From: an uncultured Clostridia bacterium
Lineage (GTDB): Bacteria; Bacillota; Clostridia; Oscillospirales; Acutalibacteraceae
Assembly: GCA_946493765.1 (NCBI GenBank)
Contig: CAMMAZ010000003.1
Location: 1 to 64,000 of the forward strand
Length of the DNA stretch: 64,000 nucleotides
Reading direction: 5' to 3'
Made by a program: the position numbers and the translations under genes. How positions within the stretch are numbered: position 1 is the stretch's first letter; each line of letters opens with the position of its first letter. The notes below the pieces were generated by a model. It was given only the letters and a program-made list of their open reading frames with translations. It searched no databases and was not told the DNA's origin. This document shows, piece by piece, positions 1-64,000 of the stretch.

Positions 1-74
1 TTGCTTGCGGTGAAGTTTTCTAATTCTGTAACACATCATTGACAAACCTACAAATATCATTCACATGAAAATCA

Positions 75-102
75 GGCGGGCAGAAATGACTTTCTGCCCG
101 CC
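75..102 (-). terminator. Hairpin after clpC
   Basis: Perfect 12-bp inverted repeat (75-86 with 91-102, loop 87-90) just past the clpC stop. The run of U that should follow on the minus strand is weak (TGATTTTC), so termination may be incomplete. Bases 1-74 show no gene. Confidence 0.6.
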
Positions 103-114
103 CAATTACACGGT

Positions 115-2553
115 TTACTGCACATTGAACACAAATTTATCCTCCGCAACGTCGCAACTGACATTGTCGTTTTCTTTGATTTTGTTTTCCAGGATCTCTT
201 CGCTGAGCGAATCTTCAATCTGCGATTGAATCGCGCGGCGAAGCGGTCTTGCGCCGTAAACAGGGTCAAATCCGGCGTCTGCAATTTTTTCAATCGCCGC
301 CTGCGTGAAGGTGATGGTGATATTTTTATCTTTCAGACGCTGTTCAAGACTGCCGAGCATCCGTTTTGCGATCTCCACGATATCCGCTTTAACCAGTTGG
401 CGGAACACGATAATATCATCCACACGATTTAAAAATTCCGGTTTGAATTCCCGTTTCAGTTCCTGCATCACGTCTTCCTTGATTTTCTGATCATCCGCGC
501 CGGTTTTCTGTTCTTCTCCGAAACCAAGACTCTTCCGGTCGGTGATCATACGTGCGCCGACATTGGAGGTCATGATAATGATGGTGTTTTTGAAATCCAC
601 ACGCCGACCCTGGGAATCGGTCAAAATGCCATCCTCCAGAATCTGCAACAGAATGTTGAACACATCCGGATGCGCTTTTTCGATTTCATCGAACAGCAGC
701 ACGCAATACGGTTTTCTTCTGACCTGTTCGGTCAATTGGCCGCCCTCGTCATAGCCGACGTATCCCGGAGGGGAACCGACCAGTCTGGAAACAGTGTGTT
801 TTTCCATGTATTCCGACATATCGAAACGGATCATGGCGTTTTCATCGCCGAACATGGCTTCCGCCAACGCTTTGCAAAGCTCCGTTTTACCGACGCCCGT
901 CGGACCAAGGAAAATGAAGGAGCCTGTCGGACGCTTCGGGTCTTTCAAGCCCACTCTGCCGCGGCGAATCGCTTTGGAAACGGCGGAAACTGCTTCATCC
1001 TGACCGACGATCCGTTTATGCAGAATCTCTTCCATCCGCAAAAGCCTCTGGCTTTCTTCCTCCGTTAACTGCACGACCGGAATTCCTGTCCAGCCGGACA
1101 CAATCGCCGCAACTTCTTCCGGCGTGACTTCTCCGGAAATACCGGCATTGTCCTTTTGCCATTTTTCCTTTTGTTCACGCAGCTGATCGGACAATTCTTT
1201 TTCCTTGTCCCGCAATTTAGCCGCATTTTCAAAATCCTGCGCATTGATTGCCGCAGATTTTTCAGCGGATATATCTTTTAACTGCTGTTCGAGTGTTTTC
1301 ACGCTGTCCGGCGCGGTGAAGGCGCGCAGTTTCACTTTTGAAGCCGCCTCGTCGATCAAGTCGATCGCCTTATCCGGCAGATACCGGTCGGAAATATAAC
1401 GCGCAGATAAATTCACGGCCGCTTCAATTGCTTCGTCGGTGATTTTGACCTTGTGATGCGCTTCATACCGATCACGCAGGCCTTTTAGAATCTGAACCGC
1501 TTCCTCTTTAGAAGGCTCGCCGACCATGACGGTCTGGAACCGGCGTTCCAGCGCCGCGTCTTTTTCGATATATTTACGGTATTCGTTGAGGGTTGTCGCA
1601 CCGATGATCTGAAAATCACCGCGTGCCAAAGACGGTTTTAAGATATTGGCAGCGTCGGTCGACCCTTCCGCCGAGCCCGCACCGACAATGGTGTGCAGCT
1701 CATCGATGAACAAAATCACATCGCCGGATTTGATCACTTCGTCCAAAGCTGATTTGATTCGCTCTTCAAAATCGCCTCTGTATTTGGTTCCAGCGACCAT
1801 GCCGGTCAGATCCAATGATACGACCCGTTTGTCTTTCAACAGCTCCGGCACTTCCCCGTCGGCAATTTTGATGGCAAGCCCTTCTGCGACCGCCGTTTTA
1901 CCAACGCCCGGTTCACCGATCAGGCAGGGATTATTCTTGGTTCTTCTGGTTAAAATCTGGATCACACGTTCAATTTCTTTGGCTCTGCCGATCACAGGAT
2001 CCAGCTTGTGCTCTTTTGCCTGCTGCGTCAAATCGCGTCCGAATTTATCAAGGTTCGGCGTTTTGCTTTTTTTGTTCGGTTTTGCGCTGGCTGTCGCTTC
2101 GCCGGTTTCGGAAAAACCGCCAACGGCGCTTAAAATATCCCGCTCGATCGTCTCCGGCGCAACGCCAAGTTCTCCCAAAAAGCGGGTCGCATAGTTGTCC
2201 CCCTCTTTGATGATTGCAAGCAGGATATGCTCGGTGCCGACAATATTGACACCCATGCTTCTTGCACACGCGATGGAGAGTTCTAAAATGTGTTTTGCAC
2301 GCGGCGTCATGTCATCCGGTGTTAAAGTGGTCTGCATGCCTCTGCCGACTGTTTTTTCAAGCAGTTCTGTGATATCCTGCGCATTCACACCGTTTTTCTC
2401 AAGAATACTGCCCGCTACAGACTGATTTTCCTTTAAAAGGCCGAGCAGCAGATGTTCGCTGCCGATATAGGTATGGCCCAGCTCCATAGCCGATTCAATA
2501 CCAAAATTCAGCGCAATATTCGCTTTTTCTGTGAATCCATTGAATTTATACAT
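115..2553 (-). CDS. clpC: ClpC, AAA+ unfoldase of the ClpCP protease
   Basis: Cytoplasmic class III heat-shock unfoldase that hands misfolded and arginine-phosphorylated proteins to ClpP. Seen: two Clp-N repeats (residues 1-145), a first AAA module with Walker A GEPGVGKT (213-220), a UVR-bearing linker (430-460), and a second AAA module with GPTGVGKT (550-557). A later LGF tripeptide fits the ClpP-docking loop. Length 812 residues is normal for ClpC. The ATG at 2553 is chosen because GGAAAGGAG lies nine bases upstream; the frame runs open to 2586 without a ribosome site. It is the last gene of the ctsR operon and should be repressed by CtsR. Confidence 0.97.
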   Translation of the reverse strand: MYKFNGFTEKANIALNFGIESAMELGHTYIGSEHLLLGLLKENQSVAGSILEKNGVNAQDITELLEKTVGRGMQTTLTPDDMTPRAKHILELSIACARSMGVNIVGTEHILLAIIKEGDNYATRFLGELGVAPETIERDILSAVGGFSETGEATASAKPNKKSKTPNLDKFGRDLTQQAKEHKLDPVIGRAKEIERVIQILTRRTKNNPCLIGEPGVGKTAVAEGLAIKIADGEVPELLKDKRVVSLDLTGMVAGTKYRGDFEERIKSALDEVIKSGDVILFIDELHTIVGAGSAEGSTDAANILKPSLARGDFQIIGATTLNEYRKYIEKDAALERRFQTVMVGEPSKEEAVQILKGLRDRYEAHHKVKITDEAIEAAVNLSARYISDRYLPDKAIDLIDEAASKVKLRAFTAPDSVKTLEQQLKDISAEKSAAINAQDFENAAKLRDKEKELSDQLREQKEKWQKDNAGISGEVTPEEVAAIVSGWTGIPVVQLTEEESQRLLRMEEILHKRIVGQDEAVSAVSKAIRRGRVGLKDPKRPTGSFIFLGPTGVGKTELCKALAEAMFGDENAMIRFDMSEYMEKHTVSRLVGSPPGYVGYDEGGQLTEQVRRKPYCVLLFDEIEKAHPDVFNILLQILEDGILTDSQGRRVDFKNTIIIMTSNVGARMITDRKSLGFGEEQKTGADDQKIKEDVMQELKREFKPEFLNRVDDIIVFRQLVKADIVEIAKRMLGSLEQRLKDKNITITFTQAAIEKIADAGFDPVYGARPLRRAIQSQIEDSLSEEILENKIKENDNVSCDVAEDKFVFNVQ

Positions 2554-2598
2554 AAAACAAATCTCCTTTCCGTCCTGTGTGATCAACAGGTGTTTCGA

Positions 2599-3612
2599 TT
2601 ATGCTAATTTTTCTCTGACAATTCTGGCACGCATCTTATCTCGGGTGTCCGCGTCCAGCGGTCCGCCGGACTGCGCCTGTAATGCTGCACTTTGGCAGTT
2701 AAAGGTCAATGTGTTCAAAACATCAAAGCCAATGTCTTTTATCATGTCCATTTCAACCCCCAGCCGAACTCTGGAAATCAGCTGCAACAATTCATCGCCC
2801 GAAAGCAGCCGCGCAGATTTTAAAATGCCGAGTGCGCGGAATACAACATCCTCCAACCGGTCGTGATCGATGTTGTTCCGGCTTTCGCGCTCGCGTTCCA
2901 CGATCTGCCGGATAATTCCCTGCAGATTTTCAATAGCCGCTTGTTCCGAAATGCCAAGGGTGACCTGGTTGGACAGCTGATACATATCGCATTTGACCTC
3001 GCTGCCCTCGCCGAAGGTTCCGCGCATCGTCAAACCGATTTTGGAAACGGTGTTTGCGATCTGGCCGACAGCGCCGATCGATTGCAACGCCGGGATATGC
3101 AGCATGGCGGACGCACGCATGCCGGTTCCAAGATTGGTCGGACATTCGGTTAAATACCCCAGATTTTCATCGAAAGCGATTTCGACATGCTGTTCCAAAA
3201 TCCGATCAATCTGATCTGCTCGTTTGTAAGCTGTCATCAGATCAAATCCGGGCACCATCACCTGAATCCGCACATGATCCTCTTCGTTGATCATAATACT
3301 GACCGATTCATCCTCCGACAAAATCAAGGCGCGTCCCTGTCCGTTTTCTGCAAAATCAGGACTGATTAGATGCCGTTCTGCCATCGCATAAGCATCAAAC
3401 TTTGAGATTTTGTCCATATCGATAAAACGGAATCCTGCAACACTCGGATCGCCGCTTTTTAAGATGGCATCGCTGATCACCTGAATGACCTCAAATTTCT
3501 GTTCCAGTGACAGCTTATTCGGAAACGGATACTTTTTCAAATTTCGGGCCAGCCGGATACGTGAACTGACGACCACATCCGTTTTTACCCCCTCTTCATA
3601 CCATTTAAGCAT
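2599..3612 (-). CDS. mcsB: McsB, protein arginine kinase
   Basis: Phosphorylates arginine side chains, marking proteins for ClpCP and inactivating CtsR during stress. The 337-residue product has the guanidino-kinase fold marks: SSRIRLARN (16-24) in the nucleotide site and CPTNLGTGMRAS (157-168) carrying the conserved active-site Cys. The start is the ATG at 3612, preceded by AAGGAGGG; the longer frame to 3672 runs into mcsA. It overlaps mcsA by 8 bases and lies 45 bases before clpC, which is the usual order of this operon in Bacillota. Confidence 0.96.
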   Translation of the reverse strand: MLKWYEEGVKTDVVVSSRIRLARNLKKYPFPNKLSLEQKFEVIQVISDAILKSGDPSVAGFRFIDMDKISKFDAYAMAERHLISPDFAENGQGRALILSEDESVSIMINEEDHVRIQVMVPGFDLMTAYKRADQIDRILEQHVEIAFDENLGYLTECPTNLGTGMRASAMLHIPALQSIGAVGQIANTVSKIGLTMRGTFGEGSEVKCDMYQLSNQVTLGISEQAAIENLQGIIRQIVERERESRNNIDHDRLEDVVFRALGILKSARLLSGDELLQLISRVRLGVEMDMIKDIGFDVLNTLTFNCQSAALQAQSGGPLDADTRDKMRARIVREKLA

Positions 3613-4099
3613 TCTCGTTTCCCTCCTTTTCAAGCTGTCGGATCTCATCCCGCAGCTTTGCCGCCTGTTCATAATCCTCCGAAGAAACTGCTTTTTGCAG
3701 CTGATCTTTCAGTTCATTCAGCCGGTAAGACGTTTTCGCTGCTTCCGGTGCGCATGCCGGCACTTTTCCTGCGTGTTTTGTCTTGCCGTGCATTTTCCGC
3801 AATGAGGGCAAAAGCTGATTATAAAACTTTTTATAGCAGTCGGGGCAGCCGACTTTTCCCCGTTTGGCGATTTCCGCAAACGAGCTGCCGCAGGTTTCGC
3901 AGCGTTCCGCCGGTATATTTTGCGGAAGCTGATTGGTGAAAAGCGAACCGAACAGATCGCTCATCTCAAAGGGATTGAAATTCGCCACCCCCAGCTGTGC
4001 CGCGCACTGCGCGCATAAATGATATTCCTGCGCCTGCCCATTGATTACTTTCTTGATATGGGTCGTCGCCTGTCTTTTTCCACAATTTCTGCATAACAT
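3605..4099 (-). CDS. mcsA: McsA, zinc-finger activator of McsB
   Basis: Adaptor that activates the McsB arginine kinase and takes part in CtsR control and metal or redox stress response. The 164 residues contain four CxxC pairs (3-6, 29-32, 67-70, 85-88), which form two treble-clef zinc sites, and a C-terminal UVR motif (about 127-160) like that in ClpC. It lies between ctsR (16 bases upstream) and mcsB (8-base overlap), so translation is probably coupled. Confidence 0.95.
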   Translation of the reverse strand: MLCRNCGKRQATTHIKKVINGQAQEYHLCAQCAAQLGVANFNPFEMSDLFGSLFTNQLPQNIPAERCETCGSSFAEIAKRGKVGCPDCYKKFYNQLLPSLRKMHGKTKHAGKVPACAPEAAKTSYRLNELKDQLQKAVSSEDYEQAAKLRDEIRQLEKEGNENA

Positions 4100-4115
4100 A
4101 ACGCATACCTCCCGT

Positions 4116-4565
4116 TTAAATACATGATACCAGCATTTGCTTGAATACTGCCGCCCGCACTTTATTTCTTAGTATAGGCGGTATGTCCTGATAACAATTG
4201 TCGTTTATTGCGGCGCCGATCAAATTTGCCGCTTCTTTTGAAATCAAATCCTCTAAAGCCAGATTATTTAAAAGGATCCGCGCCGTGTTGGTGTTCAGCT
4301 CGTTTCCAATCGAATTGATAATGTGCATCAGCGCACTGGAACGATCCAGCCGAATCTTCGTAATCTTGATATATCCGCCGCCGCCTCGCTTGCTTTCCAC
4401 AATATAGCCCTGCTCCGGTGTGAACCGGGATTGGATCACATAGTTGATCTGACTGGGAACACAACCGAGCTCCCCGGCCAGTTCGTTTCTTTTGATTTCC
4501 GTTTCCCCGTGCGATTCCTCCAACATTTGCAGAATCGTCTGGCTGATTAAATCGCTCAGTCTCAT
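4116..4565 (-). CDS. ctsR: CtsR, repressor of class III heat-shock genes
   Basis: Dimeric repressor of clp genes, released by heat and by McsB/McsA. 149 residues: an N-terminal winged helix-turn-helix (about 1-70, with the family's glycine-rich wing GGGGYI near 60-67) and a C-terminal dimer domain. First gene of the operon. Two CtsR boxes overlap its sigma-A promoter at 4600-4648, so autoregulation is directly supported by the sequence. The ribosome site AAGGAG lies upstream of the ATG. Confidence 0.96.
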   Translation of the reverse strand: MRLSDLISQTILQMLEESHGETEIKRNELAGELGCVPSQINYVIQSRFTPEQGYIVESKRGGGGYIKITKIRLDRSSALMHIINSIGNELNTNTARILLNNLALEDLISKEAANLIGAAINDNCYQDIPPILRNKVRAAVFKQMLVSCI

Positions 4566-4599
4566 TGTTCGACCACTCCTTATCCTTTCAATTCTGCTC

Positions 4600-4648
4600 T
4601 TTGACCTTTGTTGACCTTATGATACGTCAAAAGTCAAAGAAAGTCAAA
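4600..4648 (-). promoter_or_regulatory. ctsR operon promoter with two CtsR boxes
   Basis: Minus-strand sigma-A promoter TTGACT (4642-4647), 17-base spacer, TATCAT (4619-4624). CtsR consensus RGTCAAANANRGTCAAA is matched perfectly on the plus strand at 4632-4648 and with one mismatch on the minus strand at 4600-4616. A further GTCAAA sits at 4626-4631. The boxes cover the -35, the spacer and the start region, so bound CtsR would block polymerase. Confidence 0.9.
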
Positions 4649-4765
4649 GTCCAATTTTGATTAAAAATTCTTTTCTATTTATATTTATCTTTATTTTTCT
4701 CGTTATATCTTCTTTTTTTCATATTTTTTCTCGTTTTTTCTTTATTTTAAAACAGCAGGCACAGT

Positions 4766-4793
4766 AACACAATCCGGAAAATCACATACATTA
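4766..4793 (+). promoter_or_regulatory. Possible sigma-K-type promoter
   Basis: CATACATTA (4785-4793) fits the sigma-K -10 pattern CATANNNTA, with an AC-containing -35 (AACA, 4766-4769) 16 bases upstream. It lies 31 bases before the small Cys-rich gene. This is a match to short consensus elements only; expression in the mother cell is inferred. Confidence 0.35.
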
Positions 4794-4824
4794 TTGTTGA
4801 AGGCGGAAAGGAGGCAAACGAAGA

Positions 4825-4947
4825 ATGGGTTGTTTTAATTTTGGCAACAACGGCTGCTGCGAATGGATCATCCTTTTGGTTATCATCCTGATCTGCTGTG
4901 GCGGTTGCGGTAACAACAACAACGGCTGCGGATGCGGTTGCAACTAA
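4825..4947 (+). CDS. 40-residue Cys/Gly/Asn-rich membrane peptide
   Basis: Begins MGCFNFGNNGCCEW, continues with a hydrophobic helix IILLVIILI (15-23), and ends in a CCGGCG-N4-GCGCGCN tail. Eight of the 40 residues are Cys. The ribosome site GGAAAGGAGG (4805-4814) is strong and a clean terminator follows. Similar tiny Gly/Cys-rich membrane proteins (YjcZ-like) occur in spore formers, and the possible sigma-K promoter would fit a spore-layer role, but this is inference. Too short for routine gene calls. Confidence 0.75.
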   Translation: MGCFNFGNNGCCEWIILLVIILICCGGCGNNNNGCGCGCN

Positions 4948-4961
4948 GGTTGTTTGAACGA

Positions 4962-4996
4962 AAAAGCGGAAGGCGATGCCTTCCGCTTTTTTCTTT
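4962..4996 (+). terminator. Terminator after the Cys-rich peptide gene
   Basis: Perfect 13-bp stem (4962-4974 with 4978-4990) followed by TTTTTTC. It can also serve the convergent minus-strand gene ending at 4998, because A residues flank the other side. Confidence 0.9.
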
Positions 4997-4997
4997 G

Positions 4998-5210
4998 TTA
5001 TTCATTTTTTTGCACACCCAATGTGAACAATAAGCACCCGTTTCTTTTGAATTGCTCGATCTTTCGATCGATCAGGGCGGTGTCGCAATGAAAGGTGTCC
5101 GCCAGGCATTGTTTACATAAATACGTTTTTGCTTCCCGGCTGACCAATTTTAAAAAAACAGAGATTTCATCCGCACAAAGCGTCGCCCCGCAGTTTTTAC
5201 AAACAGCCAT
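4998..5210 (-). CDS. Small zinc-ribbon-like protein
   Basis: 70 residues of unknown function. Seen: an N-terminal CKNCGATLC and a second CKQC near residue 33, a spacing that suits one zinc-binding ribbon. No membrane segment or signal peptide. Its ATG directly follows the alpha-galactosidase stop, so the two are probably co-transcribed and translationally coupled, though no functional link is evident. It ends at a shared terminator. Confidence 0.7.
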   Translation of the reverse strand: MAVCKNCGATLCADEISVFLKLVSREAKTYLCKQCLADTFHCDTALIDRKIEQFKRNGCLLFTLGVQKNE

Positions 5211-6365
5211 TTACCGATCGACCACCTTTGCCCGGTACAACCGGCAGTCATGCGGCGCGATCTCAACAATATGCAATCCGTTTTTCACTTTTGTCTGTTC
5301 GCCGTTCCAAAGGTCGGTGAGCAGCAGTGTTTTTCCCGTGCTTTCAGACAGGCCTAACAAATCCAGTTTCAAATTGCAGCAGTACATATTGGTCGGATCA
5401 TCCGTGAAATTAAACATGCCGATGGCAAAATCGCCGTTTTCCAACAGTTTCACATAGATCGGCCATTCATTTTTGTAATCATCCGAAAAACTCAAAGGCT
5501 CTGCAACGCTGTAAGGCTGGTTATAGGCTTTGTCCTGATTAATGGCAATGACGTCTTTATTCATTAAAATCTTCTTTGTCGCATCATTCATATTGCGAAT
5601 ATCGCAGCCGATCATCAACGGCGACCCCAGCAGCGCCCAAAGCGAAAAATGTGTTTTATATTCCGTATCAGTGCAGCCGGTCAGTCCCACATTTCCGTTG
5701 CCATACATGCCGACGATCAGCATATCCATATCAAAAAAGCAATTTTTCCCACTGTATTTGATCGATTGATCTGCCAGCATCGCAAGCTCCCGCAAAGACG
5801 TCCAGGTATCGTAAATATCCTCGGTCGACCGCCACATATTGGCGCCGGTGGTTTTGATCCATTTTTTCGTTTCGTCCTTACCGCAGGAGCAGGCGCTGAA
5901 CAGAATATCCCGCCCGCAGTTGGCGAGCGCAGCGCCCATGCGTTTATACAGCACATCACCGGACACCGAACCGGGTTTAAAGCAGTAGTCATACTTTAAA
6001 AAGTCAATGCCCCACTGTGCAAATGTCTGCGCGTCGACAAATTCATGTTCAAAGCTCGCAGGATATCCGGCACAGGTGATCATACCCGCACAGCTGTATA
6101 TTCCAAACTTCAGTCCCTTTTGATGCACATAATCGGCAACCGCTTTCATCCCGTTGGGAAATTTCTGTCGGTCCGGCACCAGTTTGCCGTCGGCGTCCCG
6201 TTGGCGCTCGGCCCAGCAGTCGTCGATCACCAGGTAATTGTATCCGCAGTCTAAAAGGCCGGTGTCAACCATAGCATCCGCCATTTCTTTGATCATTTTT
6301 TCGTTGATTTCACGCCCGAATGTGTTCCAGGAATTCCATCCCATCGGAGGTGTTTCACAAATCAT
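5211..6365 (-). CDS. Alpha-galactosidase, GH27 family
   Basis: Removes terminal alpha-galactosyl residues, for example from galactomannan or melibiose-type sugars. The 384 residues open with the GH27 signature PPMGWNSWNTF. The nucleophile is D126 in FLKYDYC and the acid/base is D183 in WRSTEDIYD, judged by alignment in the mind with human alpha-galactosidase A. No signal peptide is seen, so it acts inside the cell on imported oligosaccharides. A mannoside operon lies 3 kb away. The protein is close to a minimal GH27 with a short C-terminal beta domain. Confidence 0.93.
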   Translation of the reverse strand: MICETPPMGWNSWNTFGREINEKMIKEMADAMVDTGLLDCGYNYLVIDDCWAERQRDADGKLVPDRQKFPNGMKAVADYVHQKGLKFGIYSCAGMITCAGYPASFEHEFVDAQTFAQWGIDFLKYDYCFKPGSVSGDVLYKRMGAALANCGRDILFSACSCGKDETKKWIKTTGANMWRSTEDIYDTWTSLRELAMLADQSIKYSGKNCFFDMDMLIVGMYGNGNVGLTGCTDTEYKTHFSLWALLGSPLMIGCDIRNMNDATKKILMNKDVIAINQDKAYNQPYSVAEPLSFSDDYKNEWPIYVKLLENGDFAIGMFNFTDDPTNMYCCNLKLDLLGLSESTGKTLLLTDLWNGEQTKVKNGLHIVEIAPHDCRLYRAKVVDR

Positions 6366-6425
6366 TACAATCTCCCCCTTTTCTTTTTATTTTATATAGA
6401 TTGTTCTGCAAAATACGATTTACAA

Positions 6426-7250
6426 TCAGGCTTTAACCAACCGGCCAGTCACTGAAAAAACTAAAAATACTGCTAAATTGGCAACGACGATGGTGGAACC
6501 GGGCGGCAGTGCAAACAAATGCGCGGCCACAAATCCCGCCAGCACACAAAACACCGAAACGACCGCCGCACACACCACTACCTTTTTAAAGCTTTTAAAA
6601 ACCCGCATCGATGTGAGCGCCGGAAAAATAATTAAACTGGAAATCAAAAGCGTGCCCATGATGCGCATGCCGACCACAACCATGATCGCCGTGAGCAGCG
6701 CGACCAACATGTTATAGGCCTTCACATTGGTACCGGTCGCCCGGACAAAATCCTCATCAAAGGTCGCCGCCATGATTTTATTGTATAAAAGAATAAACAT
6801 GACAATGACCGCCACGGAAACGCCGATACTGATATACAAATCCGTGTCGGTCACCAATAAAATGGAGCCGAACATAAAATCATTGATGTCAATATCGGTT
6901 CCGCCGCTTAAGGAAATGGCGATCATGCCGATGGCAATGGCGCTGCTGGAAATGATCGCAATCGCCGCATCCCCTTTGACACTGCTGTTTTCACTGATCT
7001 TTAACAGAAAAAACGCAGCGATAATCACCACTGGAATCGAAAAATAAAGCGGTGTGAAATTAAGCGCCAACGCGATCGCCATCGCACCGAATCCGACGTG
7101 GGACAACCCGTCGCCGATCATGCTGTAGCGTTTTAAAACCAGGCAAACACCGAGCAACGCCGCCGACAGCGCCACCAAAACGCCGACCAAAATCGCACGG
7201 CGGATAAATCCATAGGAAAACATCTGCACAATAAAATCAATCAATTTCAA
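6426..7250 (-). CDS. znuB: ZnuB-like zinc ABC transporter permease
   Basis: Membrane subunit of a metal-chelate ABC-3 importer, 274 residues with about eight to nine hydrophobic helices. The conserved stretch GLSHVGFGAMAIAL near residues 48-61 is typical of ZnuB/MntB permeases. The annotated start is a TTG at 7250; a second TTG at 7244 is better spaced from GAAAGGA, so the real protein may be two residues shorter. Third in the fur-znuA-znuC-znuB run, 14 bases after znuC. Confidence 0.9.
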   Translation of the reverse strand: MKLIDFIVQMFSYGFIRRAILVGVLVALSAALLGVCLVLKRYSMIGDGLSHVGFGAMAIALALNFTPLYFSIPVVIIAAFFLLKISENSSVKGDAAIAIISSSAIAIGMIAISLSGGTDIDINDFMFGSILLVTDTDLYISIGVSVAVIVMFILLYNKIMAATFDEDFVRATGTNVKAYNMLVALLTAIMVVVGMRIMGTLLISSLIIFPALTSMRVFKSFKKVVVCAAVVSVFCVLAGFVAAHLFALPPGSTIVVANLAVFLVFSVTGRLVKA

Positions 7251-7264
7251 ATTCCTTTCTCTCG

Positions 7265-7963
7265 CTAGCCTTTTAAAAAAGCTCTGCCCGGCGCGCTGTT
7301 GACATAATCGTCCCTGCTGCCGAAAAACTGCACCGTCTGATCCATATGCAGGATTTTGTTCGCATATAAAACGGCGGCATGAATATCATGCGACACCATC
7401 ACAATCGCAACGCCTTGTTGCTGGTTGAGCCGTTTTACAATGTCATACATCTCCTGCGTGACCTTCGGATCCAGTCCTGCGACCGGTTCGTCCAGCACGA
7501 GCAGTTTTCCCGCCGAACAGATCGCGCGTGCCAGCAGCGTGCGCTGCTGCTGCCCGCCGGACAGATCGCAATAGGGTTTATCTTTTAAATCTAAAATATT
7601 CAGCTGCCGCATGCTTTCCAGTGCGGCTTGCTTGTCTTTTTTCCGGTAAAACGGGAAAATCCCGCGCTTGGACAGCCGGCCGGACAACACCACTTCATAA
7701 ACCGACGCCGGGAAATCATTGCGCACATTTTTATATTGCGGCAGATAACCGATGTCCCGCCTTGTCATCGGCGGAATCAAATGGATTTTGCCGGATTTTA
7801 ACGGCACCAAAGACAATAAGCCTTTGATCACGGTGGATTTACCGGCTCCGTTTTCCCCGACAATACAAAGATAGTCTCCGGCTTCAACGGTGAAATTCAC
7901 ATCATGCACGGCATAAACGCCGTCGTAACTGATGCTGACGTTTTCAAATGCAACAAGCGGCAT
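7265..7963 (-). CDS. znuC: ZnuC-like zinc ABC transporter ATPase
   Basis: ATP-hydrolysing subunit of the metal importer, 232 residues. Walker A GENGAGKST lies near residues 37-45, the signature LSGGQQQR near 138-145 and Walker B LLVLDEP shortly after, followed by the switch His in MVSHD. The gene begins four bases after the znuA stop. The substrate is judged from the His-rich binding protein beside it; manganese remains possible. Confidence 0.92.
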   Translation of the reverse strand: MPLVAFENVSISYDGVYAVHDVNFTVEAGDYLCIVGENGAGKSTVIKGLLSLVPLKSGKIHLIPPMTRRDIGYLPQYKNVRNDFPASVYEVVLSGRLSKRGIFPFYRKKDKQAALESMRQLNILDLKDKPYCDLSGGQQQRTLLARAICSAGKLLVLDEPVAGLDPKVTQEMYDIVKRLNQQQGVAIVMVSHDIHAAVLYANKILHMDQTVQFFGSRDDYVNSAPGRAFLKG

Positions 7964-7967
7964 ATTT

Positions 7968-8891
7968 CTAACACAGTCCTTTTCTCAAATTTTCAGCATT
8001 CTGCTGCATCAGACTCAAATAGGTTGCACCGGCACGCGCTTCCGCCTTTGAGATGTTGTGGCAGGAATGAAACAACAGGCTTTTGCAACCGGTTTCCTCC
8101 GATAAAACCCGTGCGGTCTTCGGATCGGTCAGTTCTTCATAGTAAACATATTCGATACCGTCCGCTTTGATCCGATCGATCAGTTCCGCCACCACCGAAG
8201 ACGCCGGTTCGGCGTTCTCACTGCAGGAATCGAATGCGGCAATATGCGAAAACCCGTATTCTTGTGCAAAATAGTTGCAGGCAAACCGCCCGGCAAACAA
8301 AATCGTCTTTGTTTTGGCCGTGCCGGCGATCTGCAAAAACTGCGCGTCCAGTTTTTCAAGTTCTTTTGTGTAGCGCGCGGCATTCTCTTTATAAAAAGCG
8401 GCGTTATCCGGATCGAGTGCACACACGGCGTTTAAAATATTATCGACCATGATCATCGCGTTTTTCGGCGACGTCCAAACATGCGGATCGTGTGCATGCG
8501 CATGTTCCCCGTGCGCATGCCCGTCATGCGATTCCTCTAATAACGTGATGCCCTGCGACACGTTGAGCACATGCAAAGCAGTATCGCTGGCGTCGATGAT
8601 TTGCGGCACCCAGACCTCCATATCGTCCCCGGTATAAATAAACAAATCCGATTGGTTGATGGTAATCACGTCCGCCGTTGTGGGATCAAAAGAATGCACA
8701 TCCACGCCGTTTGGCAAAAGCAGCGTTACCTCCCCCTTATCTCCGACGATTTCCCTTGCAAAATCATATTGCGGGAACAGTGTTGCCACAATTTGCAGCT
8801 TATTGGCATCCGCCGCCTGTGGCGGTCCGCAGGAAACCAGGCTGCAAAAAAGCGCGGCTGCCAGCAGCAGCGCTAAAATCTTTGTTTTCAC
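7968..8891 (-). CDS. znuA: ZnuA-like zinc-binding lipoprotein
   Basis: Extracytoplasmic cluster A-I metal receptor. The start used is the GTG at 8891 with AAAGGG six bases upstream; the frame is open to 8921 but that would overlap fur. A lipoprotein signal ends in LVSC. The charged flexible loop contains HDGHAHGEHAHAHDPH, a His-rich stretch typical of zinc rather than manganese receptors, followed by HVW, a likely metal ligand. Sits between the regulator and the ABC subunits. Confidence 0.9.
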   Translation of the reverse strand: MKTKILALLLAAALFCSLVSCGPPQAADANKLQIVATLFPQYDFAREIVGDKGEVTLLLPNGVDVHSFDPTTADVITINQSDLFIYTGDDMEVWVPQIIDASDTALHVLNVSQGITLLEESHDGHAHGEHAHAHDPHVWTSPKNAMIMVDNILNAVCALDPDNAAFYKENAARYTKELEKLDAQFLQIAGTAKTKTILFAGRFACNYFAQEYGFSHIAAFDSCSENAEPASSVVAELIDRIKADGIEYVYYEELTDPKTARVLSEETGCKSLLFHSCHNISKAEARAGATYLSLMQQNAENLRKGLC

Positions 8892-8893
8892 AA

Positions 8894-9319
8894 TCAACCC
8901 TTTATCCCTTTCTGCAAACAATCTTCACACAATCCATAAAGCACGGTCTTGGTCATGTCCAGCTTGAAATGGTGTTCTTGATAAAAATGGTCGGCAAACG
9001 CCTTGATCGCACTGCAACCGGTGTGGATCAGCGCGCCGCACCCGCTGCATTTTAAATGATAATGTTCCCGGCAGGCATCCGACGCGAACTGATAGCAGGC
9101 GCCTTTCCCGTCGGGCGATACATATTTTTTAACCGTTCCGTCGGCAACCAGCGCTTCCAGCTGCCGGTAGACCGTCGATTTGCCGACGCTTTTTCCATCC
9201 ATTTTTAAATGCGCATACACTTCTTCGGCAGTCAAATGCACAGATGCATTTTCTTTTAAACACGCAAAAATCGCATCCTTTTGCTTTGTGTTGTATCCCG
9301 AAACCGTCACTTTTCTCAC
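8894..9319 (-). CDS. Fur-family metalloregulator (likely Zur)
   Basis: Winged-helix repressor controlling the znu genes that follow. 141 residues if the GTG at 9319 is used; a GTG at 9310 is better spaced from AAAGGTGAG and would remove three residues. Seen: the DNA-recognition helix region GKSTVYRQLEAL, a His/Cys metal region (HYHLKCSGCG) and a second CEDC pair completing a structural zinc site. The neighbours argue for zinc sensing, while the operator matches the general Fur box. Confidence 0.88.
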   Translation of the reverse strand: MRKVTVSGYNTKQKDAIFACLKENASVHLTAEEVYAHLKMDGKSVGKSTVYRQLEALVADGTVKKYVSPDGKGACYQFASDACREHYHLKCSGCGALIHTGCSAIKAFADHFYQEHHFKLDMTKTVLYGLCEDCLQKGIKG

Positions 9320-9328
9320 CTTTCAAAA

Positions 9329-9343
9329 TGAAAATGATTCTCA
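9329..9343 (-). promoter_or_regulatory. Fur-type operator before the fur-znuACB genes
   Basis: 7-1-7 inverted repeat TGAAAATGATTCTCA, which differs from the Bacillus Fur box TGATAATNATTATCA at two positions and is further from the Zur box. It ends ten bases before the regulator start, so bound repressor would block transcription or initiation. Confidence 0.7.
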
Positions 9344-9397
9344 ATTTCATATTTTAGCACCGACATTTTAATTTGTCAAGGATTTTTCCAAATGGTA

Positions 9398-9426
9398 TTG
9401 CAATTCAAAAACCGGTATGCTATAGT
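9398..9426 (+). promoter_or_regulatory. manA operon promoter
   Basis: TTGCAA (9398-9403), 17-base spacer, TATAGT (9421-9426). The ribosome site GGAAAGGA and the manA ATG at 9459 follow. Confidence 0.7.
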
Positions 9427-9458
9427 AAACCTGAAATCCGGGAAAGGAACGTTAAAAA

Positions 9459-10382
9459 ATGATTTTTAAATTAAAACCTGCGCTGAAAAGTGCGATCTGG
9501 GGCGGCACACGACTGAAAACAGAATTCGGGTTTAATAGCGACAACGATCATGTCGCGGAAGCCTGGGTGCTGTCCTGCCATAAAAACGGACAGAGCATTG
9601 TCGACGGCGGGCCATACGACGGCATGCCGCTTGGCACGCTGATTCAAACGCTCGGTAAAGGCTGCCTTGGCGCCCACGGCGCGGCGTTTTCCGATTTTCC
9701 CATTTTGATCAAATTGATCGATGCGGCGGACGATCTTTCGGTGCAGGTGCATCCGGACGACGCCTATGCGCTGCAAAACGAAGGACAATTCGGCAAAACG
9801 GAAATGTGGTATTTTATCAGCTGTGAACCGGACGCCGGTATTTACTACGGCTGTGCAGCGCCTCTTTCAAAATCCGATTTTGAAAGATACATCCAAAACG
9901 GTACTTTAACAGCGCATCTGCATTATCAAAAAACCAAACCCGGCGACGCGGTGTTTATCCCGGCCGGAACGGTGCATTCCATCTGCAAAGGGAACCTGAT
10001 CGCTGAAATCCAGCAGAATTCGGATGTGACCTATCGAATTTTTGATTATGACCGCCGCGATCAAAACGGCAATCCGCGGCAGCTGCATATCAAACAGGCG
10101 CTGGATGTGGCAAAGCTGTCCCCGCCGGAAGCATACGATTTTGGCGACCATGTCGCCGCCTGCCCTATCTTCACCGTTGACCGGCTGGCGGTTTTGACAT
10201 CTAAAACTTTGGAAGCCGATGCGCAATCCTTTCATTCGATTTTGGTGCTGTCCGGCAGCGGCACCATTCAAAACAAAGATGCTACCGTGGCATATCAAAA
10301 GGGAGACAGTCTGTTTATTCCCGCCGGCAGCGGCGCTTACCAAATCAGCGGCGTTTTAGACGGATTGCTCACCACCATTTAA
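9459..10382 (+). CDS. manA: Mannose-6-phosphate isomerase, class I
   Basis: Interconverts mannose-6-phosphate and fructose-6-phosphate in the cytoplasm, a zinc cupin enzyme. 307 residues, the short Gram-positive form. Zinc-site marks are QVHPDD (about 90-95), the following TEMWY and the [11 protein letters not shown] loop near 170. It opens an operon with a mannoside phosphorylase 23 bases downstream, so its role here is probably to move mannose units into glycolysis. Confidence 0.95.
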
Positions 10383-10405
10383 AATATAATGCAGGAGGAA
10401 AAATC

Positions 10406-11587
10406 ATGTTTTGGGAAAATTTGAAAAAACAACAGCAAAAATATGAGGCATTGCTTGCCCGCAAAAATGAAAAAGCAGCGTTTTACAACGGTGTGATCGA
10501 CCGCTATCGCGATCCGGTCTTAACCCGCGACCATATTCCGCTTTTTTGGAAATATGATATGAACGAGGCGACAAATCCTTATTTCATGGAACGGCTGGGG
10601 GTTAACGCGGTGTTCAACTGCGGCGCGATCAAGCTAAATGGAAAATACTGCTTAATGGCCAGAGTGGAGGGCAACGACCGGAAATCTTTCTTTGCCGTGG
10701 CAGAAAGCGATAACGGGATCGACGGATTCAAGTTTCGGGATTATCCGGTTTTGCTGCCGGATACCAGCCCTTTGGAAACCAATGTCTATGATATGCGTCT
10801 GACCCGCCATGAAGACGGATTTATCTACGGTGTTTTCTGCAGCGAATGCGCGGACGAACAAAACAGCGGCATGTCGTTTGCCAGCACCGCCCAATGCGGG
10901 CTTGTGCGAACAAAAGATCTTGTGCATTTTGAAAGGCTGCCGGACATCAAGACCAATTCGCCGCAGCAGCGCAACGTGGTGCTGCATCCGGAATTCATCA
11001 ACGGAAAATATGCGTTTTACACCCGCCCGCAGGACGGTTTCATCGACGCGGGTTCCGGCGGCGGCATTTGCTTGGGACTTTGCGACGATATTGAACATCC
11101 CTTTGTCGACAAGGAAATCGTGCTGAGCCGCCGGCGGTATCACACCATTGCAGAAAGCAAAAACGGCGCGGGCGCGGTGCCGATCAAAACCGAAAAAGGC
11201 TGGCTGCACATTGCGCACGGGGTGCGGGAAAACGCCGCAGGACTGCGGTATGTATTATATGTCTTTGTGACCGACTTAAATGACCCGTTTAAGGTGATTG
11301 CCGAACCCTCCGGCTATTTTATGGCGCCGCTGGGCGCAGAGCGCGTCGGCGACGTTTCCAACGTTTTGTTTACAAACGGCGCCATCGCGGACGACAACGG
11401 AACGGTATTTATTTATTATGCAAGCTCCGACACCCGCATCCATGTCGCCACCTCCACCGTTGACAAACTGCTGGATTATGCGTTCAACACACCGAGCGAC
11501 CCGCTGCGTTCGCACGACTGCGTTGTGCAGCGCACCGAACTGATCCGCAAGAATCTGGAATATTTAAAGCAATGCAATGGCAAATAA
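10406..11587 (+). CDS. GH130 mannoside phosphorylase
   Basis: Five-bladed beta-propeller enzyme that uses phosphate to cleave beta-mannosides and release mannose-1-phosphate. 393 residues; the opening [18 protein letters not shown] and the [10 protein letters not shown] segment (about 129-138, carrying the presumed general acid Asp) resemble the 4-O-beta-mannosyl-glucose phosphorylases of subfamily 1. The exact acceptor cannot be read from sequence. No secretion signal, so it acts on imported disaccharide. The ribosome site is GGAGG; the gene overlaps the next by 11 bases. Confidence 0.88.
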
Positions 11588-12245
11588 AGATATGAGACAA
11601 TCTATGAACAGCAAAAAAGGTATTCTTTTTGATCTGGACGGTACATTGTGGGATGCGACGGTTCAAATAGCCGCCTCCTGGAAAAAAGTGATCGACAGTT
11701 TTCATTTTGTGAACAAGACGCTGACCGTTGCTGAAATCAAATCCTGCATGGGCCTGCCAATGGATCAGATCTTTAGGCGGCTGTTTCCCAATCTGCAACA
11801 GCATGACAGGGATGCACTCCAGGCAAAGTGCCAACAATATGAAAATGCTTATCTTGCATCCCATCCGGGGTGTTTGTATCTGCAGGTCCGGCAAACGCTG
11901 GAACAGCTCAAGGGCAAAGGGTTTCATCTTTTTATTGTGACCAATGCGCAAAGCGGATATATTGAAGCGTTTTTCAGCGCCACAAATCTGCAGGATCTGT
12001 TTGACGACTATGAAATGTTCGGCAGAACCGGCCTTTTAAAATCGGAAAATATAAAGCTTGTTAGGAAGCGAAACGCGCTTGACGGCGCTGCTTATGTCGG
12101 CGATACACAGCAGGATTATCTTGCCTGTGTGGATGCAAACATACCTTTTATCCATGCGGCATATGGTTTTGGCAATGCTGAAAAAGCGGTCTATCGCCTA
12201 CCGTCGTTTGCACAACTGCCCGATATGATCGACAAAGTGATATAG
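11577..12245 (+). CDS. HAD-superfamily phosphatase, Gph-like
   Basis: 222-residue HAD hydrolase with motif I DLDGT (nucleophile D19, acid/base D21), a helical cap, a conserved Lys in [10 protein letters not shown] and motif IV VGDTQQD. It most resembles phosphoglycolate phosphatase or phosphomutase-like enzymes. As the last gene of the mannoside operon it could act on a sugar phosphate; the substrate is unknown. The start is uncertain: ATGs at 11577, 11592 and 11604 are all in frame and none has a strong ribosome site. Confidence 0.85.
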
Positions 12246-12255
12246 CATGAAAAAA

Positions 12256-12301
12256 GTGTTCCCGCCGGAAGAAATAACTTCCGGCGGGAACACCTTTATT
12301 T
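12256..12301. terminator. Bidirectional terminator
   Basis: Perfect 16-bp stem (12256-12271 with 12278-12293, loop AAATAA) with a T-rich run on one side and an A-run on the other. It lies between the convergent HAD and methyltransferase genes. Confidence 0.92.
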
Positions 12302-12331
12302 TCTGCTTTTATTGCTTTTTCATAATAGGCG

Positions 12332-12988
12332 TTACAGGCATTTTCGCGCTGTTAAAATGCTGGTGTTTTCCCATTCCCGCACCAGACACACCTTTTGAAA
12401 ACCGGCGGCGTGCAAAAGTGTCTGCTCGGTGTTGGCGGTCAGCGGGATATCGTAATGATAAAGCACATTATCCTGCAAATGCTCCTGCTTTCGCAGGCGG
12501 GCAAGCTCGTCCTGAAAATAGCGTTCCCTTTCGGGCGTTTTGCAGGTGTAATCCCCGTTGATGAACACGCCGCTGTTTTTTAAAGCCTTGAAAACTTTTT
12601 GGTAAAGCGTCAGCTTTTGCGACGCATTCCAGTGATGCAGCGAATAGGTGGACAGCACAACGTCATAATCACTCGCAAACGGCAGGTCAAAATAAGAACC
12701 GCAGATTAATTCGATTTCCTTTTTTGGAAACTTTTCCTTTAGTTTTTGCAGCATGCCGGCCGATAAATCCACGCCGGTCACCCGCATGCCGGGATATTTT
12801 GCAAACAACCCTTCCAGTTCAATGCCGGTGCCGCAGCCGATATCCAGCAGTGAAAAATCTTTGCCGGTTGGCTGCACACAGTCTGTGATTTCCCGGTAGA
12901 ATGCGTCCAGTTCCAGGTCTTGCAGCATATGCGCGTCATAAATATCGGCTCTTCTATTAAAAAACGCATCCATTTCTTCCAACGCCAT
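12332..12988 (-). CDS. Class I SAM-dependent methyltransferase
   Basis: 218 residues with the SAM-binding motif LLDIGCGTGIELEG (47-60), an acidic post-I residue in VTGVDLSAGML, and STYSLHHW as the motif IV region. The family includes small-molecule and RNA methyltransferases; nothing visible fixes the substrate. Its ATG directly follows the acetyltransferase stop, so the two form an operon under the structured leader at 13485-13684. Confidence 0.85.
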   Translation of the reverse strand: MALEEMDAFFNRRADIYDAHMLQDLELDAFYREITDCVQPTGKDFSLLDIGCGTGIELEGLFAKYPGMRVTGVDLSAGMLQKLKEKFPKKEIELICGSYFDLPFASDYDVVLSTYSLHHWNASQKLTLYQKVFKALKNSGVFINGDYTCKTPERERYFQDELARLRKQEHLQDNVLYHYDIPLTANTEQTLLHAAGFQKVCLVREWENTSILTARKCL

Positions 12989-13459
12989 TTAGATTGCCTC
13001 CCCACTCTCTGCGGTGTAAGCGCCGATATCGTCGCCGTCTTCTGTTTTTTCCAGACCGAAATACTGCCAGCCGTATTTTTCATAATAGCCTTTAAGATCG
13101 GTGCAAAGGTAGAGCCTTTTGAATCCAAGTTTACGCGCTTCGCATCTTCCATGCGCTAAAAGCTTCGCCCCAAGCGCGTTGCCTCGTTTGTCCGCTTCGA
13201 TAAACAGCGCGCAAAGCCACGGCTTTAAATCCTGCCGCTGCATAAAGTCGTTTTCGATCAGTCCAAAACTGCCGATAATGCGGTCCTGCTGCAGGAGCAG
13301 ATACCAGCGCGGCAGTGGCTGCGGCGTCTCGATACTTTCTTTGATGGACGTTGCATAAATTTTTCTGTCGATGCCCCATTTGGAGGCAAAATAATCTGCC
13401 GCTTTATCCAGCATTTCGGGATGTTCCCGCAGATTGATGATTTGCATTTGTGCTTGCAT
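12989..13459 (-). CDS. GNAT-family N-acetyltransferase
   Basis: 156 residues with the acetyl-CoA motif A pattern EADKRGNALGAKLL (about 88-101) and a C-terminal YYEKYGWQYFG typical of the fold. Acceptor unknown. It follows a terminator-tipped RNA leader by about 25 bases and is directly joined to the methyltransferase gene. The ribosome site AAAGGAAAG lies before the ATG. Confidence 0.85.
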   Translation of the reverse strand: MQAQMQIINLREHPEMLDKAADYFASKWGIDRKIYATSIKESIETPQPLPRWYLLLQQDRIIGSFGLIENDFMQRQDLKPWLCALFIEADKRGNALGAKLLAHGRCEARKLGFKRLYLCTDLKGYYEKYGWQYFGLEKTEDGDDIGAYTAESGEAI

Positions 13460-13484
13460 TTTTATCTTTCCTTTTCAAAATAAA

Positions 13485-13516
13485 ATAAAAAATCCTTTTC
13501 CCTGTCGGAAAAGGAT
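13485..13516 (-). terminator. Terminator ending the structured RNA
   Basis: 10-bp stem (13492-13501 with 13507-13516) followed on the minus strand by TTTTTTATTTTATTTT. It lies 32 bases before the acetyltransferase ATG, so it either ends a free RNA or acts as an attenuator. Confidence 0.85.
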
Positions 13517-13684
13517 GATAACGCAAACTGGCTCCGCAAGACAGCATTCTTGCGACGCGGCATTCTTTCTCGATCATCCAAATTCCAACAAAAACACAGC
13601 CCGGTTTTCCAAAACCGAACAGCCTGCGATATTTTCTTTTGAAAAATGGATCACCGAATCATTCTGCCGCCTCCGTTTATTATT
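13485..13684 (-). ncRNA. Structured RNA: leader/riboswitch candidate or 6S-like RNA
   Basis: A minus-strand transcript of about 200 nt is bounded by a good promoter and an intrinsic terminator. By hand folding: an outer stem 13518-13523 with 13674-13680 (one bulge); a long rod closed by 13557-13562 with 13665-13670, continued by 13576-13580/13647-13651, 13583-13586/13641-13644, 13587-13594/13633-13640 and 13595-13599/13624-13628, and capped by a hairpin at 13602-13617; a side hairpin 13535-13540/13549-13554. I recognise no known class. It could regulate the acetyltransferase gene or act by itself. Confidence 0.55.
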
Positions 13685-13690
13685 TTTTTC

Positions 13691-13719
13691 ATCATAACAC
13701 AAAACCCGCCGTTTAACAA
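13691..13719 (-). promoter_or_regulatory. Promoter of the structured RNA
   Basis: Minus-strand TTGTTA (13714-13719), 17-base spacer, TATGAT (13691-13696). The predicted start is near 13684. Confidence 0.7.
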
Positions 13720-13772
13720 GTCTTTTTTCATCTGGAAATTGCAGCGATACACTGGAAAAAAGCCGGACGGTA

Positions 13773-13781
13773 TGTTATAAT
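13773..13781 (+). promoter_or_regulatory. Extended -10 promoter for the DUF2284 gene
   Basis: TGTTATAAT is a perfect extended -10 element, 45 bases before the start codon. No good -35 is seen at the usual distance. Confidence 0.6.
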
Positions 13782-13825
13782 CTAAAAAACATAGTGGATG
13801 GAAAAGACACACAGGGGGCTTTGCA

Positions 13826-14356
13826 ATGGAAAAGGAATGGATGGAAAAGATCGGTGTTTACCAGCATGGAGAAATCGCACCAAAGAACATTGTTTTTTAT
13901 CCCGAAATCCGAAAGCTATGCGCGGACAATGTCTGCCGGGTTTACGGAAAAACCTGGGCCTGCCCGCCCGCGGTCGGGACGCTGGATGTCTGCCGGGAAA
14001 AATGTTGTTCTTTTCAAAACGCAACGGTATTCAGCGGGAAATACAGTTTAGAGGATCCTTTTGATTATGAAGGAATGATCGCCGGTCAACAGGCCTTCAA
14101 ATCCCTTTGCGATCAAGTGCATGCAGCAGCAGGACAGCGATATTCCCATTTTCTTTTGCTGGCAAACGGTGGCTGCACAAAATGCAAAACCTGCACGTAT
14201 CCCACTGCTCCCTGCCGCATGCCGGAAACACTCTATCCGGCGGTGGAGGGGTTTGGCATCAATGTCAGTGAGATCGCATCACAAGCCGGTATCGATTACC
14301 GTGGTGAAAAAAACACCCTTTTTTATTTTGGACTGCTATTATATGATCCTGCATGA
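13826..14356 (+). CDS. DUF2284 predicted metal-binding protein
   Basis: 176 residues with many Cys: WACPP (44-48), a CREKCC cluster (56-61) and GCTKCKTC near 115-122 followed by PTAPC. This arrangement is that of DUF2284 proteins, which are predicted to bind a metal or iron-sulfur cluster; no reaction is known to me. The ATG at 13826 has AGGGGG upstream. Monocistronic, with its own extended -10 promoter and terminator. Confidence 0.8.
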   Translation: MEKEWMEKIGVYQHGEIAPKNIVFYPEIRKLCADNVCRVYGKTWACPPAVGTLDVCREKCCSFQNATVFSGKYSLEDPFDYEGMIAGQQAFKSLCDQVHAAAGQRYSHFLLLANGGCTKCKTCTYPTAPCRMPETLYPAVEGFGINVSEIASQAGIDYRGEKNTLFYFGLLLYDPA

Positions 14357-14360
14357 AAAC

Positions 14361-14394
14361 ACGCCGGAGGGAAATTCCTCCGGCGTTTTTTTAT
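14361..14394. terminator. Terminator, DUF2284/bceB
   Basis: 10-bp stem (14361-14370 with 14377-14386) followed by seven T on the plus strand, between convergent genes. Confidence 0.9.
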
Positions 14395-16382
14395 GATTTG
14401 GAACTGACGATTTTATAATAAGCTTTTGCCGTGAGGGAATAGATCACCGCATACAGCAGCGCGAACAACAAAAAGCTTGCAAGGGTGCACACGGCATACA
14501 GCATTGTGTTGGAAAGGTTGAACAAACGCAGCAGTCTTGCAATGACCGGAAACGCAAAGGCAATATGCACCCCCGCCGTGACCAGCGGCAGGAAAAACAC
14601 CGTTAGAATCTGCGAATGGATCGTTTTGCGCGTTTCCTTTTTGCTCAGTCCCACCTTCTGCATGATCTGGAACCGTTCCTGATCGTCGTATCCTTCGGAA
14701 ATCTGTTTGTAATAAATGATCAGGATCGTCGCCATGGTGAACAGCACGCTTAAAAACAGACCGATAAAGAACAGGCCGCCGTAGCTGCCCAAAAAGTCGG
14801 ATTTGGAATTTTCCCGGCTTTGAATATAGACCCCCATGTCGGCATCGGTTAAGTCGTCCGCAATGGCTCTGTGCACTGCGATCTCGGTTTGCGCATCCGT
14901 GTCCAGATCGAACCGGTATTCATAATAAATATCGGTGGCAAGTTCCCCATAGTTTTGCGTTTGCAGGTCGGAAAGGGTTGCTAAAACCTGTGCGTTTTGC
15001 ACCACGACATCGTAGGTATCAAAAGCGCTTTGCGATCCGATTTCTTCACCGTCCAGCGCGGACGTGACCTGAAAAGTTTTATCAAAAACCGTTAGGGTGT
15101 CGCTTGTGTATTCCCGATCCGGCGACAGCACGATCACTTCATCGGTATCTAAAACAGCGGACTGCCCTGTTAGCCAATTATAATCTTCGGCAGTTAGAAA
15201 ATTCAAAATGATAAAGTTGTTCGAGCTGACGCTTGTCATCACATCCGAATCTTCGGCGACCTTGAAATTGGAACCGTCCCGATAAGCGGAAAAAGAAAGA
15301 TAGGAAAAGTTTTGCAGATTTTGAACCTCTAAATTTTTCTCCAACAGGTTTTCCTCCACGATGCGTTCCACTTTCTCGCAGTTTTGCGGCGTTACTTCCC
15401 GCAGCGTGATGTTGATGTCTTTTGGATAAATGCTGTTTAAAATGTCGTCCATGCCGATCCAAAGCGACACGGTGGAGGAGATCATGACCAAAACCATGGT
15501 GGACAAAATGCAAATATTAGAAAGCCCCACCGCGTTTTGTTTCATGCGGTATAAAAGGCCGGAAACGCTGATGAAATGCCGCGGTTTATAATAATAAGCC
15601 TTATTTTTACGCAGCAGCTTCAAAATTGCAATACTGCCTGCTGTGAACACCATGTAGGTGCCGATAATCACCAAAATCACGGCAATAAAGAAATAGCTCA
15701 TAGCGGCGACCGGATTTTCCACAGTGATCGAAATCGTGTATGCCGCAATCAAGCATCCAAATCCCAAAATCGCCAAAATCCATTTGGTTTTGGGTTCTTT
15801 TTCCCCTACATTCCCGCCTTTTAAAAGCTCCACCGGCTTTGCAAGGTGAATCTGCCGCATGGAATTTAAAAAAATCAGCAAAAAAATCGCGCAAAACAGC
15901 AAAAGTGTCGCAGTAAGGGCATAGCCCGAAACATAAAAGTTTAGCGTGACCTCAATATCCAGCATGTAACTGACGAGCAGATACATCAGTTTATCCAGCA
16001 CCATGCCGCAGATCAGACCGAAAGCGAGACTGAAAAGCGCAATATAGGCCGTTTCCCAGAACACGACTTTGGAAATATGCTTTTTCTCCATGCCGAGGAT
16101 GTTATAAAGGCCGAATTCTTTTTTGCGGCGTTTCATTAAAAAGCTGTTGGTGTAGAAAAGGAAGATCACGGCGAAAATAGCGGTCACCCACACGCCGAAA
16201 CCCAATGTGGTAATGAGTGTGTTCGCGCCGCGCATGCCTTCCAGCCCTTTGTTTTTATACAGCGAACAGATGATATAAAACATGGCGACGGTGAAAATAC
16301 AGGTCAGAATATATGGCAGGTAGATCTTCCCGTTTTTCTTGATGTTGGTGGCTGCAAGTTTTGGATAAAACAATTTGTTCAT
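14391..16382 (-). CDS. BceB-type ABC transporter permease
   Basis: Large FtsX-type permease of a peptide-antibiotic sensing and detoxification module. 663 residues; about ten membrane helices with the large extracellular domain (roughly residues 305-520) between helices 7 and 8 that defines the Bce group and is thought to touch the antibiotic complex. Overlaps the ATPase gene by four bases. Works with the BceS-type kinase encoded upstream, which lacks its own sensor domain. Confidence 0.92.
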   Translation of the reverse strand: MNKLFYPKLAATNIKKNGKIYLPYILTCIFTVAMFYIICSLYKNKGLEGMRGANTLITTLGFGVWVTAIFAVIFLFYTNSFLMKRRKKEFGLYNILGMEKKHISKVVFWETAYIALFSLAFGLICGMVLDKLMYLLVSYMLDIEVTLNFYVSGYALTATLLLFCAIFLLIFLNSMRQIHLAKPVELLKGGNVGEKEPKTKWILAILGFGCLIAAYTISITVENPVAAMSYFFIAVILVIIGTYMVFTAGSIAILKLLRKNKAYYYKPRHFISVSGLLYRMKQNAVGLSNICILSTMVLVMISSTVSLWIGMDDILNSIYPKDINITLREVTPQNCEKVERIVEENLLEKNLEVQNLQNFSYLSFSAYRDGSNFKVAEDSDVMTSVSSNNFIILNFLTAEDYNWLTGQSAVLDTDEVIVLSPDREYTSDTLTVFDKTFQVTSALDGEEIGSQSAFDTYDVVVQNAQVLATLSDLQTQNYGELATDIYYEYRFDLDTDAQTEIAVHRAIADDLTDADMGVYIQSRENSKSDFLGSYGGLFFIGLFLSVLFTMATILIIYYKQISEGYDDQERFQIMQKVGLSKKETRKTIHSQILTVFFLPLVTAGVHIAFAFPVIARLLRLFNLSNTMLYAVCTLASFLLFALLYAVIYSLTAKAYYKIVSSKS

Positions 16383-17143
16383 CTTCTCTCACCGCCCGTT
16401 GTGATCACCGTTAAGGTGTCGGAAATTTTCTGATACATTTCGTCCGTCGTGCCGGTGCCTTTATAAATCTGGTGATAAACTTCGCCGTCTTTGATAAACA
16501 AAACCCGTTTGGCATGGCTTGCCGCTTTGATGGAATGGGTGACCATTAAAATGGTTTGTCCGTCGTTGTTCAATTGTGTGAATAGTTGCAGCAAACCGTC
16601 GGTCGCGCGGGAATCCAACGCACCGGTCGGCTCGTCGGCCAACAGCAGCATCGGATTGGTGATCACCGCCCGTGCGACGGCGGCACGCTGTTTTTGACCG
16701 CCGGAAACCTCATAGGGAAATTTTTGCAGCAAATCGGCAATTTCCAGACGCTGCGCCAGCGGTTTTAGGCGGCGCTCCATTTCTTTGTAGTTCGTTCCGG
16801 ACAGCACCAGCGGCAAAAGGATGTTATCCCGCAGTGAAAAGGTGTCCAAAAGGTTGAAATCCTGAAACACAAAACCCAGATGCTCCCGCCGGAACGCGGA
16901 AATTTCTTTTTCACTGATGGATAACAGGCTTTTCTCATTCAACAGCACTTCCCCGCTGGTCGGTTTATCCAGCGCCGCCAAAATATTCAATAGCGTGGTT
17001 TTGCCGGAGCCGGATTCGCCCATGATGGCGACATATTCCCCCTCCTCCACCGAAAAACTGATGTTTTTGAGCGCTTCAACGGTGTTGCCGCCAAAACGGG
17101 TGGTATAGACTTTGCTTAAATCGCCCACTCTTAAGATTGCCAT
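16379..17143 (-). CDS. BceA-type ABC transporter ATPase
   Basis: ATP-binding subunit of the Bce module, 254 residues. Walker A GESGSGKTT (42-50), signature VSGGQKQR near 145, Walker B LLLADEPTGALD and the switch His in MVTHS are all present. First gene after the BceR operator and an extended -10, so it should be induced by the partner two-component system when the target antibiotic is present. Confidence 0.93.
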   Translation of the reverse strand: MAILRVGDLSKVYTTRFGGNTVEALKNISFSVEEGEYVAIMGESGSGKTTLLNILAALDKPTSGEVLLNEKSLLSISEKEISAFRREHLGFVFQDFNLLDTFSLRDNILLPLVLSGTNYKEMERRLKPLAQRLEIADLLQKFPYEVSGGQKQRAAVARAVITNPMLLLADEPTGALDSRATDGLLQLFTQLNNDGQTILMVTHSIKAASHAKRVLFIKDGEVYHQIYKGTGTTDEMYQKISDTLTVITTGGERR

Positions 17144-17186
17144 AACTGATGTTCCTTTCTCAAGTTATTGTTTTGATTGTGGGTTT

Positions 17187-17195
17187 AGTATAACA
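17187..17195 (-). promoter_or_regulatory. bceAB promoter, extended -10
   Basis: Minus-strand TGTTATACT, an extended -10 element, about 45 bases before the bceA-type start codon. Confidence 0.6.
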
Positions 17196-17246
17196 GAAAG
17201 CCGGAATGCGCTGCCATCGATTTGGCTTACATTTCCGGCGATTTTC

Positions 17247-17260
17247 TTACATTTTTGTAA
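17247..17260 (-). promoter_or_regulatory. BceR-type operator
   Basis: TTACA-TTTT-TGTAA is an exact match to the published BceR-family pattern TNACA-N4-TGTAA. It starts just past the kinase gene and about 50 bases upstream of the bceAB -10. A second half-site TTACA lies near 17227. Confidence 0.75.
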
Positions 17261-17263
17261 GGA

Positions 17264-18268
17264 TTATTCGATTGTGAGCTGCTCGCGTTCCAGAGAAATG
17301 AACACCTTTGTGCCTTTCGACACCTGCGATTCAAAACGCAGATTGTGCGAGAGCTTGTCTAAAATTCTTTTGCACAGATAAAGGCCGATGCCTGTCGCTT
17401 TTTTATCCGTGCGGCCGTTATAACCGGTGTAGCCCTTGTCGCAGATACGCGGCAGATCCTCCGGTGCGATACCGATACCGGTGTCGGCAATCACCAGTTC
17501 CCCGTTTTGTTCAAAAATAGAGATGGTGCCCGTTGCGGTATATTTTAATGCATTGGACAGCAACTGTTCGAGCACAAACACAAACCATTTTTCATCGGTC
17601 ACCACCGTTTTGCCGGTGTCCCGGATATCCACCCTGATCTTTTTGGCGATAAACAACGGCGCATATTTTCGCACAGCCTGTTTGACCATATCGTCCAACG
17701 CGTATTCCCGGAACACAAAGTCGGTAAAGCGGCTGCCGAGCCGCAGATAGGACAGCACCATTTGCACATACTGCTCGGTTTTAAACAATTCCGCCAACAG
17801 CTGCGCGTTTTGTGTTGCATCTTCCGACTGCAAAATCAGGCGCATGGCGGCGATCGGCGTTTTGATCTGGTGCGCCCAAAGGGTATAATAATCGATCATT
17901 TCCCGATAGGCCTTATCCGCTTTGCTCTTGTTTTCGACTTTATCGGAAAAAAGGCTTTCGATCAAACAAACATAATCCTGTTCGATCAAATTTTTCGGCA
18001 CAGGCAGATGATCGGTCGAATATAAAATTTCCTTTTTTAAACCGGCCAGCTGCTGATGCTTGCGGTAATACCGTGTGAAATCGAATGCGGTGAAAACGGC
18101 GGTCACAAACACACATAAAAGCAGTGCATAAAAAACAGCGCTCGTGTCCAGCCGGAAAAGGAAAAACACCGTTAGGCTAAGGGCAAAACACAAAACGGCG
18201 ACCGCAATGGATTTGATATGCTGTTTTAGATATTGCCCGGCAACAGAAAAAACATTACTTTTCTCCAT
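17264..18268 (-). CDS. BceS-type intramembrane-sensing histidine kinase
   Basis: 334 residues. Two membrane helices (about 18-38 and 44-63) with almost no outside loop, then a dimerisation helix with phospho-acceptor H133 in LWAHQIKTPI, and an ATPase domain with NALKYT, DTGIGI and TGIGLYLCK boxes. Kinases of this type take the signal from the BceB-type transporter rather than from the antibiotic itself. Overlaps the regulator gene by 14 bases. Confidence 0.93.
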   Translation of the reverse strand: MEKSNVFSVAGQYLKQHIKSIAVAVLCFALSLTVFFLFRLDTSAVFYALLLCVFVTAVFTAFDFTRYYRKHQQLAGLKKEILYSTDHLPVPKNLIEQDYVCLIESLFSDKVENKSKADKAYREMIDYYTLWAHQIKTPIAAMRLILQSEDATQNAQLLAELFKTEQYVQMVLSYLRLGSRFTDFVFREYALDDMVKQAVRKYAPLFIAKKIRVDIRDTGKTVVTDEKWFVFVLEQLLSNALKYTATGTISIFEQNGELVIADTGIGIAPEDLPRICDKGYTGYNGRTDKKATGIGLYLCKRILDKLSHNLRFESQVSKGTKVFISLEREQLTIE

Positions 18269-18941
18269 GTTCGTTTAACAGATACCCCGTTCCCTTTTTG
18301 GTTTGAATCCAATCGGTCATGCCGATCCCGTCCAGCTTTTTGCGCAAGCGGGTGACATTGACCGTCAACGTGTTTTCATCCACAAAGCTGTCGGTCTCCC
18401 ACAGCCTTGTCATCAACGCGTCCCGTGTGACGACCTTCCCTTTGTTTTCAAACAGCGCCTGTAGGATCCGATTTTCATTTTTGGTCAGTTCAACCGTTTG
18501 CCCGCCGAAAGTCAGCTGCGCGCTGCCGGTGTTCAGGATCGCTTCTCCGCACTGCATGAAATCCGACTGCCCGCCAAAATCATAGGTGCGCCGCAAAACG
18601 GCTTTGACCTTGGCGGTCAAAACATTCAAATCAAACGGTTTGGCAATGAAATCATCGCCGCCGTGCTCTAACGCCATGACAATGTTCATGTTGTCGGCGG
18701 CGGAAGAGATAAAAATCACCGGCACGTTAGAAAGTTTACGGATTTCGCCGCACCAGTGATACCCGTTATAAAACGGGAGCGTAATATCCATCAAAACCAA
18801 CTGCGGCGAAAATTCCACAAACGTCTGCAGCACATGCTGAAAGTCCCGGACACACTGGGCAATATATCCCCAGGACTGAATGTGTTTTTGCACAGCAGAC
18901 GCAATCACCGCGTCATCTTCTACGATCAGGACTTTATACAT
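18255..18941 (-). CDS. BceR-type response regulator
   Basis: OmpR-family regulator of 228 residues: receiver domain with phospho-acceptor D52 in VLMDITLP and acidic pair E8/D9/D10, then a winged-helix DNA-binding domain whose recognition region reads VDENTLTVNVTRLRKKL. Expected to bind the TNACA-N4-TGTAA site before the ABC genes. It follows the glycerophosphotransferase gene by 25 bases, so some read-through is possible. Confidence 0.93.
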   Translation of the reverse strand: MYKVLIVEDDAVIASAVQKHIQSWGYIAQCVRDFQHVLQTFVEFSPQLVLMDITLPFYNGYHWCGEIRKLSNVPVIFISSAADNMNIVMALEHGGDDFIAKPFDLNVLTAKVKAVLRRTYDFGGQSDFMQCGEAILNTGSAQLTFGGQTVELTKNENRILQALFENKGKVVTRDALMTRLWETDSFVDENTLTVNVTRLRKKLDGIGMTDWIQTKKGTGYLLNEHGEK

Positions 18942-18966
18942 CTTTTACATCCCTGCTTTTTTAAAT

Positions 18967-20199
18967 TCATGCATATACCTTCTGCGGCAAAACACCGGTT
19001 TTGGCATAGGCTAAAATACGCTCGGTGGCATGGCCGTCGCAGCCGCGCATGAATTTATTTCTAAAATCAATCACTGTCTGCGGGTCGAACCGTTCCTCCA
19101 AATGCTCGATATAATCGATGATCGCATCGGTATCCATCACGATCGGTCCCGGCACAAAGCTGCGATAATCATAATAAAACCCACGCCAGTCGCGATAGGT
19201 GTCGATATCAAAGCTGAAAAACAACATCGGTTTTGTGAACAGCGAATATTCAAAAACCAACGACGAATAGTCGGAAATGCAAATATCCGCCGTCATGATC
19301 AGCTGCTCGATCGAAAGCTCCTTTGTCACATCAAACGCAAAGTCGGCACAGGTCTCCGGAATCTCCGGCGGATGCTTGACAAAAGGATGATGCTTAAAAA
19401 GCAGCACATATTCGTTGCCCAATTTTTCTTTTAATTTTTGAATATCGAGCCTGTCCGGAGACACGGCAGATTTCACATGGCCGCGAAAGGTCGGCGCATA
19501 CAAAATAATCTTTTTGTTTCTGGATGCCGGAACAACGCTGTGCACCTGCAAGCGGGCAGATTGCAATGCGTTTTCGTCAAAAAACACATCGGTCCGGCTG
19601 ACCCCTACCCCCTGCACAATAGCGTTGTCCGGTGCAAAACCGAATGCATCGGCATAGGCCCAATTCACTTCATCGCTGCTGGTGGTGACAAGCGAATAGT
19701 TGCGGTGCATCGGAAACCGATCCAACGCTTTTTTTGTGGCGCCGAATTTCTTTTCCGCATTGGAAAATCCCCATTTTTTGAACGCACCGCAGCCGTGCCA
19801 CACCTGAATAAACCGTGTTTCCGATCGCATCTGGAATGCCCCGAACACACAGCTGGAATCGTTGGCAAAAATCACGCTGGCGTCGCCGATGCATTTCATC
19901 AAGGAAACGGCGCGCGCAAATTGTCTTAATTTTCCGATTGTCATGTCCTGCAAAAAGAAGGTGTAAACATCTGTGTCGGCATCGTTTTGCAGCGCCTGAT
20001 GCAGCAGCGAAAAGCTGTCTGTTATTTGATTCTGCCTTGTTTCCACAAACACGACCTTGCGTTTGTCAACCGGCTTTTTCGCATGCCGATTGTATGTAGC
20101 CGGCAAAATCCATTTATACTGCACCATGTCAAAGCAGCGCATCAGCAGCGCATAAACCGGCAGCAAAATCTTTTTTAACCATTTTTTAACATTTTTCAT
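18967..20199 (-). CDS. CDP-glycerol glycerophosphotransferase family protein
   Basis: TagB/TagF-type transferase that adds glycerol-phosphate, or a related unit, to a cell-surface polymer precursor at the inner face of the membrane. 410 residues from the ATG at 20199, which has GGGGA upstream. Family marks are QVWHGCGAFKKWG (GT-B donor region, 140s), LYAPTFRG, and the late ISDYSSLVFEYSLF segment. A basic amphipathic N terminus fits membrane attachment. Lies next to a TagGH-like exporter but behind its terminator. Confidence 0.88.
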   Translation of the reverse strand: MKNVKKWLKKILLPVYALLMRCFDMVQYKWILPATYNRHAKKPVDKRKVVFVETRQNQITDSFSLLHQALQNDADTDVYTFFLQDMTIGKLRQFARAVSLMKCIGDASVIFANDSSCVFGAFQMRSETRFIQVWHGCGAFKKWGFSNAEKKFGATKKALDRFPMHRNYSLVTTSSDEVNWAYADAFGFAPDNAIVQGVGVSRTDVFFDENALQSARLQVHSVVPASRNKKIILYAPTFRGHVKSAVSPDRLDIQKLKEKLGNEYVLLFKHHPFVKHPPEIPETCADFAFDVTKELSIEQLIMTADICISDYSSLVFEYSLFTKPMLFFSFDIDTYRDWRGFYYDYRSFVPGPIVMDTDAIIDYIEHLEERFDPQTVIDFRNKFMRGCDGHATERILAYAKTGVLPQKVYA

Positions 20200-20259
20200 A
20201 TATTTCCCCACATCGGCCGCATGGCCGCATATAAAATGAAAAAAGGCTTATAAAAAACA

Positions 20260-20295
20260 CAATTGATTTGCTCTCATTATAAAGCAAATCAATTG
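20260..20295 (-). terminator. AT-rich terminator after the ABC exporter
   Basis: Perfect 13-bp stem (20260-20272 with 20283-20295), followed on the minus strand by TGTTTTTTATAAG. It separates the exporter from the glycerophosphotransferase gene. Confidence 0.8.
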
Positions 20296-20320
20296 AAAAT
20301 GTTTATCTAAATTTTAAACA

Positions 20321-21058
20321 TTACTTCGTTTTTTCCATGTAAATCTTGCTAACCTCATCAACATTTCCCGAAGCAATGATCCGGCCGTGTTCCAAAATGA
20401 TCGCTTTGTTGCAGATGCGTTTGACCTGGTCGAGCGTGTGCGAAACAAACAGGACCGTCACGCCCTTGTCAAACATGCTGAGCACTTTTTCCTCGCTCTT
20501 TTTGCGGAATTTCGCGTCGCCCACCGACAGCACTTCGTCCAGAATCAGAATGTCCGGTTCGATCACCGTTGCGATCGCAAAGCCGAGTCTTGCTTTCATA
20601 CCGGAGGAATAGTTTTTCAGCGGCACATCGATAAACTTGCGCAGCCCCGAAAATTCAACGATCTCGTCATAGCGTTCCCGAATGAATTCCTTGGAATAGC
20701 CGAGCACCGAGCCATACAGATAAATGTTTTCCGCACCGGTATATTGCATATCAAATCCTGCGCCAAGCTCGATCAGCGGTGCGATGACCCCCTCCCGCTT
20801 GACGGTGCCTTCCGTGGGTTTATAAACGCCGGCAATGACTTTCAAAAGCGTGGATTTTCCGGCGCCGTTGAGCCCTAAAATGCCGAGCCTGTCCCCTTTA
20901 TTGAGCGAAAAGGAAATATCCCGCAGCGCCCAAAACTCATCATAATGAATATCACGTTTAACAAATTTAATAAAAAATTCCTTTAAATTATCCAGTTTTT
21001 CAGAACTTAAATTGAATTTCATGCCCACATTTTCAAGGCGAATGACTTCCTTTTCCAT
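20321..21058 (-). CDS. Polysaccharide/teichoic acid ABC exporter ATPase (TagH/Wzt type)
   Basis: Powers export of an undecaprenyl-linked polymer. 245 residues from the ATG at 21058, chosen for AAAAGGAGG upstream. Walker A GLNGAGKST (62-70), the exporter-specific segment PLIELGAGFD, signature YSSGMKARLGF and Walker B ILILDEVLSVGD. No C-terminal polymer-recognition domain, as in TagH-short forms. 13 bases after the permease gene. Confidence 0.9.
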   Translation of the reverse strand: MEKEVIRLENVGMKFNLSSEKLDNLKEFFIKFVKRDIHYDEFWALRDISFSLNKGDRLGILGLNGAGKSTLLKVIAGVYKPTEGTVKREGVIAPLIELGAGFDMQYTGAENIYLYGSVLGYSKEFIRERYDEIVEFSGLRKFIDVPLKNYSSGMKARLGFAIATVIEPDILILDEVLSVGDAKFRKKSEEKVLSMFDKGVTVLFVSHTLDQVKRICNKAIILEHGRIIASGNVDEVSKIYMEKTK

Positions 21059-21071
21059 TTCAATCCTCCTT

Positions 21072-21872
21072 TTAAATGTGCAGAATAAACCGATCCTGGC
21101 ATTTCCGGAACAGCAACCCGCCAATGACGATGGTCAATATACCGAACACAAAGCAATACAATGCAAAATTCCAATTGAAGCAATGGGTATAGAACGTGTC
21201 GGCCAGTCCGATCGCCGCTCTGAAATTGTCAATGCAGCCATAAAGCGGATTGAGTTTGAAAATCCAAATAATCCAGGAGGTGTCCGAAAACCGATCGGTT
21301 TTATAGAAGATCGCACAGGTATACATGATCAGCGTCAGCGCAACGTTCCAGAGATACTCCATATCCCGGAAAAAGACGCCGATGGTCGACAAAATCAAAC
21401 TAACACCCAAAGATAACAGAAAAACATTGATCAGCGGGATAAATATCAACAGTAGCTTGACAGTCGGAAAGAGCCCTAAAATCAGCGAAACGACCGCCAA
21501 AACGATCAATGAAATCAAAAAGATCACATAGTTATACAGCACATAGGACAGCGGATAAAGGTATTTTGGCACATAGACCTTCTTGATCATGGCGGCATTC
21601 ACCCGAATCGAACGGGTGGATTCCTTTGTCGCTAATGAGAAAAAATTATATAAAAGCCGGCCGGACAAAACATAGACCGGAAACAGCTTATCATCGGAAT
21701 AACCGAGCAGCGGCCCGAAGATGATCGTCAGCACGATCATGGTAAGCAGCGGCTCGAGCAGCGTCCATAAAACGCCAAGATAGCTCCGACGATAGCGCAG
21801 CTTGATTCCCTTTTTGACCAGCTCGTTGAGCAAAAAACGGTATTTTTTTACATGATCGATTATACTACCCAT
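21072..21872 (-). CDS. Polysaccharide/teichoic acid ABC exporter permease (TagG/Wzm type)
   Basis: ABC-2 type membrane subunit, 266 residues with six hydrophobic helices. RYRRSYLGVLWTLLEPLL (about 26-43) is the conserved cytoplasmic entry of this family, and the late FRDMEYLWNV segment is also typical. Pairs with the ATPase gene directly downstream. It is first after a clear promoter at 21957-21985. Confidence 0.9.
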   Translation of the reverse strand: MGSIIDHVKKYRFLLNELVKKGIKLRYRRSYLGVLWTLLEPLLTMIVLTIIFGPLLGYSDDKLFPVYVLSGRLLYNFFSLATKESTRSIRVNAAMIKKVYVPKYLYPLSYVLYNYVIFLISLIVLAVVSLILGLFPTVKLLLIFIPLINVFLLSLGVSLILSTIGVFFRDMEYLWNVALTLIMYTCAIFYKTDRFSDTSWIIWIFKLNPLYGCIDNFRAAIGLADTFYTHCFNWNFALYCFVFGILTIVIGGLLFRKCQDRFILHI

Positions 21873-21956
21873 TTATAAAGTTAAATCCTCCATCATCATG
21901 CGGGATACCCCCGAAATTCTGCATGCGGCAGATCGCCAAAAATTTACGACCCTGCC

Positions 21957-21985
21957 ATTATAGCACACTTTATTTCAATTGTAAA
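21957..21985 (-). promoter_or_regulatory. Exporter operon promoter
   Basis: Minus-strand TTTACA (21980-21985), 17-base spacer, TATAAT (21957-21962). The leader to the permease ATG is about 80 bases. Confidence 0.75.
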
Positions 21986-22006
21986 GGGCGGCGCCGGCGT
22001 TTTTCT

Positions 22007-22480
22007 TTAAGCTCTCCGACGGCGTGTTGCAAACAACCGATGGAACAGAAAAATCAAAAACACCGCTGCGAACACACCGGAAATATCGATCCAGACATCG
22101 GTCAGCACGCTGCCGCGTCCGGTATAAATCTGGATGGTTTCATCACACACCGCCGTTAAAACGCCCACAAACAAAATGTTGATGATGTTTTGCAGACGAA
22201 CGCGGTAATTGCAGATCACCAGAAAAGACAAAAGCGTTCCAAGCACCGCATATTCGAGAAAATGCGCGATCTTGCGCAGGTAAACCAAAATAAACGCGTC
22301 TGGGGATAATGGTATATGTAATGCATCAAAAACAGAACGGATCGCATCCGACACCGCGCCGCTTGCCTGTGCCGATGCATCCGGCGGCTGCAATGAATTG
22401 TACCAGATGAACAAAATCATCGCGCCGGACAATGCAAAAAAGACGACCTTTTTGATAAAAGCCTTTTTACTATGTTTCAT
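22007..22480 (-). CDS. VanZ-like family membrane protein
   Basis: 157 residues, four hydrophobic helices. The VanZ pattern is complete: RKIAHFLEYAVLG (about 69-81), DETIQIYTGRGS and DVWIDISG. VanZ itself gives low-level teicoplanin resistance; most relatives have no proven role. Overlaps the glf stop by four bases, so it is translationally coupled to UDP-galactopyranose mutase. Confidence 0.85.
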   Translation of the reverse strand: MKHSKKAFIKKVVFFALSGAMILFIWYNSLQPPDASAQASGAVSDAIRSVFDALHIPLSPDAFILVYLRKIAHFLEYAVLGTLLSFLVICNYRVRLQNIINILFVGVLTAVCDETIQIYTGRGSVLTDVWIDISGVFAAVFLIFLFHRLFATRRRRA

Positions 22481-23577
22481 ACCTTTAAAACTTCCTTTTT
22501 CAGTTGCAGCGCAGCTTCGATCACCTGATGCATGTCATAATACCGGTACGCACCCAGCCGTCCGCCAAATTTAATATTTTTTTCCTTTAAGCTCAATTGG
22601 CGGTATTTTTCATACAGCGCGTTGTTTTTCGCATCATTGACCGGGTAATAGGGTTCGTCGCCCGGTTTCCATTCCTTTGGATATTCTTTTGTGATCACCG
22701 TTTTGTCTGTTTTTATCCCCGCAAAATGCTTATGCTCGATAATCCGGGTGAACGGCACTTCATATTCGGTGTAATTGACAACGGCGTTACCTTGAAAATT
22801 ATCGGTATTCAGCACCTGTGTTTCAAACCGGAGCGAACGATAGGATAATGGCCCGAAACGGTAGTCGTAAAACGCGTCGATCATACCGGTGAAAATGATC
22901 TGATCGGCCAATGTGTCAAAATAAGCGCGGTTTTTCAGATAATCGGTATCAAGCCGCACTTCAATGCCGCTTAACATTTTTTCAACGATCTGCGTGTAGC
23001 CGCCCTCGGGAATCCCCTGGTACCGATCCGCAAAATAATTGTTATCATAGGTAAAACGCACCGGAAGCCTGCGAATGATAAATGCGGGCAGTTCATCCGC
23101 CCGTTTGCCCCACTGTTTTTCGGTGTAGCCTTTGACCAGCTTTTCATAAATATCCCGGCCGACAAGCGAAATCGCCTGCTGCTCTAAATTTTGCGCTTCT
23201 CCGGTAAATTCGCCCTGCTGTGACCGGATTTTTTCCTTTGCTTGCTGTGGGGTGACAACACCCCAAAGCTTATTGAAGGTGTTCATGTTAAACGGCAGGT
23301 TATAAACCTCATCTTTATATCTTGCGATCGGAGAATTGGTGAACCGGTTAAAGGTCGCAAACTGCTGCACATAATCCCAAATGTATTGGTTATCGGTGTG
23401 AAAAATGTGCGCACCATAGCGGTGCACAGGGATTCCTTCTATATTTTCAGTGTAGATATTGCCGCCGATATGTCCTCGCCGGTCGATCACCAGACAGGTT
23501 TTGCCGGCCTTTTTGGCTTCATAGGCAAAAACCGCACCAAACAAACCTGCGCCGACAACTAAAAAATCATATTTCAT
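22477..23577 (-). CDS. glf: UDP-galactopyranose mutase
   Basis: FAD enzyme turning UDP-galactopyranose into UDP-galactofuranose for cell-surface glycans. 366 residues. N-terminal FAD motif VVGAGLFGAVFA (6-17), GGNIYTE, the substrate-site HRYGAHIFHT and the C-terminal GRLGAYRYYDMHQVI near 340-355 are all typical. A UDP-glucose 4-epimerase gene (33156-34151) in the same window could supply its substrate. No galactofuranosyl transferase is visible nearby. Confidence 0.95.
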   Translation of the reverse strand: MKYDFLVVGAGLFGAVFAYEAKKAGKTCLVIDRRGHIGGNIYTENIEGIPVHRYGAHIFHTDNQYIWDYVQQFATFNRFTNSPIARYKDEVYNLPFNMNTFNKLWGVVTPQQAKEKIRSQQGEFTGEAQNLEQQAISLVGRDIYEKLVKGYTEKQWGKRADELPAFIIRRLPVRFTYDNNYFADRYQGIPEGGYTQIVEKMLSGIEVRLDTDYLKNRAYFDTLADQIIFTGMIDAFYDYRFGPLSYRSLRFETQVLNTDNFQGNAVVNYTEYEVPFTRIIEHKHFAGIKTDKTVITKEYPKEWKPGDEPYYPVNDAKNNALYEKYRQLSLKEKNIKFGGRLGAYRYYDMHQVIEAALQLKKEVLKV

Positions 23578-23629
23578 GCCGTTTTCCTCGATGTGATTTG
23601 ATGTAATCCATTATAACCGATATTTCCGA

Positions 23630-24163
23630 TTAGTTCAACAACAAATCTTCTCCGGAACAATAAAGCAGCACCGCTGCGGCGCAAAGTGCGGTATATTCGT
23701 CATAATGCCGGTCGAAATGCAGCGGCAGTTCGCACTCCTCCTGGATGGACCCATCCCGCTTTTTGATGCTCCTTTGCAGGCTGACGGAAGGGTGTTGATC
23801 ATCCTTGCTGGACAAACTCAACGTATCATAGGATGAAATGCCGCAGGTGATGACACTGCACTTCACATTTTTCAAAAGTTTCAGTGCGTTTTTATGCTGT
23901 GATGCAACCACAACCGTGTAATTACCGGAATGCAGCGCGCACTGCGACGGCAAAATCCCGGGCTTTAGCAGCACCATGCCATGCTCCAGCTGCTGCGGCA
24001 ATGTTTTCGCCTCGATCAACAACAATCCGGCATCCGATACATTTCCCAAAATCAGGCCCGGTCCGCCGATATATGCGGCGGGTGCATACCGGCGCACCGC
24101 CGCATAGATTTGTTTGCCGAATGTTTTATCCAATGCATCACCATATAAAAAGATCCCGGTCAT
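23630..24163 (-). CDS. Hypothetical protein
   Basis: 177 residues that I do not recognise. No signal peptide or membrane helix. The N-terminal half alternates short hydrophobic strands with Gly-rich turns (AAYIGGPGLILGN, VVVASQHKNALKLL), like a nucleotide-binding Rossmann fold. The second half (CGISSYDTLSLSS, VSLQRSIKKRDG, ALCAAAVLL) is faintly like the central domain of Mur ligases but lacks the P-loop. It lies between glf and the phosphate genes, all on one strand. Confidence 0.65.
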   Translation of the reverse strand: MTGIFLYGDALDKTFGKQIYAAVRRYAPAAYIGGPGLILGNVSDAGLLLIEAKTLPQQLEHGMVLLKPGILPSQCALHSGNYTVVVASQHKNALKLLKNVKCSVITCGISSYDTLSLSSKDDQHPSVSLQRSIKKRDGSIQEECELPLHFDRHYDEYTALCAAAVLLYCSGEDLLLN

Positions 24164-24208
24164 ATCATCACTCCGCTAGCTAGTATAACCAGAATCTTCT
24201 ATTTTTAT

Positions 24209-24832
24209 TTACAGATTTTCAATCAAAATGCTTTCCACGATATTGGCAACGTCTTCGCATGCGTCGCAGACGCGCTCAAAGGATTTATAAACTTCCCGCC
24301 ATGCGATCGCGTCGATCGGCGATTCTGTCGACTGGTGCAGATCCTTCATCGCGCGGATATACATCGCATCGCCCTCTTCTTCCAGGTGATTGAGTTCGAT
24401 CACCGTCTGGCGCAGACGTTTGGATTTGCGGAAGGTCTGGAATTCGGTGAGCATGTCCGTCATGCCATTGCAGCATTTTAAAATCAGCTGCGCAAACGGC
24501 AGACAGTCTTCCCGCATGGTCTGCATTTGTCCGATATCCAGGTGGATCATCACGTCTTCGATGAAATCCGTCACATCATCGATACACTGGCTGAGTTCCA
24601 CAATATCGTCCCGTTCAATCGGTGTGATGAACTCTTTGACCAGTTTTTCCAGCATTTCATGTTTTTTCTGGTCCGCTTTGTGTTCGATCGCATGCATTTT
24701 TTGAAGGTTTTCATCCAGTTGATCAACCGCATAATCCGTTAAAATCTGTTGCAGCAACTGCGCCGCTTCGCAAGCAATCTGCGCACAGGCGATAAAATTT
24801 TCAAAATAATAATTCTCGCTTTTTTTCGACAT
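24209..24832 (-). CDS. PhoU-like Pit accessory protein (DUF47)
   Basis: 207-residue all-helical protein of the DUF47 family, thought to regulate low-affinity phosphate transporters. PhoU-type acidic metal-binding motifs are visible as ERDDIVELSQCIDDVTDFIED (part: DDIVELSQCIDD) and YKSFERVCDACEDVANIVE (part: CDACEDVA). Encoded 21 bases after the pit gene, the standard pairing, which supports a regulatory role on that transporter. Confidence 0.9.
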   Translation of the reverse strand: MSKKSENYYFENFIACAQIACEAAQLLQQILTDYAVDQLDENLQKMHAIEHKADQKKHEMLEKLVKEFITPIERDDIVELSQCIDDVTDFIEDVMIHLDIGQMQTMREDCLPFAQLILKCCNGMTDMLTEFQTFRKSKRLRQTVIELNHLEEEGDAMYIRAMKDLHQSTESPIDAIAWREVYKSFERVCDACEDVANIVESILIENL

Positions 24833-24853
24833 GATTTTAATTTCCTTTCTCTT

Positions 24854-25918
24854 TTAAAAAATCTGCATAAACAATTTGGTCATCAAATATGCGATCACGC
24901 CGCAGCCGGGAAAAGTCAGCACCCAGGTCAGCACCATTTCCTTGACAACGCCGAAATTGATCGCCGACAACCGTTTTGTTGCGCCGACACCCATGATCGC
25001 GGTGGTTTTGGTCTGGGTCGTGCTGACAGGAATACCGGTCAGCGACGATAAAAGCAGGCATGCAGCGGCTGCAATATCCGCTGAAAAGCCCTGATATTTT
25101 TCCAGTTTTACCATGTCCATACCGACGGCTTTGATGATCTTGTAGCCGCCCACCGAGGTGCCCAGCGCCATGACAATGGAACACAAGAGCATCATCCAGA
25201 TCGGCGGTGAAACGCTGCCGGTTGTATCACCCGCATTATTAGCCAAAAACACGCTTAAAATCAGCACGCCCATAAATTTTTGCCCATCCTGTGCGCCGTG
25301 CATGAACGACATGGCGGCGCCGCCGAAAATCTGCGCATTTTTGAAAAAACCGACTGTTTTGCGGCGATCCATGTTGCGGCAGATCAGCATGGTGATTTTG
25401 GTGCAAAGAAATCCGCTTGCAAAACCCAAGACCGCAGATAAAACAAGCCCTAACAGCACCATGCCCCACTCTCTGGCGCTAATGCCGGAAAGACCGTTGT
25501 GAAATGCGATCGCAGCGCCGGACAGTCCTGCGATCAAAGCATGGCTTTCACTGGTCGGGATACCGAAATACCACGCCGCTGTTGCCCAGACGATAATTGC
25601 GAACAACGCTGCGCAAAGCGATACGATCGCCGCATGATCGTCCCCTTCAAAGTTGACCATGTTCTTGATCGTCATGGCGACGCTGGAATTAATGATCGTC
25701 ATGACAAACACGCCCAGAAAATTAAACACCGCCGACATTAAAACCGCCGCACGCGGTCCGATCGCACGGGTCGCAACACAGGTCGCGATCGCATTGGGCG
25801 CATCGGTCCAGCCGTTAACAAAAATAACGCCTAGTGTGAACAAAATTGTTACCAACAAAATCGGGTTGGAAAACATCTGTCCTAAAAACCAACTCAATTC
25901 AAAATTCAAACCATTCAC
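24854..25918 (-). CDS. Inorganic phosphate transporter, Pit family
   Basis: Cation-coupled phosphate importer in the membrane, 354 residues with about ten helices. The family signature appears twice as inverted halves: GWTDAPNAIATCVATRAIGP (36-55) near the N terminus and the GAQDGQKFMG region near 212-221. Ends with GIPVSTTQTKTTAIMGVG, also typical. Transcribed with the DUF47 gene. No Pho-box is evident upstream. Confidence 0.93.
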   Translation of the reverse strand: MNGLNFELSWFLGQMFSNPILLVTILFTLGVIFVNGWTDAPNAIATCVATRAIGPRAAVLMSAVFNFLGVFVMTIINSSVAMTIKNMVNFEGDDHAAIVSLCAALFAIIVWATAAWYFGIPTSESHALIAGLSGAAIAFHNGLSGISAREWGMVLLGLVLSAVLGFASGFLCTKITMLICRNMDRRKTVGFFKNAQIFGGAAMSFMHGAQDGQKFMGVLILSVFLANNAGDTTGSVSPPIWMMLLCSIVMALGTSVGGYKIIKAVGMDMVKLEKYQGFSADIAAAACLLLSSLTGIPVSTTQTKTTAIMGVGATKRLSAINFGVVKEMVLTWVLTFPGCGVIAYLMTKLFMQIF

Positions 25919-26151
25919 CTACTCATTTCTCAAAACCTTTTTGCCTAATCATATCAATATATTGTAAAAAGTAATCGCGCAACACTGTTAAATTCATGTA
26001 AAGAATCGACGTTTTTTAACATAAATTTTAAGAAAAGCAAAGATTTTGGAAATGTTGTCCGGCAATGTTAAATCGTCGTGAAGTGATTTGGACAGTAAAA
26101 ACGTGCAAGCGGATTCTTCCACTTGCACGTTTTAAAAATTCAAGCATTCAA
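25919..26151. other. Intergenic region, pit to transglutaminase gene
   Basis: AT-rich spacer. Holds the pit leader and, at its far end, a terminator for the minus-strand transglutaminase operon. I see no reliable promoter pair or small gene. Confidence 0.5.
26097..26131 (-). terminator. Terminator after the MoxR operon
   Basis: 9-bp perfect stem (26101-26109 with 26122-26130) followed on the minus strand by a run of five T. It lies about 20 bases past the transglutaminase-protein stop. Confidence 0.8.
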
Positions 26152-28659
26152 TTAAAGCATTTTTATCCACTTGAACTTGCGCTTGCCCCAGAAGCCCCGT
26201 CGTTGATAACAGTATTCACGAAAAGCGTTTACAAATGTTTTTGCCATTTGCACATCGGCATCCTCAATCGGGCCGTTGGCAAAACCGGCACGCAGGAAAA
26301 TGGCAAAGATCGGTTCGATCGGCTTTCCATATTCCTTTAAAAAGATGGGATATGCTTTGGAAAATGCATCCTGCAATGCCCGATACGATTTCTGTCGGCA
26401 ATCAAATCCGTCATTCTGCAACAGCTGCATCATGAAAATATAGGCGGCTTTGACCTGTTCTACACCTGTCCCCGACGACAAATTCCGTTTCCGTTTTTGA
26501 TGCACGTGGCGCAAAAGCAGACAATAAACGAAAATCAGAAGCAAAAGAACAAAGATCGCCGCAAATATGATCCACAATGCAAGAGGAGCTTTCTCCGGCT
26601 CATCATATTTTTGGTGATTATCGCCTCCATCACCATCCTCCAGCGGTACTTCAAGCTCTCCCTGTGCGCCGTTATCTCCCGGCTGCGGCTGCTGTCCAAC
26701 CCCCTCATCCAAGTCGGATTCAAATTCAGGATTGTCCTGTTCCATTGCCGGCGTTTCGCCTTGCTGTTCCAGGAGATCCCGCAAATCATCATATAAATTC
26801 GACATATATTCTGTGTAGGAAAAGCCGCCGTCATAATAGCCGGCCGTCACTTCGATCGGAATCCAACCCATTTCCTCGGTATAAATCTCAATCCATGCAT
26901 GCGCATTGGCATCGGTCACTTCCACGCGCTTATAGCCTGATAGGTTGGCCGTTTGCGACTGTGAAATCTGCTGGCTGCCCAGCACATAGCCCTCCACATA
27001 CCGGGTAGGTATACCGGCTGCCCGCAGCAGTACTGCTGCTGCTGTCGCATAATGTGCGGAATATCCTTTTTTCTGATCTACCAAAAAATGACGAATAAAA
27101 TCGGTGTCTCCGGGTAACTTTTGCACATATCTGGAAAAAGAAACGGTATCGCTTAGATAATCCCGCACAAAGTTCACCTTTTCCGACAGTGTCATCCCGT
27201 CTGTTTGCAGCATCACACCGGTAATGTCCTCTAACCCAGACGGGACAGACAGATAATGTCTATATACAAAATCAGTATATTGCTGCATCAAACTATTAAA
27301 TTTTTCATTTTGACGCAGTGGCGAAGCAACGACCGCATAAAGATCTGCTGCAGAAAAATATGCTTTATAAAAATAATCCGATTTGTCGTCACCTTGCGCA
27401 GAGGTATCATGCAATGCGGAAAAGCTGCTGTCCAGATAGGCGCCGTAGCTTAAATAGGTGTAATCCTTTTTACGGCGAAAGTCACTGAAGGTAAAGGTTC
27501 CGCTGGAAAACTTGGACTGGTTGGAATAAGCGTCGAGCATCGAACCGTTCACACCGGCTAAAATCAGATTTTGCTCTTCCAACGCGTCAAACAAATCCTG
27601 ATAAACATCGTAATCTTCAAAATCCTCCCAAGATCTGCCAGTATACATGCTGCCGACATAGCCTTTCAAATAAACCGGTTCGGCAGAATCCGGCATTTCT
27701 ACCGTGAAATAATGCCGGTTTTTGATTTTTGAATCCTCCAGCTGGTAAAGCCTGCCGTCCTTTAGACTGGCGTCCCGGTCGTTACCGGTGATATAATCAA
27801 AAATATTATTATATTCACTGATAAAGGTATTACGCAGATCGTTGAGTGAAGAAGTTCGTTCAAATCCCATAGAGATCAGCACCGAATGGCAAATGCAGAA
27901 AATCAGAAATACTGCTACCCCGCTGATAAACGCACTCAGCGCGTAATTGACACGCCGACGTTTTCCGGGCGCACCTTCGGTACTCTTCTTCCCGGCCTGA
28001 TTTTTGATCTTTACCTTTTTGCGGTTGGCAAAGTGCAAAATCAACGCTGCCGCCCAGCCGCCGAGCATCAAACCGAACGCATAGCTATTTGTTGCACAAC
28101 CGAATGCCGCGCCGACTTCAAAAAACGGAAAGGTAAAAAGGAAAACACCCAGAAAATTGGGACGCACCGAAATAAAAAAGCTGAGTCCCAGACAAACCAA
28201 TACTGCAAAATAACAAACGGCCACATTGGCGGCAAACTGCAAATCAGCACTGTTGTCCGCTAAGGCCGCGGGCGGGGTGTTTCCCATGGAACCCGCTATT
28301 ATTTTTCTGGAGCTGTCGATCAATGAAAACAGACCATTTTTCAAAGTCGGGAAAGCAACCAACCATGCGACAGCGGCAGCAATCAAAACACCTAATATCA
28401 AGTATTGTTTCTTTTCAATTTTGTAAAACAGCAATGTAAACAAAATGGACGTCGCCGTAATGGTGATCATGACCGGCAGGTCAAACAATTCCACACGCAT
28501 CATGGTGCAAAAGGTATATACGGCGCCGGTCAGGCACAGCATCACCGTCAGCATCTGTGCAAAAAGGGAGATAAAGGAGGACTTCGTTTTCACATTCGGA
28601 TCAGCAACCGGCAGAATATGCAGACCGCTGTCAAACAAAACAGTCGTTTGTTTTTTCAA
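26152..28659 (-). CDS. TgpA-like membrane protein with transglutaminase-like domain
   Basis: 835 residues: about seven membrane helices (40-270), an outside transglutaminase-like domain (about 480-650), one more helix (near 720), and a cytoplasmic DUF4129-like tail. The family normally has a Cys-His-Asp triad. Here the His is kept (NAHAW) but the position expected to be Cys is Ser in KKGYSAHYA, and the acid position reads GWIPIEVT with Glu. It may therefore be inactive as a protease or transglutaminase. TTG start with GGAGGGACGAC before it. Third gene of the MoxR operon. Confidence 0.85.
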   Translation of the reverse strand: MKKQTTVLFDSGLHILPVADPNVKTKSSFISLFAQMLTVMLCLTGAVYTFCTMMRVELFDLPVMITITATSILFTLLFYKIEKKQYLILGVLIAAAVAWLVAFPTLKNGLFSLIDSSRKIIAGSMGNTPPAALADNSADLQFAANVAVCYFAVLVCLGLSFFISVRPNFLGVFLFTFPFFEVGAAFGCATNSYAFGLMLGGWAAALILHFANRKKVKIKNQAGKKSTEGAPGKRRRVNYALSAFISGVAVFLIFCICHSVLISMGFERTSSLNDLRNTFISEYNNIFDYITGNDRDASLKDGRLYQLEDSKIKNRHYFTVEMPDSAEPVYLKGYVGSMYTGRSWEDFEDYDVYQDLFDALEEQNLILAGVNGSMLDAYSNQSKFSSGTFTFSDFRRKKDYTYLSYGAYLDSSFSALHDTSAQGDDKSDYFYKAYFSAADLYAVVASPLRQNEKFNSLMQQYTDFVYRHYLSVPSGLEDITGVMLQTDGMTLSEKVNFVRDYLSDTVSFSRYVQKLPGDTDFIRHFLVDQKKGYSAHYATAAAVLLRAAGIPTRYVEGYVLGSQQISQSQTANLSGYKRVEVTDANAHAWIEIYTEEMGWIPIEVTAGYYDGGFSYTEYMSNLYDDLRDLLEQQGETPAMEQDNPEFESDLDEGVGQQPQPGDNGAQGELEVPLEDGDGGDNHQKYDEPEKAPLALWIIFAAIFVLLLLIFVYCLLLRHVHQKRKRNLSSGTGVEQVKAAYIFMMQLLQNDGFDCRQKSYRALQDAFSKAYPIFLKEYGKPIEPIFAIFLRAGFANGPIEDADVQMAKTFVNAFREYCYQRRGFWGKRKFKWIKML

Positions 28660-28671
28660 AGTCGTCCCTCC

Positions 28672-29844
28672 TTAAAGTTCCTGCTGTTGCAGCGCGGCCA
28701 GTCGGTCGGCAGCATTCACGCAGACAAGATGCAGGTCCTCCACCGTGATATCCGCCGGATCCGACGCACAGATAACGGTACACAACGTTTTGGACAGCCG
28801 CAGATGCGAGAGCTTTTGCATGGCGGTTTGCGCGGTGTCGGGTGTGAAAAACAGCAGATTGGAAACAAAGGTTTTTTGCAGCTGCTGTTCCAAATCCACA
28901 ACCGTTTCGCCGTTATAAATCCCGTTGCCGAACAGAATTGCAACCGCTTCATATAAATCGTCAACGTCTTTAATGGTATAGCACATAAATTGCTGCTGCC
29001 GGGCGTTATACCAGCAGATCCGCTGGTATTTTTCCTGTTCCCCGAAGCAGCCGCAAATGGAAAACAATGCGTCGATAACCGTGTCCAGCCGCGACAAGCA
29101 GGCCGGGTCGTTGAAATCAACGCCCAGATCTACATAGAACAGCACCGATTCCGAAACCGGCAGCGAATAATCTTTGACCATTAAATCATTCGTTTTCGCG
29201 GAAAGCTTCCAGTGAATGCGGTTTAATTTATCGCCGCCGGCATATTCCCGGATTGCAAACACTTCCGACGGATCGTCACCCGGTTTGACCTTGGAAAACA
29301 CATCCGATTCCACCGATGTGAAGGCGTTCGGGCGCAGCGAAACCTCCAGCGGATACATTTCCGGAAAAACCAAAACCTCCGCCTGCTCCCGCACCTTTTT
29401 GGTTCTTTTAAACAAACGCATAAAATCATAAAACACGATTTTCTGCAGTTTTACCTCAACGCGACCCACATGATCGCTGGATAAGGCGAAAACGGTTTTT
29501 TTATTGGAAAACGGCGGCGCGCTGACGGTGAACCGACAGGTCTGCCGTGTCTGCAAAAACTGATTTTCCAAAGTTAAATGAATATCGATATTGATCACCG
29601 GGACCGGCGATCGATTTTGAATCTGCACCACGATCTGCGATTGCTGCGCTTTGCTCACCACACTGTTGTGCATCTCAATACGCACGCGTGTCAACAAGCT
29701 GGACAGCAAATGCAAAAGCAAAAGCAAAAAAGGCAGTGCGGCAATGACGAGCAAAAGCATCAGCGCCAATATATCTTTATACAAAACAAAGAAACAACAC
29801 GAAACGATGAGCGTTGCAATATAAATCAACCAATAGATGAGCAT
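28672..29844 (-). CDS. DUF58 protein with vWA-like fold
   Basis: 390 residues. Two N-terminal membrane helices (1-45), a beta-rich middle domain, and the DUF58 signature REYAGGDKLNRIHWKLSAK (about 202-220) before a vWA-like C-terminal half. DUF58 proteins are encoded with MoxR ATPases and transglutaminase-like membrane proteins as an assembly or chaperone set; the exact role is not established. 12 bases before the next gene. Confidence 0.88.
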   Translation of the reverse strand: MLIYWLIYIATLIVSCCFFVLYKDILALMLLLVIAALPFLLLLLHLLSSLLTRVRIEMHNSVVSKAQQSQIVVQIQNRSPVPVINIDIHLTLENQFLQTRQTCRFTVSAPPFSNKKTVFALSSDHVGRVEVKLQKIVFYDFMRLFKRTKKVREQAEVLVFPEMYPLEVSLRPNAFTSVESDVFSKVKPGDDPSEVFAIREYAGGDKLNRIHWKLSAKTNDLMVKDYSLPVSESVLFYVDLGVDFNDPACLSRLDTVIDALFSICGCFGEQEKYQRICWYNARQQQFMCYTIKDVDDLYEAVAILFGNGIYNGETVVDLEQQLQKTFVSNLLFFTPDTAQTAMQKLSHLRLSKTLCTVICASDPADITVEDLHLVCVNAADRLAALQQQEL

Positions 29845-29893
29845 GTTTGCTTTCTTTCCCTTTCAATTGATCTGGTTGCTGGTGTGGAATATC

Positions 29894-29930
29894 GGCCGCG
29901 CATTTCGATCAATCATCAAAACACGCGGCC
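29894..29930 (-). repeat. Inverted repeat between moxR and DUF58 genes
   Basis: GGCCGCG (29894-29900) pairs with CGCGGCC (29924-29930) across a 23-base loop in the only long gap of the operon. No U-run follows. It could slow or stabilise the transcript; function unknown. Confidence 0.4.
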
Positions 29931-29937
29931 AAACGTT

Positions 29938-30894
29938 TTATTTATTTTTTGCAACGGCAGGCGCGCCGACTGTTTTTAAAATATCCTCCAAAATACCCAC
30001 AGCACTCATTGACGCAGCCTTCGCTTTGGGGCTGAGAACCAAGCGATGCGCCGAAGCGTCGGCAAACACCGCTGCGACATCGTCGGGAATCACAAAATTC
30101 CGACCGGATAAAAATGCATGCGCACGCGCCAGCGCGGCAATGGAGAGCGAACCTCTGGGGCTGAGTCCCAGTTTTAAAAATTCATTCTCTCGGGTTTTGG
30201 CCGAAAGCTCGGCAATGTACCGGTAAATTTTATCATCGGTAAAGATATTTTCAACCGCCGCCTGCATTTCCATCACATCCTGAATCGTTGCAATGGATGC
30301 AACCGTGTCCAACGGATTGACACCCTGCCGGCTTTTTAAAATCGACACCTCGCTGATCGCATCCGGATACCCCATAGACAGACAAACGGTAAAGCGGTCC
30401 AACTGGGATTCCGGCAGCATCTGCGTACCTACCGATCCGATCGGATTTTCTGTTGCAATGACGATAAAGGGCTCCGGCAACACCCTTGTCACACCGTCGA
30501 CGGTAACACTGCCCTCCTCCATCATTTCAAGCAGCGCAGACTGCGTTTTGGAAGAGGTTCTGTTGATTTCGTCCGCCAAAAACAGGTTACAAAACGCCGC
30601 ACCCTGTTTATAAACGAACTTGCCGGTGTTTTTATCATACAGTGAAAAACCGGTGATATCGGTCGGCAGCACGTCCGGCGTGAACTGCACCCGGTTATAA
30701 GACAAGCTCATGGTTTTTGAAAACGCGAGCGCCAACGTGGTTTTACCGACGCCGGGAATATCCTCAAGCAGAATATGTCCTTTTGCAATCACAGCCGTTA
30801 AAATTTTCTCAATCACTTCATCTTTGCCCATCACGACTTTTTTGATTTCATTTTTAATATCTACCGCTTTTTGCAGCAATGCCGAATTTTCCAA
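29938..30894 (-). CDS. MoxR-family AAA+ ATPase
   Basis: 318 residues from a TTG at 30894, which has GGAGGAA seven bases upstream; the frame is open to 30990 but the extra part reads through the promoter. Walker A EDIPGVGKTT (about 42-51), Walker B LFLADEINR, sensor 1 IATENP and arginine-finger-like ESQLDRF are all present. MoxR ATPases act as chaperones for vWA proteins, consistent with the DUF58 partner 93 bases downstream. Confidence 0.92.
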   Translation of the reverse strand: MENSALLQKAVDIKNEIKKVVMGKDEVIEKILTAVIAKGHILLEDIPGVGKTTLALAFSKTMSLSYNRVQFTPDVLPTDITGFSLYDKNTGKFVYKQGAAFCNLFLADEINRTSSKTQSALLEMMEEGSVTVDGVTRVLPEPFIVIATENPIGSVGTQMLPESQLDRFTVCLSMGYPDAISEVSILKSRQGVNPLDTVASIATIQDVMEMQAAVENIFTDDKIYRYIAELSAKTRENEFLKLGLSPRGSLSIAALARAHAFLSGRNFVIPDDVAAVFADASAHRLVLSPKAKAASMSAVGILEDILKTVGAPAVAKNK

Positions 30895-30960
30895 TGCCTT
30901 GTTCCTCCGTTTACTGTTTGATCGTAACATTTTGTTGTTTGTGCATAATAATAGATATAA

Positions 30961-30990
30961 ATTATACCATACTTTACGAAAATATTTCAA
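30961..30990 (-). promoter_or_regulatory. MoxR operon promoter
   Basis: Minus-strand TTGAAA (30985-30990), 18-base spacer, TATAAT (30961-30966) with an upstream TG. Drives moxR, DUF58 and transglutaminase genes. Confidence 0.75.
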
Positions 30991-31039
30991 TTGTTCAAAT
31001 ATTCAAAATCACAAAACCAATTCTATGCAAGTTGACATT

Positions 31040-31073
31040 AAAAAAGCGGAGTACAAAAGTACTCCGCTTTTTT
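31040..31073 (-). terminator. gap terminator
   Basis: Perfect stem AGCGGAGTAC/GTACTCCGCT with flanking A and T runs, AAAA loop, 25 bases past the gap stop codon. Confidence 0.92.
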
Positions 31074-31097
31074 ACAAACATAAAGTTTTGGTTTTTG

Positions 31098-32114
31098 TTA
31101 TGCCAATTCAGCAAAATATTTGATGGTTCTGACCATCTGGCTGGTGTAGCTGTTTTCATTGTCATACCAAGCAACAACCTGCACCTGATACAGATCATCG
31201 TCGATCTTGGTGACCATGGTCTGTGTCGCATCAAACAGCGAACCATAGGTGATGCCGATGATATCAGAGGAAACCAGCGGCTCTTCGGTGTAGCCAAAGC
31301 TTTCGGAAGTTGCAGCTTTCATCGCAGCGTTGATACCGTCAACTGTGATATCTTTGCCTTTGACAACAGCGACAAGGATGGTTGTGGAACCGGTCGGAAC
31401 CGGAACACGCTGTGCGGAACCGATCAGTTTGCCGTTGAGTTCCGGAATAACCAGACCAATTGCTTTCGCAGCGCCTGTGGAGTTCGGAACGATGTTCACA
31501 GCAGCAGCACGTGCACGGCGCAGATCGCCTTTTCTGTGCGGGCCGTCCAGCACCATCTGGTCGCCAGTGAACGCATGGATGGTGGACATGATACCGCTCT
31601 GGATCGGTGCATATTTGTTCAGCGCATTTGCCATCGGCGCCAGGCAGTTGGTTGTGCAGGAAGCAGCGGAAATGATATTGTCATCTTTGGTCAATGTTTT
31701 TTCATTTACGCTGTAAACAATGGTCGGCAGATCATTGCCGGCAGGTGCGGAAATAACGACTTTCTTTGCACCGGCATCAATGTGCGCCTGTGATTTTTCT
31801 TTGGAGCAGTAAAAACCTGTGCATTCCAGAACGACGTCAACGCCAATTTCGCCCCAAGGAAGATTCTTTGCATCTTTTTCAGCATAGATCTTGATGGTTT
31901 TGCCATCGACTGTGATGCTGTCTTCACCGGCAGTCACTTTGTCGCAGAGCGCATATCTGCCCTGCGCAGAGTCATATTTCAGAAGGTGCGCCAGCATTTT
32001 CGGGCTGGTCAAATCGTTGATTGCAACGATTTCATAACCTTCTGCACCAAACATCTGTCTGAAAGCCAGACGGCCGATACGGCCAAAACCATTGATTGCA
32101 ACTTTAACTGACAT
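31098..32114 (-). CDS. gap: Glyceraldehyde-3-phosphate dehydrogenase
   Basis: NAD-dependent glycolytic enzyme of 338 residues. Rossmann motif INGFGRIGR (7-15), catalytic Cys in [12 protein letters not shown] (about 150-161), and the late [15 protein letters not shown]. Stands alone, with its own promoter and a strong terminator, rather than in a gap-pgk-tpi operon. Ribosome site TTGGAGGAA. Codon choice is biased toward frequent codons, as expected of a highly expressed gene. Confidence 0.97.
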
Positions 32115-32152
32115 AATTCAAAATTCCTCCAATTTAAAAATTTCTGTTATTT

Positions 32153-32181
32153 ATTTTAAACCAAAAAAGCGGAAATTTCAA
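32153..32181 (-). promoter_or_regulatory. gap promoter
   Basis: Minus-strand TTGAAA (32176-32181), 17-base spacer, TAAAAT (32153-32158), about 40 bases before the gap ATG. Confidence 0.7.
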
Positions 32182-32266
32182 GTGTTTTTGTTAAATTTTT
32201 AACCCAGAGGAAAAAGTTTATACATTCGCCCTAATTCTTCCTTCCCCTTCACTTAAATTTCGTCGA

Positions 32267-32920
32267 TTATCTGCAAAAAACATGCCTGCCGATGGTAGTA
32301 ATGACCGGTCTTGACCGGATCCAGGAACTTTGGGCGGTCTTCGGATTATAATAATAAATCGCACCGCCGGAAGGATCCCACCCATTTAACGCGTCCTGCG
32401 CCGCTTTATAGGCGCTGTCGGCGACAGGCTGATTGATCTGTCCGTCTGTCATGCAGGTAAAGGCGCCTTTTTGATAGACCACCCCCGCGATGGTATCCGG
32501 GAAAGAAGCGTGCGACACGCGGTTTAAAATCACGGCGCCGACCGCAACCTGTCCCCGATACGTTTCCCCGCGGGCTTCTGCGGAAATCACACGGGCCAAC
32601 AAATTATAATCCGAGTTGGAATTGGAAGAATTGGAAGTTCCGGTCGGCAGCCCGATCGCGGCGAGGGTGTTTTTTCCGGCGATACCGTCTGCTGTCAAGC
32701 CATGTTTTTTCTGAAATTTGATGACGGCATTTTTGGTTTGGGTCCCATAGATCCCGTCGACATTACCGTTATAGTAGCCCCAGTCTTTCAATCGCGTTTG
32801 GATCTGCCGGACTTCATTCCCGCGCGAACCCATTTTAGATAGGGCTGCCGCATCACAAACACAGGAAAACAGCATAGATACTGTCAACAGCAAAATCAAA
32901 AACGCTTTGCATTTTTTCAA
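32267..32920 (-). CDS. SleB/CwlJ-type cell wall hydrolase with peptidoglycan-binding domain
   Basis: Likely spore-cortex-lytic enzyme or related peptidoglycan hydrolase. 217 residues from a TTG at 32920 (AAAGGAG nine bases upstream): signal peptide (1-28), PG_binding_1 domain (about 35-90, with GYYNGNVDGIYGTQT), a Ser/Asn linker, and a Hydrolase_2 domain (100-217) with the catalytic Glu in VISAEARGE. Longer in-frame reading to 33202 overlaps galE signals and is unlikely. SleB usually sits with YpeB, absent here. Confidence 0.88.
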   Translation of the reverse strand: MKKCKAFLILLLTVSMLFSCVCDAAALSKMGSRGNEVRQIQTRLKDWGYYNGNVDGIYGTQTKNAVIKFQKKHGLTADGIAGKNTLAAIGLPTGTSNSSNSNSDYNLLARVISAEARGETYRGQVAVGAVILNRVSHASFPDTIAGVVYQKGAFTCMTDGQINQPVADSAYKAAQDALNGWDPSGGAIYYYNPKTAQSSWIRSRPVITTIGRHVFCR

Positions 32921-33099
32921 GTCAAACAACTCCTTTTTCTGTCGCTCCTTTCCGGAGCAATGCATCATGCCGCTTTTTGCAATCCTATTGCCGATTTTCC
33001 GTTGCGGCTGTTTTCTATCATTTTTTCCATTTCGGTGTCCGATATTCCAAAAAAAGAAAATTGACGAAAAACACATGTTAAAAAACGCATTTTTTGTTA

Positions 33100-33128
33100 T
33101 TGACAAACGCGGCGGCGCATAATAAAAT
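33100..33128 (+). promoter_or_regulatory. galE promoter
   Basis: TTGACA (33100-33105), 17-base spacer, TAAAAT (33123-33128). Ribosome site AAAAGGAG follows at about 33141. Confidence 0.85.
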
Positions 33129-33155
33129 AAAGATAGTAAAAAAGGAGTTGATCTT

Positions 33156-34151
33156 TTGAAAATCTTAGTGACCGGTGGAACCGGTTTTATTGGCTCGCAC
33201 ACCTGCGTGGAACTGATCGAGTCGGGCTATGAGGTCGTCATCATCGACAATCTTTATAATTCGAGCGCGGATGTGATCGATAAAATTGAAAAGATCACCG
33301 GCGTTCGCCCTGTTTTCTATGAGGCGGACATTCGGGACGCGGATGCGTTGGATCGGATTTTCACCGCGCATGACATCGAGGCGGTGATCCATTTTGCCGG
33401 GTTGAAAGCCGTGGGTGAATCGGTGGAAAAACCGCTTTTATATTATGAGTGGAACATCGGCGGCACGGTGACGTTGCTGCAGCAGATGCAAAAACACGGC
33501 TGCAAAAATATTGTGTTTTCCTCCTCCGCTACCGTTTACGGCGCACCGAAATCCGTTCCGATCACTGAAGATTTTCCGTTATCGACCACCAATCCATATG
33601 GCAGCACAAAGCTGATGATCGAAAACATTTTGCAGGACGTGCATGTGTCGGATCCGTATTTCTGCGCGATTTTATTGCGGTATTTCAATCCGATCGGCGC
33701 GCATCCGAGCTATCTTTTAGGTGAAAAGCCGAACGGTATTCCCAACAACTTAATGCCACGCATCATTTGCGCCGCAAAGGGAGAAACCGAGGGGATCACC
33801 GTTTTCGGCACAGATTACGACACAAAGGACGGCACCGGCGTGCGCGACTACATCCATGTTGTCGATCTGGCGAAAGGCCATATCAAGGCGTTGCAAAAAA
33901 TCAACACCGGAAAAGTGCATATTTATAATCTCGGCACCGGCGTCGGCTATTCGGTTTTTGAACTGGTCGACACATTTAATAAAGTCAACGGCACCAATGT
34001 GAAAAAGATTATCTGCGACCGCCGACCCGGCGATATTGCCGAATGCTATGCAAATCCGCAAAAGGCTTTGGATGAGATCGGTTGGAAAGCGCAGCTCGGT
34101 ATTGAAGAGATGTGCAAAAGCTCATGGGAATTTGCAAAACACCAGGATTGA
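33156..34151 (+). CDS. galE: UDP-glucose 4-epimerase
   Basis: Interconverts UDP-glucose and UDP-galactose. 331 residues with NAD motif TGGTGFIGSHTCVE (6-19), catalytic Ser-Ser in VFSSSATVYG, and the YxxxK pair in NPYGSTK (about 147-153). TTG start with AAAAGGAG well placed. Alone in its transcript; its product could feed the glf mutase or recycle galactose released by the GH27 enzyme. Confidence 0.95.
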   Translation: MKILVTGGTGFIGSHTCVELIESGYEVVIIDNLYNSSADVIDKIEKITGVRPVFYEADIRDADALDRIFTAHDIEAVIHFAGLKAVGESVEKPLLYYEWNIGGTVTLLQQMQKHGCKNIVFSSSATVYGAPKSVPITEDFPLSTTNPYGSTKLMIENILQDVHVSDPYFCAILLRYFNPIGAHPSYLLGEKPNGIPNNLMPRIICAAKGETEGITVFGTDYDTKDGTGVRDYIHVVDLAKGHIKALQKINTGKVHIYNLGTGVGYSVFELVDTFNKVNGTNVKKIICDRRPGDIAECYANPQKALDEIGWKAQLGIEEMCKSSWEFAKHQD

Positions 34152-34175
34152 CGATAAAAAACAGCATACGAACGA

Positions 34176-34213
34176 TGGGACTGCCACGAATGTGACAGTC
34201 CCATTTTTGTTTT
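34176..34213. terminator. Terminator between galE and feoB
   Basis: 12-bp stem with one mismatch (34176-34187 with 34192-34203, loop GAAT), then TTTTTGTTTT on the plus strand. The two genes converge here. Confidence 0.88.
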
Positions 34214-36359
34214 AAAACAATCTTGCAATTGTTGTGAAGACAAAACAAACAACCATGCCGCAAATCGTTGGGATCGCAAAAGCCAACGCCGTCCATTTAA
34301 AACTTCCCGATTCCTTGTGAATGGTAATCAACGTTGTGGAACACGGCCAGTGCATCAAAGAGAACAGCATGGTGGAAATCGCGGTGATCCACGTCCACCC
34401 GTTTTCGACCAGCAACTGATGCAAAGTGTTAAGATCATCCATCTGCATGATATTGCCCTGCGCCAAATACGCCATGATCGCGATCGGCAGCACGATCTCA
34501 TTGGCGGGGATCCCCAAAATAAAAGCCATTAAAATCACACCGTCGAGCCCTAAAAGCCTTGCAAACGGATCCAAAAAGGAGGAGCAGTGATGCAGCAGCG
34601 ACAGATCGCCGACTTTGATGTTCGCCATCAGCCAGATCAGCAGACCGGCAGGCGCCGCGATCACGGCCGCGCGCCCCAGCACAAATAAAGTGCGGTCGAA
34701 AACGGAACGCAGGATCACCTTTCCGATCTGCGGACGCCGGTAAGGCGGCAGTTCCAAAGTGAAAGAGGATGCAACGCCCTTGAGTATTGTTTTGGAAAGC
34801 AATCGCGACACCACAAACGTCATGATAATACCGATCAGAATGATCCCCGTTAAAAACAGCGCGGATAAAAGCGAATTGAACAGCCCGCCGGACACACCGA
34901 TAAAAAAGATGGTAATCATGGTGATCATCATCGGGAACCGGCCGTTGCAGGGGACAAAATTGTTGGTCAGCATGGCAATCAGCCGTTCGCGCGGGGAATC
35001 GATGATCCTGCATCCGACAATACCGGCTGCATTGCATCCAAACCCCATGCACATGGAAAGCGCCTGCTTGCCGCAGGCACAGCACTTGCGGAAAGGTTTA
35101 TCAAGATTATAAGCGACCCGCGGCAGATAGCCTGCATCCTCTAAAAGGGTGAACAGCGGAAAGAAAATCGCCATCGGCGGCAGCATCACCGAAACGACCC
35201 AAGCCAGCACACGGTAAACGCCGAGCACCAGCATGCTGTGCAGCCATTCCGGCGCGCCCATGTAGGTAAACAGGTCGGTCAGCCGGTCTTCGATATAAAA
35301 CAATCCATCCGACAAAAAATCGGAAAGCACATTCGCGCCGGTGATGGTGATAAAGAAAATCAAAAGCAGTAGCGCGATCATCACCGGATATCCCGCCCAG
35401 CGGCTGGTCAAAATTTCATCCAGCCGGCGGTCAAACGCATTGTAATTCGATTTTTCATAGGTCACGGCATAAAAACAGATTTCCTCTGCTTTTTTTACAA
35501 TGCAGGAAACGATTTTATCTTTGATGTTGGATGCGCTGATCCCATTTGCTTTTAAAATAGCCTGCGCCGCTGCCAGCGCTTTTTGAACCTGCGGATCCTT
35601 TGTCAAATCTGTTTGCAGATGCGCCTGTAATTCGCGCAGCAGTGAATCGTCCCTATCGAGCAGCCGCAGACTCAGCCAACGCGCGTTGATTTTCCCCGCT
35701 GTCTTCTCCTGCAGGACCGGTTCCAAAACGGCGATCGCATCCTCGATCGGCTTTGAATAAGCAATGTGATAGGGCTGCGTTTGTGTTTTTGATGCAAATA
35801 GGCGGTCGAGCGCATCCGTTACAAAACACAGATTGCTTTTCTTGCGGGCGGTAATGCCGATCACCGGAACCTGCAGCCGTTGTGACAGTGTTTTAAGATT
35901 GATTTTGATGTGCTTGCGTTTGGCCTCGTCCATCAGATTCACACAAACGATCACTTTTTTTGAAATTTCAATGGTTTGCAGCACCAAATTCAAATTGCGT
36001 TCCAGGCAGGTTGCGTCGCAGACGACGACGGTGGCATCCGGCTGTCCGAAACAGATAAAATTCCGGGCAACCTCTTCTTCGGCGGAATGCGCCATCAGCG
36101 AATAGGTGCCGGGAATATCCACGAGAACATATGTATTTTCTTTTGTCTCGCAATAGCCCTGCGCATTGGATACCGTTTTGCCCGGCCAGTTACCGGTATG
36201 CTGATTCATACCGGTAAGGCCGTTGAAAACGGTGCTTTTCCCGACATTGGGATTGCCCGCAATGGCAATGACTTTATCCTGTGGGGTCTGCTTTTTGATT
36301 TCCAATCCCGAATCCACTGCATGGATCCCCGTTGATTTGCTGGTCAAGCCCATTTTCAA
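34212..36359 (-). CDS. feoB: FeoB, ferrous iron transporter
   Basis: Main membrane protein of Fe(II) uptake, 715 residues. N-terminal G domain: G1 GNPNVGKST (35-43), G3 DIPGTYS, G4 NLMD; then a GDI helical domain and about eight to ten membrane helices with two Gate (nucleoside recognition-like) domains. Likely TTG start at 36359 behind GGGGG; an ATG at 36353 is the alternative. Follows feoA by nine bases. No feoC is seen. Confidence 0.95.
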   Translation of the reverse strand: MKMGLTSKSTGIHAVDSGLEIKKQTPQDKVIAIAGNPNVGKSTVFNGLTGMNQHTGNWPGKTVSNAQGYCETKENTYVLVDIPGTYSLMAHSAEEEVARNFICFGQPDATVVVCDATCLERNLNLVLQTIEISKKVIVCVNLMDEAKRKHIKINLKTLSQRLQVPVIGITARKKSNLCFVTDALDRLFASKTQTQPYHIAYSKPIEDAIAVLEPVLQEKTAGKINARWLSLRLLDRDDSLLRELQAHLQTDLTKDPQVQKALAAAQAILKANGISASNIKDKIVSCIVKKAEEICFYAVTYEKSNYNAFDRRLDEILTSRWAGYPVMIALLLLIFFITITGANVLSDFLSDGLFYIEDRLTDLFTYMGAPEWLHSMLVLGVYRVLAWVVSVMLPPMAIFFPLFTLLEDAGYLPRVAYNLDKPFRKCCACGKQALSMCMGFGCNAAGIVGCRIIDSPRERLIAMLTNNFVPCNGRFPMMITMITIFFIGVSGGLFNSLLSALFLTGIILIGIIMTFVVSRLLSKTILKGVASSFTLELPPYRRPQIGKVILRSVFDRTLFVLGRAAVIAAPAGLLIWLMANIKVGDLSLLHHCSSFLDPFARLLGLDGVILMAFILGIPANEIVLPIAIMAYLAQGNIMQMDDLNTLHQLLVENGWTWITAISTMLFSLMHWPCSTTLITIHKESGSFKWTALAFAIPTICGMVVCFVFTTIARLF

Positions 36360-36368
36360 AGCATCCCC

Positions 36369-36602
36369 CTAACAGCCGATCAATATGTTCTTGCAGTCTT
36401 CGCGGCGGATGGCAATGACTGCGCCGCGGATCATAAAGGCTGTCGGGTCCCCGCCGGGACTGCGTCCGACACATTCCACTTCCGTGTCTTCAATCAAACC
36501 GATATCTAAAAGCCGACGGCGGATGCTGCCGGTTGATAAAAGGGCAGTCACCCGCGCTTTTTGGCCGGGATTTATATCGCACAAGCTTTGTGATGTATTC
36601 AT
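36369..36602 (-). CDS. feoA: FeoA, SH3-like partner of FeoB
   Basis: 77-residue cytoplasmic protein with the SH3-like FeoA fold, needed for full FeoB activity. Typical features are the opening LCDINPGQKARV, LLDIGLIEDTEVECVGRSPGGDP and the final REDCKNILI. Start at the ATG at 36602 with AAGGTGG upstream; the open frame continues to 36860 but only shadows the opposite gene. Confidence 0.92.
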   Translation of the reverse strand: MNTSQSLCDINPGQKARVTALLSTGSIRRRLLDIGLIEDTEVECVGRSPGGDPTAFMIRGAVIAIRREDCKNILIGC

Positions 36603-36703
36603 AAACGATTCCACCTTACAATAAATTAGGATAAGGAAACTTTGTTTCTCAATGCTATTATATTGCCAGGCTGTCCGTTTGGTTACTGTAACGAAAAAGC
36701 GAG
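36603..36703. promoter_or_regulatory. Divergent feoA / DtxR-family control region
   Basis: Holds two small inverted repeats, GAAAC-TTT-GTTTC (36636-36648) and GTTAC-T-GTAAC (36682-36692), either of which could be an operator. Neither is a close match to the IdeR/DtxR box. A TATTATATT stretch lies between. Regulation by iron is inferred from the gene pair. Confidence 0.45.
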
Positions 36704-37171
36704 GTGAAATGCCACTTGGAACATTCGGATGGATTTTACACACAAAAAGGCTATCAGCTGATTGCGACCGACGGACTGTCCGCATCGATGGAAGATTATC
36801 TGGAAATGATCTGCCGGCTGGCGGCGGATAGCGGGGTCGTGCGTGTTCACGAAATCGCACAGCATCTGCATGTTAAACCTTCCTCCGCTTCCAAAATGGT
36901 GAACAATTTAAAAAATGCCGGTTATCTGGATTTTCAAAAATACGGTTATATCGCCGTCACAGAGAAAGGACTTTATACCGGGCATTATCTTTTGCACCGG
37001 CATAAAGTCCTGCATGAATTTTTATGTCTTTTAAACAAAACGGCAGATGAACTCGAACAGGTTGAAAAAATCGAGCATTTTATCAATAAAAATACCCTTG
37101 CAAACATTGAAAAATTAACGCTGCAAATGAAAAAGCAAAACGAAAGCAATGATGCCACAAATGAACTTTAA
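36704..37171 (+). CDS. DtxR/MntR-family metal-dependent repressor
   Basis: 155 residues: winged helix-turn-helix (EDYLEMICRLAAD, then VHEIAQHLHVKPSSASKMV) and a helical metal-binding and dimer domain (GHYLLHRHKVLHEFL). Lacks the C-terminal SH3-like domain of DtxR. The frame opens with GTG at 36704; a TTG at 36716, nine bases after AGGTG, is equally likely. Divergent from feoAB and so probably its iron-sensing repressor; manganese is an alternative metal. Confidence 0.85.
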   Translation: MKCHLEHSDGFYTQKGYQLIATDGLSASMEDYLEMICRLAADSGVVRVHEIAQHLHVKPSSASKMVNNLKNAGYLDFQKYGYIAVTEKGLYTGHYLLHRHKVLHEFLCLLNKTADELEQVEKIEHFINKNTLANIEKLTLQMKKQNESNDATNEL

Positions 37172-37237
37172 CTTTTTTTGAGTAGCACGTATTGAGTTGT
37201 AAACGGAATAGGAAAGGCAAAATCTATCCCCTTTTTG

Positions 37238-37265
37238 TTGACATTTTTTATATTCATGGTATCAT
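37238..37265 (+). promoter_or_regulatory. Serine hydrolase promoter
   Basis: TTGACA (37238-37243), 16-base spacer, TATCAT (37260-37265). The predicted start near 37272 lies after the upstream ORF extension, which supports the ATG at 37288. Confidence 0.75.
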
Positions 37266-37287
37266 AAACAAAAAAGATAGGAACACA

Positions 37288-38409
37288 ATGACCATGGATT
37301 TTAAAGCATTATCCGACTATATTGACGGCGTTGAAAAACGGGGGATCCCTGCATTTGATTATGTCGTTTATCAAAATCACCAACAGGTTTTCCGAAAATC
37401 TTTCGGTTTTTCGGATGCCAAAAAAACAAAACCGGTATCGACAACCGATTTAAACTGGCTGTATTCCGCGACAAAGGTAGTCACCAGCACCGGCGCCATG
37501 CGTTTGATCGAACAAGGGAAAATGGGATTGGACGATCCGGTTGAAAAGTATCTGCCGGCGGCAAAAAACATAAAGGTGCACACCGAAAACGGATGCCGGC
37601 CGCCCAAAACGGTGATGACACTGCGGCATTTGTTTACCATGACTGCCGGATTGACCTATGATTTTAACTCTCCCCATTTAAAGGAAGCGCGGCAGGACAA
37701 AAATGCCGGCACGCAAAAAATTGTGGAGGCGATTTTGAAAGACGGTCTGCAGTTTGATCCCGGCGCGAATTTTAATTACAGCTTTTGTCACGACGTTTTG
37801 GCGGCGGTCGTTGAAAAGGTGGCGGACAAGCCGTTTCACAGTTATTTGCAGGATGCGCTTTTCACCCCGCTTGGCATGTCCGAGACCACTTTTCATCCAA
37901 CACCCGCACAGCAAAAACGCCTGACCCAGCAATACAACTACAATGCACAAACAAAACATTTTGACTGCATGGAACAAACCAACTGTTACCGTTTTACCGA
38001 TCATTACGACAGCGGCGGCGCCGGCCTTTGCGCACCGGTGGACGATTATATCAAATTGGTCGACGCGCTGAGCTGCGACGGCGTTTCCAAAGACGGCTAT
38101 CGGGTTTTAAAGCGCGAAAGCATCGATCAAATGCGGGAAAACCAATTAAAAGGCGTTTGCCTGCAATCCTTCTGGAAGCAGCCGGAATATGGCTATGGAC
38201 TTGGTGTGCGCACATTGATCGACAAATCCCACGGTGCAAAAAGCCCGATCGGTGAATTCGGATGGGACGGCGCCGCCAGCGCCTACACCCTGGTCGACGT
38301 TGAAAATCACATCAGCGTGTTTTTAGGCATTCACATCAAAAGTCTTGGTCCCGGCTATTTCACACAGGAAGAACTGCGGGATTATACTTATGAAGGATTC
38401 GGTTTTTAA
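37288..38409 (+). CDS. Beta-lactamase-like serine hydrolase
   Basis: 373 residues of the class C beta-lactamase/esterase fold. The active-site SxxK is S60-A-T-K63. The Tyr motif, usually YxN, reads YSF in FNYSFCHDVLAAVV. No signal peptide, so it is probably a cytoplasmic esterase or amidase rather than a true beta-lactamase. The ATG at 37288 is set by the promoter just upstream. Monocistronic. Confidence 0.85.
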   Translation: MTMDFKALSDYIDGVEKRGIPAFDYVVYQNHQQVFRKSFGFSDAKKTKPVSTTDLNWLYSATKVVTSTGAMRLIEQGKMGLDDPVEKYLPAAKNIKVHTENGCRPPKTVMTLRHLFTMTAGLTYDFNSPHLKEARQDKNAGTQKIVEAILKDGLQFDPGANFNYSFCHDVLAAVVEKVADKPFHSYLQDALFTPLGMSETTFHPTPAQQKRLTQQYNYNAQTKHFDCMEQTNCYRFTDHYDSGGAGLCAPVDDYIKLVDALSCDGVSKDGYRVLKRESIDQMRENQLKGVCLQSFWKQPEYGYGLGVRTLIDKSHGAKSPIGEFGWDGAASAYTLVDVENHISVFLGIHIKSLGPGYFTQEELRDYTYEGFGF

Positions 38410-38420
38410 AGGTAAAAGAA

Positions 38421-38462
38421 AAAACGCTTCAAACTGATAATACAGTTTGAAGCGTTTTTTTC
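38421..38462. terminator. Bidirectional terminator
   Basis: Perfect 16-bp stem (38421-38436 with 38443-38458, loop ATAATA), T-run after it and A-run before it, between convergent hydrolase genes. Confidence 0.93.
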
Positions 38463-39240
38463 ATAGTGGCAGCCATTCTAAAACACGCCGGATTTTATCG
38501 TCCCAATATTTCCACTGGTGATCGCCGTCCGATTCCTCATAGGTCACATCAAACTGCAAAGCACGCAGCTTATTCTTAGCGGAAATGTTCTGCGCATATA
38601 AAAAATCCTGCTTGCCGCACCAGATATAGATTTTCGGTTTCACGCCGCCGGTATCATGCAATTTTTGCGCGGCAGCCATCAGATCGTTTGGACTGCCGGC
38701 AAACCGTTCCATGTCGCCGAACACACTTTGATAAAACAATTTGCTGTTCGCAAATGCCGGATCCTCCACAGAAAGGGCGATATCCAACGCGCCGGAGAGC
38801 GACGCAACTGCACCGAATTGCTCGTTTTTCAAAAGACCGAATTTCAGCGCGCCATAGCCACCCATTGACAGGCCGGCGGCAAAATTATCTTCTCGTTTTG
38901 CCGACAGCTGCGGAAAAAATGTGCGGCAGATCCCCGGCAGTTCCTCGCTGACATAGTCCCAGTACCGCATACCGTTTGGCAGATTGGAATAAAAGCTCAA
39001 ATGCACAGCCGGCATCACAACGGCAATGCCATATTCCGTGGCATAGCGCTCAATGGACGTTCGGCGCTGCCAAATGGTGTGATCGTCGCTTTTGCCGTGC
39101 AAAAGATATAAAGTTTTGAGCTTTTGATCCGCATGACCTTCCATGCCGATCTGCCCGCTTGTGTTCTGCGGCAAAATCACATCCATGTTCATGCTAAGTC
39201 CCAGCACGTTTGAAAAAAAGTCTACATGAAATAACGCCAA
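38461..39240 (-). CDS. Alpha/beta-hydrolase esterase (EstA / tributyrin esterase type)
   Basis: 259 residues from the TTG at 39240, which gives the family's usual opening MALFHVDFFS; the frame is open to a GTG at 39249. Nucleophile Ser in GLSMGGYG, Asp in CGKQDFLY and His in GDHQWKYWD form the triad. Cytoplasmic. Probably a carboxylesterase acting on acetyl or feruloyl esters or small lipids. Stands alone on the minus strand. Confidence 0.88.
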   Translation of the reverse strand: MALFHVDFFSNVLGLSMNMDVILPQNTSGQIGMEGHADQKLKTLYLLHGKSDDHTIWQRRTSIERYATEYGIAVVMPAVHLSFYSNLPNGMRYWDYVSEELPGICRTFFPQLSAKREDNFAAGLSMGGYGALKFGLLKNEQFGAVASLSGALDIALSVEDPAFANSKLFYQSVFGDMERFAGSPNDLMAAAQKLHDTGGVKPKIYIWCGKQDFLYAQNISAKNKLRALQFDVTYEESDGDHQWKYWDDKIRRVLEWLPL

Positions 39241-39349
39241 GAAAAACACTTCCCCTTCATCTGCGGCAGCACAAACCGCCGCGCATTATTTTTTTCACTA
39301 TAGCACACCAAAGTGACAAAAGCAATGCGCTTTATGAAAGTTTTTTATT

Positions 39350-39916
39350 TTACAGCTGTAAAACACCATAAAACACAAGTCCCGCAACACCGCCGCAGCC
39401 CATGAGCAGCATGGGACTGATCTTCCATTTGCGCAGCGCAAAAAACGACGCCGCAAACAGCAAAACAGCGATCCAATCCGGACTTGTGATTTTGTGGAAA
39501 GTATCGGTACCAAAAAAGCTCAGCAATATTAAAGAAACGGCGGCGCTGCCGATCAGTCCCACCACCACCGGCCGCAATGTTTCCATAACGCCTTTGAGCA
39601 AAGTTTGTTTTTGATACCGCTTATAAACAAGCGCAAAAATAAACATGATCAAGCAAGACGGCAGGATGCAGCCGGCTGTTGCAATCATCGCGCCCAAAGG
39701 CCCTGCGATCCGGGTTCCGACAAAGGTGGAAGCATTAACAGCGATGGGCCCCGGCGTCATTTGTGACAGGGTGACCACATCCGCAAACTCCCGCAGCGTC
39801 AGCCAATGATGCGTGACAACAACCTGATTTTGAATCAGCGGTAAAGCGGCATAGCCGCCGCCAAAGCCGAACAGCCCGATCTGCAAAAAAGCGAGAAACA
39901 ATTCAAGATAAACCAT
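39350..39916 (-). CDS. Chromate transporter-like protein, half-size, second subunit
   Basis: 188 residues, one CHR domain with about six helices and the motif GLFGFGGGYAALPLIQ near 14-29. Bacillota often encode ChrA as two half-length proteins that pair in the membrane. Overlaps the other half-gene by 14 bases. Native substrate may not be chromate. The stop lies inside a 16-bp palindrome, 39348-39363, which may form a weak end hairpin. Confidence 0.88.
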   Translation of the reverse strand: MVYLELFLAFLQIGLFGFGGGYAALPLIQNQVVVTHHWLTLREFADVVTLSQMTPGPIAVNASTFVGTRIAGPLGAMIATAGCILPSCLIMFIFALVYKRYQKQTLLKGVMETLRPVVVGLIGSAAVSLILLSFFGTDTFHKITSPDWIAVLLFAASFFALRKWKISPMLLMGCGGVAGLVFYGVLQL

Positions 39917-40487
39917 TTTTCATCCCCCGCTTTTGTTTCAACACCGTTAAAAAAATTCCAATCCCCATACCGGCCAGCACCACATAAACCGCGTTCACCT
40001 TCCAAACTGCAACGGCAAGAAAGGCTGCCGCCATCAACACAACAGATAAAAATTTTCGCGTTTTGATATAAGGCGATGCTAAAGACACAACCACATCCGC
40101 AACGACCGCTGCAATGCAAGCCTGCATGCCTTTTAAAATACCTGCAATAACCGCGTTGGTGATAAAAAAAGAATAAACATAAGATAAAACTGATAAAAGC
40201 AGCAACGGCGGCAGAACCGTTCCGCAGACTGAGACCAGAAGCCCGCGAATACCGCCGAGCCGGTAACCGACCATCACAGATGCGTTCACTGCAACCGCGC
40301 CGGGGGCGGATTGCGATAAAGCCACATAATCGAGCATTTCTTCCTCTGCGATCCAATGCAGCCGATCAACAAACAAATCGCGCATGAACGGAACGATGAC
40401 ATATCCTCCGCCCAGCGTGCAGGCGCTCAAACGAAACATATACCAGAATAATTTGAAATAAAAATACTTTTCCTTTTGCATGTCCAC
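39903..40487 (-). CDS. Chromate transporter-like protein, half-size, first subunit
   Basis: 194 residues with a CHR domain: CTLGGGYVIVPFMRD near 20-34 and ALSQSAPGAVAVNASVMVGYR. Homologous to the half-gene downstream (both have GGGYxxxP and PGxxAVNAS), so they form a heteromeric pair. The frame starts with GTG at 40487; the ATG at 40481 is better spaced from AAGGTAGGA. Divergent from a LysR gene. Confidence 0.88.
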   Translation of the reverse strand: MDMQKEKYFYFKLFWYMFRLSACTLGGGYVIVPFMRDLFVDRLHWIAEEEMLDYVALSQSAPGAVAVNASVMVGYRLGGIRGLLVSVCGTVLPPLLLLSVLSYVYSFFITNAVIAGILKGMQACIAAVVADVVVSLASPYIKTRKFLSVVLMAAAFLAVAVWKVNAVYVVLAGMGIGIFLTVLKQKRGMKNGLS

Positions 40488-40608
40488 GATCCTACCTTTC
40501 CAACTGAACAGGAAACTCTCTTTTTAGTATACCGCTTGACATTTTATAAGTAAAATATTATATTATTATTAAAGTCATATTATTTTTATTATATGTGAGG
40601 GAATAAAA

Positions 40609-41493
40609 ATGACGCTTCGGCATTTGCGCATTTTTATACAGGTGGTCAAAAGCGGCAGCGTCACTGCGGCTGCCAAAGCGTTGTATTTAGCGCAGCCCGC
40701 GGTCAGCCAGGCAATCCGGGAACTGGAAGATCTGTTAGGCGTCCGGTTGTTCGATCGTATGTCTAAAAAGCTTTATATCACCGAAAGCGGAAAAAAGCTA
40801 TATGCGTATGCGGTATCGGTCATGGATTTACTCGAAGAGATGCAGCATACCGTCACGGACACGCAAAATGCAGGCGTGCTGCGTGTGGGGGCGAGCATCA
40901 CCATCGGCACCCACTATATGCCAACGCTTGTCAAACAGTTTGCGGCAGCACATCCAAATGCGGATGTCCGGGTTTTGGTGAGCAGTTCCGAAACGATTGA
41001 AAACAAGGTGCTGGACAACGAATTGGATTTTGCGTTGATCGAAGGGATCGCACATGCACCGCAGCTTGAAAAATGGGAATGGATGCAGGATAAATTGGTT
41101 GCCGTTTGCTGCCCATCTCATCCGTTGCTGTTGCAGCAGCCGGTATCGCTGGAACAATTGGCAAGTGCGCCTTTGCTGCTGCGGGAAAAAGGCAGCGGCA
41201 CACGGGAGCTGTTCGACGCGCTGCTGCGAACGCACAACTGCAAGGTAACGCCAAAATGGGAAAGCACCAGCACTCACGCGCTGATCAATGCCGTGCGCGA
41301 GGGGCTTGGTGTTTCCGTGCTGCCCTACCGGCTGATCGAACACGAACTGCAAAGCGGACAGATTTCCTGCTTGACCACCAACGGTTTTTCTTTAAAACGA
41401 AGCTACGTTTTGATTCGCCACAAAAACAAGCATCTATCCCCGTTGATGCAAGCATTCATCAAAATGCTGAAAGATAAAAAAGCGGCCGATTGA
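40609..41493 (+). CDS. LysR-family transcriptional regulator
   Basis: 294 residues: N-terminal helix-turn-helix (1-60, with GSVTAAAKALYLAQPAVSQAI) and a periplasmic-binding-like effector domain. It faces the chromate-type transporter genes across a 121-base AT-rich gap, so it probably controls them in response to a small anion. Resembles CysB/CbbR-type members; the effector cannot be read. Confidence 0.9.
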   Translation: MTLRHLRIFIQVVKSGSVTAAAKALYLAQPAVSQAIRELEDLLGVRLFDRMSKKLYITESGKKLYAYAVSVMDLLEEMQHTVTDTQNAGVLRVGASITIGTHYMPTLVKQFAAAHPNADVRVLVSSSETIENKVLDNELDFALIEGIAHAPQLEKWEWMQDKLVAVCCPSHPLLLQQPVSLEQLASAPLLLREKGSGTRELFDALLRTHNCKVTPKWESTSTHALINAVREGLGVSVLPYRLIEHELQSGQISCLTTNGFSLKRSYVLIRHKNKHLSPLMQAFIKMLKDKKAAD

Positions 41494-41508
41494 TCGGCCG
41501 CTTTTTTC
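41481..41508. terminator. lysR terminator
   Basis: 9-bp stem (41481-41489 with 41494-41502) plus extra A-T pairs and six T after it. The lysR stop codon lies in the loop. Confidence 0.9.
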
Positions 41509-41519
41509 GCTATGCTGCT

Positions 41520-41747
41520 TTATATGATTTGCGGATGATCCGTCTGACTGCTCCAGCCGATCAGCTCCAAATCATCATTACCAGTCTCCCGGCTGATATT
41601 ATAATAGATTTTGCCGTCGCTTCCGACAGCCGAACCGTCTTCCCTTACATGAATCACAACGCCGTTTTCCAGCGTCGCATCGTATAAATAGTGGACGACT
41701 TGGCACGAGGTTTCCTTATAAATCTTTTCAGGCAGATTTCTGTTCAC
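41520..41747 (-). CDS. Small hypothetical protein
   Basis: 75 residues, unknown function. GTG start with GAGGG seven bases upstream. Seems to be a small beta-rich domain (ATLENGVVIHVREDGSAV, GKIYYNIS) without Cys or membrane segment. A near-perfect promoter upstream supports it as a real gene despite its size. Confidence 0.7.
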   Translation of the reverse strand: MNRNLPEKIYKETSCQVVHYLYDATLENGVVIHVREDGSAVGSDGKIYYNISRETGNDDLELIGWSSQTDHPQII

Positions 41748-41782
41748 GATTTTTCCCTCACATCCTTGGATTCTATGATTTT

Positions 41783-41811
41783 ATTATAACTTACTTAGTG
41801 AATATAGTCAA
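41783..41811 (-). promoter_or_regulatory. Promoter of the 75-residue ORF
   Basis: Minus-strand TTGACT (41806-41811), 17-base spacer, TATAAT (41783-41788), about 35 bases before the GTG. Confidence 0.85.
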
Positions 41812-41892
41812 CATTATTTGACAAAAAACAAGTGTTAAATTTTCTATATTTTGCATATTATAGAATACGTTGAAACAGGGTTGTGATATAAG

Positions 41893-42369
41893 ATGATGCA
41901 AACGATCCATTTAAAAAAATTGCTGCTCCATTTAGCTTTACCCGTCTGTGTCGGATTCATCGCCGCTTATTTTTCGAGAAACGCAGCGGAAGTCTATGCG
42001 TCGCTGCAGCTGCCGCCCCTGTCCCCGCCGCCGGTGGTGTTTGCAGTCGTCTGGTCGGTTTTATATCCATTAATGGGTGTCGCCTCTTATCTTGCAAGTG
42101 AACAAATGCAACATAATGCGCGATACAAAAGGGTGCAATTACTTTATCTTGCAAGTCTTTTTTTAAACCTTATCTATCCGATTTTGTTTTTTACACTCCA
42201 GTGGTACGGCGCGGCGCTCGTGGATCTGATTTTACTGTGGATTTGCGTGTTTATCGTTACGGCGGTTTATTTTTATTATTACCGACCAGCGGGCTATATC
42301 ATGTTTCTTTATGTTCTTTGGCTTTGTTTTGCTGCCTATTTAAACGCCGGTGTCGTTTGCCTCAATTGA
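41893..42369 (+). CDS. tspO: TspO/MBR family membrane protein
   Basis: 158 residues, five membrane helices. The family motif LPPLSPPPVVFAVVWSVLYPLMG (part: PPLSPPPVVFAVVWSVLY, about 40-57) and the late WLCFAAYLN are clear. Bacterial TspO proteins bind porphyrins and are linked to oxygen or stress responses; the role in anaerobes is unclear. A second ATG directly follows the first. Confidence 0.9.
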   Translation: MMQTIHLKKLLLHLALPVCVGFIAAYFSRNAAEVYASLQLPPLSPPPVVFAVVWSVLYPLMGVASYLASEQMQHNARYKRVQLLYLASLFLNLIYPILFFTLQWYGAALVDLILLWICVFIVTAVYFYYYRPAGYIMFLYVLWLCFAAYLNAGVVCLN

Positions 42370-42509
42370 TTTTCTCGGATGGCGCCTACTGCATATCGGA
42401 GCCGAAAACAAGCCGGTCGCTTTTGATACCGTTTTTCCTTTCTTTGCATGCAGATGCCGACATGTGCACTATTATACCTGTTCTTTTTTAAAAATGCAAG
42501 CAAAATAAA

Positions 42510-42569
42510 GCAAACCTGTGCAAAAATAAAAAGGAGCGCACGCTCCTTTTTATTTTTGCACAGGTTTGC
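42510..42569. terminator. Perfect 60-base palindromic bidirectional terminator
   Basis: Two 29-base arms (42510-42538 and 42541-42569) are exactly complementary around a CA centre. The inner GGAGCG/CGCTCC hairpin is followed on either strand by TTTTTATTTTT, so it ends transcripts from both sides (tspO and the Cys-rich gene). The GCAAACCTGTGC outer part is extra to a normal terminator. Confidence 0.85.
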
Positions 42570-42578
42570 CTGTCGGTT

Positions 42579-43349
42579 CTACGCATCCTGTTCATCGCAG
42601 CAGCAATCCGGTTTGCACATATCTACCGGCGGGAAGAACTCATCGGTCGGGAAACTGATCTTTGAAAACAGATCGCACGGATTGGCCGTGGTGGTCGGAC
42701 ATTCTTTCTGCGGAACACAGAAATCATAAACAGGAATGAGCATCTGCACATTGCGGATCAGCTGCACAATGCTGAAAAGTCCCAGCGTTACATACAGCGC
42801 CCTGTCGCCATTTATATGAATATCGCCGTCGACATAAGCCGCGACGCTGCGCGGAAACGGCGCCGGATGCTCGCAGCAGCATTTTTCACAGATGCAGGAA
42901 TCCAAAACGACCGGATCGACGCATTCAACAACACATTTGGGCAGGTTGCTGTTTGCCGCATTGTTTTCCCCGGTGCTGGAAAATCTGCGAACCGAACCCT
43001 CGCTGCCGCAAAGAATCACTTTTTTACTATAAACCGCAATACCGGTAAACAGCATCGGACCCTGACAGGGCGCGGTTGTGACTTCACATTCCACGGTAAA
43101 ATAGAAGGTCAAGTCACAGGAAAAAAAGCCTCTGTTGAAGCTGACCGGTTCAACATTGATCTGCACGTCGCATACTTTCGCGCATTTGACTCTGGCGCTG
43201 ACAGCGTTTTGGATCGCTGCCTGCCCTTGCTGATTAAAATAGACCCGCAGACCCTCTAAACAATCTCTGTCCATACAGGAATCATACACTCTGCCCGCGT
43301 CGATGCAGACAGCGTCATTGATCTGTGACGGGACATGGTTTTCCGCCAT
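42579..43349 (-). CDS. Cys-rich conserved protein, possible spore-surface protein
   Basis: 256 residues from the ATG at 43349 (AAGGAG upstream); I do not know a named family with certainty. It holds about 25 Cys, including CICEKCCCEHP near 168-178 and a C-terminal CKPDCCCDEQDA. No signal peptide. The middle is beta-rich (FFSCDLTFYFTVECEV). Such Cys-dense proteins in clostridia are often part of the spore coat or exosporium, which is inference here. Confidence 0.65.
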   Translation of the reverse strand: MAENHVPSQINDAVCIDAGRVYDSCMDRDCLEGLRVYFNQQGQAAIQNAVSARVKCAKVCDVQINVEPVSFNRGFFSCDLTFYFTVECEVTTAPCQGPMLFTGIAVYSKKVILCGSEGSVRRFSSTGENNAANSNLPKCVVECVDPVVLDSCICEKCCCEHPAPFPRSVAAYVDGDIHINGDRALYVTLGLFSIVQLIRNVQMLIPVYDFCVPQKECPTTTANPCDLFSKISFPTDEFFPPVDMCKPDCCCDEQDA

Positions 43350-43582
43350 AATAACATTTCTCCTTATTGTGCTATGTATTTTTAATCGGAATGCAGCACA
43401 GTCATTCATTCCGATGAAGGCTGAAACTTCATTACCATCATATGCTTTTACCGGTATTTCGTTACCCGCACGCCTTTTGTGTTTTGAAAAGGAGCAAACG
43501 GGAGATTTTTAAGTGAAAACCTAAGAAAAAATGAGTATTTTTCAAAAAGTCACTGTTTTTTCAGGAACTTTTAAAAAAATAC
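43350..43582. other. Spacer between the Cys-rich gene and pot promoter
   Basis: Contains an 8-bp inverted repeat (43386-43393 with 43407-43414) in what would be the leader of the minus-strand Cys-rich gene. Nothing else supported; no clear sigma-E or sigma-K promoter found. Confidence 0.4.
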
Positions 43583-43611
43583 TTGACTTTTCATAAAAAT
43601 TGACGTATAGT
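43583..43611 (+). promoter_or_regulatory. potABCD promoter
   Basis: TTGACT (43583-43588), 17-base spacer, TATAGT (43606-43611). Start expected near 43618, leaving a leader of about 330 bases. Confidence 0.75.
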
Positions 43612-43617
43612 CATTAA

Positions 43618-43946
43618 TGGTTATGATCCGGTAATTTGCCGGAAACGCCAAAATATTCTAATTGCACGATTTTTGCATCTGTGCCAAAACCTCCGCCGCG
43701 TTTCATTTGCACGGCGGAATCAAAAACATTTTCAAAATTGAATCTGTTCACAAAATGCAGTTCGGAACGGAACCGTGACCGTTAAATTTTTTTACGGTCT
43801 GAGAAGTCAGTGACTAGCATCCGGTGCAAAACACACACGGATTGCAACAAACTCTTTGCGGAGGTTGCTGACTAGCGTTTTGTGGGTTCGCGCAGAGCTG
43901 GACACGGCTATACGCGGTCTTTTACCGCAAAGGGGGATGCAAAATT
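43618..43946 (+). promoter_or_regulatory. Long structured leader of potABCD, riboswitch/attenuator candidate
   Basis: Hairpins read by eye: 43628-43642; 43692-43698/43712-43718; then two that exclude each other, AACGG/CCGTT (43766-43770/43779-43783) followed by AAATTTTTTT, a terminator form, and GACCGT/ACGGTC (43777-43782/43794-43799). Downstream, TGACTAGC occurs twice (43811-43818, 43869-43876), each beside a hairpin (43819-43842; 43844-43868). A last stem 43914-43928 precedes AAAGGGGG. I recognise no known riboswitch class. Confidence 0.5.
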
Positions 43947-45065
43947 ATGAACCAAAACATAATCAGTTTAAAAGACATTGTGGTCGAGTTCGACGGCGAA
44001 CGGGTGCTGGACAACATCAGTTTATCTATTCAGGATAAAGAGTTCGTCACACTTTTGGGACCGTCCGGTTGTGGAAAAACCACAACCTTGCGGCTCATTG
44101 CGGGATTTATCGACCCATTGTCCGGAGAGATTTTATTCGACTCCAAAAAAATCAATGGTGTTCCGCCGCATAAAAGGTCGGTGAACACCATTTTTCAGCG
44201 TTATGCGCTGTTCCCGCATTATAACGTTTATGATAACATTGCGTTTGGACTGCGGGTCAAAAAAGTCCCGGAAAAAGAGATCAAGCAACGGGTTTCGGAT
44301 ATGCTGCGGCTTGTCAATCTGCAGGGATTTGAAAAAAGGCATATCGCAAAGCTGTCCGGCGGACAGCAGCAGCGTGTTGCGATCGCACGCGCTGTGATCA
44401 ACCGCCCGAAGGTTCTGCTGCTGGACGAACCGCTGGCGGCGCTGGATTTAAAGCTGCGCAAGGATATGCAAAATGAATTGAAAAATATTCAAAAGCAGCT
44501 GGGCATCACCTTTATTTTTGTCACCCACGATCAGGAAGAGGCGCTGTCGATGTCCGACACCGTCGTTGTGATGAATGAAGGTAAAATCCAGCAGATCGGT
44601 ACCCCGATCGATATCTATAATGAACCGCAAAACGCCTTTGTGGCCGACTTCATCGGTGAATCCAACATCTTGGACGGCGTGATGCTAAAGGACTATCTTG
44701 TCCGGCTGGACGGCATGGATTTCCCCTGTCTGGACAGCGGCTTTGGTGAAAACGAGCCGGTGGACGTTGTGATCCGTCCGGAGGATGTGGACATCGTGCC
44801 GCCGGAAAAAGGAACGCTCCAAGGCGAAGTCACTTCGGTGACCTTTAAAGGCGTCCATTTTGAAATCATCGTGGATATCCAGAATTTCAAATGGATGATC
44901 CAGACAACGGATGAGCATCAAGTCGGGGAAACGGTCGGTCTGGTGATCGAGCCCGACGCCATCCATATCATGAAAAAATCGGAATATTCCGGACTGTACG
45001 GCGACTACAGTTCCTACAGCGACGAGCTGGATACTTTGAATGTCATAGAGGAGGAAGACGAATGA
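43947..45065 (+). CDS. potA: PotA, spermidine/putrescine ABC transporter ATPase
   Basis: Energises polyamine import. 372 residues: Walker [11 protein letters not shown] (38-47), signature LSGGQQQR near 137, Walker [12 protein letters not shown], switch His in FVTHD, and a C-terminal TOBE domain (about 270-350). The acidic tail EEEDE is unusual but short. First gene of a tightly packed operon whose members overlap by four bases or less; strong AAAGGGGG ribosome site. Confidence 0.95.
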
Positions 45066-45886
45066 AGCATTCCTCACTTGGCACAAAGATTTTAAACGCA
45101 CCGTATATTCTCTGGTCGGTATTATTTATTATCGTTCCGCTGGTTATCGTGGTCTATTTTGCCTTTACCGACCAAAACGGCGCATGGACGCTGGCAAACA
45201 TTGCGGAAATCAAGGATTACGGTGAAATTCTTCTGCGTTCGATCGGCTATGCAGTGGTCGCGACGCTGATCACGCTGGTGACCTCCTATCCGGTCGCTTA
45301 TTTTATGTCCAAAGCCAAAGCGCGCACCCAGGCGATCATGATGATGCTCATCATGCTGCCGATGTGGATGAATCTTTTGATCCGCACCTATTCCTGGACG
45401 ACGATTTTGGAAAAGAACGGCATCATCAACACCCTTTTGGGCTATTTAGGGATCGGTCCGCTGCCGTTGATCGGCACCTCCGGCGCGGTGATTTTGGGGA
45501 TGATCTATAACTATATTCCCTATATGATCCTGCCGATCTATACCATTATGGTCAAGATCGATCCGGCCCTTTTGGAGGCAGCGTCGGATCTTGGATCCAA
45601 CGGTTTTGATCGCTTAAAACGCGTGATTTTCCCTTTAAGTCTGCCGGGAGTCGTGTCGGGGATTACCATGGTGTTCGTCCCTTCGGTCAGCACCTTTTAT
45701 ATCGCAGACAAACTCGGCAGCACCAAAACGCTGATGATCGGCGATATGATTCAGAAAAAATTCGATATCAACCTCTATTCCAACACCGGCGCCGCGCTTT
45801 CCTTTGTGCTGATGCTGATTATTTTGATCAGCCTTGCGGTGATGCATAAATTTGCCGGTGAAGACGGGGAGGCGATCATCGTATGA
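45062..45886 (+). CDS. potB: PotB, polyamine ABC transporter permease
   Basis: 274 residues, six membrane helices. The cytoplasmic EAA loop reads [20 protein letters not shown], the contact site for PotA. Overlaps potA by four bases and potC by four, so translation is coupled. Its partner permease is PotC. Confidence 0.94.
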
Positions 45887-46704
45887 AAGTGTTCGGGCGT
45901 ATCTGCACCATTTTAATGTTCGTTTTTCTTTATGCGCCGATGGCGGTGATGATCGTTTTCTCCTTCAACAGCGGGCGAAGCACCTTTGTGTTTGAAGGCT
46001 TTTCCACCCGCTGGTATGAAACGCTGTTCCAATCCAGCCAGACGATGACTGCTTTGAAAAACACACTGATTTTAGCGATCATCTCCGCACTCATCGCAAC
46101 CTTGCTCGGAACGGTAGCGGCGGTCGGCATCTATCACATGCGGTCCAAATGGTTAAAATCCGCCGTGATGACGACCACCAATATCCCGATGATGAATCCC
46201 GATGTTGTGACCGGTGTTTCGCTGATGCTTTTGTTTGTTTTTATCGGCCGTTTGATCGGGGCATCCGAATCGCTCAGCTTTTACACGCTGCTCATCGCGC
46301 ACATCACCTTTAACCTGCCTTATGTGATTTTGAATGTGCTGCCAAAGCTCCGGCAGGTCGGCAACACCCTGTCCGAAGCGGCGCAGGATCTGGGCTGCAC
46401 GCCGGTGCAATCCTTTTTCAAAGTCATTTTTCCCAACATCTCTTCCGGGATCGTTTCGGGATTTCTAATGGCGTTCACTCTGTCGCTGGACGATTTCGTC
46501 ATCAGCTACTTCACCAACGGAACAGGGTTCCAAACGCTCCCGCTGTTGATTTACAGCAAAACCAAAAAATCCGTGAAACCGGATATCTATGCTTTGTCAA
46601 CGGTGATCTTTATCGCCGTGCTGCTCCTTTTGATTCTGGTCAATATTGTGCAGGCCAAATCAGAAAATAAAAAAGCTCCACAAAAAGAAAGGAATATGAT
46701 TTGA
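45883..46704 (+). CDS. potC: PotC, polyamine ABC transporter permease
   Basis: 273 residues, six membrane helices with EAA loop EAAQDLGCTPVQSFFKVIFP. Forms the membrane channel with PotB. The opening FLYAPMAVMIVFSFNSGRS is typical of PotC. Its TGA overlaps the potD ATG by one base. Confidence 0.94.
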   Translation: MKVFGRICTILMFVFLYAPMAVMIVFSFNSGRSTFVFEGFSTRWYETLFQSSQTMTALKNTLILAIISALIATLLGTVAAVGIYHMRSKWLKSAVMTTTNIPMMNPDVVTGVSLMLLFVFIGRLIGASESLSFYTLLIAHITFNLPYVILNVLPKLRQVGNTLSEAAQDLGCTPVQSFFKVIFPNISSGIVSGFLMAFTLSLDDFVISYFTNGTGFQTLPLLIYSKTKKSVKPDIYALSTVIFIAVLLLLILVNIVQAKSENKKAPQKERNMI

Positions 46705-47843
46705 TGAAAAAACGTTTGATCTCTTTATTTGCTCTTTTGATCGCAGTCTGCTGCGTGTTCACCGCCTGCGGCGCGCCCGATGTTAAATCGGATACAGATG
46801 GCAACAGCATCAGCGGTATCGCTGCAAGTCTTGAAAGCAAATACACCACGTCTCTCGCCGGCACGACCCTCAATGTGTTCAACTGGGGAGAATACATTTC
46901 CGACGGATCCGACGATTCGATGGACGTGATCGCCGAGTTTGAAGAACTGACCGGTATTCAGGTCAACTATGATAACTTTGAAAGCAACGAAACTATGTAT
47001 AGCAAGCTGCAAAGCGGCGCGGTGTCCTACGATATCATTATCCCGTCGGACTACATGATCGAACGCATGATCTCCGAGGATTTGCTGCAAAAGCTGGATT
47101 TTTCAAAAATTCCGAATTATAAATTCATCGATGAAAAATACAAAAACCTTTATTTTGATGAAAACAACGAATATTCGGTGCCGTATAACGTCGGCATGGT
47201 CGGTCTGATCTACAATACCACCATCGTTACCGAAGAGGTGGACAGCTGGGAGATCATGTGGGACGAAAAATATGCGGATCAGATTTTGACCTTCAACAAT
47301 TCCAGAGATGCTTTTGCGATCGCGCAGTTCATGCTCGGACAGGATCTGAACTCCACCAACAAGGAAGACTGGGACAAAGCGGCGGATCTCTTAAAAGAAC
47401 AGACTCCGCTTTTACAGGCCAGAGTCATGGACGAAGTGTTCAACAAAATGGAAGGCGGCAACGCGGCGATCGCCCCGTATTATGCAGGCGATTTTCTGAC
47501 GATGTATGACGCCAACGAGGATCTCGCTTTTGTTTACCCGAAAGAGGGCACCAACATTTTTGTCGATTCCATCTGTGTGCCGAAAAACGCGCAAAACTAC
47601 GATGCCGCAATGCTCTTTATCAACTTCCTGCTGGAACCGGAGGTCGGCCTTGCAAATGCGGAGTATATCTGCTATGCTTCTCCGAACACCGCCGTCGTCA
47701 ACCATGAGGATTACAGCCTAAAGGGCAACGAAATCTTATATCCCGATGATGAAGCGGTGGCAAACACCCAGTATTTCCATGACATCGACCCGGAAATCCG
47801 TTCTTATTACGAAAAACTCTGGGAAGAAATTCTGCGTTCTTAA
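46704..47843 (+). CDS. potD: PotD, polyamine-binding lipoprotein
   Basis: Extracytoplasmic spermidine/putrescine receptor. 379 residues from the ATG at 46704 (a TTG directly upstream is also in frame). Lipoprotein signal ends at C22 in VFTACG. The mature part has NVFNWGEYISDGS and the conserved YDIIIPSDYMIERM, with aromatic and acidic ligands expected. AAAGGA precedes the start. Last transport gene of the operon. Confidence 0.94.
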   Translation: MKKRLISLFALLIAVCCVFTACGAPDVKSDTDGNSISGIAASLESKYTTSLAGTTLNVFNWGEYISDGSDDSMDVIAEFEELTGIQVNYDNFESNETMYSKLQSGAVSYDIIIPSDYMIERMISEDLLQKLDFSKIPNYKFIDEKYKNLYFDENNEYSVPYNVGMVGLIYNTTIVTEEVDSWEIMWDEKYADQILTFNNSRDAFAIAQFMLGQDLNSTNKEDWDKAADLLKEQTPLLQARVMDEVFNKMEGGNAAIAPYYAGDFLTMYDANEDLAFVYPKEGTNIFVDSICVPKNAQNYDAAMLFINFLLEPEVGLANAEYICYASPNTAVVNHEDYSLKGNEILYPDDEAVANTQYFHDIDPEIRSYYEKLWEEILRS

Positions 47844-47857
47844 AAGTGAGGATAAAA

Positions 47858-48517
47858 ATGCAATATAAAGCTGTTATTTTTGATCTGGATGGCACGCTGA
47901 TCAACACGCTGGACGATCTCGGAGATGCAGTCAATTTCATGTTGGCGGGTTATGGTTACCCGACATTCCCGATCGACGACTATAAAATGATGGTCGGCAA
48001 CGGCATGCGCAAGCTGATCGAACGCGCCATGCCGCCGGAACATCAGGAAAAAGCGGAAATCGACGCTGCGCTGGCTATTTTTATGGAACGGTATAATGCG
48101 CATGCACTGGATAAAACCCACGCCTATCAAGGCGTGCCGGAGGCGGTGAAAGCGGTGTCCGATCTTGGGCTGAAAACCGCCGTGTGCACCAACAAGGCGG
48201 AAGCTTCCGCTAAGTTGATTTTGGAAAAGCTGTATCCCGGCTGTTTTGATTTTATTTTGGGGCAGCGTGAAAACCTGCCGACCAAACCGGATCCGGCAGG
48301 CGTGCTGCTGGTGATGAAAGAACTCGGCGTCACGCCGGCAGAATGTGTGTTTGTCGGCGACAGCGGAGTGGACATCCAGACCGCTGTCAATGCAGGGGCT
48401 TTTCCTGTCGGTGTTTTGTGGGGATTCCGGGATGAAAAGGAACTGCGTGATAACGGCGCAAAAGAGATTATTTCCGATCCTGCGGATTTGGTTTCTTTTC
48501 TGCAGGATTCCAAATAG
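47858..48517 (+). CDS. HAD-family phosphatase, phosphoglycolate phosphatase type
   Basis: 219 residues from the ATG at 47858, preceded by GAGGA. Motif I DLDGTL (nucleophile D9, acid/base D11), motif II VCTNKAEAS, motif III Lys in KPDPAG and motif IV VGDSGVD. Only 14 bases after potD, so it is in the pot operon; why a Gph-like enzyme is made with a polyamine importer is unknown. A strong terminator follows. Confidence 0.9.
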   Translation: MQYKAVIFDLDGTLINTLDDLGDAVNFMLAGYGYPTFPIDDYKMMVGNGMRKLIERAMPPEHQEKAEIDAALAIFMERYNAHALDKTHAYQGVPEAVKAVSDLGLKTAVCTNKAEASAKLILEKLYPGCFDFILGQRENLPTKPDPAGVLLVMKELGVTPAECVFVGDSGVDIQTAVNAGAFPVGVLWGFRDEKELRDNGAKEIISDPADLVSFLQDSK

Positions 48518-48539
48518 AATATCACAATAAAAAGCAAAT

Positions 48540-48581
48540 ACCCGCGGACGATTCCAATCGAATGTCCGCGGGTTTGTTTTT
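48540..48581 (+). terminator. pot operon terminator
   Basis: Stem of 10 bp (48540-48549 with 48564-48573) plus an inner CGATT/AATCG stem, followed by TTGTTTTTTT. Confidence 0.92.
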
Positions 48582-48624
48582 TTGCTGTTTTGTTTACTGT
48601 GATTGGATGCACACCATCCTGCAT

Positions 48625-49077
48625 TTACAGACCGGCCTGCATGACCCGTTTAATCAGCTTCGGCTGAATTTGCGGATAGGTCCAATTTTCCGGCAGATCG
48701 TCGAGCAGCACTGTCTTTTCGATTTCACTTTGCAAGGTTTCGGAAAAAGCGGAAATCTCCGCTTTTTATAGCATGCCAAAGGTTTCTTCTCCCGTTTGAT
48801 TCACCCGATTTTTACCGGTCACCGAATAAACGCACACCGGCTGAATCGTGAAGGTTTTCGCACCGGTTTCTTCTTTCAGCTCCCGCTTGGCGGCATCGAG
48901 AATCGTTTCCCCCGCTTCCCTGTGTCCGCCCGGCACTTCATACGTCGCGCGTTCTTTATGTTTGCAAAACACCCATTTTCCCCCGGCTTTCGATACGATG
49001 ACGGCAAATTTCAATTTCCGATCCGGCACCTGCGATGCTTCATAAAACTGGACGTTCCACCCGCTTTTTCTCCCCAT
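48625..49077 (-). pseudogene. Nudix hydrolase gene broken by an in-frame stop
   Basis: Reads as a normal Nudix protein with box GGHREAGETILDAAKRELKE (then ETGA) up to GEETFGML, then meets TAA at 48766-48768. The same frame continues for 46 codons of family-like sequence (LQSEIEKTVLLDDLPENWTY within it) to a true stop at 48625. The premature stop lies in one arm of a perfect 10-bp hairpin (48744-48753 with 48758-48767). The start is also doubtful: ATG 49077 has no good ribosome site, while GGGGAG lies seven bases before a GGG codon where homologs would be expected to start. Made as is, it would be a truncated 103-residue protein. Confidence 0.8.
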
Positions 49078-49102
49078 TTCCGCATGCAATCGGCAGTGTG
49101 CT

Positions 49103-49393
49103 TTATGCGATCTTTCCCCGCACCGCAACGCACTTTTGCTGCTGCCGGCGCCGCTGCAATTTCAACCGCCGGATCAGTTTTTCCTCTTCCCTTTCGCACA
49201 ATAAAAAACCGGTCAGGCAAACCGCCATGCCATAAATCGCGGGCAGTGCGTTTTTCATCACTTCCATCAGGCTCACGCCGCTGTCGGAAACAGCTGCAGC
49301 CACAACTGCCATGGCAAAACAAATTGCAAACACAATGGAAAATCCGATTTTCGCACGGTTTAAATTTTTAAGTTTTCTAAATTGCGTTTTCAT
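49103..49393 (-). CDS. Small two-helix membrane protein
   Basis: 96 residues or so from the ATG at 49393. Two hydrophobic helices (about 17-35 and 49-66) and a strongly basic tail (KLIRRLKLQRRRQQQK). Function unknown. A near-perfect promoter lies about 105 bases upstream and the Nudix pseudogene follows, so both were probably one transcript. Longer in-frame reading to 49510 is not favoured. Confidence 0.65.
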   Translation of the reverse strand: MKTQFRKLKNLNRAKIGFSIVFAICFAMAVVAAAVSDSGVSLMEVMKNALPAIYGMAVCLTGFLLCEREEEKLIRRLKLQRRRQQQKCVAVRGKIA

Positions 49394-49498
49394 ATCTTTT
49401 CCCGTCCTTTTTGTTTTTCTGCCCTTAGTATACAACAGCTCCTGTCCAATAAAACGGACAATGAATAAGTGCCGAACAAATTTTCTTTTTCTTTTGTT

Positions 49499-49527
49499 AG
49501 TATAACACATTTGAACCTATTTGTCAA
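49499..49527 (-). promoter_or_regulatory. Promoter of the small membrane protein gene
   Basis: Minus-strand TTGACA (49522-49527), 17-base spacer, TATACT (49499-49504). Confidence 0.85.
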
Positions 49528-49550
49528 ACATTTGTTCGGGGTTTCACAAA

Positions 49551-49580
49551 AAAATAAGCCAGATAAATCTGGCTTATTTT
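49551..49580 (-). terminator. Terminator after the URO-D family gene
   Basis: Stem AATAAGCCAGA/TCTGGCTTATT with TAAA loop and flanking A/T runs, 20 bases past the stop codon. Confidence 0.88.
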
Positions 49581-49600
49581 TGCTTATTATCTTATTATTT

Positions 49601-50665
49601 TTAATAGCCGTGTGCAGCGTTCCACTCCTTGACCGTGTCGATAAAGGCTTCAAGGTTTTCAAAAGGCACTTCCGGTTCAAGCATATGTGAAGGCGCCAAA
49701 AACAGACCGCCGCCCTTTCCGACTTCCTCAATCAGCTGACGGCATACCGCTTTGACCTCCTGCGGCGTGCCGAATGGCATGGTGGTTTGTGTGCCTACAC
49801 ACCCCCAGAGCGAAACGCGGTCCCCAAACGTTTTTTTCACTTCAAACGGCGACATGCATTCCGGCTGGATGGGATTTAAAATATCCACGCCGATTTCGAT
49901 CAGATCGCCCAAAATATCGAACATGTTGCCATCGCCGTGATAGAACACCATGATATCGGGTTTCGCGTTTTTAGCCGCCCGGATCACCTTTTGCAGCCGC
50001 GGTTTCAAGGTACTGCGCCAGGTTTCGGGACTCATCATCATGTTTAGCTGGGTTGCGACATCATCGCCCAAACGCAACACATCCGCGCCTGCCAGCGCAT
50101 AATTTTCCGCCATTTTGCAGCGCACCTGCGTGATCCGGTCCAGATGATAGGCGCAAATTTCCGGTTCGGCAATCATATCCATCAAAAACTGTTCCATCCC
50201 GCGGATATACCAGGCGGTTTCAAAAATGGTCATTTCCATGGGAGCGACGTTGATGTGATCGGTTTTTAAATTATTTTCAATCTGTTCCGGCAGCACCGAC
50301 CAGTCAAAATCGGCGACCGGATCGGGATAAGGATAGGCTTCAAAATCCGCTAAATCTTCTGCATCCTCTAAAGACGGTTCCATATGTGAAAAATGATGTG
50401 TGGTGCCAAATCGATTGCCAAATCCAAAAATCGGATCGATCTTCAAATTGGTTTTGTCCGCAAAATAACCGTCGAACCGATGGCGGTCGCCGGTAAACGG
50501 CAGCCGCAGATTTTTAGCCGGAAAATCATAATAGGCTTCATAGTCCGCCTGTCCCGTTCTCTTTTGAAATTCTTCCTTTAACGCAGGACAAAGGACAAAC
50601 TCAAAAGGAATATATTCGCTGCCCTGCCGCCGCATCGCTGCAAAAAACAATTCACGTCTTGTCAT
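49601..50665 (-). CDS. Uroporphyrinogen decarboxylase (URO-D) family protein
   Basis: 354 residues with a TIM-barrel URO-D fold: DVLRLGDDVATQLNMMMSPE, MVFYHGDGNMFDILGDLIEIG (part: FYHGDGNMFDILGD) and LNPIQPECM are typical of the MtaA/HemE-like group. No other haem genes are near, and in anaerobes many members act in corrinoid-dependent methyl transfer instead of haem synthesis, so hemE is not assigned. GGAGG ribosome site; own promoter and terminator. Confidence 0.85.
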   Translation of the reverse strand: MTRRELFFAAMRRQGSEYIPFEFVLCPALKEEFQKRTGQADYEAYYDFPAKNLRLPFTGDRHRFDGYFADKTNLKIDPIFGFGNRFGTTHHFSHMEPSLEDAEDLADFEAYPYPDPVADFDWSVLPEQIENNLKTDHINVAPMEMTIFETAWYIRGMEQFLMDMIAEPEICAYHLDRITQVRCKMAENYALAGADVLRLGDDVATQLNMMMSPETWRSTLKPRLQKVIRAAKNAKPDIMVFYHGDGNMFDILGDLIEIGVDILNPIQPECMSPFEVKKTFGDRVSLWGCVGTQTTMPFGTPQEVKAVCRQLIEEVGKGGGLFLAPSHMLEPEVPFENLEAFIDTVKEWNAAHGY

Positions 50666-50687
50666 GGAAAATAACCTCCACTATTCA

Positions 50688-50733
50688 ATATTCAATATGA
50701 ACACATTATACTGTTTGTCTATAAAATAGTCAA
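50688..50733 (-). promoter_or_regulatory. URO-D gene promoter with downstream palindrome
   Basis: Minus-strand TTGACT (50728-50733), 17-base spacer, TATAAT (50705-50710). An ATATT-C-AATAT palindrome (50688-50698) at the start site is a possible operator. Confidence 0.8.
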
Positions 50734-50756
50734 TATGGTTGATGAAATTTTCACAA

Positions 50757-50787
50757 AAAAACACCGTGAAAGCATCACGGTGTTTTT
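50757..50787 (-). terminator. Terminator of the ribosomal super-operon
   Basis: Stem ACACCGTGA/TCACGGTGT (50761-50769 with 50775-50783) flanked by A- and T-runs, 20 bases past the rplQ stop. Confidence 0.92.
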
Positions 50788-50802
50788 CATGCTTATTTTT
50801 GC

Positions 50803-51156
50803 TTATTTGACAAGCTCGATGATCGCCATCGGTGCTGCGTCGCCGCGACGCGGACCGGTTTTAACGATACGGGTATAACCGCCGTTTCTGTCTTTATAGG
50901 ACGGGGCGATTTCATTGAACAGTTTGACGACAACGTCTTCCTTGGTCACAAAACCTAAAACCTGCCGTCTGCTGCTCAGGTTGTCATTCTTGGCAACGGT
51001 GATATATTTTTCAGCCATCGCGCGGACTTCCTTTGCGCGCGTCACTGTGGTTTCAATCTTGCCGTTTTCATACAAAAAGGTCACCATGGCTCTGAGCATC
51101 GCTTTACGCTGATCGCTTGTTCGGCCGAGCTTTCTTGTACCTGGCATTTCACTCAC
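50803..51156 (-). CDS. rplQ: 50S ribosomal protein L17
   Basis: 117 residues, standard length. Opens with the L17 signature [20 protein letters not shown] (5-24 region). Helps hold the 23S rRNA near the exit tunnel. Last gene of the alpha operon, directly after rpoA, followed by a strong terminator. Confidence 0.97.
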
Positions 51157-51200
51157 TCCTTTTTTAAGTTGTGGGAATTTTTATTCTTTCAAAGCAACCG

Positions 51201-52148
51201 TTATTCTTCTTCTTTCCGCAGGGTGAATCCCAGTGATGCAAGCTTGTTGATAACCTCTTCCAGAGATTTTCTGCCCAGATTGCGGACCTTCATCATATCC
51301 TCTTCGGATTTGGTGATCAGATCCTCAACGGTGTTGATGCCTGCACGCTTCAAGCAGTTGAAACTGCGAACGGAAAGGTCAAGCTCCTCAATGGTCATCT
51401 CAAGCACCTTTTCCTTGCCATTATCGTCTTTTTCGACCATAATGTCGCCTTCATAGGCGTCGCCGGAAAGGTCGACAAACAGGTTAAGATGTTCAGTGAG
51501 TACCTTGGCTGCCAACGAAACCGCTTCTTTTGCGGAAATGGTTCCGTTGGTCCACACGTCGAGTGTGAGCTTGTCATAGTCTGTGACCTGCCCCACGCGT
51601 GTGTTTTCGATATTATAGTTGACTTTGGTAACAGGCGTGTAGATCGAGTCGACCGGCAGCACACCGATCACCTGCTGCGCCTGCTTGTTCTTTTCGGCGG
51701 GAACATAGCCCCTGCCTTTATCTAAGGTAAGCTCCATAAACAGCTTACCGGACTCGGAAATCGATGCAATGTGCAAGTCGGGATTCAAAATTTCGACCTC
51801 AGAATCGCACTTCACGTTCGCGGCCGTTACTTCACACGGACCTTCCGCCTCGATATAGCAAATCTTCGGCGTTTCACCGTGAATTTTAGCAGTCAGACCT
51901 TTGATGTTCAAAACGATTTCGGTCACGTCCTCTTTCACACCGGGAATGGTTGAAAACTCATGCACCACACCGTCGATCTTGATCGACGTCACGGCGACGC
52001 CCGGTAAGGAGGAAAGCAGCACACGCCGCAAGCTGTTGCCAAGGGTAATTCCGTATCCTCTTTCCAACGGTTCGATGGTAAATCTGCCATAGGAACCGTC
52101 TTCCGCTAAATCTTCAGCTTCAATTCTAGGCTTTTCGATTTCAATCAT
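51201..52148 (-). CDS. rpoA: RNA polymerase alpha subunit
   Basis: 315 residues. N-terminal assembly domain (1-230) with [20 protein letters not shown] (31-50), and C-terminal DNA-binding domain (250-310) with the helix-hairpin-helix region [15 protein letters not shown]. Full length; the alpha CTD contacts UP elements and activators. Sits between rpsD and rplQ as usual for clostridia. Confidence 0.97.
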
Positions 52149-52255
52149 GTATAACCCTCCTTGTTTGTATACAGAAAAGCTTCTGTATGGTTAGGCAGAA
52201 AATCTGCCGGACGGACAGGCCGGAGCTGCTGCAAAATATACAGGATAAACCCATA
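52149..52255 (-). promoter_or_regulatory. rpsD-rpoA spacer with two hairpins
   Basis: The longest gap in the alpha operon. It holds two perfect small inverted repeats: ATACAGAA-N4-TTCTGTAT (52169-52188) and GGCAGA-AAA-TCTGCC (52194-52208). Neither has a U-run, so they look like processing or control elements rather than terminators. Confidence 0.5.
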
Positions 52256-52882
52256 TTATTTTGAATACAACTCGACGATCAGGGATTCTTCGACCGGTGT
52301 GTCAATATCCTCACGGTTCGGAAGATTGATCACCTTACCGGTTTTTGCATCCAGATTTTTATCCAGCCACTGCGGAACGGGACGCGCGGAATTGGCTTCC
52401 AGCACCGATTTGATCTTTTCACTGGAAAGGCTCTTTTCCTTCACAGCGACAACATCGCCGGCTTTCAATGCATAAGAAGGAATATTCACCTTTTTGCCGT
52501 TGACGGTGAAGTGATTGTGCAAAACAAGCTGACGCGCTTCTTTTCTCGAAGACGCAAAGCCCAGTCTGTAAACCACGTTGTCGAGTCGGGTTTCGAGCAG
52601 ACGGAGCAGGTTTTCACCGGTAACGCCCTGTCTTCTTTCCGCTTCGACAAAATAGGAATGGAACTGATTTTCCAATACGCCATAAAAACGTTTTGCTTTC
52701 TGTTTCATACGGAACTGCGTTGCATATTCCGAATTCTTTTTGCGACCCTGCCCATGCTGGCCCGGCGCATAATTTCTTCTGGAAACAGAACATTTATCTG
52801 AATAGCATCTGTCGCCTTTTAAGAAAAGCTTTTCGCCTTCTCTGCGGCAAAGTCTGCAAACAGCACCTGTGTATCTTGCCAT
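52256..52882 (-). CDS. rpsD: 30S ribosomal protein S4
   Basis: 208 residues with an S4 RNA-binding domain (about 97-160; [20 protein letters not shown]). The N terminus keeps a Cys pattern C..C ([10 protein letters not shown], later CYSDKC), so it is the zinc-binding form. S4 is a 16S rRNA assembly starter and in many bacteria represses its own operon. Confidence 0.97.
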
Positions 52883-52905
52883 GTTATATACGCACCTCCT
52901 TGTCG

Positions 52906-53304
52906 TTATACGCGTCTTCTTTTCGGCGGACGGCAGCCGTTATGCGGAATCGGCGTCACATCTTTGATCAAGCTGACTTCCAGACCCGCGGTTTGCAATG
53001 CACGGATCGCGGCTTCACGCCCCGAACCCGGGCCTTTGACATAAACTTCAACTGTTTTCAAACCATGTTCCATCGCTGCTTTCGCCGCGGTTTCCGCTGC
53101 GTTTTGCGCTGCAAACGGCGTGGATTTTCTGGAACCTCTGAAACCGAGTTCCCCGGCAGACGCCCAGGACAATGTGTTGCCCTGCGTGTCGGAAATGGTC
53201 ACGATGGTATTGTTGAAGGTCGACTGAATATGGGCGCAGCCACGTTCAATATTCTTTTTCTCGCGACGGCGGCGGGTGGTTGTTTTTGTACCCTTAGTAG
53301 CCAT
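52906..53304 (-). CDS. rpsK: 30S ribosomal protein S11
   Basis: 132 residues with the S11 core [20 protein letters not shown] and the C-terminal [14 protein letters not shown]. The N terminus has an extra basic stretch [12 protein letters not shown]. Part of the 30S platform next to S18 and the mRNA exit channel. 23 bases before rpsD. Confidence 0.97.
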
Positions 53305-53322
53305 ATGAATGAACCCTCTTTC

Positions 53323-53691
53323 TTATTTCTTTTTGTTGGCAATGGTCTTCTTCGGACCTTTGCGGGTGCGGGCGTTTGTCTTGGAACGCTGTCCTCTGAC
53401 CGGCAGTCCCTTTCTATGACGTGTGCCCCTGTAGCTTCCGATTTCGATCAGACGTTTGATATCAAACGCAATGTCACGGCGCAGATCACCTTCCACTGTG
53501 ACATGATGTTCGATATATTCACGCAGTTTTGCAATATCATCTTCCGTCAAATCCTTCACGCGTGTGTCGGGATTGATGCCGGTATCTGCTAAAATCTTAT
53601 TGGATGTTGTGCGGCCTATACCAAAAATATAGGTAAGTCCAATTTCGACCCGCTTGTTGTTGGGCAGGTCAACACCGGAAATACGTGCCAT
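53323..53691 (-). CDS. rpsM: 30S ribosomal protein S13
   Basis: 122 residues with the S13 signature [19 protein letters not shown] at the start and [20 protein letters not shown] near the end. It lines the P-site head of the 30S and bridges to L5. 18 bases before rpsK. Confidence 0.97.
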
Positions 53692-53723
53692 TGTTCTTAC
53701 ACCTCCGTATCATTGAATCGGGC

Positions 53724-53837
53724 TTAGCCCTGACGCTGTTTATGCTTCGGGTTTTCACAGATCACCATGACTTTGCCCTTGCGTTTAATGATTTTGCATT
53801 TTTCGCACATTTTTTTAACAGAAGGCCTGACCTTCAT
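53724..53837 (-). CDS. rpmJ: 50S ribosomal protein L36
   Basis: 37 residues, missed by length-limited gene lists: begins [15 protein letters not shown] and ends PKHKQRQG. C11, C14, C27 and H32 form the zinc site, so this is the C+ form. GGAAAGGA precedes the ATG. Standard place between infA and rpsM. Confidence 0.96.
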
Positions 53838-53932
53838 TATGAATCATCCTTTCCTGCAAAATACAAATTGCCTGAATGTCCCGGCTTTACCGGGCAGGGG
53901 TTTGTATCCTACTGCTCCACCTAGATGAAGCG

Positions 53933-54151
53933 TTATTTGGAACGCCAGGTAATGCGTCCCTTGGTGAGATCGTAAGGCGACATTTCAACCGTCACCTTAT
54001 CGCCCGGCAGAATGCGGATATAGTTCATGCGCAGTTTGCCGGATATGTGGGCTAAAATCGTGTGGCCGTTTTGCAGTTCGACCTTGAATGTCGCGTTGGG
54101 CATCGCCTCAACAACAACACCTTGCAATTCAATATTATCCGATTTGGCCAA
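53933..54151 (-). CDS. infA: Translation initiation factor IF-1
   Basis: 72 residues, exactly the usual size, if the TTG at 54151 is used; AAGGAGG lies ten bases upstream. Reads [19 protein letters not shown] then the OB-fold to GRITWRSK. The frame is open to 54190 but the extension is not conserved. A non-ATG start on an initiation factor gene is notable. Confidence 0.96.
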
Positions 54152-54245
54152 TGCTGTTTTCCTCCTTGCTTGCGAAGCTGTGAATCTCACAGTCTTTTAC
54201 ATACAACTGAAAGTAGTAAACCTTTACCGTTGTTTTCCTTTCAAA

Positions 54246-54995
54246 TCACGCTTTTGTCAAAATCACAACGCCGTTTTCGGTGATGGCGATGGAATGTTCA
54301 AAATGCGCGGACAGTTTGCCGTCGGCCGTGACGACCGTCCAGCCGTCCTTTAAAGTATTCACTTCCGGTGTTCCCTGGTTTACCATAGGCTCAATGGCCA
54401 ATGTCATGCCCGGCGTTAACCGGACGCCCCGTCCGGGTGTCCCGTAGTTGGGTACCTCCGGGGCTTCGTGCAGGCAGGCACCTACTCCGTGACCCACAAA
54501 TTGACGTACCACCGAGTAACCGCGTGCCTCGACATACCGCTGGATCGCTGCGCCGATATCGCCGATCCTGCCGCCTGGCTGCACCGCTTTGATGCCTTCA
54601 TAAAGACTCTCCTGCGTTACCGCCATCAGCCGCTTTGCTTCCGCGGATACTTCCCCGGCCGCAAAAGTAGCGGCATTATCGCCGTTATAGCCCTCGAATA
54701 CCGCACCCAGGTCAACGCTGACGATATCGCCCTCTTTGACGATGGTGTGCTTACTCGGTATGCCATGGATAACCTGATTGTTTATGGATATGCATGCGCT
54801 TGCGGGAAAACCGCCATAGTGCAAAAAACCCGGTTTCGCGTTTTGACTGATGATGTAGTCATATGCGATTTTATCGAGCTCATATGTCGACACGCCGGGT
54901 CGGACGGCCTCGCCCACAAGCTGCAGTGCCGCGGCGGAAATGCGTCCCGCCTCACGCATGATTTCCAATTCACGCGCCGTTTTCAGCACAATCAT
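54246..54995 (-). CDS. map: Methionine aminopeptidase, type I
   Basis: Removes the N-terminal Met of new proteins. 249 residues, pita-bread fold, no N-terminal zinc extension. Metal ligands are visible: Asp in SVDLGAVFEGYNGD (two), His in GHGVGACLHE, Glu in LAIEPMV and Glu in FEHSIAITE. Overlaps adk by four bases, a conserved pairing in the spc operon. Confidence 0.97.
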   Translation of the reverse strand: MIVLKTARELEIMREAGRISAAALQLVGEAVRPGVSTYELDKIAYDYIISQNAKPGFLHYGGFPASACISINNQVIHGIPSKHTIVKEGDIVSVDLGAVFEGYNGDNAATFAAGEVSAEAKRLMAVTQESLYEGIKAVQPGGRIGDIGAAIQRYVEARGYSVVRQFVGHGVGACLHEAPEVPNYGTPGRGVRLTPGMTLAIEPMVNQGTPEVNTLKDGWTVVTADGKLSAHFEHSIAITENGVVILTKA

Positions 54996-55630
54996 GCCAA
55001 ATCCTCCAAAGCTTTCATGGTTTCGGCGATGTTGTCATCCAGACTGCCCTCGCCGTTGACACAAACAAGCTTTCCGGTCTTTTTGTAGTAATCCACCAGC
55101 GGCTCCGTCTGTTCATGGTAGACATTGAGTCTGTCCAGAACAACTTCCGGCTTGTCGTCCTTGCGAATGACAAGTTCTGCCCCACAGTTGTCGCAGATAC
55201 CTTCTTTGACCGGTTTTTTTGTTTTGATATGATAGCTCGCACCACAGGACGGGCAAACGCGCCGGCCTGCCATGCGCTGCATAATGCAGTCGCTGCTAAC
55301 TTCAATATTGATGACTTTATCGATCGTGATCCCCATTTTATCCAGCGCTTCAGCCTGCGGGATCGTCCGCGGGAAACCGTCCAGGATAAAACCGTTTTTG
55401 CAGTCGTCCTGCTTTAAGCGCTCTTCAACAATGCCGATGACAACGTCGTCCGGAACCAGCTTGCCGGCTTCGGTGTAGGCTCTGGCTTTCAGACCCATTT
55501 CCGTGCCGTTTTTCAACGCTTCGCGGATGATATTGCCGGTCGAAATCGTCGGGATCGACAACCGTTTTGCAATGATTTCAGACTGGGTGCCCTTGCCGGC
55601 GCCCGGTGCGCCTAAAAATATCAAATTCAT
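54992..55630 (-). CDS. adk: Adenylate kinase
   Basis: Equilibrates ATP, ADP and AMP. 212 residues: P-loop GAPGAGKGT (7-15), NMP-binding helix, DGFPRT (84-89) and a long LID carrying four Cys (C126, C129, C146, C149) that make the structural zinc site of Gram-positive enzymes. Lies between secY and map as usual. Confidence 0.97.
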   Translation of the reverse strand: MNLIFLGAPGAGKGTQSEIIAKRLSIPTISTGNIIREALKNGTEMGLKARAYTEAGKLVPDDVVIGIVEERLKQDDCKNGFILDGFPRTIPQAEALDKMGITIDKVINIEVSSDCIMQRMAGRRVCPSCGASYHIKTKKPVKEGICDNCGAELVIRKDDKPEVVLDRLNVYHEQTEPLVDYYKKTGKLVCVNGEGSLDDNIAETMKALEDLA

Positions 55631-55689
55631 GCAATGCTTTCCTTTCGATGTCCGGCGTGAAACACCGTTTCACGCCGCAAGCTTGTCAT

Positions 55690-56970
55690 TTAATCCAAAA
55701 ATCCTTTGTAGTGCCGCATCATCATCTGGGATTCCAGCTGCTGCACGGTATCGATCGCGACACCGACGACGATCAGCAAGGATGTACCGCCCAGTGATAC
55801 GTTGATCTCGGTAAACTGGCCCAAAATGATCGGCAAAACAGCGATCACACCTAAGAAAATTGCACCGATCAGCGTGATTCTGTAGAGAATTTTCTTGATG
55901 AATTCCTGTGTCGGTTTACCCGGACGAATACCCGGGATCGCCCCGCTGTTTTTACGAAGATTGTTTGCCATTTCCACCGGATTGTACTGGATATTGGTAT
56001 AGAAAAACGCAAACGCAATGATCAGAACGAAGTAAATCAATGCATAGCCCAAATTCTGATAACTGAATACGCCCAAAAACTTATAGATGGTGGACGGATC
56101 GGTTGTTGTGCCCATGAAGGACAGAATCTGGGATGGAATGGTCAAGATCGAGCTGGCGAAGATGATCGGCATAACGCCGGACATATTCACTTTGATCGGC
56201 ATGTGGGTGTTCTGACCGCCATACTGTTTCCGGCCAACCACACGTTTGGCATACTGGATCGGGATCCGGCGTTCCGCAGCCTGCATCCAGACGATGAAGA
56301 CAATCACCACTAAGAAGAGGATGAGAATGCCGATGACCGCAACATATTTTTTCATGTCGAAGAAGTATGTCCACAGTGTCGCGATACCGGAGGGGAGTCT
56401 TGAAATGATACCGGCAAACAGCAAAATGGAAATACCGTTTCCGATACCCTTCTGGTCAATGCGTTCACCGAGCCACATCATCAATGCGGTGCCTGCGGTA
56501 AAGCACAGGATGATAACGATTGCCGCAAAGATATGCTCTTTGCCGGATGCCAGAATATAATCGCTGGCATACAGCCAGTACCAATAAGCGGCACCTTGGA
56601 TCAGACCTAAGATAACGGTTGCAAAACGGGTATATTTTGCGATCCGCTTTCTACCTTCTTCGCCTTCCTTTGCGATCCGTTCCAGCGGCGGGATCGCAAC
56701 GGTCAGCAGCTGCATGATAATCGACGCGTTGATATACGGTGTGATGGACATTGCAAACAACGCACCGTAGTTCATGGCGCCGCCGGTCAAAACGTTCAGG
56801 TATTCAAAGAATGCACCGCTGTTTGCTAATGCGCCGTCCAATGATGAAATATCGATGAACGGAACCGGCAGGTAAGAACCGATACGGAAGACCAAAATGA
56901 TCATTAACGTATACAGGATCTTCATGCGGATTTCTTTGATACGCCAGGCATTGCGAAGTGTTTCAAACAT
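55690..56970 (-). CDS. secY: SecY, preprotein translocase channel
   Basis: Channel of the Sec system, 426 residues with ten membrane helices. The start RIKEIRMKILYTLMIILVFRIGSYLPVP (part: LVFRIGSYLPVPFID) and the GNGISILLFAGII segment are signatures. Its C-terminal loop ends QMMMRHYKGFLD. One base separates it from rplO, so it is translated with the ribosomal genes. Confidence 0.97.
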   Translation of the reverse strand: MFETLRNAWRIKEIRMKILYTLMIILVFRIGSYLPVPFIDISSLDGALANSGAFFEYLNVLTGGAMNYGALFAMSITPYINASIIMQLLTVAIPPLERIAKEGEEGRKRIAKYTRFATVILGLIQGAAYWYWLYASDYILASGKEHIFAAIVIILCFTAGTALMMWLGERIDQKGIGNGISILLFAGIISRLPSGIATLWTYFFDMKKYVAVIGILILFLVVIVFIVWMQAAERRIPIQYAKRVVGRKQYGGQNTHMPIKVNMSGVMPIIFASSILTIPSQILSFMGTTTDPSTIYKFLGVFSYQNLGYALIYFVLIIAFAFFYTNIQYNPVEMANNLRKNSGAIPGIRPGKPTQEFIKKILYRITLIGAIFLGVIAVLPIILGQFTEINVSLGGTSLLIVVGVAIDTVQQLESQMMMRHYKGFLD

Positions 56971-56971
56971 G

Positions 56972-57412
56972 TTAAATCACCTCTGCCTTTCCTCCTGCTG
57001 CTTCGATCTTCTGCTTCGCACCAGCAGAAAAAGCCGCAAGCTGCACTGTCAACTTTTTGGTGATTTCACCATTTGCAAGCACTTTAACGCCGTCGTTGGC
57101 CTTTTTGATGATGCCCTTTTCGCACAGCGCCTTTGTGTCGACCACTGCGCCGTCCTCAAATGCATCCAGATCGGAAAGACCGATCGTTACGATATTTTTT
57201 GCAAAGATATTATTAAAACCTCTTTTCGGGACACGTCTGGCCAGCGGCATCTGACCGCCTTCAAATCCCGGACGCACATTGCCGCCGGAACGGGCTTTCT
57301 GGCCCTTATGACCTTTGCCGGCCGTTTTTCCCTGTCCTGAACCATGGCCGCGGCCGATTCGTTTGGATTCTTTCACAGAACCCGGAATCGGAGAAAGCTC
57401 ATGAAGTTTCAT
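56972..57412 (-). CDS. rplO: 50S ribosomal protein L15
   Basis: 146 residues with the long Gly/Lys-rich N-terminal arm ([20 protein letters not shown]) that threads into 23S rRNA, and the C-terminal fold ending AAGGKAEVI. Ribosome site AAGGAGG. Directly before secY. Confidence 0.97.
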
Positions 57413-57431
57413 ACGTTCGCACCTCCTTAGT

Positions 57432-57629
57432 TTAAGCTTCGGTTACCTCAACGAGGTGGGATATTTTTGTGATTTTTCCTCTTGTCTGCGCATTGTCCGG
57501 CTGCACGGTCGTGTCGCCGATCTTTTTCAGACCAAGAGAAAGCGCAGTCGCAATCTGTTTTTCTTTGGAGCCGATCAAGCTCTTTTTCAATGTGATTTTA
57601 AGGCCCGCAGCCTTTGTTTTTGTTGCCAT
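57432..57629 (-). CDS. rpmD: 50S ribosomal protein L30
   Basis: 65 residues, the bacterial short L30: [20 protein letters not shown] and the [16 protein letters not shown] end. A few residues longer than average at the N terminus. Between rpsE and rplO. Confidence 0.95.
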
Positions 57630-57641
57630 GATGCTGCCTCC

Positions 57642-58145
57642 TTATTTTGAAAGAATTTCTTTCACGGATTTCCCGCGTGTCGCAGCCACTTCATCCGGAG
57701 AACGCAAAGATGCAAGCCCCTGGATGGTTGCACGAACGACGTTGCAGGGATTGTTGGAACGAAGCGCTTTGGTACGGATATCTTTGATGCCCGCAGTTTC
57801 GATAACGGCACGCGCCGGGCCGCCGGCGATAACGCCGGTACCTTCAGCCGCAGGTTTCAGAAGAACTCTGCCTGCACCGAACACGCCGATGACTTCGTGC
57901 GGAATGGTTGTGCCCCGCAAAGAAACCTTGATGAGGTTTTTCTTAGCGTCTTCAATACCTTTGCGGATCGCTTCCGGCACTTCCGCAGCCTTGCCGATAC
58001 CAAAACCGACTGTTCCGTTGCCGTCGCCGACAACGACGAGCGCTGAAAACTTCATGATACGGCCGCCCTTAACCGTTTTGGATACACGGTTGATCGAAAC
58101 GACTCTTTCCTGTAATTCCATTACAGATGCGTCAATATTAGCCAA
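57642..58145 (-). CDS. rpsE: 30S ribosomal protein S5
   Basis: 167 residues. Double-stranded RNA-binding domain near the start ([20 protein letters not shown]) and the ribosomal S5 C-terminal fold ([13 protein letters not shown]-like: [15 protein letters not shown]). Affects decoding accuracy together with S4. Standard neighbours rplR and rpmD. Confidence 0.97.
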
Positions 58146-58162
58146 AAGTATTCTCCTCCTTT

Positions 58163-58522
58163 TTAGAACTTGAGGCCGCCCTCACGGGCACCTTCGGCCA
58201 GTTCCTTGACACGGCCGTGATAGATATTGCCACCGCGGTCGAAAACGACCTCGCTGATCCCTTTTTCCACTGCGCGTTTTGCGACGGTCTGACCAACCTT
58301 GCGTGCAGCTTCTTTGTTTCCGCCGTTTCCTTCGAAACCTGCTTCAACACTGGAAGCAGAAACAAGCGTCACGCCCTTTGTATCATCGATGATCTGGGCA
58401 TAGATATTGCTGTTGGAGCGGAATACATCAAGACGCGGACGGTCAGCAGTGCCGTTGATCTTACCGCGGACACGTTTATGTCTGTGAAGACGAGCTTTAT
58501 TGCTGTCTGGTCTGTTCACCAT
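58163..58522 (-). CDS. rplR: 50S ribosomal protein L18
   Basis: 119 residues, binds 5S r[23 protein letters not shown] and the C-terminal [20 protein letters not shown] are typical. Between rplF and rpsE; AAAAGGAG ribosome site. Confidence 0.97.
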
Positions 58523-58539
58523 TTTATATTCACTCCTTT

Positions 58540-59088
58540 TTATTTCTTGGCGCCTTTACCGGCTTTACCTTCTTTACGGCGGATATGCTCGTCGGCATAT
58601 TTGATGCCTTTGCCTTTATAAGGCTCCGGCGGACGTTTCTCACGAACTTCAGCAGCGAACTGACCGACCTTCTGTTTGTCGGGGCCGCTGATGACGATCT
58701 GGTTCGGACCGGGGACATCGATGGTGATGCCATCGATCTCGTCCATCTTTACCTGATGGGAGAACCCTAAGTTCATAACCAGTGTTTTGCCCTGTTTGGC
58801 AACACGATAACCGACGCCGTTGACTTCCAGCTCCTTTTTGAAGCCTTCGGTAACACCGGTCACCATATTGGCGATCAAAGAACGGGTCAAGCCGTGCAAC
58901 GCACGATTTTGTTTCTCGTCGTTCGGACGGGTGACCAGCACCTCTTCGCCTTCGACCTTTACAGTCATATTCGGATGCACTACCTGGGTCAGGGTGCCTT
59001 TCGGCCCTTTAACAGTAACGGTGTTGCCATCCAGCTTGACTTCAACCCCTGCGGGAACCGCAATCGGTTTCTTGCCTATACGTGACAT
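58540..59088 (-). CDS. rplF: 50S ribosomal protein L6
   Basis: 182 residues from the ATG at 59088 (GGAGG ten bases upstream, [15 protein letters not shown]); the open frame to 59142 is an overrun. C-terminal signature [21 protein letters not shown]. Sits at the base of the L7/L12 stalk. A slightly longer tail (GKAGKGAKK) than average. Confidence 0.97.
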
Positions 59089-59101
59089 TCCATTACCTCC
59101 C

Positions 59102-59500
59102 TTACCATACGAAAGCGAGGACTTCTCCGCCGATATTCTCACGGCGTGCCTGCTTATCTGTCATAATACCTTTCGATGTCGAAAGGATGGCGATACCAAG
59201 CCCACGCATAACCTGCGGCATATTTTCCACATTGGAATAAATACGTAAGCCGGGTTTGGACACTCTGCGCAAACCTTTGATCACCTGCGTTTTGTTTGCG
59301 CCATATTTCAATTGGATACGGATAATACCCTGTTTACCGTCGTCCACAACGGTAAAGCTTTTAACATAACCCTCATCAACAAGAATCTGTGCAATAGACT
59401 TTTTCATGTTTGACGCGGGAACATCAACCGAATCGTGTTTCGCTGCATTCGCATTACGGATACGTGTCAGCATATCTGCGATTGTATCGGTCACTTGCAT
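59102..59500 (-). CDS. rpsH: 30S ribosomal protein S8
   Basis: 132 residues: [20 protein letters not shown] at the start and the RNA-binding [18 protein letters not shown] near the end. S8 is the usual autoregulator of the spc operon through a site near rplE; no such site could be confirmed by eye. Confidence 0.97.
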
Positions 59501-59529
59501 GCCATCAACCTCCTTTTTAAGTCTACTGA

Positions 59530-59715
59530 TTACCAGCTGGCTTTCTTCACGCCCGGGATTTCACCTTTATAGGCAAGCTCTCGAAAACAGATACGGCAAA
59601 TGCCATATTTGCGAAGATAAGCGTGCGGTCTGCCACAGATTTTGCATCTGTTGTAAGCTCTTGTTGAAAATTTAGCAGCTCTTTTCTGCTTGACTTTCAT
59701 CGATGTCTTAGCCAC
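59530..59715 (-). CDS. rpsN: 30S ribosomal protein S14, zinc-binding type
   Basis: 61 residues, short form with zinc site [20 protein letters not shown] (24-43). No second, zinc-free S14 is seen in the window. Between rplE and rpsH. Confidence 0.97.
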
Positions 59716-59727
59716 TTTGTTTCCTCC

Positions 59728-60267
59728 TTACTTCGCAAACGGAGCGCCCATCAGCGTTAACAGTTCGCGGGCTTCTTCGTCGGTTTTGGCGGTGGTGATG
59801 AACGCGATGTCCATACCACGGACCTTGTCGATTTTATCATAGTCGATTTCAGGGAAAATCAGCTGTTCTTTCACGCCCATGCTGTAGTTGCCACGGCCGT
59901 CGAAAGAGTTGGGATTGATTCCTCTGAAGTCACGCACACGCGGTAATGCAACGGAAAACAGTCTGTCGATAAATTCATACATTCTGTCGCCCCGAAGCGT
60001 AACCTTCACGCCGTTGGGCATGCCTTCACGCAGTTTAAAGTTTGCAACCGATTTTTTCGCGTTGCAGACCACCGGTTTCTGACCGGTGATGGTAGCCAGA
60101 TCGGACATGACCGCGTCGATGACTTTGGAATTGTCACGCGCTTCACCGCAGCCGACATTCACAACGACCTTATCGATCTTCGGAATCTGCATCACGCTTT
60201 TATACTGAAACTTTTTCATCAAAGCCGGAGCAACATCATTGATATACATATCTTTAAATCTTGGCAT
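59728..60267 (-). CDS. rplE: 50S ribosomal protein L5
   Basis: 179 residues, binds 5S rRNA and bridges to S13. Signature [19 protein letters not shown] near the start, and [18 protein letters not shown] in the middle. Normal length. Downstream of rplX. Confidence 0.97.
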
Positions 60268-60285
60268 CTTTTATGTTCCTCCTTT

Positions 60286-60606
60286 TTAAAGCTCGGCGCC
60301 GCATTTCGCGCATGTACGGATCTTTTTACCGTCTTTTGAAACGTCGTGCGCGACTCTCGTCTGTTTCTTGCACTTCGGGCACACAATCTGCACCTTGCAG
60401 GCATAGATCGCGCCTTCAGCCTTTACGATACCGGACGGATCGCCGGCTTTCTTGGGTTTGACATGTTTGGTGACCATGTTGCGTTTCTCCACGATCACTT
60501 TGCCCTCTTCGGGACTCACGGCAATGACCTTGCCGGTCTTGCCTTTATCTTTACCGGAAATGATCATGACCTCATCGCCGGTTTTTACATGAACCTTGTT
60601 ACGCAT
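60286..60606 (-). CDS. rplX: 50S ribosomal protein L24
   Basis: 106 residues with an N-terminal KOW motif (GDEVMIISGKDKGKTGKVI) and, as in many Bacillota, a C-terminal Cys4 zinc ribbon CPKC...CAKC. Assembly starter of the 50S. Confidence 0.97.
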   Translation of the reverse strand: MRNKVHVKTGDEVMIISGKDKGKTGKVIAVSPEEGKVIVEKRNMVTKHVKPKKAGDPSGIVKAEGAIYACKVQIVCPKCKKQTRVAHDVSKDGKKIRTCAKCGAEL

Positions 60607-60621
60607 ATGCAGTACCTCCTG

Positions 60622-60990
60622 TTAAAGTACTTCGGGAGCAAGCGAGAGGATACGCATGTAATCCTTTTCACGCAGCTCACGGGCAACCGGTCCAAATATA
60701 CGGGTGCCTCTGGGGGTCTTGTCTTCTTTGATGATAACGGCAGCGTTTTCATCAAAACGGATATAAGTGCCGTCATCGCGGCGCAGGCCTTTGACTGAAC
60801 GTACCACGACAGCTTTGACCACATCGCCTTTTTTCACTGTACCGCCGGGCGCAGCCTTCTTAACAGAAGCAACCACGACATCGCCGATATTCGCATACCT
60901 CCGGCCGGAACCGCCCAACACACGAATGCACATAATTTCTTTTGCGCCTGTGTTGTCCGCCACCTTGAGGTAACTCTGTTGTTGAATCAC
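60622..60990 (-). CDS. rplN: 50S ribosomal protein L14
   Basis: 122 residues, the exact family length, from a GTG at 60990 with AAGGAGG ten bases upstream ([18 protein letters not shown]). The frame is open to 61041 into rpsQ but that is not conserved. Signature [20 protein letters not shown]. Confidence 0.97.
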
Positions 60991-61004
60991 AGTGGTTTCC
61001 TCCT

Positions 61005-61262
61005 TTATTTCGCTTTCTCTAAGATTTCCACCAAACGCCATCTTTTGTCTTTGGAGATCGGTCTTGTTTCCATAACCATCACGCGGTCGCCAATACCGGC
61101 GGCATTTTGTTCATCATGCGCTTTTAACTTAACCGTTTTCTTCACGATCTTTTTATAAAGCGGGTGCTTTACGTTGTCTTGGATCGCAACGACGATGGTT
61201 TTGTCCATTTTATCGCTGACGACTTTGCCAACTCTGGTTTTTCTTAAATTTCTGTCTGCCAT
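61005..61262 (-). CDS. rpsQ: 30S ribosomal protein S17
   Basis: 85 residues with the OB-fold S17 signature [19 protein letters not shown] and start [19 protein letters not shown]. Primary 16S rRNA binder. Between rpmC and rplN. Confidence 0.97.
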
Positions 61263-61280
61263 TGTTTTTACCTCCCTTGA

Positions 61281-61484
61281 TTACGCCTTGCTGTTTTCAA
61301 GACTTTTCGCAGTCAAAACAGTGTTGATCCGCGCAATATCTTTTTTCACAGCCTTGATACGCATAGGGTTTTCGAGTTGGTTGATGGCGTGCTGGAAGCG
61401 CAGGTTGAACAATTCTTTTTTCAGGTCAACCAGTTTTTCGTTAAGTTCTTTGACAGACAATTCTCTTAACTCACTTGCTTTCAT
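61281..61484 (-). CDS. rpmC: 50S ribosomal protein L29
   Basis: 67 residues, two-helix protein at the tunnel exit: [20 protein letters not shown] and [19 protein letters not shown]. Its start overlaps the rplP stop by four bases. Confidence 0.97.
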
Positions 61485-61909
61485 TCCTGCTCACCATCCT
61501 GTTCTTTTTTGGTTACAAATTTGCATTTGATCGGCAGCTTGTGCATTGCAAGACGCATCGCTTCTCTGGCCAGCTCTTCGCTGACGCCGCCGATTTCAAA
61601 CATCACGCGGCCGGGTTTGACGACCGCCACCCAGTATTCGGGCGAACCTTTACCGGAACCCATGCGGGTTTCAGCCGGTTTTTCGGTGATCGGTTTATCC
61701 GGGAAAATTTTAATCCACACCTGACCGCCACGTTTGATGTAACGCGTCATGGCAATACGGGCGGCTTCGATCTGATTGGATGTGATCCAAGCCGGCTCTA
61801 AGGCCTGGAGGCCGAACTCGCCGTATGTCACCTTGTTGCCGCGCGTCGCTTTACCGGTCAAACGGCCTCTTTGCTGACGGCGGTATTTTACACGTTTGGG
61901 CATTAACAT
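61481..61909 (-). CDS. rplP: 50S ribosomal protein L16
   Basis: 142 residues: [20 protein letters not shown] opening (from residue 3) and [20 protein letters not shown]. Near the A-site tRNA elbow. Shares one base with the rpsC stop, so it is translationally coupled. Confidence 0.97.
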
Positions 61910-62577
61910 TAGCGTCTGCCTCCTTCCCTACGGGTCACTTTCTTCGCACTCTTTAACACTTCACCGCTGTAAATCCAGATTTTGACGCCGATTTTACCAT
62001 AGGTCGTGTTGGCCTCTGCAAAACCGTAATCAATATCGGCGCGGATTGTCTGCAGCGGAATAGTTCCCTCATGATAATGTTCCGACCGAGCGATTTCAGC
62101 ACCGCCCAAACGGCCTGAAACCTGTGTTTTGATCCCCTTGGCGCCCAATTTCATGGTTCTGCCGATCGCCTGCTTTAAGGCACGACGGAAGGAGATACGT
62201 TTTTCCAACTGTGCTGCAACGCTTTCAGCGACCAGCTGCGCGTTCAGGTCAGGGTTTTTCACTTCAACGATATTGATCACAACAGGCTTTTTGAGCATTT
62301 CCTGGCACTGTGTTTTCAACTTTTCAATTTCCACACCGTTGCGGCCGATAACCATGCCCGGCTTTGCGCAGTGGATGAAAATGCGCACGCGTTTTTCGTC
62401 GCGTTCGATTTCGATTTCCGGAACGCCGGCGTTGTAGAGCTTTTTCTTTAAGAATTTTCTTAAATTATAGTCTTCAACCAGCGTATCGCCGAAATCTTTA
62501 TCCCCGGTCAGCCAGCGGCTGCTCCAGTTTTTAATCACACCGACTCGAAGTCCATGCGGATTGACTTTCTGGCCCAT
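61909..62577 (-). CDS. rpsC: 30S ribosomal protein S3
   Basis: 222 residues: N-terminal [20 protein letters not shown], a KH RNA-binding domain with [11 protein letters not shown] (about 78-88), and the S3 C-terminal domain with [20 protein letters not shown]. Lines the mRNA entry tunnel. Confidence 0.97.
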
Positions 62578-62597
62578 TTGCTAATACCTCCTTATCC

Positions 62598-62993
62598 TTA
62601 TTCTTTTTCCCTGAGCACCAGGGTGATGTGGGATGTTCTTTTATAAATATGGTAGGCACGTCCGTGCGCTCTGGGACGGATCCGTTTTAAGATCGGACCT
62701 GCGCCCACATTGCATTCTGCCACATACAGATTGCCGGTTTCCATATTGTAATTGTTTTCTGCACTTGCCATGGCCGATTTCAAAAGTTTTTCCAAAACCT
62801 CGCTGGCGGCCTTGGGTGTATAATGCAGGATCGCCATCGCTTTATCCGCAGGCTGATTCTGGATCAAATCTAAAACGATCTGAACTTTTCGCGGGGAAAT
62901 ACGGACATATTTAGCCTCTGCCTTTGCCATCGGCCCGGCTTCCGCCTTGGCCTTTGCCCGCGCCTCTGTCCTTGCTCTTGACCTTAATGACAT
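62598..62993 (-). CDS. rplV: 50S ribosomal protein L22
   Basis: 131 residues. The core begins at [18 protein letters not shown] (about 27-44) and carries the tunnel loop [18 protein letters not shown]. The first 25 residues are an Ala/Arg/Lys/Glu-rich arm ([15 protein letters not shown]) longer than in Escherichia coli L22 but like other clostridial forms. Confidence 0.96.
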
Positions 62994-63017
62994 ACGATAT
63001 ACCTCTCCTTTCGGCCG

Positions 63018-63299
63018 TTATTTACCAGAATTGGATGTTTTAGAACCCGCATGGCCTTTAAAGGTTCTGGTCGGTGCAAATTCACCGAGTTTATGTCCTA
63101 CCATGTCTTCGGTGATGTAAACCGGGACATGCTTGCGTCCGTCATGGACAGCAAAGGTGTGACCGACAAAGTCCGGGAAGATCGTGGACGAACGGCTCCA
63201 GGTTTTCAAAATCCGTTTTTCACCGGACGCATTCATTTCCTGCACTCTTTTTAAAAGCACGGGCTGGACATAAGGTCCCTTTTTTAAACTTCTAGACAT
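63018..63299 (-). CDS. rpsS: 30S ribosomal protein S19
   Basis: 93 residues: [18 protein letters not shown] opening and [18 protein letters not shown] near the end. In the 30S head with S13. Between rplB and rplV. Confidence 0.97.
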
Positions 63300-63323
63300 T
63301 ACAAAAACGCTCCTTTCGTCCGA

Positions 63324-64000
63324 TTACTTCGCGTTGCGGCGCTTCACGATATATTTATCCGAAGCTTTATGCTTGCTGCGCGTCTTATAACCCAGCGCCG
63401 GTTTGCCCCACGGGGTTACCGGACCCGGACGGCCGATCGGTGATTTACCTTCACCACCGCCGTGCGGGTGATCGCACGGGTTCATGACCGAACCGCGGAC
63501 GGTCGGACGCCAGCCCATGTGGCGCTTCCGGCCCGCTTTACCGATGTTGACGTTTTCATGTTCGATGTTGCCGACCTGGCCGATCGTCGCCATGCAGCCG
63601 ACCGGAACGTTTCTCAGTTCTCCGGAGGGCAGACGCAGTAGCGCCAGACCGTTTTCTTTCGCCATCAGCTGTGCTTGGTTGCCGGCGGAACGCGCCAGCT
63701 GGCCGCCTTTTCCGGGATACAGTTCCACATTGTGGACAAAGATACCGACCGGAATGTTTTCAAGCGGCAGTGCGTTGCCAGGCAGAATGTCGGCGTTGGG
63801 GCCGTTCATGATCTTGTGACCCGGTTTGATGCCGACCGGCGCTAAAATATAGCTTTTCACACCGTCTTCATACTGGATCAGCGCAATGTGCGCGGAACGG
63901 TTCGGATCGTATTCAACCGAAACAACCGTTGCCGGAACGTCGAATTTATTGCGTTTGAAATCGATGATTCTGTATTTTCTGCGATTGGCACCGCCACGGT
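63324..64000 (-). CDS. rplB: 50S ribosomal protein L2, 5' end cut by the window
   Basis: The frame runs without stop to the window edge, giving about 225 codons; some 50 N-terminal residues lie outside. Seen: [16 protein letters not shown] at the cut end, then the C-terminal signature with the conserved His in [20 protein letters not shown]2 is needed for subunit joining and peptidyl transfer. The internal GTG at 63860 is not the start. Confidence 0.96.

Follow-up and report, generated by a model that had tools for sequence, protein, structure and literature searches.

A candidate ribosome-mediated transcription attenuator upstream of a GNAT-methyltransferase operon and its RNA family in Clostridia

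The window analysed here (the whole stretch of 64,000 nucleotides from an uncultured Clostridia bacterium) encodes a structured leader RNA that is very probably a ribosome-mediated transcription attenuator of a GNAT-methyltransferase operon (13459-12332), induced by antibiotics acting at the peptidyl-transferase centre (PTC). We favour this reading because of a conserved upstream ORF (uORF), a covarying rod, a native-specific pairing between regions 2 and 3, the outcome of folding with the uORF masked and the company of ABC-F genes, and because vmlR and cplR, for which the mechanism is experimentally established, share the design. Without the drug, the ribosome would read the Met-Ile-Arg uORF and leave quickly, regions 1 and 2 would pair to form the rod, the terminator would form and transcription would end near 13485, giving an RNA of ~200 nt. 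A PTC antibiotic (lincosamide, pleuromutilin, streptogramin A or similar) would instead stall the ribosome on the uORF. The stalled ribosome would cover region 1, so that region 2 could pair with region 3 as an antiterminator; no terminator would then form and the RNA polymerase would read into the acetyltransferase and methyltransferase genes, whose products probably act on the drug or give protection in some other way. The anatomy, the family, the covariation of both alternative pairings, the conservation of the uORF and the sharing of the leader with Lsa-like ABC-F genes are supported by the sequences themselves; the stalled-ribosome trigger, the antibiotic as its cause, the identity of that antibiotic and the function of both enzymes are what we infer.

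Anatomy of the leader

The earlier note on this DNA described a promoter, an outer stem, a rod with a perfect hairpin, a side hairpin and a terminator before an acetyltransferase gene, and gave no strand. All these elements are present, on the minus strand of the window (Table 1). Two features were absent from that description, namely a mini-ORF with a Shine-Dalgarno sequence (13674-13651) and the complementarity between the 3' strand of the rod and the 5' arm of the terminator. The RNA is predicted to start at ~13684 and, with termination near 13485, to be ~200 nt long. Minus-strand RNA 13684-13478 folds into the outer stem, the long imperfect rod with its perfect apical hairpin, the side hairpin and the terminator at -74.3 kcal/mol, compared with -52.5 ± 4.7 kcal/mol for dinucleotide shuffles (n = 200), none of which was as stable (z = -4.66). 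The plus-strand RNA presented a weaker fold (z = -2.06) and was rejected. Promoter-like matches in the stretch are not above chance (2 found, 2.3 expected), so the promoter assignment rests on position; L140, the second leader of the same genome, has TTGACA-17-TATGAT at the equivalent relative place. At the other end, the intrinsic terminator (13516-13492) is established directly upstream of the main gene, the start of which (13459) is located about 26-32 bases beyond the U-tract.

Table 1. Features of the leader and of the operon behind it (positions in the window).
Feature	Position	Strand	Basis
Promoter-like TTGTTA-17-TATGAT, extended -10 (TG)	13691..13719	-	Sequence motif
uORF Shine-Dalgarno, GGAGGCGG	13667..13674	-	Sequence
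uORF ATG ATT CGG TGA (Met-Ile-Arg-stop)	13651..13662	-	ATG at this point of the alignment in 19 leaders
Region 1, 5' strand of rod base, overlapping the uORF	13641..13658	-	Pairing analysis, rod covariation
Rod (predicted anti-antiterminator), regions 1:2 and apical part	13569..13658	-	Fold; double changes across the family in 21/23 modelled pairs
Perfect apical hairpin of the rod, GTTCGGTTTTGGAAAACCGGGC	13599..13620	-	Helix 4; 7/7 pairs with changes on both sides
Region 2, GTTGGAATTTGGATGATCGAG; partner region 1 or region 3	13569..13589	-	Pairing and masked folding
Side hairpin between regions 2 and 3; would-be antiterminator apex	13531..13558	-	Fold
Region 3, TTATCATCCTTTTCC, terminator 5' arm	13507..13521	-	Pairing and masked folding
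Intrinsic terminator hairpin, then U-tract to about 13485	13492..13516	-	Terminator prediction from sequence
GNAT acetyltransferase, 156 aa, first gene of the operon	12989..13459	-	Acetyltransf_1; model pLDDT 93.9
Class I SAM-dependent methyltransferase, 218 aa, second gene, zero gap to GNAT	12332..12988	-	Homology

Relatives of the leader and their gene company

DNA search of 148 related genomes led to one real homologue (L003), with 72% over about 100 nt. It lies directly 5' of a GNAT gene whose product is 65% identical to the window GNAT in its C-terminal half, bears the uORF ATG ATT CGA TAA (MIR) and has GGACTAT/ATAGTCC in place of GGATGAT/ATCATCC. A T-box reading of AGGTGGCA in L003 was dropped, as this is the Shine-Dalgarno region of the uORF. 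Among the other DNA matches, the one at G000:C45 (L002) is a terminator-like hairpin of the ordinary sort, and the remaining short ones are mostly pieces of terminators or promoters; plasmids and phages gave no DNA match to the leader. A covariance model (R1) built from the window leader and L003 matched L077, directly upstream of an ABC-F gene, while a GNAT-alignment scan of 84,980 species yielded three further leaders (L115, L121 and L125). A second model of six sequences (R2) was run on order-, family- and class-wide samples and, together with the earlier matches, brought the total to 19 leaders, all from Clostridia. Weak R2 matches near 29-32 bits were counted as leaders only when both a uORF and a suitable gene accompanied them; L137, L138 and L142, which have neither, were judged to be chance matches. 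Most GNAT homologues do not have such a leader, and inspection by eye of the regions upstream of about 28 further ones revealed none except L003. A related named locus is found in Clostridiales bacterium 43-6.

Rfam 15 gave no match at the gathering or the relaxed threshold, known riboswitch classes included. The RNA family is new to Rfam and its kind of mechanism is already known, the leader working like the vmlR and cplR attenuators (PMC9226507, PMC10201436), so the remark of the earlier note that the RNA matches no known class holds for Rfam and not for the literature. Regarding its description as an orphan structured RNA with its own promoter and terminator, the structure, promoter and terminator stand; "orphan" does not, since the leader is kept 5' of homologous GNAT and Lsa-like ABC-F genes. 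The stems, whose conservation in relatives had been proposed as the test of the idea, are conserved with covariation across the 19 leaders.

Ten of these leaders are established before Lsa-like ABC-F genes (L077, L125, L132, L134, L135, L136, L139, L140, L141 and L147), six before GNATs (the window, L003, L115, L121, L144 and L145) and one before a P-loop kinase (L133), and two are without an assignable gene (L143 and L146). The genome of the window harbors a second copy, L140 (G000:C24:3107-3208), located before an Lsa-like ABC-F gene and bearing the uORF ATG ATC AGA TAA (MIR). Similarly, genome G811 has two leaders, L147 upstream of an ABC-F gene and L144 upstream of a GNAT gene with a methyltransferase gene behind it. 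In L125 the leader and its Lsa-like ABC-F gene are followed by two P-loop kinase-like genes and then by a GNAT-GNAT fusion with homology to the window GNAT; behind the Lsa-like ABC-F gene of L122 (G268), a single open frame holds homologues of both the window GNAT and the window methyltransferase. With the NCBIfam Lsa model, the ABC-F proteins of L125 and L105 reach 711 and 638 bits, below the strict Lsa cut-off of 750 and well above the general ribosomal-protection cut-off of 380. It is from this gene company that we infer the link of the leader to antibiotics.

The uORF

The Shine-Dalgarno sequence and the three-codon ORF, GGAGGCGGcagaATG ATT CGG TGA (13674-13651), lie within the 5' strand of the rod base. 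The Shine-Dalgarno core in the window is GGAGG, and related leaders harbor an AGG(C/T)G-type purine stretch 5' of the uORF. An ATG is found at about the same aligned place in 19/19 leaders, which are related by descent and should not be read as 19 independent events. The uORF has 2-4 codons in 18 of them, the exception being one of 7 codons (MINVISN). Four leaders encode MIR with four codon spellings, all three stop codons being used; the other peptides are MIG, MIL, MIIR, MIIQ (two), MLIR, MKNR (two), MFIK, MILK, MFLK, MISK, MCSK and MI, besides MINVISN. Since codon spellings and stops vary, and lengths change by whole codons (MINVISN excepted), this pattern speaks for a translated uORF rather than a bare nucleotide motif.

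A translated uORF would also suit an amino-acid starvation attenuator, in which scarcity of charged tRNA would stall the ribosome at the Ile or Arg codons, in the manner of leaders of amino-acid biosynthetic operons. An identical regulatory layout would be expected, and the C-terminal residue is Arg or Lys in 13 of the 19 uORFs. However, these are single codons without runs, the residues vary (MIG, MIL, MIIQ, MI), and the genes behind the leaders encode ABC-F ribosome-protection proteins, GNATs and a P-loop kinase rather than biosynthetic enzymes, which leaves starvation control very improbable.

Alternative pairings

GGATGAT (13579-13573), in the rod-base 3' strand that forms region 2, is the exact reverse complement of ATCATCC (13519-13513), which extends into the terminator 5' arm. 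The predicted 1:2, 2:3 and 3:4 layout is that of a classical ribosome-controlled attenuator. In the alignment of the 19 leaders, 88% of the cells of the 23 rod pairs are paired (69% when shuffled), 81 cells are changed on both sides (27.2 ± 4.1 when shuffled) and the covariation score is 0.59 against 0.25 ± 0.02, with 0/500 shuffles as high and slid controls at ≤0.14; this alignment was fitted to the rod and thus favours it. The region 2:3 pairing was absent from the search model, which makes it a separate test of the antiterminator. Among the 16 terminator-bearing leaders, with region ends drawn by eye, the native region 2 x 3 duplex has a mean of -17.0 kcal/mol, compared with -12.3 for mismatched leaders (0/20,000 permutations as low) and -9.4 for dinucleotide-shuffled partners. 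The pairing is weak in L125, L141 and L145.

Folding was also performed with a ribosome-sized stretch at the start codon barred from pairing and the RNA cut before the terminator 3' arm, and the mean expected number of 2:3 pairs rose from 1.7 to 13.6 (from 0.0 to 15.2 in the window). Barring a control block 40-69 nt downstream gave no comparable gain except in L133, while in L144 the 2:3 pairing is favoured even without a ribosome. In the full-length window RNA with the uORF masked, the antiterminator was not seen and the terminator stayed in the minimum-free-energy fold; therefore the switch must act during transcription. Two leaders, L115 (3351-3480) and L136 (1501-1625), are seemingly without a terminator and region 2 leads directly into the Shine-Dalgarno sequence of the gene that follows, as though the switch here acted on translation only.

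The RNA had also been called riboswitch-like. In form this stands, as it is a cis-acting leader with a terminator just before the gene; a small molecule bound by the rod and apical hairpin would have to promote or block the terminator, and GGGCTT (at the apex) and TTTTGTTGGAA (5' of region 2) are indeed conserved beyond the needs of pairing. Ligand binding is nonetheless most unlikely, because the conserved, translatable uORF in the 5' strand of the rod, maintained in frame with its Shine-Dalgarno sequence, points to the ribosome as the sensor. Moreover, the apical helix is free to vary in sequence (7/7 pairs with double changes), the loop lengths are variable, and a ribosome on region 1 fully accounts for the two-state switch in masked folding. 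Scarcely credible is an independent small RNA, 6S-like or trans-acting, merely upstream of the GNAT gene: it would explain the rod shape and the own promoter and terminator, and the terminated leader would itself be an abundant RNA of ~200 nt, but the place before resistance-type genes, the uORF and the antiterminator are kept across genomes and the canonical 6S RNA lies elsewhere in the genome (G000:C1:122978-123182, 60.8 bits). The 6S-like reading of the earlier note fails on the same ground, and the leader has no match to RF00013 (6S RNA). There is normally one canonical copy of 6S RNA per genome; G032 has two matches above the gathering score (G032:C116:24420-24617 and G032:C191:2678-2855).

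Comparison with known attenuators

In both vmlR and cplR, the uORF is where ribosomes are stalled by antibiotics that act at the peptidyl-transferase centre (PMC9226507, PMC10201436). The vmlR gene of Bacillus subtilis (ARE2 ABC-F) has a 219-nt leader with a three-codon uORF (MIN) and its own Shine-Dalgarno sequence in the first stem-loop, which serves as anti-antiterminator, followed by a middle hairpin and an antiterminator overlapping the intrinsic terminator; a ribosome stalled on the uORF by a lincosamide or pleuromutilin leads to read-through (PMC9226507). The window leader shares this as a likeness of design: a short uORF with a Shine-Dalgarno sequence that is kept among relatives, located inside an anti-antiterminator stem whose 1:2 pairs covary, a middle hairpin (13531..13558) in a position like that of the vmlR pause hairpin SL-2 (PMC9226507), and an alternative antiterminator overlapping the terminator 5' arm, the last being weak in the three leaders named above. 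In contrast, vmlR encodes an ABC-F protein whereas the window leader precedes a GNAT-methyltransferase operon, and a fourth hairpin that sequesters the Shine-Dalgarno sequence of the gene belongs to vmlR.

The cplR gene of Clostridioides difficile (ARE1 ABC-F) has a 212-nt leader in which the first hairpin sequesters a three-codon uORF (MRI) and the terminator adjoins the gene (PMC10201436). It resembles the window leader in its occurrence in Clostridia, the three-codon uORF in the first hairpin and the terminator near the gene. The L077 and L125 terminators carry the Shine-Dalgarno sequence of the gene, like cplR, while that of the window GNAT lies outside the terminator. The cplR uORF consensus (MR[I/M]) differs, and its target is an ABC-F of another subfamily. 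Concerning lsa genes, the lsaA leader has the uORF MAGN (PMC10201436), and the leaders of plasmid lsa(E) (L131:2615-2850) and of a Paenibacillus lsa (L130:3765-3985) show, by eye and folding, a uORF and a rod with an apical hairpin, one strand of the rod being complementary to the terminator arm. Their uORF peptides differ from those of the window family and R2 detects neither L130 nor L131, so the likeness we draw is one of design. Finally, the hflXr (rli80-lmo0762) leader of Listeria monocytogenes is an antibiotic-induced attenuator of a non-ABC-F resistance gene in a genome that also has a lincomycin-induced ABC-F gene, lmo0919 (PMC6310831). The window leader is alike in both respects, its target not being an ABC-F and its genome also having an ABC-F gene behind such a leader, but hflXr has a 14-codon uORF with an RLR motif sensing macrolides and its product is an HflX-like ribosome-splitting protein.

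The operon and a possible common cue

The nearest solved structure to the window GNAT is a Bacteroides fragilis GNAT, 42% identical and titled only N-acetyltransferase domain protein. Homologues of the methyltransferase are located 3' of, or fused to, GNAT homologues in L112, L114, L122 and L124; its PADLOC match (mad2) covers the methyltransferase domain alone. In the open-access papers to which the literature search was limited, no attenuated GNAT or GNAT-methyltransferase operon of this kind was found, which is weak evidence. The leader makes both genes candidate inducible antibiotic-resistance genes whose inducer is directly testable, and the resistance genes of such anaerobes have received little study.

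The window genome and G811 each have an ABC-F copy and a GNAT-with-methyltransferase copy of the leader. There is also a wider reading, to which we give somewhat less than even weight. One attenuator RNA family may have been copied among Lsa-like ABC-F, GNAT, GNAT-methyltransferase and P-loop kinase genes of Clostridia and may answer to one PTC-antibiotic cue, the GNAT-methyltransferase pair being an unrecognised inducible antibiotic-modifying cassette. If so, a single antibiotic of the peptidyl-transferase centre would switch on scattered genes. The covariance model sees the switch independently of the protein and can serve to pick out more candidates for resistance genes that have escaped recognition, such as the P-loop kinase of L133. 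Tolerated uORF peptides in the family include MIR, MIIR, MKNR, MFIK, MILK, MI and others, a range that bears on the sensing of drug-stalled early translation.

In L133/L151 (G492:C33, about 5950-7500) the leader, with the uORF MFIK, is established before the P-loop kinase gene, followed by several GNAT-like genes. This kinase gene appears truncated by an IS-type transposase, and a full-length homologue is present in the L125 operon. L106/L077 (G331:C361) and L132 (G646:C42), from different families, both have the leader with an Lsa-like ABC-F gene at about 96% protein identity, and the flanking genes in G331 resemble a conjugative element (VirB4-like, repetitive membrane protein). The identity across families and the conjugative-looking neighbours suggest that the leader and ABC-F unit moved by horizontal transfer. 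Upstream of a distant GNAT homologue, L055 (G161:C17) has a T-box-like GGGTGGTACCGTGG and then a terminator-like hairpin. Close to the GNAT operon in the window, a permease (663 aa), an ABC ATPase, a histidine kinase and a response regulator lie in a row on the minus strand (14391-18941), which we take to resemble a Bce-type antimicrobial-peptide detoxification module.
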